A stretch of 33,913 nucleotides of DNA, taken from a virus. A program made the position numbers and the translations under genes. The notes beneath the pieces are model-generated. The model searched no databases, was not told where the DNA came from, and saw only the letters and a list, made by a program, of their open reading frames with translations. The stretch spans positions 1 through 33,913 of the IMG/VR virus record IMGVR_UViG_3300043399_000935. The stretch is one strand, 5' to 3'. Positions 1-33,913 of the stretch are shown piece after piece. Every line of letters begins with the position of its first letter. Position 1 is the stretch's first letter.

Positions 1-93
1 AATAAAAACCTGTACGAACTTTATGCAGAAATGGAAAAAGAGGACATGATTGCGTTTGCTAGAGCAATAGAAGAAAGGCATGGGATTAAATGA
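1..93 (+). CDS. C-terminal end of a hypothetical phage protein (partial)
   Basis: An open frame runs from the first base of the window to TGA at 91-93 and gives the last 30 residues of a protein. The start lies outside the window. The visible part is charged and probably helical, ending in the residues FARAIEERHGIK. The next gene ends with exactly the same 12 residues, so the two proteins share a duplicated tail (see the junction repeat entries). The stop overlaps the next start as ATGA, so the two genes are probably translationally coupled. No function can be assigned from this fragment. Confidence 0.6.
   Translation, partial: NKNLYELYAEMEKEDMIAFARAIEERHGIK
55..93 (+). repeat. Junction repeat copy 1 (gene end + SD + ATGA start)
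   Basis: This 39-bp sequence is repeated at 267-305 with one T/C difference. Its core, GAAAGGCAYGGGATTAAATGA, recurs at 468-490 and 591-614. Each copy ends exactly on the ATGA (or ATG-A) start of the next gene and carries a purine-rich AAAGG that can act as ribosome binding site. In this copy the upstream reading frame runs through the repeat and encodes the shared tail FARAIEERHGIK. Confidence 0.85.
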
Positions 94-305
94 TGTTAAA
101 AGATAATAATGACGGAACATTTAGTATTGTTGCCCCCTATAGTTTTGAGAAACCAAAGCGATTAAGTGATGAGGAAATTGATTACTACACAAAGGCGTAT
201 TTCAACATTCACCCTGACGCGCACTTATCTGAACAGTTTAAAATTAAGCTGTATGAGTTACAGGAATTTGCTAGAGCAATAGAAGAAAGGCACGGGATTA
301 AATGA
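90..305 (+). CDS. Hypothetical small phage protein
   Basis: This 71-residue protein starts at the ATG overlapping the previous stop (ATGA at 90-93); a second ATG follows directly at 93. It is charged and soluble, with an N-terminal stretch DGTFSIVAPYSF and an apparently helical C-terminal half. It has no Cys and no membrane segment. Its last 12 residues duplicate the end of the preceding gene product, and the DNA of that tail is the 39-bp junction repeat. I do not recognise the family. The small-gene context suggests an early accessory gene, but this is inference. Confidence 0.6.
   Translation: MMLKDNNDGTFSIVAPYSFEKPKRLSDEEIDYYTKAYFNIHPDAHLSEQFKIKLYELQEFARAIEERHGIK
267..305 (+). repeat. Junction repeat copy 2
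   Basis: This is a near-identical 39-bp copy of 55-93 (CAC instead of CAT in the His codon). It forms the 3' end of the gene ending at 305 and supplies AAAGG upstream of the ATG at 302. Confidence 0.85.
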
Positions 306-469
306 CATATGGATATTTTTATCGACTTTTAATGAAATTGTCGCACCGTTTTAATTGGCACCACATGAAACAGAATCCACATTTAGAGCGTGGAAAAATT
401 CATTTGTGGTGTCATTGGTGTGGAGCTAGGTCAGTGTTAATTGATCCAAAAGAATACATAAAATTTTAG
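302..469 (+). CDS. Small Cys/His-rich protein, possible zinc-binding
   Basis: This 55-residue frame runs from the ATG overlapping the previous stop to TAG at 467-469. The C-terminal half contains HLWCHWCGARS, a CxxC knuckle preceded by several His residues (HRFNWHHMKQNPH). That is compatible with a small zinc ribbon, although the second metal ligand pair would have to include His. The start is supported by the ATGA overlap and by the junction repeat carrying a Shine-Dalgarno-like AAAGG. Genes with one CxxC and nearby His are common in phage early regions. The exact family is unknown. Confidence 0.55.
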   Translation: MTYGYFYRLLMKLSHRFNWHHMKQNPHLERGKIHLWCHWCGARSVLIDPKEYIKF

Positions 470-490
470 AAAGGCATGGGGATTAAATGA
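468..490 (+). repeat. Junction repeat copy 3
   Basis: The core is present with one extra G (four G's instead of three). Here the upstream gene stops just before it (TAG 467-469), so the copy is a true intergenic element. It ends on the ATG at 487. Confidence 0.8.
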
Positions 491-594
491 TAGATAAATT
501 GCTTGATTGGTACTTCAGTGGTAGATGCTTAAAACATCCTATGGTTGTGGCAGTAGTGTTTTATACCATTGGATTTTTTGTTGGCAAAAGCTAG
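487..594 (+). CDS. Tiny single-pass membrane protein
   Basis: This 35-residue frame lies between two junction repeats. After an amphipathic N-terminus (MIDKLLDWYFSGR) comes one hydrophobic segment, about residues 19-33 (MVVAVVFYTIGFFVG), followed by KS and the stop. The ATG is part of junction repeat copy 3, which supplies the ribosome binding site, and TAG at 592-594 is part of copy 4. This exact bracketing by two repeats is the main reason to accept so small a gene. Its role is unknown; small membrane proteins of this kind are frequent in phage early regions. Confidence 0.5.
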   Translation: MIDKLLDWYFSGRCLKHPMVVAVVFYTIGFFVGKS

Positions 595-614
595 AAAGGC
601 ACGGGATCAAATGA
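591..614 (+). repeat. Junction repeat copy 4
   Basis: The core is present with ATC in place of ATT. It begins in the stop codon of the 35-residue gene and ends on the ATG at 611 of the next gene, so it again carries stop, SD-like AAAGG and start as one portable unit. Confidence 0.8.
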
Positions 615-823
615 GAGACGGCGGAAAAGGTGATAAGCCGCGGCCCATACAAAACCGCGCGCAGTTTGAAACAAACTGGGATGCAATATTTAAAAAGAGT
701 AAGTTGTCTGATAAGATAGTTAAACAAGTGGAGGATTCAATCAGTGAATACCAAAAGCAAGCGCAGGAGCTCTGGTTCAAAGACGGCAGTTGTACCGGAG
801 GATCTCCCGAACAAAGAGATTGA
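611..823 (+). CDS. Hypothetical phage protein
   Basis: This is a 70-residue protein when started at ATG 611, the start set by junction repeat copy 4. A longer in-frame start at 569 would read through the previous gene and the repeat, so I reject it. The N-terminus is basic (MRDGGKGDKPRPIQNRAQFE), the middle is helical and Lys-rich, and the last 27 residues overlap the next gene, which starts at GTG 744. The overlapped tail (GSCTGGSPEQRD) looks low in complexity and may be unconserved read-on. The function is unknown. Confidence 0.6.
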   Translation: MRDGGKGDKPRPIQNRAQFETNWDAIFKKSKLSDKIVKQVEDSISEYQKQAQELWFKDGSCTGGSPEQRD

Positions 824-992
824 GTTTCGCATGACGCACGTCAAAGATAACCCAGACGGATCGGGCGATTACGAACTGCACATGAATGAATACACAAAGG
901 CCAAACTAATTGAATTGGGTGTAATTGGTTTGCTTAAAGAGCACATCACCCAAAACAAAAAACCATGGTACAAAAGGATATTCAAACTATGA
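744..992 (+). CDS. Hypothetical phage protein, GTG start
   Basis: This 82-residue protein starts at GTG 744. The start is chosen because a strong GGAGG lies at 730-734, nine bases upstream; an internal ATG at 831 has no comparable site. The N-terminus is basic and Ser-rich, followed by a mixed alpha/beta-looking core with the stretch DNPDGSGDYELHM and a basic C-terminus (KKPWYKRIFKL) that could lie at a membrane surface. It overlaps the previous gene by 80 bp and the next by four (ATGA). No family is recognised. Confidence 0.6.
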   Translation: MNTKSKRRSSGSKTAVVPEDLPNKEIEFRMTHVKDNPDGSGDYELHMNEYTKAKLIELGVIGLLKEHITQNKKPWYKRIFKL

Positions 993-1219
993 CTAAGAAG
1001 AAGCCGCCGTTTAACGTTGTATTCGAAGAAGGTTGTTTTGATGAGTTGGAAGACGAGCTAACGCAAGAAGAGCTCGACGCACTGATCGAAGGTATTTTTC
1101 AGTTGGCCGAGACTGGCGAGATTATTTCTGAGTCAACACCAATTGATGAGCTGCCTGAGGAAGAGCAAGCCGAGATCATCGACATGCTTGAGCGTAAGAG
1201 TAAAAGAACGAGGCACTAA
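989..1219 (+). CDS. Small acidic hypothetical protein
   Basis: This 76-residue protein starts at ATG 989 (ATGA overlap with the preceding stop), preferred over the in-frame ATG at 965 that lies inside the upstream gene. After a short basic start (MTKKKPPF) it is strongly acidic and helical, with runs such as DELEDELTQEELDALIEG and DELPEEEQAEIIDM. Acidic small phage proteins often mimic DNA or bind host proteins, but nothing here proves that. The stop overlaps the next start (TAATG at 1217-1221). Confidence 0.6.
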   Translation: MTKKKPPFNVVFEEGCFDELEDELTQEELDALIEGIFQLAETGEIISESTPIDELPEEEQAEIIDMLERKSKRTRH

Positions 1220-1226
1220 TGCAAAA
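1214..1226 (-). other. Antisense copy of the TTTTGCATTAGTG box
   Basis: Read on the minus strand, these 13 bases match the first 13 of the nine operon-start boxes exactly, but the match ends there (CC instead of TA follows). It lies against the direction of all neighbouring genes and overlaps a TAATG stop-start. It may be chance or an antisense element. Confidence 0.3.
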
Positions 1227-1773
1227 GAAAAAATACGATTACTACAAACTAGATGTTGGGTTTTATCCTGACATTATGAAGGTTTGTTTTTCAGACAGCG
1301 TGTTTCAGCAAATCCTCAAGGACCACAAAGTAACCATCAAGGCCGACGCATTAGACATTGGTGTTGCTGAAACGCATTTGATTGGCGATAACAAAGACGC
1401 GCTAATTGTTTTGGTGTTTGATTTGGAAGCGCTCAACGAGGGGATTGACGAGGTAGTGGGCGCGATTGCGCATGAGGTTAGCCACGCGATCGATCACCTA
1501 GCCGAATACATTGGCGAAGACGATAACATTAAAGGAGAGACACGCGCGTATCTTAGCGAGTCACTGGTACGACAGCTATTTAAGATTACGATGGCGGAGA
1601 AAAATAAAAATGCTAGAAAAGCAGATCGAAAAATATCTCGTAAAAAGAGTAACGGAGAACAACGGCCTAACGTTCAAGTGGATATCCACAGTGACGGGGG
1701 TGCCAGATCGACTAGTATTTCTGAACTCTCAAGTCCATCTAGTCGAGTTAAAGACGGATTCTGGCAAACTTAG
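1219..1773 (+). CDS. HExxH-motif (metallopeptidase-like) protein
   Basis: This 184-residue protein has a zinc-metallopeptidase signature: H85-E86-V-S-H89 in GAIAHEVSHAID, followed 18 residues later by E107 in GETRAYLSE, the spacing and sequence expected of a third metal ligand. The N-terminal 80 residues look alpha/beta. The core ends near residue 125. From residue 131 on, the frame overlaps the VRR-NUC gene (1610-1773) and becomes Ser/Arg-rich and disordered. What is seen is the motif; that it is an active protease is inference, and the substrate is unknown. It opens the replication block, so a role in processing host or phage replication proteins is possible. Confidence 0.65.
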   Translation: MQKKKYDYYKLDVGFYPDIMKVCFSDSVFQQILKDHKVTIKADALDIGVAETHLIGDNKDALIVLVFDLEALNEGIDEVVGAIAHEVSHAIDHLAEYIGEDDNIKGETRAYLSESLVRQLFKITMAEKNKNARKADRKISRKKSNGEQRPNVQVDIHSDGGARSTSISELSSPSSRVKDGFWQT

Positions 1774-1885
1774 TCCGCGCCAGATATTTGTTTTTGATCA
1801 GTTAGGCGAGCAGGGTTTTTCCGTGCGCGTGTTGCGCAGTTACGAGGACATCGAGGAATTTATACGTGAAGCAACAGCACATTAA
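1610..1885 (+). CDS. VRR-NUC domain nuclease
   Basis: This 91-residue protein starts at ATG 1610 (MLEKQIEKYLVKRV), the usual N-terminus of phage stand-alone VRR-NUC proteins; the longer frame from 1511 would be antisensible extension inside the HExxH gene. The fold signature of the PD-(D/E)xK superfamily is visible: GVPDRLVFL (catalytic Asp in the GxPD turn), then HLVELKTDSGKLSPRQ (ExK plus the conserved S-x-x-Q segment), and a final VLRSYEDIEEFI. The family cuts structured or branched DNA. In many phages and prophages it sits beside an SNF2 helicase, DUF2800, DUF2815 and PolA, all present here, so a role in replication or recombination is well supported. Confidence 0.88.
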   Translation: MLEKQIEKYLVKRVTENNGLTFKWISTVTGVPDRLVFLNSQVHLVELKTDSGKLSPRQIFVFDQLGEQGFSVRVLRSYEDIEEFIREATAH

Positions 1886-2558
1886 AAAGTATTTTCACAA
1901 TGCACGGTCCCGCGCCCGCGCAGAGAACTTGCCGTTTGATTTAACCTACGAGTACCTGCTATCCATTGCAACCGACGAGTGCCCGATCTTTAAGACGCCA
2001 TTCACGTGGGGTGTATCGAATCTTGGTAAAGGCAAGACACGGGCCGACACGCCGCAATTAGACCGAATTATACCCGAACTGGGATATGTACAGGGCAACG
2101 TGGCGTTTATATCAGGCAAGGCAAACAAGATGAAGGACAACGGCACAATGCAAGAACACTATGCAATTGCCGATTGGATTTGGGAAAGAACACATGCTAA
2201 AGAGAAATCAGTTACACCAATATCAACAGGATCTTATATCGAAGGCGCAGTCGATACCCAATCTAGCGCTCTTCCTACCTCCGGGGCTGGGAAAGACAGC
2301 AACGACGCTAACGATTATCGCGGAGCAACTCAAGGGGAAAACTCTTATCGTAGCGCCAAAGAGGGTAGCGGAGACAGTGTGGGACACCGAGACGCAGAAG
2401 TGGGAACACCTATGTACCCTGAAGGTTTCGAAGATCCTTGGGACACCAGCTCAACGGTTGGCAGCGTTAACGAGTGGTTCGAGCGTGTTCGTAGTCAATC
2501 TCGAGAACTTGATCTGGCTACTGGAACAGCAAGTAAAGTTCGACAATTTGGTGATTGA
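1866..2558 (+). CDS. HNH-type homing endonuclease with long read-on tail
   Basis: The gene starts at GTG 1866, with GAGGA at 1853-1857. The first 108 residues match the HNH protein at 15057-15497: a basic helix with NARSRARAENLPFDL, the segment CPIFKTPF, then LDRIIPELGYVQGNVAFIS and ANKMKDNGT, the D-R...GY...N...K pattern of this HNH group. It lacks the N-terminal zinc ribbon of its two relatives in the window. From residue 110 the frame overlaps the helicase gene (2194-2558), and these 121 residues are Ser/Gly/Asp-rich with no recognisable fold. The nuclease core ends exactly where the helicase starts, so the tail probably results from a lost stop codon. Confidence 0.75.
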   Translation: MKQQHIKKYFHNARSRARAENLPFDLTYEYLLSIATDECPIFKTPFTWGVSNLGKGKTRADTPQLDRIIPELGYVQGNVAFISGKANKMKDNGTMQEHYAIADWIWERTHAKEKSVTPISTGSYIEGAVDTQSSALPTSGAGKDSNDANDYRGATQGENSYRSAKEGSGDSVGHRDAEVGTPMYPEGFEDPWDTSSTVGSVNEWFERVRSQSRELDLATGTASKVRQFGD

Positions 2559-3537
2559 CGAATCCAGTCGGTTTAAGGATCCCAGCACTAAGCGTTTTAA
2601 AGCCCTCAAGAAACATCTAAAGGGCTTTGAGAGGCGTATTATCCTCACCGGCACCCCTACCCCTCAGGGCATTCCAGATCTCTGGTCTCAGGTGGGTATT
2701 TTGGATCTTGGGCAGCGTTTAGAGACAACCCTGACGGCGTTTAGGGCAAAGTACTTAACACCCGATAAGATGAATCGGCACACGCACGTGGTGTACAGCT
2801 GGAAATTACAACAAGGTGCAGAGAAAATCATCAAAGACAAGATTGCAGACATTTGCTTTTCTTTAAAAGCGGAAGACTATCTGCAACTACCCAAACTAAA
2901 CAATATGTTTCACAAAATACAACAAAGTGCAGAGTTTCGTACAAAATACGATACACTCAGAAAGGATATGGTGGCACAAATTGGTAACGAAACTATCACG
3001 GCAGCGACGGCGGCAACGCTCACAGGCAAATTGCTCCAGCTTACCTCAGGCGCAATTTATAACGCCGACGGTGAGTGGCAAAATATTCACGATGCTAAAT
3101 TGGAGTACCTCGAGTCTATCATGGAAGAGGCTAGCGGGCCCGTTTTGGTTTTCTACCACTTTAAACACTCTCTCGAGCGTATTAAGAAAAACTTTCCGCA
3201 GGCCGTAGAGCTCCGCGACTCAGCCACTCAGATCAAAGACTGGAATGAGGGCCGTATTCCAATGCTCTTAGCACACCCGCAGTCTGGCGGGATTGGACTA
3301 AACCTGCAGTGTAATACCGGCGAGACGGCGCAGACGGTCTGGTTTGATCTGCCGTGGTCTTCCGAAAACTACATCCAGGCCAACGCACGGATCTACCGAC
3401 AGGGCCAGGAGAAGCCGGTTATTATACACCACCTCGTTATGTCTAATACCATCGACGAGCAGGTTGTAAAGGTCTTGGACGGTAAAATAAATTTGCAGGA
3501 AGCCTTGTTAGACGCCCTAAAATTTGCATTAGTGTAA
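2194..3537 (+). CDS. SNF2-family DNA helicase/ATPase
   Basis: This is a 447-residue protein when started at ATG 2194 (MLKRNQLHQYQQDL); an ATG at 2161 would lie inside the HNH core. Superfamily 2 motifs are in order: Q-motif region at the start, Walker A PPGLGKT with K34, Walker B VIDESS at 120-125 (DESS instead of DEAH), motif III ILTGTP, then the C-terminal RecA lobe with LVFYHF, SGGIGLNLQ and the arginine-finger motif ARIYRQGQ. Size and motifs match the compact phage SNF2 helicases that accompany VRR-NUC and DUF2800/2815/PolA. It is likely a translocase for replication or recombination. The last codons (GCA TTA GTG TAA) lie within a TTTGCATTAGTGTA box. Confidence 0.92.
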   Translation: MLKRNQLHQYQQDLISKAQSIPNLALFLPPGLGKTATTLTIIAEQLKGKTLIVAPKRVAETVWDTETQKWEHLCTLKVSKILGTPAQRLAALTSGSSVFVVNLENLIWLLEQQVKFDNLVIDESSRFKDPSTKRFKALKKHLKGFERRIILTGTPTPQGIPDLWSQVGILDLGQRLETTLTAFRAKYLTPDKMNRHTHVVYSWKLQQGAEKIIKDKIADICFSLKAEDYLQLPKLNNMFHKIQQSAEFRTKYDTLRKDMVAQIGNETITAATAATLTGKLLQLTSGAIYNADGEWQNIHDAKLEYLESIMEEASGPVLVFYHFKHSLERIKKNFPQAVELRDSATQIKDWNEGRIPMLLAHPQSGGIGLNLQCNTGETAQTVWFDLPWSSENYIQANARIYRQGQEKPVIIHHLVMSNTIDEQVVKVLDGKINLQEALLDALKFALV

Positions 3538-3538
3538 A
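3523..3538 (+). promoter_or_regulatory. Operon box 1 (TTTGCATTAGTGTA), upstream of ACP-KAS
   Basis: The box overlaps the last codons and stop of the helicase gene and stands 28 bases before the ACP start. The strong SD (AGGAG at 3541) begins only two bases after it. Reading TTGCAT as a classical -35 would put the transcription start inside the ACP gene, so the box itself or its TA-rich end must lie at the start point, if it is a promoter. Confidence 0.6.
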
Positions 3539-3550
3539 GTAGGAGAGATT

Positions 3551-3835
3551 ATGGACAAACTTGAACTATTTAACGAAACAATCAAACGCGCAAGACCTGT
3601 CAGCGGTGACGAGGTAAAAGCCAAGTCGTTAGATCAACCACTGAATGAAATTGGCATCGATAGTTTAGACGTTATTATGATCTCGGTATATTTCTCAGAG
3701 ATCTACGGCGTATCGGAAGAGAAAGCTAAAGAACTACAGCCTAAAACACCAAGACAGTTTTTTGAGCTGTATGAAGCAAACGGAACGAAGAGCCCTAAGA
3801 CAATTCAAGAAGCATTAGGTAATATTGAGTTTTAA
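3551..3835 (+). CDS. Acyl carrier protein
   Basis: This 94-residue protein has the phosphopantetheine site LNEIGIDSLDVIMI, with Ser38 in the GxDSL motif at the start of helix II. It also shows the usual four-helix pattern, with the acidic recognition helix after the Ser (ISVYFSEIYGV). An AGGAG SD stands five bases before the ATG. The gene is followed after one base by a beta-ketoacyl synthase, so the pair forms a minimal chain-extension unit. No phosphopantetheinyl transferase or malonyltransferase is in the window; the host's AcpS and FabD would be needed. The C-terminal 20 residues extend past the normal ACP end. ACPs are rare in phages. Confidence in the family is high; the acyl product is unknown. 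Confidence 0.88.
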   Translation: MDKLELFNETIKRARPVSGDEVKAKSLDQPLNEIGIDSLDVIMISVYFSEIYGVSEEKAKELQPKTPRQFFELYEANGTKSPKTIQEALGNIEF

Positions 3836-3836
3836 G

Positions 3837-4964
3837 ATGAAAACTTATCTTACTAAATACAAAACATTATCTACAACCAATACCAAAGTATTGAGTGATT
3901 TAATATATCCACAACGTGTGCACTGGATGCCAGAATTGTATGCTCGAGTAAAGACTGGACTATCTTATGTGCCACATGAAATGGCTAATCGAGTGGCAAC
4001 ACAAGATCTTGTAGACTACGTTAAATCTAATCCAGTGGACGGGAAGACAGCATTTTTATTGGCGGCTGGGTCACAGGGCTGGGCTGGCGGTAAGGCAAAA
4101 AATCAAGACAGGCCAAGCGAATTAGATTACACATTTAAACTAGGCATGCTCACGATGACGAATGTTTACGCTGGCCGAATGGCTTCGGTGTTTGAAGCCT
4201 ACGATTTTGTGTCAACCGATGCGAGTGCCTGCGCTTCCAGTATTAAGTGCATGGTAGACGCAAAAAACTTGATTGATAACCTTGGGTTTGACCGCGTAAT
4301 TATTTTGGCTTTGGAAGACCAAACCTCTAAAATGACCTTAGAATTTTTTGGACAAATGAAAGCTAACATTTTAATTTCAGACGAAGAAAAAGGCGCGATG
4401 CCCTCGGCGTTTGATAGTAAAAATGGCGGGTTTATTATTGGGCAAGGCGCTGCTATTGGCATAATTGAATCCGAGCGAGCTGTTAACAAAAATGCCGTTA
4501 AACCAGAAGCCGAACTACGAGGCGTATGGGTGTCGGCAGAGCAATTGTCAAATCCAATTGGTCAACGGCCAGATGGTCAAGGCTATCAGCGTGCTATCAC
4601 TGGAGCCATGGCACAAGCAAAATGCAAACCCGAAGATATCAAGATTGTAAAAACGCACGGCACTGGAACACCAACCAATAATCAATCTGAAAAGAACGCG
4701 CTACTGTCAACATTACGCGGTGGATTTATTGCTACGTCCTACAAACAATATATCGGCCACACAGTGGCGGCAAGTGGGCTACTAGAGACAGGGTTAATAT
4801 TGGATGACATTAAAAAAGGAATCATACCAGCGATTAAAAACAGAACAGAAGATGATGATACATTTATTTCAAAAGATACCGCCGCACCAGAAGGGCTTTT
4901 AATGAGTTTAGCGGCGGGAATGGGGAATATTTACGCAGCAGCTATATTTGATCAAAAAGTATGA
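3837..4964 (+). CDS. Beta-ketoacyl-ACP synthase (KAS I/II-like)
   Basis: This 375-residue protein starts at ATG 3837, one base after the ACP stop; the in-frame TTG at 3825 lies inside the ACP gene. The thiolase-fold condensing enzyme residues are complete: nucleophile C132 in STDASACASSIKC, H274 in KTHGTGTPTNNQSE, K303 and H308 in YKQYIGHTVAASG. It also has the AFDSKNGGFIIGQGA segment corresponding to RPFDxxRDGFVxGEGA. It is about 35 residues shorter than FabF and has lost the usual N-terminal VVVTG strand. An active decarboxylating condensation with an acyl-ACP and malonyl-ACP is expected. It could lengthen host fatty acids, build a special acyl chain, or supply a modification; which one is not visible. 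Confidence 0.9.
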   Translation: MKTYLTKYKTLSTTNTKVLSDLIYPQRVHWMPELYARVKTGLSYVPHEMANRVATQDLVDYVKSNPVDGKTAFLLAAGSQGWAGGKAKNQDRPSELDYTFKLGMLTMTNVYAGRMASVFEAYDFVSTDASACASSIKCMVDAKNLIDNLGFDRVIILALEDQTSKMTLEFFGQMKANILISDEEKGAMPSAFDSKNGGFIIGQGAAIGIIESERAVNKNAVKPEAELRGVWVSAEQLSNPIGQRPDGQGYQRAITGAMAQAKCKPEDIKIVKTHGTGTPTNNQSEKNALLSTLRGGFIATSYKQYIGHTVAASGLLETGLILDDIKKGIIPAIKNRTEDDDTFISKDTAAPEGLLMSLAAGMGNIYAAAIFDQKV

Positions 4965-5272
4965 AAACAATAACTAAACACAAAGTAAACGCTACAGCTC
5001 CGCGCCTGTCTGATGAAGACCCAGATCCAATCGAGCAAGATGAATCAGAGGGAGTATCATCGACACTGATTGAAGGTTGGCTACCATGGGAGCCGGAAGA
5101 CATTGCAGACATTCGTAAGTTAATTGCAGAACGTTTGCCACCTAAGCAGCAGTTTATTATCGAGGCATTTTTAGATGGTTTGACCTACAACGATGTGTGC
5201 GTGACTGAGAAGTATTGGCGCTATCATTTTGCTAAGGGCATTGAGCTAATTCGTAAGGAACTAAAACTATGA
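4961..5272 (+). CDS. Sigma-70 region 4-like helix-turn-helix protein
   Basis: This 103-residue protein overlaps the KAS stop (ATGA). The N-terminal 45 residues are acidic and disordered. The C-terminal 55 read like sigma region 4: IRKLIAERLPPKQQFIIEAF, then DGLTYNDVC, then a recognition-helix stretch ending GIELIRKELKL. The turn of the helix-turn-helix is about four residues shorter than in ordinary sigma factors. No region 2 is present, so it cannot act as a complete sigma factor. It could bind the beta flap as a co-activator or anti-sigma, or bind DNA. It is a good candidate for a regulator of the TTGCATTAGT boxes, but that is inference. Confidence 0.55.
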   Translation: MKTITKHKVNATAPRLSDEDPDPIEQDESEGVSSTLIEGWLPWEPEDIADIRKLIAERLPPKQQFIIEAFLDGLTYNDVCVTEKYWRYHFAKGIELIRKELKL

Positions 5273-5463
5273 GTCACTTTATTGTTGAATATATGTACGA
5301 CGGCCGCTACATGATGGAAACCTTGATGGGCGTAGAGGATGTAGATCTCAGCGACAAGCGGTTTCAAAAGCTGATGGGCCTATGGCAGTGCGAAACACAG
5401 GAAGAAGTAAACACATTACACAAACACTTATGGGAGATGCGCGGTGAACGATCCAGTAAATAA
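5269..5463 (+). CDS. Hypothetical phage protein
   Basis: This 64-residue soluble protein starts in the ATGA overlap with the sigma4-like gene and overlaps the DUF3310 gene by 20 bp. The sequence is an alternation of short beta-like (SHFIVEYMYDGRYMME) and helical segments with one Cys. No motif or family is recognised. Confidence 0.6.
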   Translation: MSHFIVEYMYDGRYMMETLMGVEDVDLSDKRFQKLMGLWQCETQEEVNTLHKHLWEMRGERSSK

Positions 5464-5647
5464 TCCAAAACACTACACCGAGCACCCCAGCGGTATTGAG
5501 TGCATACAAATTACGGAGCACATGGGATTTTGTTTAGGGAATGCCGTCAAATATATTTGGCGTGCGGATTTGAAGAATGACGCGATCGAAGATCTGCGTA
5601 AAGCAAAGTGGTATTTAGAGCGAGAGATCGCAAGGAGATTGAAATGA
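5444..5647 (+). CDS. DUF3310 family protein
   Basis: This 67-residue protein starts at GTG 5444, with GGGAG at 5432-5436. It carries the whole conserved pattern of DUF3310 (the family that includes a nucleotide kinase-like T7 gene): NPKHYTEHPSGIECIQI, then HMGFCLGNAVKYIWRAD, then DAIEDLRKAKWYLEREI. The family is widespread in phages, usually near replication or nucleotide metabolism genes. Its biochemical role is not settled, so I give only the family. It is tightly packed between neighbours, with 20-bp and 4-bp overlaps. Confidence 0.88.
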   Translation: MNDPVNNPKHYTEHPSGIECIQITEHMGFCLGNAVKYIWRADLKNDAIEDLRKAKWYLEREIARRLK

Positions 5648-5802
5648 TTACAGGTATTGGCGTTACATTAATGATCACTGGCATATTGTGCTACGTGGTA
5701 GTCGAGAACTTTAAACCAGAGTGTCTGCCTTGGAAAAAGCGTTTAGTCAACGCAATCATCCTAGCAGGCGCGGTGTTAACATTGGCGGGATATTTTGTAT
5801 GA
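5644..5802 (+). CDS. Small two-pass membrane protein
   Basis: This 52-residue protein starts at ATG 5644, which overlaps the DUF3310 stop (ATGA); the in-frame start at 5608 is rejected because it lies deep inside DUF3310. Two hydrophobic segments are clear, about residues 2-23 (ITGIGVTLMITGILCYVVV) and 36-51 (VNAIILAGAVLTLAGY), joined by a short basic loop with one Cys. It sits outside the lysis cassette, so a holin role is unlikely. The function is unknown. Confidence 0.6.
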   Translation: MITGIGVTLMITGILCYVVVENFKPECLPWKKRLVNAIILAGAVLTLAGYFV

Positions 5803-6056
5803 CAACAACAGGATTAAAAGTAAATGTCGATTGGGACACGATTGACGAAATCTTTGAAGCAAATTTGTTTCATATGTATAACACCCTATTGCAAGAGAAA
5901 GCACGGTACAAAGGCAAAAAGAAATTAAAAGATTGGGAGATTGAAGATCTCGAACAGTTTGCACGAGTTACCGCCGCGATCGAAGAACTTGGCGCGTACT
6001 GCGTGTACGAGTTTGATAAAAAGGTAAAGAAATATGCTAAGCAGCAACTACGATAG
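5799..6056 (+). CDS. Hypothetical helical phage protein
   Basis: This 85-residue protein starts at ATG 5799 (ATGA overlap with the membrane protein); the longer frame from 5721 is a shadow of that gene. It is predominantly helical and Lys-rich, with DWDTIDEIFEANLFHMYNT at the front and a basic C-terminus (KKVKKYAKQQLR). No Cys motif or known domain is seen, apart from one Cys in GAYCVYEF. Confidence 0.6.
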   Translation: MTTTGLKVNVDWDTIDEIFEANLFHMYNTLLQEKARYKGKKKLKDWEIEDLEQFARVTAAIEELGAYCVYEFDKKVKKYAKQQLR

Positions 6057-6306
6057 ATTTGAGCTTGAGCAGGACGTAATGAAGCTCTACAATATTTGCG
6101 AGGACATTGATTTGTTTTTGCAAAGACACATCGACGGGCCAAGAGCATTTACAGAAGACGAGGTGTGGAATATTTTGCACGGTCTTCGCACAATGCACGA
6201 GCTGCGCATCAGTCGTGTTGAAGAAGGCATCAAAAAAGTATTGGAGCTGGACGAGTATTGTACAGATCCAGTTAAGTTAAAACGAAGAAAGGGAGTAGTA
6301 TTATGA
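6034..6306 (+). CDS. Hypothetical helical phage protein
   Basis: This 90-residue protein overlaps the preceding gene by 23 bp, with AAAAGG nine to ten bases before its ATG. It is acidic and helical through residue 70, with a basic C-terminus (KLKRRKGVVL). Two Cys residues (ICEDIDLF, EYCTDP) are too far apart for a clear metal site. No family is recognised. Confidence 0.6.
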   Translation: MLSSNYDRFELEQDVMKLYNICEDIDLFLQRHIDGPRAFTEDEVWNILHGLRTMHELRISRVEEGIKKVLELDEYCTDPVKLKRRKGVVL

Positions 6307-6512
6307 GTGATAAAGTAAACGATCTATTAGGTGACTTTAACGTCACGTTAGATTTTTCAGTAAATGAAATTAACGCGCTGCTTAATATTTTGGCACAGGC
6401 GCCGTTCATTCAAGTAGTCGGGTTTGTGAATGCCATTCAGAATCAAGCTGGCCCACAAATCGAACAGGCCCGTAAGAATTTAGAGGCCGTGGAGAAGGCG
6501 AATGAATCTTAA
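6303..6512 (+). CDS. Hypothetical small phage protein
   Basis: This 69-residue protein starts in an ATGA overlap, with GGGAG about nine bases upstream. It resembles short phage proteins of the type DFSVNEINALLNILAQAPF...VGFVNAIQNQAGPQ, in which a hydrophobic helix is followed by a polar helix ending in charged residues. The pattern suggests a small oligomeric helical protein. No function is known to me. Confidence 0.6.
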   Translation: MSDKVNDLLGDFNVTLDFSVNEINALLNILAQAPFIQVVGFVNAIQNQAGPQIEQARKNLEAVEKANES

Positions 6513-6714
6513 AGATTTGTTAAACCGGGCCGGTATCCGTAACGACATTGACCAAGCACTGGCCGACAAGGAAGCTGCCAAAGAAAAGCAGATCCAGGAA
6601 ATGGCTGGTGCTGTAACCCGGCTAGTGGTCAACGAGGCGCTCCGGGAAGCCAAGGCCCGGGCCAATGAGCGTGACAGACTCATTATTAAGCCAGATGGGG
6701 CGGAAAAGAAGTAG
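6502..6714 (+). CDS. Hypothetical small coiled-coil protein
   Basis: This 70-residue protein starts 11 bases before the previous stop, with GGAGAAGG as ribosome binding site. It is a single long charged helix by composition (ALADKEAAKEKQIQEMAG, EALREAKARANERDR) and probably a coiled coil. It is the last gene of the ACP transcription unit; the stop at 6712-6714 is followed after one base by the next operon box. Confidence 0.6.
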   Translation: MNLKDLLNRAGIRNDIDQALADKEAAKEKQIQEMAGAVTRLVVNEALREAKARANERDRLIIKPDGAEKK

Positions 6715-6715
6715 A

Positions 6716-6735
6716 TTTTGCATTAGTAGATATAG
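6716..6735 (+). promoter_or_regulatory. Operon box 2 (TTTTGCATTAGTAGATATAG)
   Basis: This 20-mer recurs base for base on the minus strand at 32048-32067, before a virion gene cluster. It is followed by GGGGTAGAAT, and box 4 (9679) is followed by a similar AAGGGTAGAC. A 70-base leader with a GC-rich stretch and an SD (AGGAG, about 6797) leads to the gene at 6807. Confidence 0.65.
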
Positions 6736-6806
6736 GGGTAGAATAGGACTCGCCGGGAGGCGCTCCGCCCCCCTACTTTACATACACTTACACACAGGAG
6801 AAACAC

Positions 6807-7064
6807 ATGAATCCATTTGAATTACGCTATGATCTACTCAAGACCTCCAAAGAGTTCTTGACCGAGCAATACAACGCCCAGTTAAAAGCATGGGAATTGG
6901 CCGACGAAGCAGGTAAAAAGCTGCTCGAGAACGCGCCCAAGTTTCCATCCATGCACGAGATCATCGACAACGCGATTGAGATGAACAAGTTCATCAGCAA
7001 CGCAGTCGAGACACAGCTCGTAGATGGCGTTAAACGAATCAACCGTATTACTGCAGTATTCTAA
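6807..7064 (+). CDS. Hypothetical phage protein, helical
   Basis: This 85-residue protein is the first gene after box 2 and has a clear SD (CAGGAGAAAC). It is entirely helical by composition: MNPFELRYDLLKTSKEFLTE, then EQYNAQLKAWELADEAGKKL, a Pro-containing hinge, then ANAIEMNKFISN-like and VDGVKRINRI segments. The overall look resembles small abundant helical phage proteins of the 'MNPFE...' type found in aquatic phages, but I cannot name a function. Being the first gene after a box with a strong SD, it is probably highly expressed. Confidence 0.6.
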   Translation: MNPFELRYDLLKTSKEFLTEQYNAQLKAWELADEAGKKLLENAPKFPSMHEIIDNAIEMNKFISNAVETQLVDGVKRINRITAVF

Positions 7065-7080
7065 ATCGGTAAGCGGATCT

Positions 7081-7155
7081 GCTGGTTTAGCTCAGAGGTA
7101 GAGCAACTGCCTTGTAAGCAGTAGGTCCGCGGTTCAATCCCGTGAACCAGCACCA
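7081..7155 (+). tRNA. tRNA-Thr (anticodon UGU)
   Basis: This is a complete cloverleaf: acceptor GCTGGTT paired with AACCAGC, D-stem GCTC/GAGC, anticodon arm ACTGC-CTTGTAA-GCAGT with anticodon TGT (reads ACA and other Thr codons), T-arm CGCGG-TTCAATC-CCGTG (one G-U pair), discriminator A and an encoded CCA at 7153-7155. It lies 16 bases after the preceding gene and five bases before a second CCA-ending element. Phage tRNAs usually balance codon use between phage and host. The encoded CCA is usual for bacterial tRNAs. Confidence 0.95.
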
Positions 7156-7160
7156 AACAT

Positions 7161-7241
7161 GGGGTAGGTATAGTTTCGACGAGGGGCCAAGGCTAAAATG
7201 CAACCCAGCGGACCACGGGGCAGTACCGTGCTACTCCACCA
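7161..7241 (+). ncRNA. Miniature tmRNA-like / tRNA-like RNA element
   Basis: This 81-base segment has a perfect tRNA frame at both ends: GGGGTAG (7161-7167) pairs with CTACTCC (7231-7237), followed by A and CCA. A 5-bp T-stem CACGG/CCGTG with a 7-base loop directly abuts the acceptor strand. The 5' part carries TTTCGACGAGG and the base run before the T-stem is CGGAC; both match the tRNA-like domain of bacterial tmRNA (E. coli ssrA has ATTCGACGGG and CGGAC at these places). No D-arm or normal anticodon arm is seen. Only about 28 bases lie where tmRNA has its tag reading frame and pseudoknots; GGGGC and GC-AA-CCC there can form one hairpin. The T-loop (GGCAGTA) lacks the usual TTC. It may be a reduced tmRNA, an unusual tRNA or a decoy. 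Confidence 0.55.
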
Positions 7242-7246
7242 AACAC

Positions 7247-7357
7247 ATGACAACAAAAGACGTTTTCTATTTAACAATCACACCAATCGTTCTATTTATA
7301 ACCTATAAGTTAATTTTAGAGCTCTGGTGTATTACCTATGGGTTAATTTATGGATGA
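7247..7357 (+). CDS. Tiny membrane protein
   Basis: This 36-residue protein starts at ATG 7247, directly after the tmRNA-like element; longer frames from 7142 run through the tRNA and are rejected. The sequence is a short polar start (MTTKDVFY) and one hydrophobic segment (LTITPIVLFITYKLILELW) ending near a Cys. No SD is clear. It overlaps the next gene by eight bases. A small membrane peptide is plausible but not proven. Confidence 0.4.
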   Translation: MTTKDVFYLTITPIVLFITYKLILELWCITYGLIYG

Positions 7358-7532
7358 TTTTAAATGCTTGCCTAAAATGAAAGCTGGCGGTCCCGTCGGC
7401 CTCTATGCCAATATTTATGCGAAGAGGGAACGTATCAAGCGCGGATCTGGTGAGAAAATGCGTAAGCCTGGTGATCCTGGCGCCCCAACAGCGACAGCAT
7501 TTAAAGAGTCTGCAAAAACTGCGAAAAAATGA
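7350..7532 (+). CDS. Hypothetical basic small protein
   Basis: This 60-residue, Lys/Arg/Gly-rich protein has a mid segment (AKRERIKRGSGEKMRKPGD) that looks disordered and able to bind nucleic acid. Similar basic Gly/Pro-rich proteins often precede small terminase genes in aquatic phages. The stop overlaps the terS-like ATG (ATGA at 7529-7532), so the two are probably coupled. The exact family is not recognised. Confidence 0.6.
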   Translation: MDDFKCLPKMKAGGPVGLYANIYAKRERIKRGSGEKMRKPGDPGAPTATAFKESAKTAKK

Positions 7533-7927
7533 CAGCTAAAAAAGCAAATCCAAAAAATCCATCGAAGTACGACCCAGCTATGTGCGATCGCATGATCGAA
7601 CTAGGTAAGCTAGGCGCGTCCCAAAAAATGATGTGGTCGGATCTTGGCATCAGTAAGCGAACTGCCGATGCCTATAGCAAAAAGTATCCAGAGTTTGCCG
7701 AAGCCCTTGATTTGGCTCTGGTGCATGCTCAGGCATACTGGGAGCGCGAGCTCTTGGCCAACGTCGATAACAAAAACTACAACAGCCGTCTGGCGGAGAT
7801 CGCACTGCGCGGCCAGTTTCAACAAGACTACCGAGAGACACGAGATACTAAGATTGATCTAAAGGCAGAAGTTAAGGTCGACTTCCAAAAAGAAATAGCA
7901 GACCTAATTTCCGCCCTCAAGTCATAA
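7529..7927 (+). CDS. Small terminase subunit-like DNA-binding protein
   Basis: This 132-residue protein has a basic N-terminal arm (TAKKANPKNPSKY), a helix-turn-helix (MIELGKLGASQKMMWSDLG, then SKRTADAYSKKYPEF), a helical middle with ALVHAQAYWERELLANV and an acidic/amphipathic C-terminus. The order HTH, then a W-containing oligomerisation helix, then NSRLAEIALRGQF is typical of phage small terminase and DNA-packaging proteins. If correct, it recognises the packaging site and recruits the large subunit, which is not in this window. Its place in the rightward (non-virion) arm is unusual. A plain HTH regulator remains possible. Confidence 0.6.
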   Translation: MTAKKANPKNPSKYDPAMCDRMIELGKLGASQKMMWSDLGISKRTADAYSKKYPEFAEALDLALVHAQAYWERELLANVDNKNYNSRLAEIALRGQFQQDYRETRDTKIDLKAEVKVDFQKEIADLISALKS

Positions 7928-7955
7928 GAAAAATAAACTTTCAATTTTAGCAAAA

Positions 7956-7981
7956 AAGGGCCGAAAGGCCCTTAATTTTTT
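7956..7981 (+). terminator. Rho-independent terminator after the terS-like gene
   Basis: The hairpin AGGGCC-GAAA-GGCCCT (stem 7957-7962 / 7967-7972, stable GNRA loop) is followed by TAATTTTTT. The last T's are also the first T's of operon box 3, so termination and re-initiation share bases. Confidence 0.85.
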
Positions 7982-7996
7982 GCATTAGTGTATATA
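7979..7996 (+). promoter_or_regulatory. Operon box 3 (TTTGCATTAGTGTATATA)
   Basis: The box is fused to the T-tract of the preceding terminator and lies 43 bases before the DUF2800 gene start. Downstream bases are CGATAAACTGAATTG, and the SD (GAATAAG) is weak. Confidence 0.65.
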
Positions 7997-8021
7997 CGAT
8001 AAACTGAATTGAAAGAATAAG

Positions 8022-9155
8022 ATGACCGCACACGCTCTTCTCTCAGCCTCAGCGTCTAAACGATGGTTGACTTGTACACCAAGCGCACGCCTAGAGGCCA
8101 CACTCCCCGAACCTAAAAAAGCACCCGGATCTTTTGACTTTAGTCAAGAGGGCACGATGGCCCATTCGCTGGCCGAAGCAAAACTACGGCACTATTTTGG
8201 ACAAATTGGAATTGAGGAGTTTGAAAGAGAATATGAAATCATTAAAAACACACCCTACTACAACGACGATTTCGAGGCTTACGTCGATAATTACGTTTTA
8301 TACGTCCGCAGCCAAATCGGTGATGGTGATACCCCGCTGTTTGAGCAACGTGTGGACTTCTCTGATTGGGTGCCTGACGGTTTTGGTACAGCCGATGTGG
8401 TTATACTTTCTAAGCACGCCATTCGAATCATTGATCTTAAGTTCGGAAAAGGTGTGCCTGTCTCCGCGATCGATAACACCCAATTACGTTTATATGCACT
8501 CGGTGCTTATTCCAAGTTTAAAGAAGAGTATCCGGAACTCAAAGAAGTATCCTACACGATCCATCAGCCTCGCCTGGACAGTATCAGTACTGATGGCACC
8601 ACGGTACATAAACTAATTGATTGGGCCAACTATTTTGTCAAACCTAAAGCAAAGAAAGCATGGAGTGGATCCGGCGAATTTATTCCCGGTGACCATTGTC
8701 AATTCTGCCGTGCGAAAGCGCAATGCCGCGCACGTGCTGACTTCAATACAGAACTCGCTAAGCAGGAGTTTAAAGCGCCGCCCCTTTTAGACGAGGAAGA
8801 GTTGCAAAACATTTTAGCGAAGGCGCAAGATTTACGGCAGTGGGTTATTGATGTAGAAGAGTACGCATTACAAAAAGCGATTGAGGAAAACAAAATACCT
8901 CGCGGCTTTGAACTATCTACCTCAGTAACACACCGCAAGATTGTAGACCAAACACTTGCAGCCGAAGTGTTGAAAGAAAAAGGTTTGCCCGAGGCAGAGA
9001 TCTGGGAGCAACCAAAATTAAAATCCATCGCAGCATTGGAAAAGCTACGACCCAAGGGCCAAGTAGTCGCGTGGTTAGGTGAACTGGTGCAGCGCCCTGA
9101 GGGCTCGCCAAAACTGGTGCGCGTCAAAGAGACAGCCGCGGAGGATTTTAAATGA
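8022..9155 (+). CDS. DUF2800 Cas4-like Fe-S nuclease
   Basis: This 377-residue protein matches DUF2800, phage relatives of Cas4/AddB nucleases in the PD-(D/E)xK superfamily. It opens with HALLSASASKRWLTC (C18), has the active-site strands FGTADVVIL (D125) and IRIIDLKFGKG (D138, K140), the conserved DNTQLRLYALGA, and a cysteine cluster HCQFCRAKAQC (C226, C229, C235). With C18 this cluster can hold a 4Fe-4S centre. The family processes DNA ends, probably in replication-linked recombination. It is first in its transcription unit, and the ssDNA-binding DUF2815 gene and PolA follow as in many phage genomes. Confidence 0.92.
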   Translation: MTAHALLSASASKRWLTCTPSARLEATLPEPKKAPGSFDFSQEGTMAHSLAEAKLRHYFGQIGIEEFEREYEIIKNTPYYNDDFEAYVDNYVLYVRSQIGDGDTPLFEQRVDFSDWVPDGFGTADVVILSKHAIRIIDLKFGKGVPVSAIDNTQLRLYALGAYSKFKEEYPELKEVSYTIHQPRLDSISTDGTTVHKLIDWANYFVKPKAKKAWSGSGEFIPGDHCQFCRAKAQCRARADFNTELAKQEFKAPPLLDEEELQNILAKAQDLRQWVIDVEEYALQKAIEENKIPRGFELSTSVTHRKIVDQTLAAEVLKEKGLPEAEIWEQPKLKSIAALEKLRPKGQVVAWLGELVQRPEGSPKLVRVKETAAEDFK

Positions 9156-9295
9156 GCGCTTGGTTAATCGCAGCGATAGGCCTTGTATATTTTATTGTAG
9201 CAATCGATCAATTTATGAAAGGCGGAATCGGAACCGGCATTATGTTTATTGGTTACGCACTAGGAAACGTAGGGTTGGTGATGGTTGCGAAATAG
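9152..9295 (+). CDS. Small membrane protein
   Basis: This 47-residue frame starts in the ATGA overlap with the DUF2800 stop. It is hydrophobic throughout: SAWLIAAIGLVYFIVAID, a short polar link (QFMKGG), then GTGIMFIGYALGNVGLVMV, so it should form two membrane segments. TAG at 9293-9295 is followed one base later by the next ATG. Coupling supports it as a real gene; the function is unknown. Confidence 0.55.
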   Translation: MSAWLIAAIGLVYFIVAIDQFMKGGIGTGIMFIGYALGNVGLVMVAK

Positions 9296-9296
9296 T

Positions 9297-9554
9297 ATGA
9301 AAGTAGAGTGCTACGGCGCAGAGTTTGAAATACCGGATTTGTTGATTGAGAAGTTTATAAAAGATTTTGACGGATTACCCGGAAGTGGTAAGTATCAGGA
9401 AGTCAGTATGCTCCGCGACTCAGTGGGTGCAGTACTGGAGTTAGTATCCCAGGACCCCGAAATGTTGCACGAGCCGGAGTACTTATCTGATTTTATTCAA
9501 GCAATGGCAATAAAGAAGGCACTAGAAACACATGGCATATTCTACGACGCATGA
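9297..9554 (+). CDS. Hypothetical acidic phage protein
   Basis: This is an 85-residue protein from ATG 9297, one base after the previous stop; the TTG-started frame from 9285 lies within the preceding gene. It contains GAEFEIPDLLIEKFI, DGLPGSGKYQEVSML (a P-loop-like GSGK, but without the rest of an NTPase) and an acidic helical end. It overlaps the next small gene by 23 bases. No family is recognised. Confidence 0.55.
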   Translation: MKVECYGAEFEIPDLLIEKFIKDFDGLPGSGKYQEVSMLRDSVGAVLELVSQDPEMLHEPEYLSDFIQAMAIKKALETHGIFYDA

Positions 9555-9678
9555 AGAGAAATTATCCCAAGAAGAATTAGAGCGTATGCGGGATGAGAAT
9601 GAAAAGACCCTGGCCGATTACTACCGCGCCCGATTACAATTTTGGGATTTTCATACTGTGAAAAATGTCAGTCAATAA
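9532..9678 (+). CDS. Small hypothetical protein before the ssDNA-binding unit
   Basis: This 48-residue frame from ATG 9532 to TAA 9676-9678 overlaps the previous gene by 23 bases. It is helical and highly charged (HEEKLSQEELERMRDENEK), then LADYYRARLQFWDFH. The stop is followed at once by operon box 4. The even packing between neighbours supports it, but its conservation cannot be judged here. Confidence 0.45.
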   Translation: MAYSTTHEEKLSQEELERMRDENEKTLADYYRARLQFWDFHTVKNVSQ

Positions 9679-9704
9679 TTTTGCATTAGTAGTTTTAAGG
9701 GTAG
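9679..9704 (+). promoter_or_regulatory. Operon box 4 (TTTTGCATTAGTAG) before the ssDNA-binding gene
   Basis: The box begins at the base after the previous stop. Its downstream part TTTTAAGGGTAGA resembles that of box 2, suggesting a longer conserved element of about 26 bases with a second half GGGTAGA. The gene start is 75 bases downstream, and the leader contains the inverted repeat GAACTGGCCCCTATTGAAGACCAGTTC in two halves (AACTGG / CCAGTT). Confidence 0.65.
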
Positions 9705-9753
9705 ACGAACTGGCCCCTATTGAAGACCAGTTCTAATGTTAAAAAGGTAATTT

Positions 9754-10272
9754 ATGACACAAAGCACTAAAGTAAAAGTAGTAACCGGTAAAGTACGTTT
9801 CTCTTATGCTAACGTATTTGCTCCCAAGGCATCTGTCGAGGGCGGCACACCAAAGTACTCCGTTTCTATTATCATCCCCAAGTCCGATAAAGAAACTGTT
9901 GCCAAGTTACAAAAAGCATTTGAGGAAACTAAAGCAGCCTCCGCAGGTTATTTCGGCGGTTCGGTTCCTAAGAATCTAAAAGGCGGTTTGCGTGACGGCG
10001 ATCAGGAAAAGGAAGATCCAGCATACGAAGGTTGCTATTTTATCAATGCAAACTCAGTGCAAAAGCCAGGCGTTGTAGATCAAGATCTCAACCCCATCTT
10101 GGATCAAAGCGAGTTCTATAGCGGTTGTTATGGTCGCGCATCAATCACGTTCTACCCATACAATGCTCAGGGTTCTAAGGGCATCGCATGTGGTCTGAAC
10201 AATGTTCAAAAACTAGAAGACGGAGAGAAGTTAGGCGGTGGTACCACTGCAGCAGCTGACTTTGCCGTATAA
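9754..10272 (+). CDS. DUF2815 single-stranded DNA-binding protein
   Basis: This 172-residue protein matches DUF2815, an OB-fold phage ssDNA-binding family. Its landmarks are VKVVTGKVRFSYANVFAP, then PKYSVSIIIPKSDKETV, a central GGSVPKNLKGGLRDGDQEK, then GCYFINANSVQKPGVVD and YSGCYGRASITFYPYNAQG. The acidic/Ala end (GGTTAAADFAV) resembles the flexible tail of SSBs that contacts partner proteins. It would cover ssDNA at the phage fork beside PolA and the SNF2 helicase. It has its own box and a good SD (AAAAAGGTAA), consistent with high-level synthesis. Confidence 0.92.
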   Translation: MTQSTKVKVVTGKVRFSYANVFAPKASVEGGTPKYSVSIIIPKSDKETVAKLQKAFEETKAASAGYFGGSVPKNLKGGLRDGDQEKEDPAYEGCYFINANSVQKPGVVDQDLNPILDQSEFYSGCYGRASITFYPYNAQGSKGIACGLNNVQKLEDGEKLGGGTTAAADFAV

Positions 10273-10279
10273 GGAAATT

Positions 10280-10717
10280 ATGTCAAAACAAGTAAAAGGA
10301 ACAAGGACTGAACAGTCTTTAAAAGAAGCATTTGCCGGCGAATCCAAAGCTAACCGTCGCTACCTCTACTTTGCAAACCTTGCAGACGTAGCAGGTGCCA
10401 ACGATGTAGCAGCGGTATTTCGCTCAACGGCGGAAGGTGAAACTGGTCACGCACACGGCCATATGGAGTACTTGATCGCTGGCGGTAGTGGCGATCCTGA
10501 GACTGGTCTGCCTGCCAAAACCGTTGAAGAGGCATTGAAGTCGGCTATCGCTGGCGAGACTCACGAGTACAGCGATATGTATCCCGGCATGGCCAAAGTC
10601 GCACGCGACGAGGGCTTTGAAGAGATCGCCGACTGGTTTGAGACATTGGCAAAAGCTGAGCGCAGCCACGCCAATAAGTTTACTAAGACGCTTAACGCAT
10701 ACTTAGAAAACGCTTAA
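10280..10717 (+). CDS. Rubrerythrin (ferritin-like diiron domain only)
   Basis: This 145-residue protein starts at ATG 10280, with AAGGAAATT before it; the frame from 10238 lies in the DUF2815 gene. The diiron ligands of rubrerythrin are all present: E21 (FAGESKA), E54/H57 (EGETGHAH), E93/E96 (AGETHEY) and E127/H130 (KAERSH). The C-terminal rubredoxin domain is absent, so an external electron donor is needed. The usual role is peroxide reduction. Seven bases separate it from the ssDNA-binding gene and it is followed by a terminator, so it belongs to the replication unit. It may protect the oxygen-sensitive enzymes of nucleotide synthesis, or act on host iron or redox state. Confidence 0.92.
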
Positions 10718-10737
10718 TTTGTAGTACCCGTAGGTCG

Positions 10738-10772
10738 GGGGAGGAACGTAGAAACTGCGTCCTCCCCTTTTT
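10738..10772 (+). terminator. Rho-independent terminator between rubrerythrin and RNR
   Basis: The stem GGGGAGGA (10738-10745) pairs with TCCTCCCC (10760-10767), with a 14-base loop that can close further by CG pairs, and is followed by TTTTT. No operon box is seen between it and the RNR gene at 10801. Confidence 0.85.
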
Positions 10773-10800
10773 ATCCACCATCTAACTTATTATAAAAACA

Positions 10801-12675
10801 ATGGATCAATATCAAGAATATATTGCAGCTAGTCGTTATGCCCGTTTTATTGATGACAAGCAACGCAGAGAAACATGGGCAGAAACAGTTAATCGATATG
10901 TAGATTACATTTTCAGTCGTACCCCAGCAATACAGAACAACACCGAATTAAAGAACGAAATTTTTGATGCTATCCATAATTTAGATTTGATGCCGTCTAT
11001 GCGCGCTATGATGACGGCAGGAAAGAGTGCTGACCGTGACAATACTTGCGTCTATAATTGCTCATATCTTCCCGTGGACGACCCGAAGTCGTTTGACGAA
11101 GCCATGTTTATATTGCTCTGCGGAACTGGAGTCGGGTTCTCAGTGGAGTCTAAATACATATCCAATTTGCCAGAAGTGCCTGAAAAACTCTTTGACTCTG
11201 AACACACCATCGTCGTCCACGACAGCAAAGAAGGATGGGCCAAGTCATTACGTTTACTCATCGCACACTTGTATGCCGGCGAGATTCCAAAATGGGACGT
11301 CAGTGGAGTACGACCAGCCGGAGCGCGACTCAAAACATTTGGTGGAAGAGCTTCCGGGCCGGAACCATTAGTTGATCTATTTAAGTTTACCGTTAACACA
11401 TTCAAGCACGCCGCCGGACGCAAACTGCATAGTTTAGAGTGCCATGACTTGATGTGTAAAATTGGTGAGGTTGTTGTCGTGGGTGGCGTGCGCCGCTCGG
11501 CTATGATCTCGTTGTCTGATCTTGATGATGAAAGGATTCGTCATGCCAAAGCAGGCCCTTGGTGGGAGACTGCACCCCACCGCGCACTTGCCAACAATAG
11601 CGCGGTATATAACGAAACCCCAACAGTTGGTAAGTTCATGGAAGAATGGTTATCTCTCTATAACTCGCATTCCGGGGAAAGAGGCATTTTTAACCGTGAA
11701 GCGGCTAAGAAAACTGTTGCGAAGTACGGGCATCGAGACCCGAACTATGAGTTTGGGACGAATCCGTGCTCGGAAATTATTTTGCGTCCGTACCAATTTT
11801 GCAACCTTACTGAGGCGGTGGTAAGACATGACGACACAGAACAAACACTTACTCGTAAGGTCCGACTGGCTGCAGTATTGGGAACAATCCAAGCAACATT
11901 CACCAAATTTCCATACTTGCGTAAAGTTTGGCAACGTAACACTGAGGATGAGCGATTACTTGGTGTCTCCCTCACCGGAATCTACGACAACCCACTGCTC
12001 ACAACCCAAGGAGAAGAATTAAATGGCCTCTTATCACGACTTCGAGAGGAAGCTCGAAGAACCAATGAGGAATACGCAGCTCTGCTCGGAATACCTAAGA
12101 GTGCTGCGATCACTTGCGTTAAACCATCCGGAACCGTCAGCCAGCTTGTTGATAGCGCATCTGGAATACACCCAAGACATAGTAAGTACTATATCCGCCG
12201 AGTTAGAGGAGATAAAAAAGACCCTCTTACACAATTCTTAATTCAACAGGGAATCCCTAATGAAGCGTGCGTTTATAAGCCTGATCAAACAGTTGTGTTT
12301 AGTTTTCCAATTAAAGCCCCGGCCGGCATCACGAGATCGGACGTCACACCTCAAAGCCATTTGGCCCTCTGGCTTACTTACCAGCGTCACTGGTGCGAGC
12401 ACAAGCCGTCGGTCACAATCTCCGTCGAAGAAAAAGACTGGCCAAGCGTCGGAGCCTGGACGTGGGACCACTTCGACGAAATCAGCGGGGTCTCGTACCT
12501 CCCGTACGACGGCGGAAGTTACAGGCAAGCGCCGTATTCCGAGTGCACCGAAGAAGAATACGAAGCCCTCAAAGCTCAAATCCCAGTCATTAACTGGGAA
12601 GAGTTCAAAGAAGTGACTGATAATGTTGAGGGTGCTCAACAATTAGCTTGTAGTGCCGGCGTCTGTGAGATCTGA
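10801..12675 (+). CDS. nrdJ: Class II (adenosylcobalamin-dependent) ribonucleotide reductase
   Basis: This 624-residue monomeric class II reductase has the essential cysteines with the spacing known from Lactobacillus leichmannii: C87 (CVYNCSY), C323 (TNPCSEIIL, thiyl radical site) and C334 (QFCNL) eleven residues apart, and C617/C622 (CSAGVC) at the C-terminus for re-reduction. SRYARF and RRETWAETVNRY at the front, and ITCVKPSGTVSQL, are also typical. It makes dNTP precursors from ribonucleotides, in air or without it, and needs B12 from the cell. The start follows a TTATTATAAAA stretch with no Shine-Dalgarno sequence. The DUF1289 gene follows after three bases. Confidence 0.95.
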   Translation: MDQYQEYIAASRYARFIDDKQRRETWAETVNRYVDYIFSRTPAIQNNTELKNEIFDAIHNLDLMPSMRAMMTAGKSADRDNTCVYNCSYLPVDDPKSFDEAMFILLCGTGVGFSVESKYISNLPEVPEKLFDSEHTIVVHDSKEGWAKSLRLLIAHLYAGEIPKWDVSGVRPAGARLKTFGGRASGPEPLVDLFKFTVNTFKHAAGRKLHSLECHDLMCKIGEVVVVGGVRRSAMISLSDLDDERIRHAKAGPWWETAPHRALANNSAVYNETPTVGKFMEEWLSLYNSHSGERGIFNREAAKKTVAKYGHRDPNYEFGTNPCSEIILRPYQFCNLTEAVVRHDDTEQTLTRKVRLAAVLGTIQATFTKFPYLRKVWQRNTEDERLLGVSLTGIYDNPLLTTQGEELNGLLSRLREEARRTNEEYAALLGIPKSAAITCVKPSGTVSQLVDSASGIHPRHSKYYIRRVRGDKKDPLTQFLIQQGIPNEACVYKPDQTVVFSFPIKAPAGITRSDVTPQSHLALWLTYQRHWCEHKPSVTISVEEKDWPSVGAWTWDHFDEISGVSYLPYDGGSYRQAPYSECTEEEYEALKAQIPVINWEEFKEVTDNVEGAQQLACSAGVCEI

Positions 12676-12678
12676 TCC

Positions 12679-12882
12679 ATGGAAGTGCCCGCCTCTGAAC
12701 TTAACAAACTGGAACATGGCGTGGAAGTGGAAAGCCCGTGTACAGGAGTCTGCCAGACAGACTATGACGATGTTTGTAAGGGATGTAAGCGGACACTCGA
12801 TGAGATATCAGAGTGGCCCTTTCTATCAAACCGCGAGAAGCAACAGGTAATTGATAGAATTTACCGATCGGGAATAATGTAA
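12679..12882 (+). CDS. DUF1289 family small Cys-rich protein
   Basis: This 67-residue protein has the DUF1289 pattern (YdhL-like): SPCTGVCQTDYDDVCKGCKRTLDEISEW, with four Cys spaced C-x4-C-x7-C-x2-C, then a helix with KQQVIDRIY. The family is common in proteobacteria and is thought to bind a metal or Fe-S centre; its job is unsettled. Three bases after the RNR stop it is clearly co-expressed with it. A redox or metal-delivery link to RNR or rubrerythrin is inference. Confidence 0.85.
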   Translation: MEVPASELNKLEHGVEVESPCTGVCQTDYDDVCKGCKRTLDEISEWPFLSNREKQQVIDRIYRSGIM

Positions 12883-12923
12883 GAAAAAGTGAGCAAAAAT
12901 AGGAAAAAGTTACCGATCGGGAA
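12861..12923 (+). repeat. Two direct copies of TTACCGATCGGGAA
   Basis: The 14-base sequence occurs at 12861-12874 (end of the DUF1289 gene, coding TYR-rich end) and 12910-12923, 49 bases apart. Its centre, CCGATCGG, is a palindrome. It may be a protein-binding site or the result of a small duplication of the gene's 3' end. Confidence 0.6.
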
Positions 12924-12945
12924 ACATTTCACATGGTGGTGATTT

Positions 12946-12971
12946 GGGGAGCTTCGGCTCCCCTCTTTTTT
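12946..12971 (+). terminator. Rho-independent terminator before the polymerase unit
   Basis: The perfect stem GGGGAGC-TTCG-GCTCCCC with a stable UUCG loop (12946-12963) is followed by TCTTTTTT. The T's merge into operon box 5. Confidence 0.92.
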
Positions 12972-12986
12972 GCATTAGTGTATACA
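12969..12986 (+). promoter_or_regulatory. Operon box 5 (TTTGCATTAGTGTATACA) before polA
   Basis: The box is fused to the preceding terminator T-tract. It opens the 222-base gene-free stretch 12883-13104, which also holds the direct repeat, the terminator and a structured leader, and lies 136 bases before the polymerase start. Confidence 0.65.
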
Positions 12987-13074
12987 TGTTGGAGTTAAAT
13001 GTAGTAACCAGACCCGTGAAACGGTCGTCTAACACGGAGCGGCCGCCCCGTCTACATAGCGAGCCCCATTAACC

Positions 13075-13088
13075 GCAGATACGTCTGC
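13075..13088 (+). promoter_or_regulatory. Hairpin in the polA leader, just upstream of the SD
   Basis: GCAGA-TACG-TCTGC forms a tight hairpin six bases before TAAGGAG (13094-13100). The leader upstream also has GACC/GGTC (13011-13024 area) and a GC-rich GCGGCCGC stretch. It could set translation rate. Confidence 0.4.
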
Positions 13089-13104
13089 TTGCCTAAGGAG
13101 CATT

Positions 13105-15027
13105 ATGATTTATTCAATCGATTTTGAGACCCGCAGTATGGCCGACCTGCCAGAGGTTGGCCTTGACAAGTACGCCAATGACCCAAGCACGGAGGTCCTG
13201 TGTATTGCGTTTGGCACCTGCCCAGAAGATGTGCAGGTATTCCAACCGTTAGACTATGGCTACGCCATGAAGGCGCTAATGATCCACGTTGCCAACGGCG
13301 GCAAGATCGCGGCCTGGAACGCCATGTTCGAGTACACAATCTGGAACTGCGTCTGCGTGCCAAAGTACGGCTGGCCAAAATTAAAGCTCGAGCAGTGCAT
13401 TGATACGATGGCGGTCGCAGCTGCGAACAATATACCACAAGGCTTAGAGGACGCTGGCGACTTTCTTGACGCCAATTTCAAAAAAGACGCGACCGGAAAG
13501 AAGCTAATCCAAAAGCTCTGCAAACCGACCAAAAAGGGCGACTTTAACAATGACCCCGAACTGCTAAAACAACTCTTTGATTACTGTGCCCAAGACGTAC
13601 GCACAGAAATGGCCATAGGAAGCGTTTTAAGGCCCCTAGAAGACGTCGAACAGGCAGTCTGGACCCTCACCCAGCGGATCAACATCCGCGGCGTGCCAGT
13701 GGACCCCAGAGAGCTTCAGAATGCCGTTATAGCGGTGGAAAACGCCCAGAGAGCTATTGATGAGGAGTGCGTCGCCCTGACTGGTTGTAAGCCGTCTGAG
13801 CGGGCTAAATTGCTGAACTGGATCAATCAGAAGATCCCACACGCACCCATGCCGGATTTGACCGAAAAGACCGTATCAAAAATGCTGCAGTGCAACATAT
13901 TCCCGGTAATAAAAAGGGCGCTTGAGTTGCGCCAGGAAGGTAGCCAGACTAGCGTGGCTAAGTACGCTAAAATGTTGGAGATACAACGTGAAGGAAGAAT
14001 CAGAAATACGCTTGTCTATCATGGGGCTAGTACTGGGCGTTGGGCTAGTCGTGGTGGACTTAACCTACAGAATATCGCTCGGCCTACTTTATCCGATGAA
14101 GAAATTGAGAGATTTATACCTCGAGTTTTTGATCAGGCGATTGGTAGCATGGGAGAACTATCCTCTCTTGTTCGAAGTGGAATCAAGGCGCCAGATGGAA
14201 AAACCTTTGTGGACGTTGATTTCTCGTCTATTGAGAACCGAGTAGGCGTATGGCTCGCAGGCCAAAAAGATAAGGTGGAGATGTTTAGAAAGGGGTTAGA
14301 TGAATACAAAATGTTTGCTTCTCAGTCGCTTTACCGAGTGCCTTACGAAGAAGTCACAAAAGATCAGCGACAAGTTGCTAAGTCCGCTGTACTTGGATGC
14401 CTCTTTGGCCAAGGTGCAAAAGGTCTTGTCAAGTATGCGGAGGGATTGGGTGTGCAGCTCACCGAGCCGCAAGCAAAAAACGCAGTAGATAGCTATCGCA
14501 CGTCATATGTGCTCGTTAAGGAACTATGGGCTGGCTGTGAAGAAGCTGCTATTAATGCCGTCAAAAATCCAGGAGCGCCATTTTCAGCCGGGGGTAAATT
14601 GGTATTAAAGTTTGCCAAGAATGCGCTGTGGATGAAATTACCCAGCGGCAGATTGATCTGCTGGCAACGGCCAGAACTCGCCTTGAACCCAACGCCTTGG
14701 GGGACTGAGAAGCTCGGTATCACTGTTCACAGCCAAAACACCTACAGCAGGCAGTGGACTAGAAATGTCCTTATTGGCAGTAGTATTTTCCAGTCCGCCG
14801 TTCAAGGTACTGCTCGGGACTTTCTTGCCGAGGCTATACTTGACCTTGATAAAGCCGGTTACGAAGTGTGTAACTTGATCCACGATGAGGTTCTCCTAAT
14901 AGCTGATGAGCATAATGCTGAACAAACTTTGGAAGATGTGTTAAAGATTATTACACAACCTCCAAAGTGGGCTCTTGATATGCCATTGGCCGCAGAAGGG
15001 TGGGTCTCAAAAAGGTATCGAAAATAG
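13105..15027 (+). CDS. polA: Family A DNA polymerase with 3'-5' exonuclease
   Basis: This 640-residue protein starts after a perfect TAAGGAG. The N-terminal DnaQ-like proofreading domain shows SIDFETRS (D6, E8), AWNAMFEY and YCAQDV (Y160, D164). The polymerase domain has motif A VDVDFSSIENR (D372), motif B RQVAKSAVLGCLFGQG (R422, K426) and motif C LIHDEV (H593, D594, E595). There is no 5' nuclease domain. The residue equivalent to E. coli F762 is Leu430, and Y766 is replaced by Phe434; both are known to vary among phage PolAs and to affect speed and fidelity. It copies the genome with the SNF2, DUF2800, DUF2815 and VRR-NUC proteins. Confidence 0.96.
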   Translation: MIYSIDFETRSMADLPEVGLDKYANDPSTEVLCIAFGTCPEDVQVFQPLDYGYAMKALMIHVANGGKIAAWNAMFEYTIWNCVCVPKYGWPKLKLEQCIDTMAVAAANNIPQGLEDAGDFLDANFKKDATGKKLIQKLCKPTKKGDFNNDPELLKQLFDYCAQDVRTEMAIGSVLRPLEDVEQAVWTLTQRINIRGVPVDPRELQNAVIAVENAQRAIDEECVALTGCKPSERAKLLNWINQKIPHAPMPDLTEKTVSKMLQCNIFPVIKRALELRQEGSQTSVAKYAKMLEIQREGRIRNTLVYHGASTGRWASRGGLNLQNIARPTLSDEEIERFIPRVFDQAIGSMGELSSLVRSGIKAPDGKTFVDVDFSSIENRVGVWLAGQKDKVEMFRKGLDEYKMFASQSLYRVPYEEVTKDQRQVAKSAVLGCLFGQGAKGLVKYAEGLGVQLTEPQAKNAVDSYRTSYVLVKELWAGCEEAAINAVKNPGAPFSAGGKLVLKFAKNALWMKLPSGRLICWQRPELALNPTPWGTEKLGITVHSQNTYSRQWTRNVLIGSSIFQSAVQGTARDFLAEAILDLDKAGYEVCNLIHDEVLLIADEHNAEQTLEDVLKIITQPPKWALDMPLAAEGWVSKRYRK

Positions 15028-15045
15028 GGCGGTTTTGACCAAACA

Positions 15046-15063
15046 TTTGCATTAGTATGTATA
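15046..15063 (+). promoter_or_regulatory. Operon box 6 (TTTGCATTAGTATGTATA), overlapping an HNH start
   Basis: The box begins 19 bases after the polA stop, and the first possible ATG of the HNH gene (15057) lies inside it. No SD fits between, so the HNH transcript, if started here, would be leaderless or nearly so. The gene may have inserted directly behind the box. Confidence 0.6.
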
Positions 15064-15497
15064 TGAATACTAATAATAGAACATGCTACAAATGTAAGTT
15101 AATAAAACCTGTTTCGGAGTTCTATAAAAGAACTAACGAAAAGCACTATCGTGGGTGTAAAACATGTGAAAAACAACAATTTACGGATTTTAGAAAAAAC
15201 AATCCGCATATATCGCACTTGTCTAACGCCAAACAACGCGCTAAAAAATTAAATCTGCCCTTTGATTTGGATAAAGAATGGTTTTATTCAGCATTGCCAA
15301 AAGTATGCCCCGTTTTTAAAACTAAATTTTCGGATGGCAAACATAACATTTCAATTGATAGATTAGTACCAACTAAAGGGTATGTTAAAAGTAATTGCAG
15401 AATAATAAGTCATAGAGCAAACACCATAAAAAATGACGCCACGCTTGAAGAGCTAAAACTTTTAGTACAATATTTAGAAACTACTCTGCCCTTTTAA
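15057..15497 (+). CDS. HNH homing endonuclease
   Basis: This is a 146-residue protein (144 if started at ATG 15063). The N-terminal zinc ribbon is TCYKCKLIKPVSEFY...GCKTCEKQQF (two CxxC pairs). A basic linker follows with AKQRAKKLNLPFDLDKEW, CPVFKTKF and the nuclease part ISIDRLVPTKGYVKSNCRIISHRANTIKND. The second half matches the HNH protein at 1866. It is AT-rich compared with polA and sits exactly where the two arms of the genome converge, its end overlapping the ART-like gene by 17 bases. It is probably a selfish element. Confidence 0.88.
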   Translation: MYMNTNNRTCYKCKLIKPVSEFYKRTNEKHYRGCKTCEKQQFTDFRKNNPHISHLSNAKQRAKKLNLPFDLDKEWFYSALPKVCPVFKTKFSDGKHNISIDRLVPTKGYVKSNCRIISHRANTIKNDATLEELKLLVQYLETTLPF

Positions 15498-16509
15498 CTG
15501 GTGTTGGGTAGAACAACAAGCCTACGTCTTCATTGGCGTAGCCTTTATAGCCAGCCTGCTTGATTAGACGCTCGAGTTCGTTTAGGTGTTGTGCTTCATT
15601 GACTTGCTGAATGCCTTGACTCATTAAATATGGGTCAAGGCTTTTTTGTTTGGCAATCGCCGACAGACCGAGTGGATCTTCGCTCAGTGGGTAGATGTCT
15701 TCTGCTACACCCTGATACTTGTGTGGGCCCAGACCTTGCTCGGGGCGCACGTTTGGCTTGTCAACATAAAAGTAGGAGCGTGGCTTGATGTCTGGTGCAT
15801 CGGCTAGGCGCGATGCCTCTTGGCCTTTGATACCAGTGCCATACATGCGGGGCTCAAGTTGAGCAATCGATGGCGACTTGGAGAAGTGTACAAACGGCAG
15901 CTTGCGTGCGTGCTCAAGTGTTTTCTTAATCGCGCCACCAGCTGCTTTCATAAAATCTGCAGACTCAGCGTCTTCTGGGTTAAACTTAGCAAACTTGCCG
16001 CGGATGTTTTTAGGATCAAATATGCCTACGTTTGGGATACCACCTTCCATAACTTGAAACGTATCGTGTCCTGTATCGCGTAAGTACTGCAAAAAGTTTG
16101 GATCTTCAATATGTTCCCATTTACCACCTAGTAGCCCACGTTTAACATCTTTTGGCGAATACCAATCACCGGGAGTGTATACGTTCTCCAAATATTCTTT
16201 TACAATCTGTTTGCCTTCAGGAGTGTTTGGATCCCAGTATTTACCTAAATTTACATTAACCGGATACATCGTCGCACCAGTTTTGTATTCGGGTTTATCC
16301 ATTCGCATCGGTAAAAATGATTCGGCAAAATCTGGATCGCGAGTGACAAAAGTCACACCTGGCGTTTCTAATTTCATCGGGTCTGTATTTTTCGATGAAT
16401 CAAACACTTTAATATTTGGCGATGGGCTGCCGTGGTAAAAACCGCCAGTGAATTTCTTCTTAAACTCCTGGACTGCAGCCTTCATTTGTTTGGGTGTTAA
16501 CTTTGGCAT
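15481..16509 (-). CDS. Protein with two ADP-ribosyltransferase-like modules
   Basis: This 342-residue protein is the last gene of the leftward arm. Module 1 (about 22-180) has GFYHGSPSP (Y25-H26-G27), GVTFVTRDPDFAESF, MYPVNVNLGKYWDP and VGIFDPKNIRGKFAKFNPED, the pattern of ART domains in phage polyvalent proteins: an HG turn, a 'GiyFt' strand, A-x-x-F, then 'FDp..Ik'. Module 2 (about 204-338) has FVHFSKSPS, YGTGIKGQEASRL, RSYFYVDK and GYKGYANEDVGLLFYPTPV, which looks like a second, more divergent member. It follows large internal virion proteins with only one to four bases between, so it may travel in the virion and modify host proteins at infection, as T4 Alt does. The substrate is unknown. 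Confidence 0.6.
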   Translation of the reverse strand: MPKLTPKQMKAAVQEFKKKFTGGFYHGSPSPNIKVFDSSKNTDPMKLETPGVTFVTRDPDFAESFLPMRMDKPEYKTGATMYPVNVNLGKYWDPNTPEGKQIVKEYLENVYTPGDWYSPKDVKRGLLGGKWEHIEDPNFLQYLRDTGHDTFQVMEGGIPNVGIFDPKNIRGKFAKFNPEDAESADFMKAAGGAIKKTLEHARKLPFVHFSKSPSIAQLEPRMYGTGIKGQEASRLADAPDIKPRSYFYVDKPNVRPEQGLGPHKYQGVAEDIYPLSEDPLGLSAIAKQKSLDPYLMSQGIQQVNEAQHLNELERLIKQAGYKGYANEDVGLLFYPTPVKRAE

Positions 16510-16510
16510 G

Positions 16511-18418
16511 TTAGCACTTCCATTTACGCAGGGCCTTGTTGATGCGTGAATCTGGATCGTTTGCTGTCTTAGCAGAGGTTAGCTTTTTCTTCATACCACC
16601 CATTCTAGCACAGAACGATTTCTTACGTGCGCCACCTTCTGGTTGTGGTGCTTTTAGCTCGCCGCCAGTCTCGCGTTTGTACGATGCGCGACCAAGTGCA
16701 TTCAAACCGCCCGATGGGCTTTTGCCTTCTTTGCGCTGCCAAGCTGGCGTTGTGCTGCCACCTTCTTTATATCCCATCTCTTGCAACGAGCGTAATAGCT
16801 TCTCGTCGATTACTTGCGCTGGAATACCGACAGACTGACGATAGTTGTAATCAGACAGTGGGCGGCCGAGTTCTTTCATGGCCTTGGCTTCTAAGTCGCG
16901 GAACAAAAATTCACGAGGCACCGGAACAAATTGATCCTCGCCTTTTTCACCAATGATTAGATTGCGGTAACCTGGATGAACATCTGGTTTTAATACTTGC
17001 GATTCTGCAGTAAATAACTGAGGACCAATTGCGCCGAGCTCAGCTTCACGCAATGCCGGATCAATTGTTTCATCTAAATGTTTTTGTAGATCGACAGCAC
17101 CAATTCGCTTTTGACCCATGATATCGGCAATTGTGCCGCGACGATGGAACGCGTTGGCGTAATCTAAAAACTCTTCACTAGTAATGTCTGGAGCACCAGG
17201 GAGCGATTTCTCAATTGACAGCCTCTTGTTTAATGCAGCGATTTGCTCAGGCGTTACCTTACCAGCGCGCATGTCTTCTAACAGTTGCGCGTACATTTTT
17301 TCAAACACCGGACGATTAGATCTGTGTGCTGTAGTGCTCATTAACATCGGAGAGATAACGGCACGTTTAGAACGACCAGCACGCTCTACGGCGTTTAATA
17401 AACGACTAGCTGCGCCAGGAGAATCCATGGCCCATGTATACTCTGGGTGTAAATTAATAAACCCAGGGCCGCCAGAGAATCCGCCAGTTGCTTTGGTACG
17501 ATCAGCCATCGTGCCTAGTAATGTTTTGCCTTCTTGAGGTATTAACACCTCAGATAACTTTTTTACAGCTTTACCCTTAGCGTAGCCAGCCAAGCCTCCC
17601 TCTTTCATAGGTTGGGGTTGAGCGGCTGGTTGCTGCGGTTGTGCTTTGGATTTAAGATAATCGATGTATGCGTTCAACGCACCAGCACCCATACCAATAG
17701 CTGTACCGCCAATACGTGTGACGGGGTGTGGGATTAATGACGCAGCAGATCCAGCAGCACCAATAGCACCTAAACCAGCGCCAAGATAATCACCTTCTTT
17801 AAACCGATTGTATGCGTCGGAGGCTTGTAAACCAGCGCCTGCGCCAGCTGCAGATTTTAATAGCAGCGGCATTTTGCCAGCGGTAGCTTGAGCAATACGG
17901 CCAGGAATAGAGCCGGCTGCTTTATTGGCAGCGCGCATTTGTGCAAAACGAGCAGCGTCCGCTTCTTTAGCAGCGATATCTTGCATAGCTTTTGGACCAC
18001 CCAAAGCGCCACCAGTAATTTTGCTAGTGACTTTACCCTTACCAAGAGGTGCCTCACGGCGTTTAAATTCTTCTACAACGTTTTCAACCGTTTCACCAGT
18101 GCCCGCACCATAACCGGTTTTAGCAGCCCACTTTTGTCCTGGTGTACCTGCACCAGGGGGAGGGGGAGTTGTTACACCTTTTGGACCGTAGGCAGTCTCG
18201 AGTACCTTACCAGCAACCGGACCAGCAATCGCACCAACAGCACCCGCAGCAATTGGATTCTCAATCATGCTTTCTTCGCCAGCCTCAAGAATCTGTTTAT
18301 TCTCTTGCTGCGCTTGTAGTTCACGAATGTAGTCCGCAATCTGCTGTGCGTCTTCTTTATTACCAGCGGCGTCAGCCTGCTGGAGTGCATCGTAAGCCCG
18401 TTGTAATTGTGGATCCAT
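16511..18418 (-). CDS. Large internal virion / polyvalent-type protein with conserved C-terminal module
   Basis: This 635-residue protein has an N-terminal helix pair (about 1-40) and a Gly/Ala-rich hydrophobic segment at about 52-72 (IENPIAAGAVGAIAGPVAGKV). A second long one is near 185-255 (LGAGLGAIGAAGSAASLIPHPV), a form typical of proteins ejected across the membrane. Then come EGG motifs and a globular part (about 290-530) with GGFSGGPGFINL, TWAMDSPG and PMLMSTTAHRSNRPVF, reminiscent of domains in polyvalent phage proteins. The end (about 560-635) is a Cys-containing basic module, RKKSFCARMGGMKKKL and RINKALRKWKC, seen at the C-termini of many phage proteins (DUF6321-type, from memory). 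Ejection or delivery into the host is the likely role. Confidence 0.55.
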   Translation of the reverse strand: MDPQLQRAYDALQQADAAGNKEDAQQIADYIRELQAQQENKQILEAGEESMIENPIAAGAVGAIAGPVAGKVLETAYGPKGVTTPPPPGAGTPGQKWAAKTGYGAGTGETVENVVEEFKRREAPLGKGKVTSKITGGALGGPKAMQDIAAKEADAARFAQMRAANKAAGSIPGRIAQATAGKMPLLLKSAAGAGAGLQASDAYNRFKEGDYLGAGLGAIGAAGSAASLIPHPVTRIGGTAIGMGAGALNAYIDYLKSKAQPQQPAAQPQPMKEGGLAGYAKGKAVKKLSEVLIPQEGKTLLGTMADRTKATGGFSGGPGFINLHPEYTWAMDSPGAASRLLNAVERAGRSKRAVISPMLMSTTAHRSNRPVFEKMYAQLLEDMRAGKVTPEQIAALNKRLSIEKSLPGAPDITSEEFLDYANAFHRRGTIADIMGQKRIGAVDLQKHLDETIDPALREAELGAIGPQLFTAESQVLKPDVHPGYRNLIIGEKGEDQFVPVPREFLFRDLEAKAMKELGRPLSDYNYRQSVGIPAQVIDEKLLRSLQEMGYKEGGSTTPAWQRKEGKSPSGGLNALGRASYKRETGGELKAPQPEGGARKKSFCARMGGMKKKLTSAKTANDPDSRINKALRKWKC

Positions 18419-18421
18419 TAC

Positions 18422-20194
18422 TTACCTTTTAGCAGGATATTTGTTTAGTAATTGTGCGCCAGGGTGTGTTCTAACATCAGTTTTAGGTGCAGAGCTTGAC
18501 TTAACAAACTGATTAAGATTGTTTTCATATTCAGTTTTTAGTTTCTGGTATTCTTCAGATTCTTTGTAACGCTCGAACGATACATTAGGATTCTTACGAT
18601 TAAACTCACGATATGCGGCGCCGTTCTTCTTATCAAACTCAGCACGCATTTGGTTCCACTTTAAGAAGTCACGAATGGCTTCTGGCGAGTTCTTAATGCT
18701 ACCAGCCAATTCACGAATCAAACCGCGCTCAGCATCAGACACGGCACCTTGGCCTTTGAGGTAGATCTTAGCAGCATTCAATTGCATCAAAGCAAACTCG
18801 CGCGATGCCTTTTGTGCGGCGTCAATATCAGCCTGTGTAGCACCAGGCATTGCTTTACGTACAGCATCGCTAATACCAGCGATACCGACAGCGCCAAGGT
18901 TACCCACGTTGGCGCCTTGCTCAGCTGCACCCAATACAGCAGTCAATACGCCAGGCTTTTGCAAAACGCCAAATGCACGCGGGTTAGTTGTTACTAAGTT
19001 GTTTAGATATTGAATTGATGCTAAGCGCTCACCGGCATTTGATCCGGCCTCAACCGTTGCAGCACGGTCTTTAGCCACATCTGTTGCTGTCTCTTGTGCC
19101 TCTTTTTCAGCTCCGGCTTTGCGAACTTCTAATTCTTCTTTGCTGCCAGGTGCGAAACCACCAGCACCAGTTGCGGCAGGCTTAGCTGGTGCCGTAGCTG
19201 TTGGAGCACCAACCTTAGGTAAAGGCTGAACTTGTGGAATAGGCTGCGGACCGGTTGTTGGACTGGGGGCTGCTGCGGGAGTTGATGTAGCAGCTGGTGC
19301 AGCTGCGGCAGGAGCGGCAGTTGGCGTTGGTGCTGCGGCGGGAGCTGCAGCTGGTTTGGTTGTTGTGACACCGGGCACAGTTGCCACTGTGGGTGATACT
19401 GCACCAGCGGCACCAAGAGGTGTAGTTTGCATTGTGCCGCTAGGACCGCGAACGTCTTGTGGCACAAACGCGCCAGATCCAACAAATTTGGTCAATACTG
19501 CGGCAGGTATTAGCTTAGGATCGATTAGTTTATTATCGATCATAAAGCGCAATTCTTTAACCAGGACAGGATCTTCAGCATTCTTAGCTAAATAGGTTTG
19601 AATGGCCTTCATCGCGCCCTGGCGATCACCAGATTGAGCTTGCACTGCAATTGATTGGCGCAATCCAGCATCTTTAACTAAATTTAATAAACCGCCAGTT
19701 TGTGCAGGAGCTTGAACGCCGCCCGCAGCAGGTTGAGCTGCACCAGGTTGCGTTACACCAGCTGCACCGGGTTGAGTTGGAGCAGCGGCTTGTGGTGCTC
19801 CAAATAGTTGTTTGTCTAAGTTGCGTGCTTGCTCTTGTGATACGCGGTACTGAGCTAAGTCACGACGCATACCAAATGTGGTAGCCTCTTGTTCTTCACG
19901 CTCTTTAGCACGACGGGCTAGTGCTTCGCCAGGGCCGGCCATACCGCCAGACCACCATGCAGTGGCATCTTTGAGAGATTCCATGAAGCTGCCTTTTTGT
20001 GCTTCACGCTGGTTAATAATCTCTTGCATGCGTTGCAAAATGCTTTCATCAACGCCGGTGGCGCCGGTGGATGTTGGCAGAGCATATTTGCTTTTTGATA
20101 CAACGGGTTTAGCAGATAGAGGCGTAGTTGGTGTTTGTGTTGGCTCTACGTCGCCGCCTTCTTCGAAACGTGGTATGTAATCTAATCCTGGCAT
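18422..20194 (-). CDS. Internal virion protein, Pro/Ala-rich linker
   Basis: This 590-residue protein starts with MPGLDYIPRFEEGGDVE, sharing the EGG tag with other virion proteins of this arm. Residues about 45-130 are helical (QRMQEIINQREAQKGSF, GEALARRAKEREEQEA). Residues about 130-350 are Pro/Ala/Gly/Thr-rich and disordered, with many short repeats such as PAAAPAAAPTPTAAPAAA, and the last 240 are again helical and soluble. This order is typical of podophage internal core proteins that must unfold to pass the tail. No enzymatic motif is seen. It begins 14 bases after the preceding gene. Confidence 0.55.
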   Translation of the reverse strand: MPGLDYIPRFEEGGDVEPTQTPTTPLSAKPVVSKSKYALPTSTGATGVDESILQRMQEIINQREAQKGSFMESLKDATAWWSGGMAGPGEALARRAKEREEQEATTFGMRRDLAQYRVSQEQARNLDKQLFGAPQAAAPTQPGAAGVTQPGAAQPAAGGVQAPAQTGGLLNLVKDAGLRQSIAVQAQSGDRQGAMKAIQTYLAKNAEDPVLVKELRFMIDNKLIDPKLIPAAVLTKFVGSGAFVPQDVRGPSGTMQTTPLGAAGAVSPTVATVPGVTTTKPAAAPAAAPTPTAAPAAAAPAATSTPAAAPSPTTGPQPIPQVQPLPKVGAPTATAPAKPAATGAGGFAPGSKEELEVRKAGAEKEAQETATDVAKDRAATVEAGSNAGERLASIQYLNNLVTTNPRAFGVLQKPGVLTAVLGAAEQGANVGNLGAVGIAGISDAVRKAMPGATQADIDAAQKASREFALMQLNAAKIYLKGQGAVSDAERGLIRELAGSIKNSPEAIRDFLKWNQMRAEFDKKNGAAYREFNRKNPNVSFERYKESEEYQKLKTEYENNLNQFVKSSSAPKTDVRTHPGAQLLNKYPAKR

Positions 20195-20207
20195 ATTCGT
20201 TTCCTAA

Positions 20208-21122
20208 TTAATCGTACGACTCATTCCATGCCCAATCCGGCACGTTTGGATTACCTTCGGGACCTGCGGACCAGTCAATAGTTCCGTCGCCAACGCCAGA
20301 AGCGTAATCATTTAAATTTGTACCCCCACTGCCAGTGAAAAACTTACCAATACCGCCAATCAATCCCTGCAATCCATCCTTAACGCCAAGTTGACCTAAT
20401 ACGCCGCCAGTGCCGGATTGACCGCCAAGTAAGGAAATCAATCCGCCTACTTGATTTAATGGAGACAATTGAGTTTGATTGTATACTGTGGTAGGTGCTT
20501 GAATACCACCAAGAACTTTACCTAAGTTGGATACGTTTACAAACGGGGAGGCTTGTTGATATTGACCAACCTCTAACAAGTTCTTAATATCTTGTTGAGT
20601 TAAATTACCTGCGGCAGACGCGGCGTTAACACCGGTTGCTTGGTTTTGAAGAGCGGCTTGCATTTGCTGAGAGGCTAACTGAGCTTGCGCATCAGCCATT
20701 GCTTTATTAACTGCAGTTTGACCGCGAAGGCTACCGAACTGACCAGACGCAATATTAGCACCTTCGATAGGTGCCGTAACGTTTGGCATCAGTTGCGCTA
20801 ATTGCTGATTCTGTGCTTGGAATAAACCGCCAAGAGGAGTGCTGATATCTGGAGTAACAGTGCCAGTAGCTTGGTCTACAATCCATGGATTAGCAGCACC
20901 AGTGGCGATGTTTTGTGCCGTTGTGGCGGCTTGCGTAAATGCGTTGTACGGCTGGGCTAATTGATTTACAGCGTTTTGCGCAACGGTCTGTTGTGGCGCT
21001 GGCGCCGCACCAAACGCGGCTTGCGCCTGGTTAACTACGTTCTGTTGCGCTGTATCAAACCACGACGGCAGCGTGGTTTGCTGCATTGCCTTGTTTGAAA
21101 TAATATCGTTAAGCCCCGCCAT
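20208..21122 (-). CDS. Internal virion / tail protein, Gln/Ala-rich
   Basis: This 304-residue protein is rich in Gln, Ala and Asn. Its central helical part NIASGQFGSLRGQTAVNKAMADAQAQL matches the pattern seen in many phage internal or tail proteins (a 'SGxxGSxxG' turn followed by long Ala/Gln helices). The C-terminal third has the Gly-rich ISLLGGQSGTGGVLGQLG and ends with WNESYD. It lies just after (in reading order) an inserted HNH gene, separated by one base. It is probably an ejected internal protein; exact homology is unknown. Confidence 0.55.
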   Translation of the reverse strand: MAGLNDIISNKAMQQTTLPSWFDTAQQNVVNQAQAAFGAAPAPQQTVAQNAVNQLAQPYNAFTQAATTAQNIATGAANPWIVDQATGTVTPDISTPLGGLFQAQNQQLAQLMPNVTAPIEGANIASGQFGSLRGQTAVNKAMADAQAQLASQQMQAALQNQATGVNAASAAGNLTQQDIKNLLEVGQYQQASPFVNVSNLGKVLGGIQAPTTVYNQTQLSPLNQVGGLISLLGGQSGTGGVLGQLGVKDGLQGLIGGIGKFFTGSGGTNLNDYASGVGDGTIDWSAGPEGNPNVPDWAWNESYD

Positions 21123-21123
21123 A

Positions 21124-21588
21124 TTATGCTACCTCGTAAGAGTTATGTTTTACTGCGTTCATTTTAGCAGACAGTATTTGAAGGTTGTCAGGATGATGAA
21201 AACCAGAAACAGTTTTTCCTTGCAGTGGCAATATGTGATCAACATGTTGTTTCCACGGAAAAATTGTCTCTAATTGTTTTGCCATTTGATAAATATCTTT
21301 TATTTGTCTGTACTGTTCAGCAGTTAACCAGTTTGGTGTTCTTTTTATTTTTGCTGATCTTCTTTTTGCCGCTATTGCGTTTATAGCAGAAACATTTTCT
21401 TTTTGATAACACGCAATTTTTGGCTTATTTGCTTTGTAGTATTCCGTGTTATATTTTTGTACCACTTCTTTAGGTTTTCTGCTTGCTTCGCATACTTTAC
21501 AGTGGGACGAAATGCCAATTTTTCTGTTAGATCTTTTGTGAAATTCTAATTTAGGTTTCTCTATACCACACTTTGAACAAATTTTCAT
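21124..21588 (-). CDS. HNH homing endonuclease inserted among virion genes
   Basis: This 154-residue protein has an N-terminal zinc ribbon CSKCGIEKPKLEFH...CKVCEA (two CxxC). A basic helical middle follows, then a clear HNH: KQHVDHILPLQGKTVSG, HHPDNLQILS, NAVKHNS. The fit at both ends is exact (one to two bases to each neighbour). It is the AT-rich outlier in this GC-richer cluster, a sign of later insertion. Its HNH half differs from the other two in the window, which share another subtype; the zinc ribbon resembles that at 15057. Confidence 0.92.
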   Translation of the reverse strand: MKICSKCGIEKPKLEFHKRSNRKIGISSHCKVCEASRKPKEVVQKYNTEYYKANKPKIACYQKENVSAINAIAAKRRSAKIKRTPNWLTAEQYRQIKDIYQMAKQLETIFPWKQHVDHILPLQGKTVSGFHHPDNLQILSAKMNAVKHNSYEVA

Positions 21589-21589
21589 A

Positions 21590-24500
21590 TTATGCCTTTG
21601 TTCTACGTTGTGCGTCTATTAAATATGCCAAGGGGCCTTTGCTATCGGGCGGCAGTTTCTTCGAATCTGCATTCCGCTTATGCTCCCTTATTACTTTTAA
21701 AAACTGATCTAATACGCCTGCGCCTGCGTCGTTACTACCATTGCCTAAAGATGATACTACGTCAGCCGGGATCACAAACTCACCATCTGCTAACAGGGCG
21801 GGCACGCTATCGCTGGTACCATCGCCGTCACCTTTTACAAAACGGTTTTCAATCGAGCTCAATCCACCTTCAGAATAAAACTGTGGGTTATGCCCTTCTA
21901 CTTCGCCACCCTCAGCTTTACCTTGCAAATAATCAGGCATACCTGTGAGGATGTAATTAATTTGTGCGCGGGTTAGTGATGGAGTTAAACCAGAACCACT
22001 GATTGCCTTGGTGTCAACCGAGAACGGATCGTAGTTAGTCGATCCACCAGTAGCCATTTGCGGTATAATCTGGGGTGCATTAAACATTGGATTTACAGCA
22101 TCTTCATCAGATGGTAAACCTGCTAAGTTGTAGTCCATTCTTTCTGTTAATCCCGCTGTTAAGTTTTTGATGCCGCCAACGGCGTCTTGGCTTAGTAATC
22201 CGTAGCCACCCGGTATTGCAAAACCGCCGCCACCGATACCACCAATTCCAAATCCTAATCCACCAGTTCCAGTGCCGCCGGTTCCTGTACCGCCGCCACC
22301 GGTTCCGCCAGTGCCTGCACCAGATTGATCTGTTCCGCCAGCTCCGCCAGGGGTTGTGGTCGTACCTCCAGCTCCACCGGTAGTTGTTGGCCCGGTAGTT
22401 GTTGCTCCGGTTCCAGGGGTTGTTCCAGAACCAGTGCCTCCAGTTGTTCCTGTGCCTCCAGTGGTGCCAGGGGTGCTTGTACCGCCAGGTGTGGTTGGTG
22501 CTCCGGTGCCAGTGCCACCAGGTGTGGTTGTAGTTCCTGTCCCGGAAGTAGCAATCTTTTTAGTTTCTGGCGCTTTAAATAAGCGATCTACTAAAAACTG
22601 ATATTCATCAGGGAGATCAACTCCGGGCGTGTATATGCCATACTTATCAACTAGCTTTTGTAATTCTATTTCAGGCACGCCCTCTGCGCGATACTGATCA
22701 ATATCTCGCTGGGTTAAACGCAGACCGCTTTCGTCAACACCTGTTGAAGTACCAGTTCCAGCGCCCCCGCCAATACCGCCAGTTTCAGGTTCCCCAATTG
22801 GAATTGGTTCCCACTGTTGGGTTTCTTTGTTAAAACGTTTTGCGTCAAAGAATGATTTTTCAGAAGGGGGTAAATATGCGCCACCTGTACCAGCGCTTTG
22901 TGTTCCGGTTCCACGAGCTAAAATAGCGTCGTCTTCGCCTTTAGCTAACGCAAACGCCTGATCAATATTCTCAGGACCCAACGCATTTAAATAAAGCTGG
23001 TATGCTCTCTTGCCTTCCGGCGTTGTCAGTTCTGCAAGATTCTTGTCAATCGGGCTCTCAAGTCGTGTTCCAGGACCAGCAAACATTTTTGCCGCAGAAA
23101 AAATCTCTGCTAACGGGCCGCCCAATCCCGATTTAACGGAATCAATGTACGCCTGCTGCTGCTCTTTACTTGTTCCGCCAACAATGTTAGCAGCACTTAA
23201 AGCCTGATTTGCGTCTAACCCTTGAATCCTAGCATTAAAGAACGCGTCTTGTTGTGCTTTGTCAAGACTATTAATTGCATTCGCTGTCTGTAGCGCGGCG
23301 TTCGGATCTGGGTTTTCTGCCAACGAATCAAAGAACGACTGCATAGCAACCACTGACATTTTTGAAATGTCTGGGGCAAACTGAAGCGCGTCTTCTGTGC
23401 GCATCCCAAAACCTTTAGCAAACTCATACATTTGCTGGTTCTGCTCTGGCAACGCGTTTACTTGTTGCGACAGATTAATAGCTTTTGTTAAATCGCCAGT
23501 TTCACCAAATAGATCTGCAAATGTACTCTTAGCAATCGGTGAGTACTCAGAGGCTTGTTTGTACGCATTTTCGACTTCTTGCGACTTGGCATTTAATGTG
23601 TTCTGCATTTCATCCACAGAGCCATTAAACTGATCGGCCGCTTGATTTACAACATTTGCCTGATCATCTACTTTTTTAAACGCTGCGGTGTACTGATCGT
23701 TTAATTGATTTAACTTGTTTACGTAACCTAGATACGTATTGTTTTTAGTTTCGAAGTCGTTTCTAGCTACTTCGTAAGCGGAGAAATCTGTATTGTACCG
23801 ATCTGTAACTTCGTTTAAGCGTGGTATTAACGCATTAGCCTGGTCAGCGTATTGGTTAGCTAAATCAATGTTGTTAGCTGCTTTTGCTGCATCGTACTTA
23901 GAAACTAAATCAGAAAATTGATCCGCTACTGATTTGTATTGATCAAACGAAGATGAAGCTGTTTTAAATGCGTTTTGCGCAAGTTGTTCTGCAGGACTTA
24001 AAACATCATTAGCAAAAGTTTCAGCCTGAGTCTTAACTGATTCACTTTCGCCAAGTAATACTTCGGCTTGCGATTCAGCATCAGCTTTAAATTCTGTTAG
24101 TTTTTTGGCTTGCTCTAAAAACGATTGCTTTACGTCTTCAACTTTATCTTTAAACGGCTGAATAGCTTCGTTTAAATATTTAGTTAATCCTTTAGCAACT
24201 TCGGTATTTTTTAATGCGGTACCAGCTTCGGCTAAACTGGTGCGAACAATATTGTTAACCAGTGCAGTGTTAAATATCTCGCCGGCGTCTTGACCTTCTA
24301 CTGCGCCAGCTGCTGCGGCGCCAGCGGTTCTACCTAATACTTGCGCAACTCTAGTGTTTAAACCTAAATCTCTTAGTTGAGTAGTGGTTTGTGTTCCTGC
24401 AAATGAGCCAACGCCACCACTCGCAGCGTCTAACAATATTTGATTTAAATTACCACCTTGCAACGCAGTCATCGCGGCGGATCCGCCAGCGTTCGCCAAC

Positions 24501-25045
24501 GCAGTGTTAATTGACTGCAATACTGATACAGGTAATTGCGACGCTAGACTCGGTGCAATTGTCGCTGGTGTTGTGGACAACGCACCATTGACACTTTGTA
24601 AAATTGTACTGCCGTCGCTAAATACGTGCTGAATGGTTCCGTCAGCTAATGTATTCGTTGCTGTTAAAGAGGCGTTTCCTGCAGAACTTGTTAACTCGGT
24701 AGCAAAATAATCATTTAAGCCTTCTGAAATACCTTGAGCAGCCCAAGCGGCTGCGGCTGATATTGCGCCAGCTTTTAACGCTTGTTCAATACTACCGCCA
24801 TTAGCAACAACGCTTGTGGCAGAAATTAATGGTAGCGCCCAGTATTGCTGTGTTGCAACCGCTGCAATGTTAGCAAGGGTTCCAATTGGATTCTTAGCAG
24901 CTGCTTCACCAACCTTACCAATCTCGCGGCCAAGAGATTCAGCACCTTTGCCGACCTCACGAACTACAGATTCAACGCTCTTACCAACGCTCTTTAGCGC
25001 TGGACCTGGATCGATAGCGGCTAGTGCGTTACCAACAGCACTCAT
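21590..25045 (-). CDS. Very large internal virion / tail protein
   Basis: At 1151 residues this is the largest protein in the window. The N-terminal 280 residues are Ala/Gly-rich with amphipathic or hydrophobic stretches (NIAAVATQQYWALPLISATSVV). Residues about 285-520 are coiled coil (KDKVEDVKQSFLEQAKKL and later). A helical repeat-like region follows to about 700. About 830-945 is a low-complexity Gly/Thr/Pro segment (TGTTTTPGGTGTGAPTTPGG-like). The C-terminal 120 has EGG tags (PQFYSEGGLSS) and the conserved end module GDGDGTSDSVPALLADGEF, VIPADVVSSLGNGS and LPPDSKGPLAYL, found at the ends of many virion proteins in aquatic phages. It is likely an ejected DNA-transfer protein or a tape-measure analogue. 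Confidence 0.6.
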   Translation of the reverse strand: MSAVGNALAAIDPGPALKSVGKSVESVVREVGKGAESLGREIGKVGEAAAKNPIGTLANIAAVATQQYWALPLISATSVVANGGSIEQALKAGAISAAAAWAAQGISEGLNDYFATELTSSAGNASLTATNTLADGTIQHVFSDGSTILQSVNGALSTTPATIAPSLASQLPVSVLQSINTALANAGGSAAMTALQGGNLNQILLDAASGGVGSFAGTQTTTQLRDLGLNTRVAQVLGRTAGAAAAGAVEGQDAGEIFNTALVNNIVRTSLAEAGTALKNTEVAKGLTKYLNEAIQPFKDKVEDVKQSFLEQAKKLTEFKADAESQAEVLLGESESVKTQAETFANDVLSPAEQLAQNAFKTASSSFDQYKSVADQFSDLVSKYDAAKAANNIDLANQYADQANALIPRLNEVTDRYNTDFSAYEVARNDFETKNNTYLGYVNKLNQLNDQYTAAFKKVDDQANVVNQAADQFNGSVDEMQNTLNAKSQEVENAYKQASEYSPIAKSTFADLFGETGDLTKAINLSQQVNALPEQNQQMYEFAKGFGMRTEDALQFAPDISKMSVVAMQSFFDSLAENPDPNAALQTANAINSLDKAQQDAFFNARIQGLDANQALSAANIVGGTSKEQQQAYIDSVKSGLGGPLAEIFSAAKMFAGPGTRLESPIDKNLAELTTPEGKRAYQLYLNALGPENIDQAFALAKGEDDAILARGTGTQSAGTGGAYLPPSEKSFFDAKRFNKETQQWEPIPIGEPETGGIGGGAGTGTSTGVDESGLRLTQRDIDQYRAEGVPEIELQKLVDKYGIYTPGVDLPDEYQFLVDRLFKAPETKKIATSGTGTTTTPGGTGTGAPTTPGGTSTPGTTGGTGTTGGTGSGTTPGTGATTTGPTTTGGAGGTTTTPGGAGGTDQSGAGTGGTGGGGTGTGGTGTGGLGFGIGGIGGGGFAIPGGYGLLSQDAVGGIKNLTAGLTERMDYNLAGLPSDEDAVNPMFNAPQIIPQMATGGSTNYDPFSVDTKAISGSGLTPSLTRAQINYILTGMPDYLQGKAEGGEVEGHNPQFYSEGGLSSIENRFVKGDGDGTSDSVPALLADGEFVIPADVVSSLGNGSNDAGAGVLDQFLKVIREHKRNADSKKLPPDSKGPLAYLIDAQRRTKA

Positions 25046-25545
25046 TACTTTTTATCCTTTTTTGCCGCAAATTTCTTTTGTTCTTCGACTGCCCTAACTC
25101 TTGGTGTGTCACCTAAACTAGCGATAACCTGATAGCCACCGTCAACGGTTTTATTGACTTGATAGCCCATGTTTTTAAATGGCATGTGGCGGCCAATGTA
25201 TTCGAATATTTTAAGCAGAGAGGCGTCGTAAAATTGGGTGATCATGTATTTAAAACCCATCAACCCAACAGCTTTGGTAAACTCAATGCAGTTCTTTAGA
25301 TAGTTTGGCAAAATGTCCGCGTTTACGGCACGGAATATAGCTACTACAGGGTTAGATTTATCTTGGTGAACAATGAAAATTGTGTTACCTTGACGAATCA
25401 TTAAAGCGCCGAGCTCATAAGCCTCGGCCGTTAAACTGGCCTTGACCTGCTCGGCAGTATACTTGCCTCCGGTTTCCCTGGAGGCAATTTCAATTATTTC
25501 TTCTTGGGATAACTCCCGTTGTTTTGAGTCTACGAAAGACGTCAC
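25045..25545 (-). CDS. Virion-cluster protein, possibly acetyltransferase-like
   Basis: This 166-residue protein has a globular alpha/beta core: EEIIEIASRETGGKYTAEQV, then LGALMIRQGNTIFIV, VVAIFRAVNADI, EFTKAVGLMGFKYMITQF and IFEYIGRHMPFKNMGYQV. The order, including the final 'F..y.G...P....MGY..', recalls the GNAT-like small proteins next to internal core genes in T7-like phages (gp13 type), but a cofactor-binding loop is not evident. The Lys-rich tail (EEQKKFAAKKDKK) overlaps the next gene's ATG by one base. The assignment is tentative. Confidence 0.45.
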   Translation of the reverse strand: MTSFVDSKQRELSQEEIIEIASRETGGKYTAEQVKASLTAEAYELGALMIRQGNTIFIVHQDKSNPVVAIFRAVNADILPNYLKNCIEFTKAVGLMGFKYMITQFYDASLLKIFEYIGRHMPFKNMGYQVNKTVDGGYQVIASLGDTPRVRAVEEQKKFAAKKDKK

Positions 25546-25553
25546 AACAAGAA

Positions 25554-25712
25554 TTACTTGGTTGCGGCGGCTTTAGCTTTGGCTGCGAGGGCTTCCTGAA
25601 CTACCTTGTCGAAAGCGGGGTTGACAGAGTTGCTGTCAGCCTTGTGTTTAGCCATGATCGCATCGGCAGCTGCTTTATCGTTTAGAAATTTCATTGTTTG
25701 TTGGCCGTGCAT
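25554..25712 (-). CDS. Small helical protein, first gene behind box 7
   Basis: This 52-residue frame, below most gene-finder limits, has a strong SD (AAAGGAGATAGT) directly before ATG and an operon box 25 bases farther upstream. The protein is helical and Ala/Lys-rich, from MHGQQTMKFLNDKAAADAIM to VVQEALAAKAKAAATK. The combination of box, SD and tight spacing (eight bases to the next gene) makes it a convincing gene. A small abundant virion or chaperone-like protein is possible. The function is unknown. Confidence 0.7.
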   Translation of the reverse strand: MHGQQTMKFLNDKAAADAIMAKHKADSNSVNPAFDKVVQEALAAKAKAAATK

Positions 25713-25736
25713 ACTATCTCCTTTGGGGTTGGTTCT

Positions 25737-25752
25737 ACTTATACTAATGCAA
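25737..25752 (-). promoter_or_regulatory. Operon box 7 (TTGCATTAGTATAAGT, minus strand)
   Basis: The box stands between the 81-residue and 52-residue genes, pointing leftward. It is followed by AGAACC and then the SD AAAGGAG; box 8 has the same AGAACC after its TATAT part. Confidence 0.65.
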
Positions 25753-25775
25753 GAATACTACATTTTGCGCCCTAA

Positions 25776-26021
25776 TTATTGCTGTGGACCGTTGATAATT
25801 AAGGCAAATTCTTCCGCCCAGTCACGCCAATCGGTGTATGTATCTGGGTCTGGGATGGGGTAAACTTCAAACTCTGGCAGCTGGGTTACATTATAAGCAA
25901 CCATTTTCCAATCCTGCTCTGACGCATACGGGATTGGCTGCTCACCGTAATACATAATCAAGTTGCCATTCCAGTTTTCCCATGAGCTACCTTCTGGCAA
26001 AAATGGGAAGTATTGTGTCAT
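25776..26021 (-). CDS. Hypothetical virion-cluster protein
   Basis: This 81-residue acidic, Trp/Tyr-rich protein (TQYFPFLPEGSSWENWNGN, DPDTYTDWRDWAEEFALI) overlaps the gp10-like stop as ATGA. Aromatic-rich short proteins of this shape often accompany tail or internal core genes in aquatic podophages. No named family is recognised. It ends the second leftward transcription unit before box 7. Confidence 0.6.
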   Translation of the reverse strand: MTQYFPFLPEGSSWENWNGNLIMYYGEQPIPYASEQDWKMVAYNVTQLPEFEVYPIPDPDTYTDWRDWAEEFALIINGPQQ

Positions 26022-28156
26022 GGCCGCTCGTCGCCGTACTCTGCGGTAATCAAAATACGACCCATTTCAAAGTTACCATCTAAGACGTTAGACTCAAACT
26101 TCAGTTTAATCTCCCTATGCTCAACGCGAAGATCAATCTTACCGGTATCTGGGTCAAACGGGAACGGGCCTGAGTTTTCAATTGAACCCCTGGCAAACTT
26201 TCTACCTAAAACAGTCATAGTCATTTCGCCGGTTTGCACAAAGTCTGGCTCAACACGACGCAAGTGCATGCGACGATTTACGCCGGATGGTGAGTCTTGT
26301 GACGGTGTTCCGCCAACCCAACTGATGTCGCAAGTTGTAATGGAGGATGTAATGGCGGTCTCTTCGTTAAATGTAATTCGGTTTGTGCCAAACTCATGCT
26401 GCCATAGAGGGAATCCGCCCTCGATGTAATACACTAAATCACCTGGTTGTTGGACTGGATCAAAATTTTCAGCCACCGTAATTAACGTCACGCCGTCTGG
26501 GTTAGTAGCAGTAACCGCCGAAGTGAAAATAAATTGGCTGGTTAAGATTTTAAAGACGGTTGGTGTTGGGTCGTTATTAGTTAACGAGATATAGTCGCCA
26601 GCGCCAAATGTTGTAGTGACGTCACCATTAATATAAATTTGATTATTGTTAGCGGGTGACAAAGCAGCCGGGTTAGCTACTACCGTAAACGGCGGGCTGT
26701 ACGTCTGCAGCTCTTCCCAGCCAGCCCAAATTGGTGTTGGGAAGATCTCAGTGGTGTATCCACACGAGCGACGTGACCCAGGGGCTTGTCCGGCATCGTA
26801 CCAGATTTTATCCTTGACGTTGTAAATAATTGCGTCGGTGCACTCAGTGGCATCTCCGCGGGGATAAAAGAACCAGATCTCATTATACCGAGGTACTTTG
26901 GTAGCCCATACCTTTTGGCGCTGTACGAAATTGATGTTATCAAATAGCCAGTTTACGTTCTTGTCATTTGGCAGTACAGAAACCGCACCATTGTATTGGT
27001 AGAAGCGGTCAACACCCATCCAGTAATAAATACCATCCATCTCTACAAAACATGACGATGACATGGTAGAGATCTGGCTAGAAATAATATCATAGCGCCA
27101 GTATAGCGTTGCGGCGCCAGTAAATGAAACACGAATCAAACTGTCAGTGGCCCAAAACAACCCAGACGGCGAATTAGTACCACCACGAACTGGGATGCCC
27201 TTGACAATTTTAGATGATGCCATATTGACCTGATTGGCGATTGGTCCGTTCCAATCGGTCAATGTTTGCTGATTGTAGTTTGCTAAAGTTGTATTGGTAT
27301 CGACGTTATTGTTTGCGATGAATCCATCGGATCCATATACAAACACAAACGGATATAACACGCATACGCCACCGTCTACTTCGATGGGGCGATATGTTGG
27401 AGTTTGACCGCCGGTGTCTGCCAGCACTTCAAAATTCCACTCGTTGTTTGAATCAGGTAACAAATTGCCAACTAATACCGGACTCTTAATGGCGTTGTCA
27501 ATATTATCTAAATTAAAACCACCGTGCGCAAGTACTTGTAGCGCGCCGCCAGCTGGCGAATATTGTAAATCAAACTGCCATAGTAAATGTTGGTTGGGTT
27601 GAAATGCTACGTCATACAACCATACGTTTGTTGGTGAACCAGAAATTGTTCCACCAGTTATTGTTACCGTTGTATTTGGTGCTGAATAAACAGCGGTTGA
27701 AACAGTTAACGCAGACGGCGATGTCTGACTGAAGATAACCGTTGTATTGGTCGGAAATGCTGCCGTTACGTCGCCCGCAATAACGAATTGCGTTGTGGTG
27801 TTTGACACCAACGTAAACATGCCGTAGCCTGGTAATATGTTGGCGGTGTACGGGCCGCTGCCAACACCGAATGTTGTACCAGTGGTGAATACTTCTAAGC
27901 CAAATTGATTGCCAACAAAAACATAGTTTACGCCGTTAAATGCGTTGGTAACCATTCCACGAGGGACGCCGGTGAACGTTGCAAATAGTTCACGGTATCC
28001 GCCAATTTTCTTAGGCACGCCTCGTTGAAAGCGGCACCATTCGCCATCACTAAATTCACGCGATTCAAATGTAGTACCGTCTCGTTTAATACCAGGCTGA
28101 ACGCCCAGGGTGTGAACCAGACTATACTGGGCCTGCGTTGCATTCTGTTCTGCCAT
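26018..28156 (-). CDS. Tail hub / stopper protein, P22 gp10-like beta-propeller type
   Basis: This 712-residue protein is mostly beta. The front reads TLGVQPGIKRDGTTFESREF, then DGEWCRFQRGVPKKIGGYRE, a pattern of podophage proteins related to the DNA stabilisation or stopper protein gp10 of P22: an 'N...G..kD...F....d..wcrF..G.P.K..Gy' opening followed by repeated beta blades (YVFVGNQFGLEVFT, YYWMGVDRFYQYNG, IWFFYPRGDA). The end (NRRMHLRRVEPDF, FARGSIENSGPFPFDPDTGK, LKFESNVLDGNFEMGRILI) is the conserved closing region. It probably seals the head-tail junction or forms the tail nozzle. The family call is from pattern only. Confidence 0.55.
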   Translation of the reverse strand: MAEQNATQAQYSLVHTLGVQPGIKRDGTTFESREFSDGEWCRFQRGVPKKIGGYRELFATFTGVPRGMVTNAFNGVNYVFVGNQFGLEVFTTGTTFGVGSGPYTANILPGYGMFTLVSNTTTQFVIAGDVTAAFPTNTTVIFSQTSPSALTVSTAVYSAPNTTVTITGGTISGSPTNVWLYDVAFQPNQHLLWQFDLQYSPAGGALQVLAHGGFNLDNIDNAIKSPVLVGNLLPDSNNEWNFEVLADTGGQTPTYRPIEVDGGVCVLYPFVFVYGSDGFIANNNVDTNTTLANYNQQTLTDWNGPIANQVNMASSKIVKGIPVRGGTNSPSGLFWATDSLIRVSFTGAATLYWRYDIISSQISTMSSSCFVEMDGIYYWMGVDRFYQYNGAVSVLPNDKNVNWLFDNINFVQRQKVWATKVPRYNEIWFFYPRGDATECTDAIIYNVKDKIWYDAGQAPGSRRSCGYTTEIFPTPIWAGWEELQTYSPPFTVVANPAALSPANNNQIYINGDVTTTFGAGDYISLTNNDPTPTVFKILTSQFIFTSAVTATNPDGVTLITVAENFDPVQQPGDLVYYIEGGFPLWQHEFGTNRITFNEETAITSSITTCDISWVGGTPSQDSPSGVNRRMHLRRVEPDFVQTGEMTMTVLGRKFARGSIENSGPFPFDPDTGKIDLRVEHREIKLKFESNVLDGNFEMGRILITAEYGDERP

Positions 28157-29418
28157 TAGAACGTCCCGCCACCAATTAATCCTGCGTTAAATGTTGCTGG
28201 TGTTGATACTTGCGGACTTAGTGTGTTGGTATTGTCCACTTCGAATAATAGTGCGCCGTTTGCGGAGAATCCAAGCACGCTAGTGCCAACTAAATACATA
28301 CCGGTATTTGTGTCGTTGGTAAATGAGAATGAGGGAGATCCGGCCGATCCGTTGTCAGCGTAGTAAAAACCAACCGTGGTCTGGCTGATCACATACAGCT
28401 GGTTACCGTCGCTCAACGCTAAAATAACAGCGCCGTTGCCAACGGGGATGGGTGTCTGTAAACTACCAGAGATTTGGAATGTGACATCGTATCCAGTCTG
28501 TCCGGTGTTGTTGACCAATACATAAAGCTGGGTTGTTGCGGGCAGTGTAACATCAAGGTCGACTGAACGAGTGCCAGCTAACGCAACATAAGTTTGAATG
28601 ATTGGTGCGTATGATACAAGGCTTAATGTATTGCCAACGATAGAGTCTACGTCGTACGTGGCAGAGGTAAATGTTACGTTGGATGGTACAGCTAAACCAA
28701 CCGTAAAGAAATTACCAGTTGACTGCTGGAAAATAATAAAACCAGACTCAGACGGATTGACCGTAATACTTGCCAAGCTGTCAATTGTCGATGTACCTTG
28801 TGGCGAGATTACAATCGCGCCCGTACCGTTGTTTCTAAATGCGATATACCAACCACCGGATAAACTGGCTGTGGTAGGTAGTGTAAATGAACCGTTACCG
28901 CCGGTCCAGACAAACGTAGCAGCACGGCTGCCATCGTTAATCGTTGGCGTTGACGATACGCTGATAATATTCTGTGTGGTGTTTAATTGGCCGGCAAGTG
29001 CGACTAAGCCATTACCGGCGAGTGATGCTGCGTCGGCTGACGATGTTCCGGCGCCAAACGTAACGTTCTGCCAAACACCGGCAGCAGTGGAGTTGTCCGA
29101 CAGATAGAAATACTTCGATACACCAGCGGGGATAGAAACAGATCCAGTGCCACCAAAGTTTTGTACGGTAAATGTTGAAGCGCCAAGGTTACGAATTAAA
29201 ATGTCTGCGCCAACGGTACCTTGATCGGCTTCTGGTAATGTAATGATTAAGCCAGCGGTTGATGGTGTGGCGTCAATAATACGCGCGGCAGGGACCTGCG
29301 TTGGGTTAACAATCGCGGGCCAATACAGTTGGACGTTGCTACTAAAGCTAAGCGCGTAGTACGATACGTCGGTCGGCTGTACGACTGTTCCGGTAAACGG
29401 TGATGTATATGTTGGCAT
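28156..29418 (-). CDS. Tail fibre / appendage-like beta protein
   Basis: This 420-residue Thr/Ser/Gly/Asn-rich all-beta protein has no Cys. Repeated short blocks such as ATFVWTGGNGSFTLPTTASL, SGGWYIAFRNNGTGAIVIS and GFIIFQQSTGNFFTVG suggest stacked beta-domains. Near the C-terminus PSFSFTNDTNTGMYLVGTS is a motif common at the ends of phage fibre proteins. The gene overlaps the gp10-like start by one base. Host surface binding or a fibre adaptor role is likely. No depolymerase or chaperone domain is visible. Confidence 0.55.
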   Translation of the reverse strand: MPTYTSPFTGTVVQPTDVSYYALSFSSNVQLYWPAIVNPTQVPAARIIDATPSTAGLIITLPEADQGTVGADILIRNLGASTFTVQNFGGTGSVSIPAGVSKYFYLSDNSTAAGVWQNVTFGAGTSSADAASLAGNGLVALAGQLNTTQNIISVSSTPTINDGSRAATFVWTGGNGSFTLPTTASLSGGWYIAFRNNGTGAIVISPQGTSTIDSLASITVNPSESGFIIFQQSTGNFFTVGLAVPSNVTFTSATYDVDSIVGNTLSLVSYAPIIQTYVALAGTRSVDLDVTLPATTQLYVLVNNTGQTGYDVTFQISGSLQTPIPVGNGAVILALSDGNQLYVISQTTVGFYYADNGSAGSPSFSFTNDTNTGMYLVGTSVLGFSANGALLFEVDNTNTLSPQVSTPATFNAGLIGGGTF

Positions 29419-29421
29419 ATC

Positions 29422-30042
29422 TTAGGGTTCCTGGACCGTTGTATTTCTGTCGATACGACGAGAATTGTCTTCTTTTTTAAGTGCTGCCAGGGCCTCAGTG
29501 TAGTACTGCTTCCACACCGGCAGTTTGTCTAATGCTTTTAAATAACCTTGTGCTTGCAACAATGTGCCAAATAACATCGCTTGTGGACACTCGCGCGTGA
29601 ACAGGTTTTGCTGATTGGTTGAATCAAGTGGCTGAATTAAACTGTAGTAGATAATTTCAACCGGATAATCCTGGTCCGGTTTTGGAGCAAAGTTCCAGTT
29701 GTTATAATCATATTCGCCACAATACTTCGGCTGCCCGTTTTGGGATTCTGATTGGTATTGAGCAATATAATCTTGCGAACGGAGTAGGACGGGCTGACCA
29801 TTGACTTTCATCGATACTGTTTTACGCCAGCGAGCTGGCTTTTGTAGAACATCTTGATTGGTTGCTAAGGTAGTCTCAACAACAGTTAACTGCAGCAATG
29901 ATTTTAGCTCAGCAGCAATCGCGGCCTCTGCTAAACCAATTAAGTTTGGAATCTGCGCAATAAATCCAGGATCATCACGCTCCATGTAATTAATGACATC
30001 CTGAACCAGGTTGTCATAGGTCATTTGATATGCGCCGCTCAT
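29422..30042 (-). CDS. Phage head-tail adaptor protein
   Basis: This 206-residue protein resembles the SU10-type adaptor: MTYDNLVQDVINYMERDDPGFIAQIPNLI, then GLAEAAIAAELKSL, then a beta part ETTLATNQDVLQKPARWRKTVSM (the P-x-d/rW-r-k segment), SQDYIAQYQ, YCGEYDYNNWNFAPKPD and YPVEIIYYS. A final helical part (QAMLFGTLLQAQGYLKALDKLP) completes the pattern. It joins portal to tail. It overlaps the neighbouring gene by four bases. Confidence 0.75.
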   Translation of the reverse strand: MSGAYQMTYDNLVQDVINYMERDDPGFIAQIPNLIGLAEAAIAAELKSLLQLTVVETTLATNQDVLQKPARWRKTVSMKVNGQPVLLRSQDYIAQYQSESQNGQPKYCGEYDYNNWNFAPKPDQDYPVEIIYYSLIQPLDSTNQQNLFTRECPQAMLFGTLLQAQGYLKALDKLPVWKQYYTEALAALKKEDNSRRIDRNTTVQEP

Positions 30043-31106
30043 CGTGTATAGTAACTATAGTTAGGTTGGAAGTAGATTGGCGACTTGTCGCGCTCTTCTT
30101 GCGCGGCATCGTATTCTAGTTGCTTAGCAATCGTCTCTAAATACTGCACGCGATTTAAATCAATCTGTGGTAACTGCATAGCCAATTTGTGTGACAATGT
30201 GGCTTGTACAGAACCAATCCAACGGTTGGGTAGATATAGCTCATTGGTCAATGAACCAACGTCTGGCATTTCTTTTTCAATGACCAACTGAAACATTTGG
30301 AAGTCATTGTTTGGTACGGGCCACAAGTACATCGTTGGGTCAATAGCACGATTAAACCAGTACTGCAACGAACGCACCGAGGGGAACTGTTTGTTTGGTA
30401 AATTCCAGTAATCATCGCGGTTCAAACGTGCCAGGGGAATCACTTGCTGGCTGGTTGAGAACACGATCTGACGCACTGAGAATGTACTGGCTACGGTCTC
30501 ACGCAGGCGATAGAATAAATAATTTGGCGTTGTACTGATGTTGTAATAAGCCCACTCACGGTCTTTGAGCGTGGTCGTTGGTAGTTGTTCTACCGTGATC
30601 CACGTTACACCATCGTTACTAACCTCGTACGCAAAATTATAGGTGGTCGTATTGCCACCTGTTGCATAGCCATTAAAGCCAACGTAAAACACCGGCTGTG
30701 CTGTTTGATACTCTAAACCGAGCCAGTTATCTTGAACCGTTGAGGTTGCTACTAGATCCAGGTTTTGATCAAACGCATTTGGCGATAACGTATTGCTGAC
30801 TGGCAAATACTCGGCAGCCTGAGAGTTAATTACATAAATCCAATTTGCTTCACGCACATCAATCGTGCCAGGGGGCAGAACTAACTGCTGCTGAGCCGTT
30901 ACAGCCCCCGCAAGGTAATTCTCCAAAAGCCAAAGGTTAACTCCACGATTAGATAAGTTCTGTAATATGTAGAAAAGAGCCTGCTTACCGGCGTTGACAA
31001 GTTCAGGCGTGATCTCTTCTGCCGTCTTACCAGCATCACGATACGCATACGATATTAACTGATCAACGTTGATCTTAGTTTGGTTTGTTGTGCCAGAGTA
31101 GGCCAA
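30039..31106 (-). CDS. Virion structural protein next to the adaptor (tail tube A-like)
   Basis: This 355-residue protein has a helical start (INVDQLISYAYRDAGKTAEEITPELVNAGKQAL) that matches a group of podophage proteins annotated as tail tubular A-like or structural. A jelly-roll-like beta middle follows (FYVGFNGYATGG, NFAYEVSNDGVTWITVEQLP), suggesting an inserted carbohydrate-binding or Ig-like module. It ends with QYLETIAKQLEYDAAQEERDKSP. It is coupled to the adaptor (ATGA). A place in the neck or tail is likely. Confidence 0.6.
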   Translation of the reverse strand: MAYSGTTNQTKINVDQLISYAYRDAGKTAEEITPELVNAGKQALFYILQNLSNRGVNLWLLENYLAGAVTAQQQLVLPPGTIDVREANWIYVINSQAAEYLPVSNTLSPNAFDQNLDLVATSTVQDNWLGLEYQTAQPVFYVGFNGYATGGNTTTYNFAYEVSNDGVTWITVEQLPTTTLKDREWAYYNISTTPNYLFYRLRETVASTFSVRQIVFSTSQQVIPLARLNRDDYWNLPNKQFPSVRSLQYWFNRAIDPTMYLWPVPNNDFQMFQLVIEKEMPDVGSLTNELYLPNRWIGSVQATLSHKLAMQLPQIDLNRVQYLETIAKQLEYDAAQEERDKSPIYFQPNYSYYTR

Positions 31107-31108
31107 GA

Positions 31109-31276
31109 TTATCTCCCGCGGCCGGAAGCTCGCTTAGTTACTTTTTGTGGTAAATTGGGTTTTGCTTTGCCAGCTTTTACAAATTCTTTGCCAACTTTGC
31201 GGGGGATGCCTAAGGTTGATTTGCCAGCGGCTGCGGCATACATCGCCTTCATTTGTTGTTTCGATTCGATGGGCAT
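31109..31276 (-). CDS. Small basic DUF3008-like protein
   Basis: This 55-residue frame starts at 31276, with its ATG overlapping the previous stop (TAATG). The sequence [20 protein letters not shown], then [20 protein letters not shown], then [14 protein letters not shown] follows the pattern of a widespread short phage/bacterial family ('SkkQqrfm.aaa.Gks..pk.v.kef..a....LP..v'), close to DUF3008. It is too short for most gene callers but well placed between two virion genes with two bases to spare. The function is unknown; it may be DNA- or capsid-associated. Confidence 0.7.
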
Positions 31277-32025
31277 TAGCAAGCCTTTCCGCCATGTTTC
31301 ATTGGGGTTTTGGTTTTGCTTTTAAACTTCTCCATGACACCCTGTTTTAATTTACGCAATGGGCCAGCAACCATCTCACGAGTTTCTGTGTTGGACGCCA
31401 TGGCTTCTTCGTCAACTACCTGTTGTGGCAGTTTGCCAGCAGGCATGCGGGCGCGCTCTTCGTCGGTGATTGAGCCGCCCTCAGCATACTTTTTTGCGCG
31501 GCCACCCTTCTTAAACATGTTGTTCAAGCCCATGGTAATGCCGCCGTCTTTGTTGACGTCGCTAGAACCAGTTACAGAACCTTCCATGGCTACATCGCTG
31601 CCGCCAGTTGTCAAACCAGTCTTAATATTAGCGCCACCGGTTTTCTTGCCGCCGTCTTTAGCTACATCGCTGCCGCCAGTTTTGACTTTTGGCTTGGTAC
31701 GCTTGATCGCAGCAATCTCTTTGATGTCTTGCTTGGACTTCTTTGCGCCATATGAAACGCCACCGCCAGACTTATAACGGCCAACGCAGCCGCCTTCTTT
31801 CTTCATGCGGCCACCTTTTTTGAGCTTGGAGAGGTTAGTCTCTTTACCTTCGTGGAGTTGCTCGTCGTGCAATTTGACGGCTTTCTTTACGATCGCTTTG
31901 TCTTTAGCAATGTCTTCGCTCTTCTCTGTTTTTTCAGAGTGACGCGATTTGTATTTTACCGATCCGCCCTCTGCATAGCATGGCAGGTTTTTTGCCATTT
32001 TGGGGTTTACTTTAAAGCCTTCCAT
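31276..32025 (-). CDS. Lys/Gly-rich virion-cluster protein with internal repeats
   Basis: This 249-residue protein is very rich in Lys and Gly. EGG-type tags occur at the start ([14 protein letters not shown]), in the middle ([17 protein letters not shown]) and late ([12 protein letters not shown]), and the end is MKHGGKAC. Three imperfect repeats [22 protein letters not shown] and [11 protein letters not shown] lie in the centre. It is the first gene behind box 8, with an SD AAAGGAA. Such basic, probably disordered proteins may bind packaged DNA or decorate the portal complex. No fold is recognised. Confidence 0.6.
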
Positions 32026-32047
32026 GTCGATTCCTTTGTGAGTGGTT

Positions 32048-32067
32048 CTATATCTACTAATGCAAAA
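32048..32067 (-). promoter_or_regulatory. Operon box 8 (TTTTGCATTAGTAGATATAG, minus strand)
   Basis: This 20-mer is identical to box 2 at 6716-6735 but lies on the opposite strand. It stands 23 bases before the ATG of the gene at 32025 and follows a terminator hairpin whose T-tract it shares. Confidence 0.7.
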
Positions 32068-32090
32068 TACGGGGTGTTTACGCCCCGGCT
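32064..32090 (-). terminator. Terminator hairpin overlapping the lysozyme stop
   Basis: Read leftward, CGGGG (32083-32087) pairs with CCCCG (32070-32074) around an 8-base loop that holds most of the lysozyme stop codon, followed by TATTTTG. The stem is short (five GC pairs), so it may be leaky. It is the third case of a terminator joined to a box. Confidence 0.6.
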
Positions 32091-32587
32091 AAAAACAGTT
32101 GACGCTCGATTTGACGGCGCTTTTTAAGGACTGGCGGGTTAGACCAATTCATAAACGAGTCCGCGGCGCGGTGAATATTTCCCTGGTTTAAGTACTTCAT
32201 CACATCGGACCGGGAAAAGTTGTCAGGGCCAATGTTATGGCACAGACTTAACAAGGCGTTAATCTGGGACCTATTAACACCCGCATTGAGGCTTGATTCT
32301 AGGGCCGTGGTGCACTTTTCTAGGTCTCGGTAAAGGATTGCCATTACCTCGTCCTCAGAAAGCTCTCTATGGAACAAATCGCGGGTCTGGCGCTTGATTA
32401 AATGGCCTACGCCAATCGTCCAGTTACCCTCGCTGTCACGGTAGGCTTTGTGGCGCTTACCCTCAAAATGCTCAATCAGCGCGATAGTGGAATGATCAAC
32501 CCAACTAAATGGGCTGGTTTCTTTATGCTGCACTGCGTTAAAAACGATAGCTACGACTACGAAAAATGCGCACAGGATCTTGCCCAT
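32078..32587 (-). CDS. GH24 phage lysozyme (endolysin) with N-terminal membrane anchor
   Basis: This 169-residue T4-type lysozyme has the catalytic triad placed as in T4: E42 (IEHFEGKRHKAYRD), D51 and T57 (RDSEGNWTIGVGH). It also has the later conserved LSLCHNIGPDNFSRSDVMKYLNQG. Residues 1-19 form a hydrophobic segment (ILCAFFVVVAIVFNAV) and so a secreted or signal-anchor-release type. An AAAGGAGGG SD and operon box 9 precede it. It cuts the glycan chains of peptidoglycan. It is separate from, but next to, the M15 peptidase gene. Confidence 0.95.
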   Translation of the reverse strand: MGKILCAFFVVVAIVFNAVQHKETSPFSWVDHSTIALIEHFEGKRHKAYRDSEGNWTIGVGHLIKRQTRDLFHRELSEDEVMAILYRDLEKCTTALESSLNAGVNRSQINALLSLCHNIGPDNFSRSDVMKYLNQGNIHRAADSFMNWSNPPVLKKRRQIERQLFLAGA

Positions 32588-32610
32588 AGCACCCTCCTTT
32601 ATTCATTAGA

Positions 32611-32625
32611 CTACACTAATGCAAA
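32611..32625 (-). promoter_or_regulatory. Operon box 9 (TTTGCATTAGTGTAG, minus strand)
   Basis: The box lies between the M15 peptidase stop (32632) and the lysozyme start (32587), pointing leftward. It is the most AT-rich copy, and the SD (AAAGGAGGG) follows 13 bases later, so lysozyme can be expressed apart from the holin group. Confidence 0.65.
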
Positions 32626-32631
32626 TTTATG

Positions 32632-33066
32632 CTATGAAAATGGCCTTGTGCCAGTTCGGTCAATAATCAACGCCTGCCTACGAGGCGCCATGTCTTTGGT
32701 GTTTGGTACGCTGATATGTGTCCAGGAACCAAACTCTTCAATAATCTGGTCAAACGGAATATTTGCCTCAATACAGCGCCGGACGACCTCTTTGGGCGTG
32801 ACACCAGGTACGCGGATGTCTGCGGCGCAGCCTAGTCGGTGCTGGCTAGTGTCGCGGGATCCTACCGCATCATTTACGGCTTTGGATCTGAACGCGGAGT
32901 TTACCAGGATCGGTTTGTTTAATAGGGCGCGAACTTGCTCTAATAACTCAGCAACGCGAGTTAGGTTGGCAATCTCGGTCGCGTTGGGGGTGTTATCCAA
33001 GCCACGACGCGCTGCGATTTCCGAGGTGGTTAATTCTTGTAATGTGAAATGCGGGGACAGTTTCAT
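32632..33066 (-). CDS. Peptidase M15-type endolysin
   Basis: This is a 144-residue protein of the M15A (Peptidase_M15_3) type. The zinc site is H76 and D83 in TSQHRLGCAADIRV and H117 in GSWTHISV, with acidic E110/E111 nearby. MKLSPHFTLQELTTSEIAARRGLDN and VNSAFRSKAVNDAVGSRD are also typical. It cleaves peptide cross-links in peptidoglycan. No export signal is visible, so it depends on the holin encoded just upstream (ATGA overlap at 33063-33066). It forms a second muralytic enzyme beside the GH24 lysozyme. Confidence 0.92.
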   Translation of the reverse strand: MKLSPHFTLQELTTSEIAARRGLDNTPNATEIANLTRVAELLEQVRALLNKPILVNSAFRSKAVNDAVGSRDTSQHRLGCAADIRVPGVTPKEVVRRCIEANIPFDQIIEEFGSWTHISVPNTKDMAPRRQALIIDRTGTRPFS

Positions 33067-33527
33067 TTTTTCTCAAGCATTTTGTCTATCGCAGAATTTT
33101 TGGCGGCGCTGCCTTGAGAGCTACCAAAATAATACGACACAATCTGCGTGGCGATTGCGGACAAGACACCCAGTACATAAATTAGGATGTCCTTGCGAGT
33201 CGGGTCGATGGTGCCCTCGTCGAACAACACAAGACCAAACAACACAAAGGTCATCAAGAGCACAGAGGCTGCTAATATAGGGGTGATAACTTTGTTAATC
33301 AGGGGCGCTTTGTCGCTAGTGACAATCTCAGACTCGCGCTTGCGTGCGGAGTCTAGGTCGGCTGCGTAGATCTTCGCGAGCTCGGTATCGTTAGCCATTC
33401 TGGCCAGCTCGCCGTCTTGCTGCATTTTAAGCAGCTCTAGTTGTGCTTTGGCTTTTTGCTCCGGGTCTGGTAAAAACCGGTCAATGAGTTTGGAACCAAT
33501 ATCGAGGATGGCGCCGATAGGGAACAT
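33063..33527 (-). CDS. Three-TM holin (GTA/phage holin type)
   Basis: This is a 154-residue protein of the 3-TM holin group. A helical amphipathic N-terminal part with Gln/Lys/Glu (DPEQKAKAQLELLKMQQDGELARM) is followed by membrane segments near residues 86-111 (PLINKVITPILAASVLLMTFV) and 119-140 (ILIYVLGVLSAIATQIVSYYFG). The signature SSQGSAAKNSAI ends the protein. It should permeabilise the inner membrane to time lysis. It lies between a coiled-coil membrane protein and the peptidase, in a tight operon. Confidence 0.85.
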   Translation of the reverse strand: MFPIGAILDIGSKLIDRFLPDPEQKAKAQLELLKMQQDGELARMANDTELAKIYAADLDSARKRESEIVTSDKAPLINKVITPILAASVLLMTFVLFGLVLFDEGTIDPTRKDILIYVLGVLSAIATQIVSYYFGSSQGSAAKNSAIDKMLEKK

Positions 33528-33760
33528 TACTTATCTACCTTTTGGTCTAGCTTGTCTTCTATTCTGTGGAGGGCTTTGAGTACCTCGTACCAGCGATCGT
33601 TAAAGTCGTCCTTGCTGACGTAGTGGGTTGGTAGCTCTGCTCTGAGTTTTGCTAAGTCCGTTTTAAGTTCTTGGACTGCGGTCCAAAGCTCACGGCAAAA
33701 CCAACCGAGCACACCACAAACGGCGGGGAGTACGAAATTAATAAAGGTCTGCAGGTCCAT
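33527..33760 (-). CDS. Small membrane/coiled-coil protein, possible lysis accessory
   Basis: This 77-residue protein has an N-terminal membrane segment (about 4-22, QTFINFVLPAVCGVLGWFC). A charged coiled-coil-like helix follows with KTDLAKLRAELPTHYVSK, then FNDRWYEVLKALHRIEDKLDQ. The form fits a spanin-like or antiholin-like inner membrane protein and the location next to the holin supports that, but no defining motif is present. It overlaps the holin start by one base. Confidence 0.6.
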   Translation of the reverse strand: MDLQTFINFVLPAVCGVLGWFCRELWTAVQELKTDLAKLRAELPTHYVSKDDFNDRWYEVLKALHRIEDKLDQKVDK

Positions 33761-33810
33761 TATTGCCCCTGTCCGTTGTCTAGCAGCTTGGCTTCAATGA
33801 CTTGTTTCAT
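33760..33810 (-). CDS. Very small possible gene (16 residues)
   Basis: The frame from ATG 33810 (MKQVIEAKLLDNGQGQ) ends in TAA overlapping the next ATG as TAATG, so it fits the coupling pattern of the operon. The ribosome site (AAGAGAT) is weak. It may be a true micropeptide or just a translated leader. Confidence 0.25.
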   Translation of the reverse strand: MKQVIEAKLLDNGQGQ

Positions 33811-33820
33811 GTTTTATCTC

Positions 33821-33913
33821 TTATGGCAAAGTAGCTACAAATTCTTTTGCCTGTTCCGCAGTCATCAAATTACCATCGGCATCCTCAAGCTGTGCTTCGT
33901 CAGCGTTGATTTG
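33821..33913 (-). CDS. C-terminal end of an unknown protein (partial)
   Basis: An open frame enters from the right edge and ends in TAA at 33821-33823, giving 30 residues (QINADEAQLEDADGNLMTAE, then QAKEFVATLP). The start lies outside the window. It is acidic and looks like the end of a virion or tail-associated protein. Nothing further can be said. Confidence 0.5.
   Translation of the reverse strand, partial: QINADEAQLEDADGNLMTAEQAKEFVATLP

Follow-up and report, generated by a model that had tools for sequence, protein, structure and literature searches.

A phage acyl carrier protein and condensing enzyme linked to a GNAT-fold protein and its virion neighbor, with a candidate role in protein acylation

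Many uncultured water-borne phages carry adjoining genes for an acyl carrier protein (ACP) and a beta-ketoacyl synthase (KAS), and this pair is linked to a GNAT-fold protein encoded beside a large virion protein. We propose that these genes form a dedicated acyl-ACP system that would attach an acyl chain to the neighboring virion protein, much as HlyC-type acyltransferases act on their targets. We regard this reading, in which donor, acceptor and chain are all putative, as evenly balanced between right and wrong. The DNA analyzed here, referred to as the window, is the full 33,913 bases of IMG/VR virus record IMGVR_UViG_3300043399_000935, which states no completeness. Gene calls come from a simple ORF script, and the records used are incomplete. 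In the window, the pair sits in the early region, within the following arrangement:

2161..3537 (+): SNF2-type helicase, left border of the early-region site
3538..4958 (+): ACP-KAS cassette, exactly absent in a close relative, which has an empty site (junction of this relative compared with the window by blastn)
3551..3835 (+): phage ACP, 94 aa, with a GIDSLD motif and predicted phosphopantetheine site at Ser38 (translation)
3837..4964 (+): phage KAS, 375 aa, with C132, H274, K303 and H308 intact and a gatekeeper loop of GMGN, not GFGG
4961..5272 (+): right border of the early-region site, a 103-aa protein with weak, sub-threshold similarity to sigma-70 region 4 (E 0.096)

The translation bears out the serine site that a preliminary description of this DNA had assigned to the ACP, and a single base does separate the ACP stop from the KAS start (ATG at 3837, stop at 4964). 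A profile search matched KAS to Ketoacyl-synt_C (E 9.5e-19) and ketoacyl-synt (E 1e-7), while ACP reached PP-binding (PF00550) only below threshold (E 0.0034; 18.0 bits, under the gathering score of 20.8). The closest solved relatives of KAS are FabF enzymes (E about 3e-22). The idea that the two genes have an operon box of their own was not supported: 13 nt lie between the helicase stop and ACP, KAS runs 4 nt into the gene behind it, and promoter-like matches in the region (8, against 4.6 in shuffles, sd 1.9) are not clearly above chance. Searching Rfam gave nothing within the cassette, and models of defence systems gave no match. The 103-aa protein downstream contains an invariant TEKYWRYHF motif and has 449 relatives in IMG/VR. 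Where dN/dS was computable it came to 0.05-0.06 for KAS and 0.03-0.13 for ACP, figures that are rough because dS is saturated. Since these ratios are low and 454 KAS relatives were confirmed in IMG/VR, the cassette is not a product of chance.

All four catalytic residues of the phage KAS align with their FabF counterparts (C163, H303, K335 and H340) and are invariant across 50 phage homologues in our alignment, in agreement with what had been read from the window alone. The N-terminus had also been called short relative to FabF, and it is: the E. coli enzyme has 413 aa, and the phage protein has about 31 residues fewer before the Cys. By fold family, by its Cys-His-His and Lys residues and by its partner ACP with a DSL serine motif, the phage KAS resembles FabF and FabB (KAS II and KAS I) with AcpP. 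Its placement in that fold rests on sequence (a single-sequence structure model reached pLDDT 32). The phage enzymes nonetheless stand apart from FabF and FabB. In a maximum-likelihood tree, 23/23 phage KAS fall in one clade (support 100/100) whose branch measures 3.7 changes per site, separate from FabF, FabB, KSalpha, CLF, PKS and others, and the window KAS scores 112 bits against the NCBIfam fabF cut-off of 493.75. Where FabF has the gatekeeper GFGG(T/H)N, the window KAS has GMGNIY, and GMGN is found in 160 of the 162 loci among the matches listed; the Asp that follows HGTGT is replaced by Asn. These data support KAS as a condensing enzyme that is intact, under selection and provided with its own carrier, and for which condensation itself is predicted.

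The tree was also checked for catalytically dead relatives. KAS does not group with the chain-length factors, and we reject it as one because the active-site Cys132 is kept, where two chain-length factors in the same alignment have Gln. A type II PKS minimal set was rejected as well: each phage locus has a single KAS gene, with no second KAS in the neighborhoods, among the matches listed. The altered gatekeeper and the Asn after HGTGT could instead indicate that KAS shifts host acyl chains to the phage ACP without real elongation, or that ACP is a decoy for the partners of host ACP. We think this quite unlikely, as both His and the Lys required for decarboxylative condensation are invariant, and a pure decoy needs no KAS, yet KAS is present in 162/162 loci among the matches listed.

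A pairing of this kind had been called very unusual in a small tailed phage, a view that its distribution contradicts. The 454 relatives came from one IMG/VR scan with a 9-sequence KAS alignment as query, with matches confirmed by tblastn; an independent ACP scan confirmed 155. From these we took the best 80 of 454 and the best 80 of 155, and the locus set comprises 162 phage loci among the matches listed, in which some contigs are repeated and 66 loci are non-redundant at 90% KAS identity. Throughout this set of listed matches ACP lies directly upstream of KAS (162/162, 112 with a 4-nt overlap) and has a DS[LV] serine motif (162/162). MW202545 (Manatee Spring, 57 kb, circular) is the one annotated phage record with family members, and a scan of 84,980 cellular genomes gave one member and otherwise remote KAS among the matches listed. 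The pair is neither a rarity nor a chimera. Assembly error and host contamination had to be considered for a window that is a single incomplete metagenomic record, but their probability is negligible: the same pair and its neighbors recur in many independent contigs and in circular MW202545, and the sole member from a cellular genome sits in a MAG contig whose genes are arranged as in the phages.

We found the ACP-KAS pair in two genomic positions. In type A, which includes the window and accounts for 32 non-redundant loci among the matches listed, the order is helicase, ACP, KAS and sigma-like gene. In type B (34/66 non-redundant loci among the matches listed), the pair lies inside the virion operon, as a rule in the order stabilization-like virion protein, small gene, ACP, KAS, GNAT and large virion protein. 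At least 4 switches of position are required by well-supported branches, and both genes always switch together; ACP-KAS therefore travels as one unit. Many type A sites are unoccupied: 75 intact helicase/sigma-like junctions divide into 34 with the pair and 41 that are empty. This early site takes further cargo besides ACP-KAS, a 160-aa gene being found between helicase and ACP in three loci (L005:205-687, L006 and L007). Upstream of the helicase, some KAS-carrying phages encode two conserved small proteins (L138:2340-3141, also L106, L116 and L145), the second of which starts like a lipoprotein (LxxCSS).

Although the window has its pair in the early region, its virion region encodes a homologue of the gene that follows KAS in type B:

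21590..25045 (-): large virion protein, putatively an ejection protein and the proposed acyl acceptor, 1151 aa, N-terminus MSAVGNAL, overlapping the GNAT gene by 1 nt
25045..25545 (-): GNAT-fold protein, a putative acyl-ACP-dependent acyltransferase, 166 aa (fold model and synteny)
25776..26021 (-): 81-aa gene marking the virion-side slot, with a conserved WExWNxN motif (alignment and slot survey)
26018..28156 (-): phage stabilization-like virion protein bounding the slot, phrog_3287 (synteny with MW202545)

The GNAT gene is directly upstream of the 1151-aa gene, and it is from the position of the latter behind the stabilization-like gene, not from a family match, that we infer an ejection protein. 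In type B, the GNAT-fold protein has about 150 aa. The GNAT and KAS co-occur. When both the early and the virion junctions are available in a record, the GNAT is present in 7/7 records with KAS (the window, G022, G023, G024, G027, G030 and G033) and in 1/9 without it (Fisher one-sided p 0.0007, relatedness ignored). That single exception, G001, also keeps the N-terminal motif described below and is incomplete upstream of the helicase. The KAS-carrying records without a GNAT are uninformative because the virion junction is missing from them. Reading the frames of the L470 slot showed a GNAT there. Phages lacking KAS have either nothing or other proteins in this slot, one of them with a weak canonical GNAT match (PF00583, 0.0013; L351:9644-10096) and another at L421:4462-4905, which suggests a site of gene swapping. 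The virion module is also present in Caulobacter phage GB2A, where the stretch examined has no GNAT or KAS and the motif is absent. The virion region of the window also encodes a protein (16511-18418, -) ending in a DUF6321 domain (PF19846, 1.8e-19) that is common to several phage families.

The gene after the GNAT varies widely in size, encoding 165 to 2254 aa (some cut at contig ends), and its product starts with M-[S/G/A]-[A/G/F]-V-V and similar sequences. A strict form of this motif, M-[S/G/A]-x-V-V, which was defined post hoc, occurs in 78/99 distinct N-termini with a GNAT and in 0/29 without one, against a background of 3/329 other genes. Residue 2 alone is a weak discriminator (95/99 versus 19/29). 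The motif may mirror shared ancestry of the N-terminus.

We next turn to the GNAT-fold protein itself. An AlphaFold2 model (pLDDT 92.5) has the GNAT fold, with Z 11.3 and rmsd 2.7 over 125 residues to RimI and HP0935; by sequence, the best PDB match has E 3.6e-5. In place of the CoA pyrophosphate motif (Q/R)xxGx(G/A), the beta4-alpha3 segment reads FRALNADTAxNF (family alignment, read by eye). Pfam gave no match for the window GNAT, nor any match to the RtxC/HlyC-type family for any of 27 GNAT members, and the 50 structures listed by the fold search include no relative of RtxC. The modeled fold does not favor any class among N-alpha-, lysine- or small-molecule acyltransferases, and the protein may be inactive or may use a donor other than acyl-ACP.

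Three known groups of enzymes frame what such a protein could do. Acyl-ACP is the donor for HlyC-type enzymes, which have a GNAT-like fold without CoA elements (PMC8339906). Like these toxin-activating acyltransferases (HlyC/ApxIC, or RtxC), the phage protein combines a GNAT-like fold with loss of the usual CoA elements, and its gene adjoins that of the proposed protein substrate; the differences are that the putative target is a virion protein and that a private ACP and KAS accompany the phage enzyme. We do not claim RtxC/HlyC membership, because there is no sequence match and both donor and acceptor are only putative. N-myristoyltransferase and the N-alpha-acyltransferases RimI and NatA are also GNAT folds, RimI is a top structural match, and the putative acceptor N-termini have S, G or A after Met. 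Sequence homology to these enzymes was not found, Gly is not required in the phage acceptors, and the donor would be acyl-ACP, not acyl-CoA. FeeM, finally, is a known GNAT-like synthase that uses acyl-ACP and has a private ACP, FeeL. This precedent, the GNAT fold and the fact that 3-oxoacyl-ACP is the direct product of a KAS would all fit a route, as in LuxI or FeeM, by which the GNAT couples the 3-oxoacyl-ACP made by KAS to an amino acid or a comparable acceptor, yielding a signal or surfactant. We consider a small-molecule product of this sort unlikely, since both the order of the genes and the N-terminal motif connect the GNAT with a single virion protein, and type B has everything in the structural operon.

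Additional genes bear on whether the carrier would be functional. Some KAS-carrying relatives have a holo-ACP synthase (AcpS) gene a few kb away from the pair; these genes are of three divergent kinds, one in L131, L133 and L153, one in L115 and L116 and one in L067 (PF01648, E 9e-14 to 5e-15). Those located are:

L131:1690-2055, L115:2538-2861, L116:1053-1376 and L067:2332-2706: phage holo-ACP synthases

AcpS is present in a minority of KAS-carrying phages only and in none of 16 records without KAS. Its occurrence in KAS-carrying relatives supports a predicted working holo-ACP. It also argues, together with the invariant catalytic Cys, His, Lys and His and the ACP serine motif at every locus among the matches listed, against ACP, KAS and GNAT being structural or assembly proteins of the virion that perform no acyl chemistry. 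The type B location within the structural operon, and a slot that may equally be empty or occupied by other small proteins, would suit such a role, but we consider it very improbable.

Phage genes of this type have been interpreted in metabolic terms. Roseobacter prophages carry fabG-acpP-fabF, described as a set of auxiliary metabolic genes (PMC8224337). This is also a phage-borne ACP and KAS, in host-type fab order with fabG; in the phages described here there is no fabG by the pair, the KAS is of another clade and the virion linkage is added. An equivalent role here would have KAS with ACP raise or redirect host fatty-acid synthesis, supplying or changing membrane lipids during infection, and the intact condensing residues and the early-region position in the window agree with it. 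We nevertheless find it unlikely. Boosting host synthesis needs no private ACP, the KAS clade is phage-only rather than host-like, no malonyltransferase gene was found among 13 KAS-carrying records, and the link to the virion-operon GNAT and the N-terminal motif is left unexplained. Of the three uses that the preliminary description had offered for the pair, acyl modification agrees best with the data, given the linkage of ACP-KAS with a GNAT-fold protein and with the N-terminus of a single virion protein; membrane remodeling fits less well, yet is kept as a reading.

Our proposal of a dedicated acylation system can be laid out in steps. Host AcpS, or phage AcpS in some relatives, would attach the phosphopantetheine arm to ACP. 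On this private carrier KAS would then build or re-load a chain, drawing on the host for malonyl units. The GNAT-fold protein, lacking the usual CoA-binding motif, would take the chain from phage acyl-ACP and hand it to the virion protein encoded next door, perhaps on an N-terminal Ser, Gly or Ala exposed by Met removal. The acylated ejection-type protein might then be better at inserting into or crossing the host membrane. That the acceptor is the N-terminus rather than a lysine is a possibility we hold only tentatively. Equally on the doubtful side, to our minds, is the complete scheme of self-contained particle lipidation, a phage counterpart of myristoylation wherein the private ACP and KAS (in some phages with AcpS) feed an acyl-ACP-dependent GNAT, and an N-terminally fatty-acylated ejection protein aids entry through the host membrane.

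Other genes of the window were noted in passing. A DUF2815 RNA motif (Rfam RF03084, E 1.4e-13) at 9698-9756 (+) directly precedes the DUF2815 gene (9754-10272), and a rubrerythrin gene (10238-10717, +; PF02915, 5e-25) is encoded within the phage replication module. The single tRNA gene is a tRNA-Thr (TGT) at 7081-7155 (+).

Phage ACPs are already known, and their function has been termed unclear (PMC5463345). Cyanophages P-HM1 and P-HM2 are reported to have an ACP together with a gene named ACP synthetase (ACPS); unlike the present case, the passage on them mentions no KAS or GNAT link (PMC3037559). Searches of open-licence papers turned up no account of the ACP-KAS-GNAT-virion linkage. To our knowledge, fatty acylation of virion proteins has not been described for tailed phages. 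If our reading is correct, phage acpP and fabF genes, often filed as auxiliary metabolic genes, would be reread as genes of virion maturation, and the phages would offer a compact toolkit for acyl-ACP protein acylation. A private carrier, condensing enzyme and transferase, encoded by many environmental phages, would also make the means by which ejection proteins cross the inner membrane directly testable.
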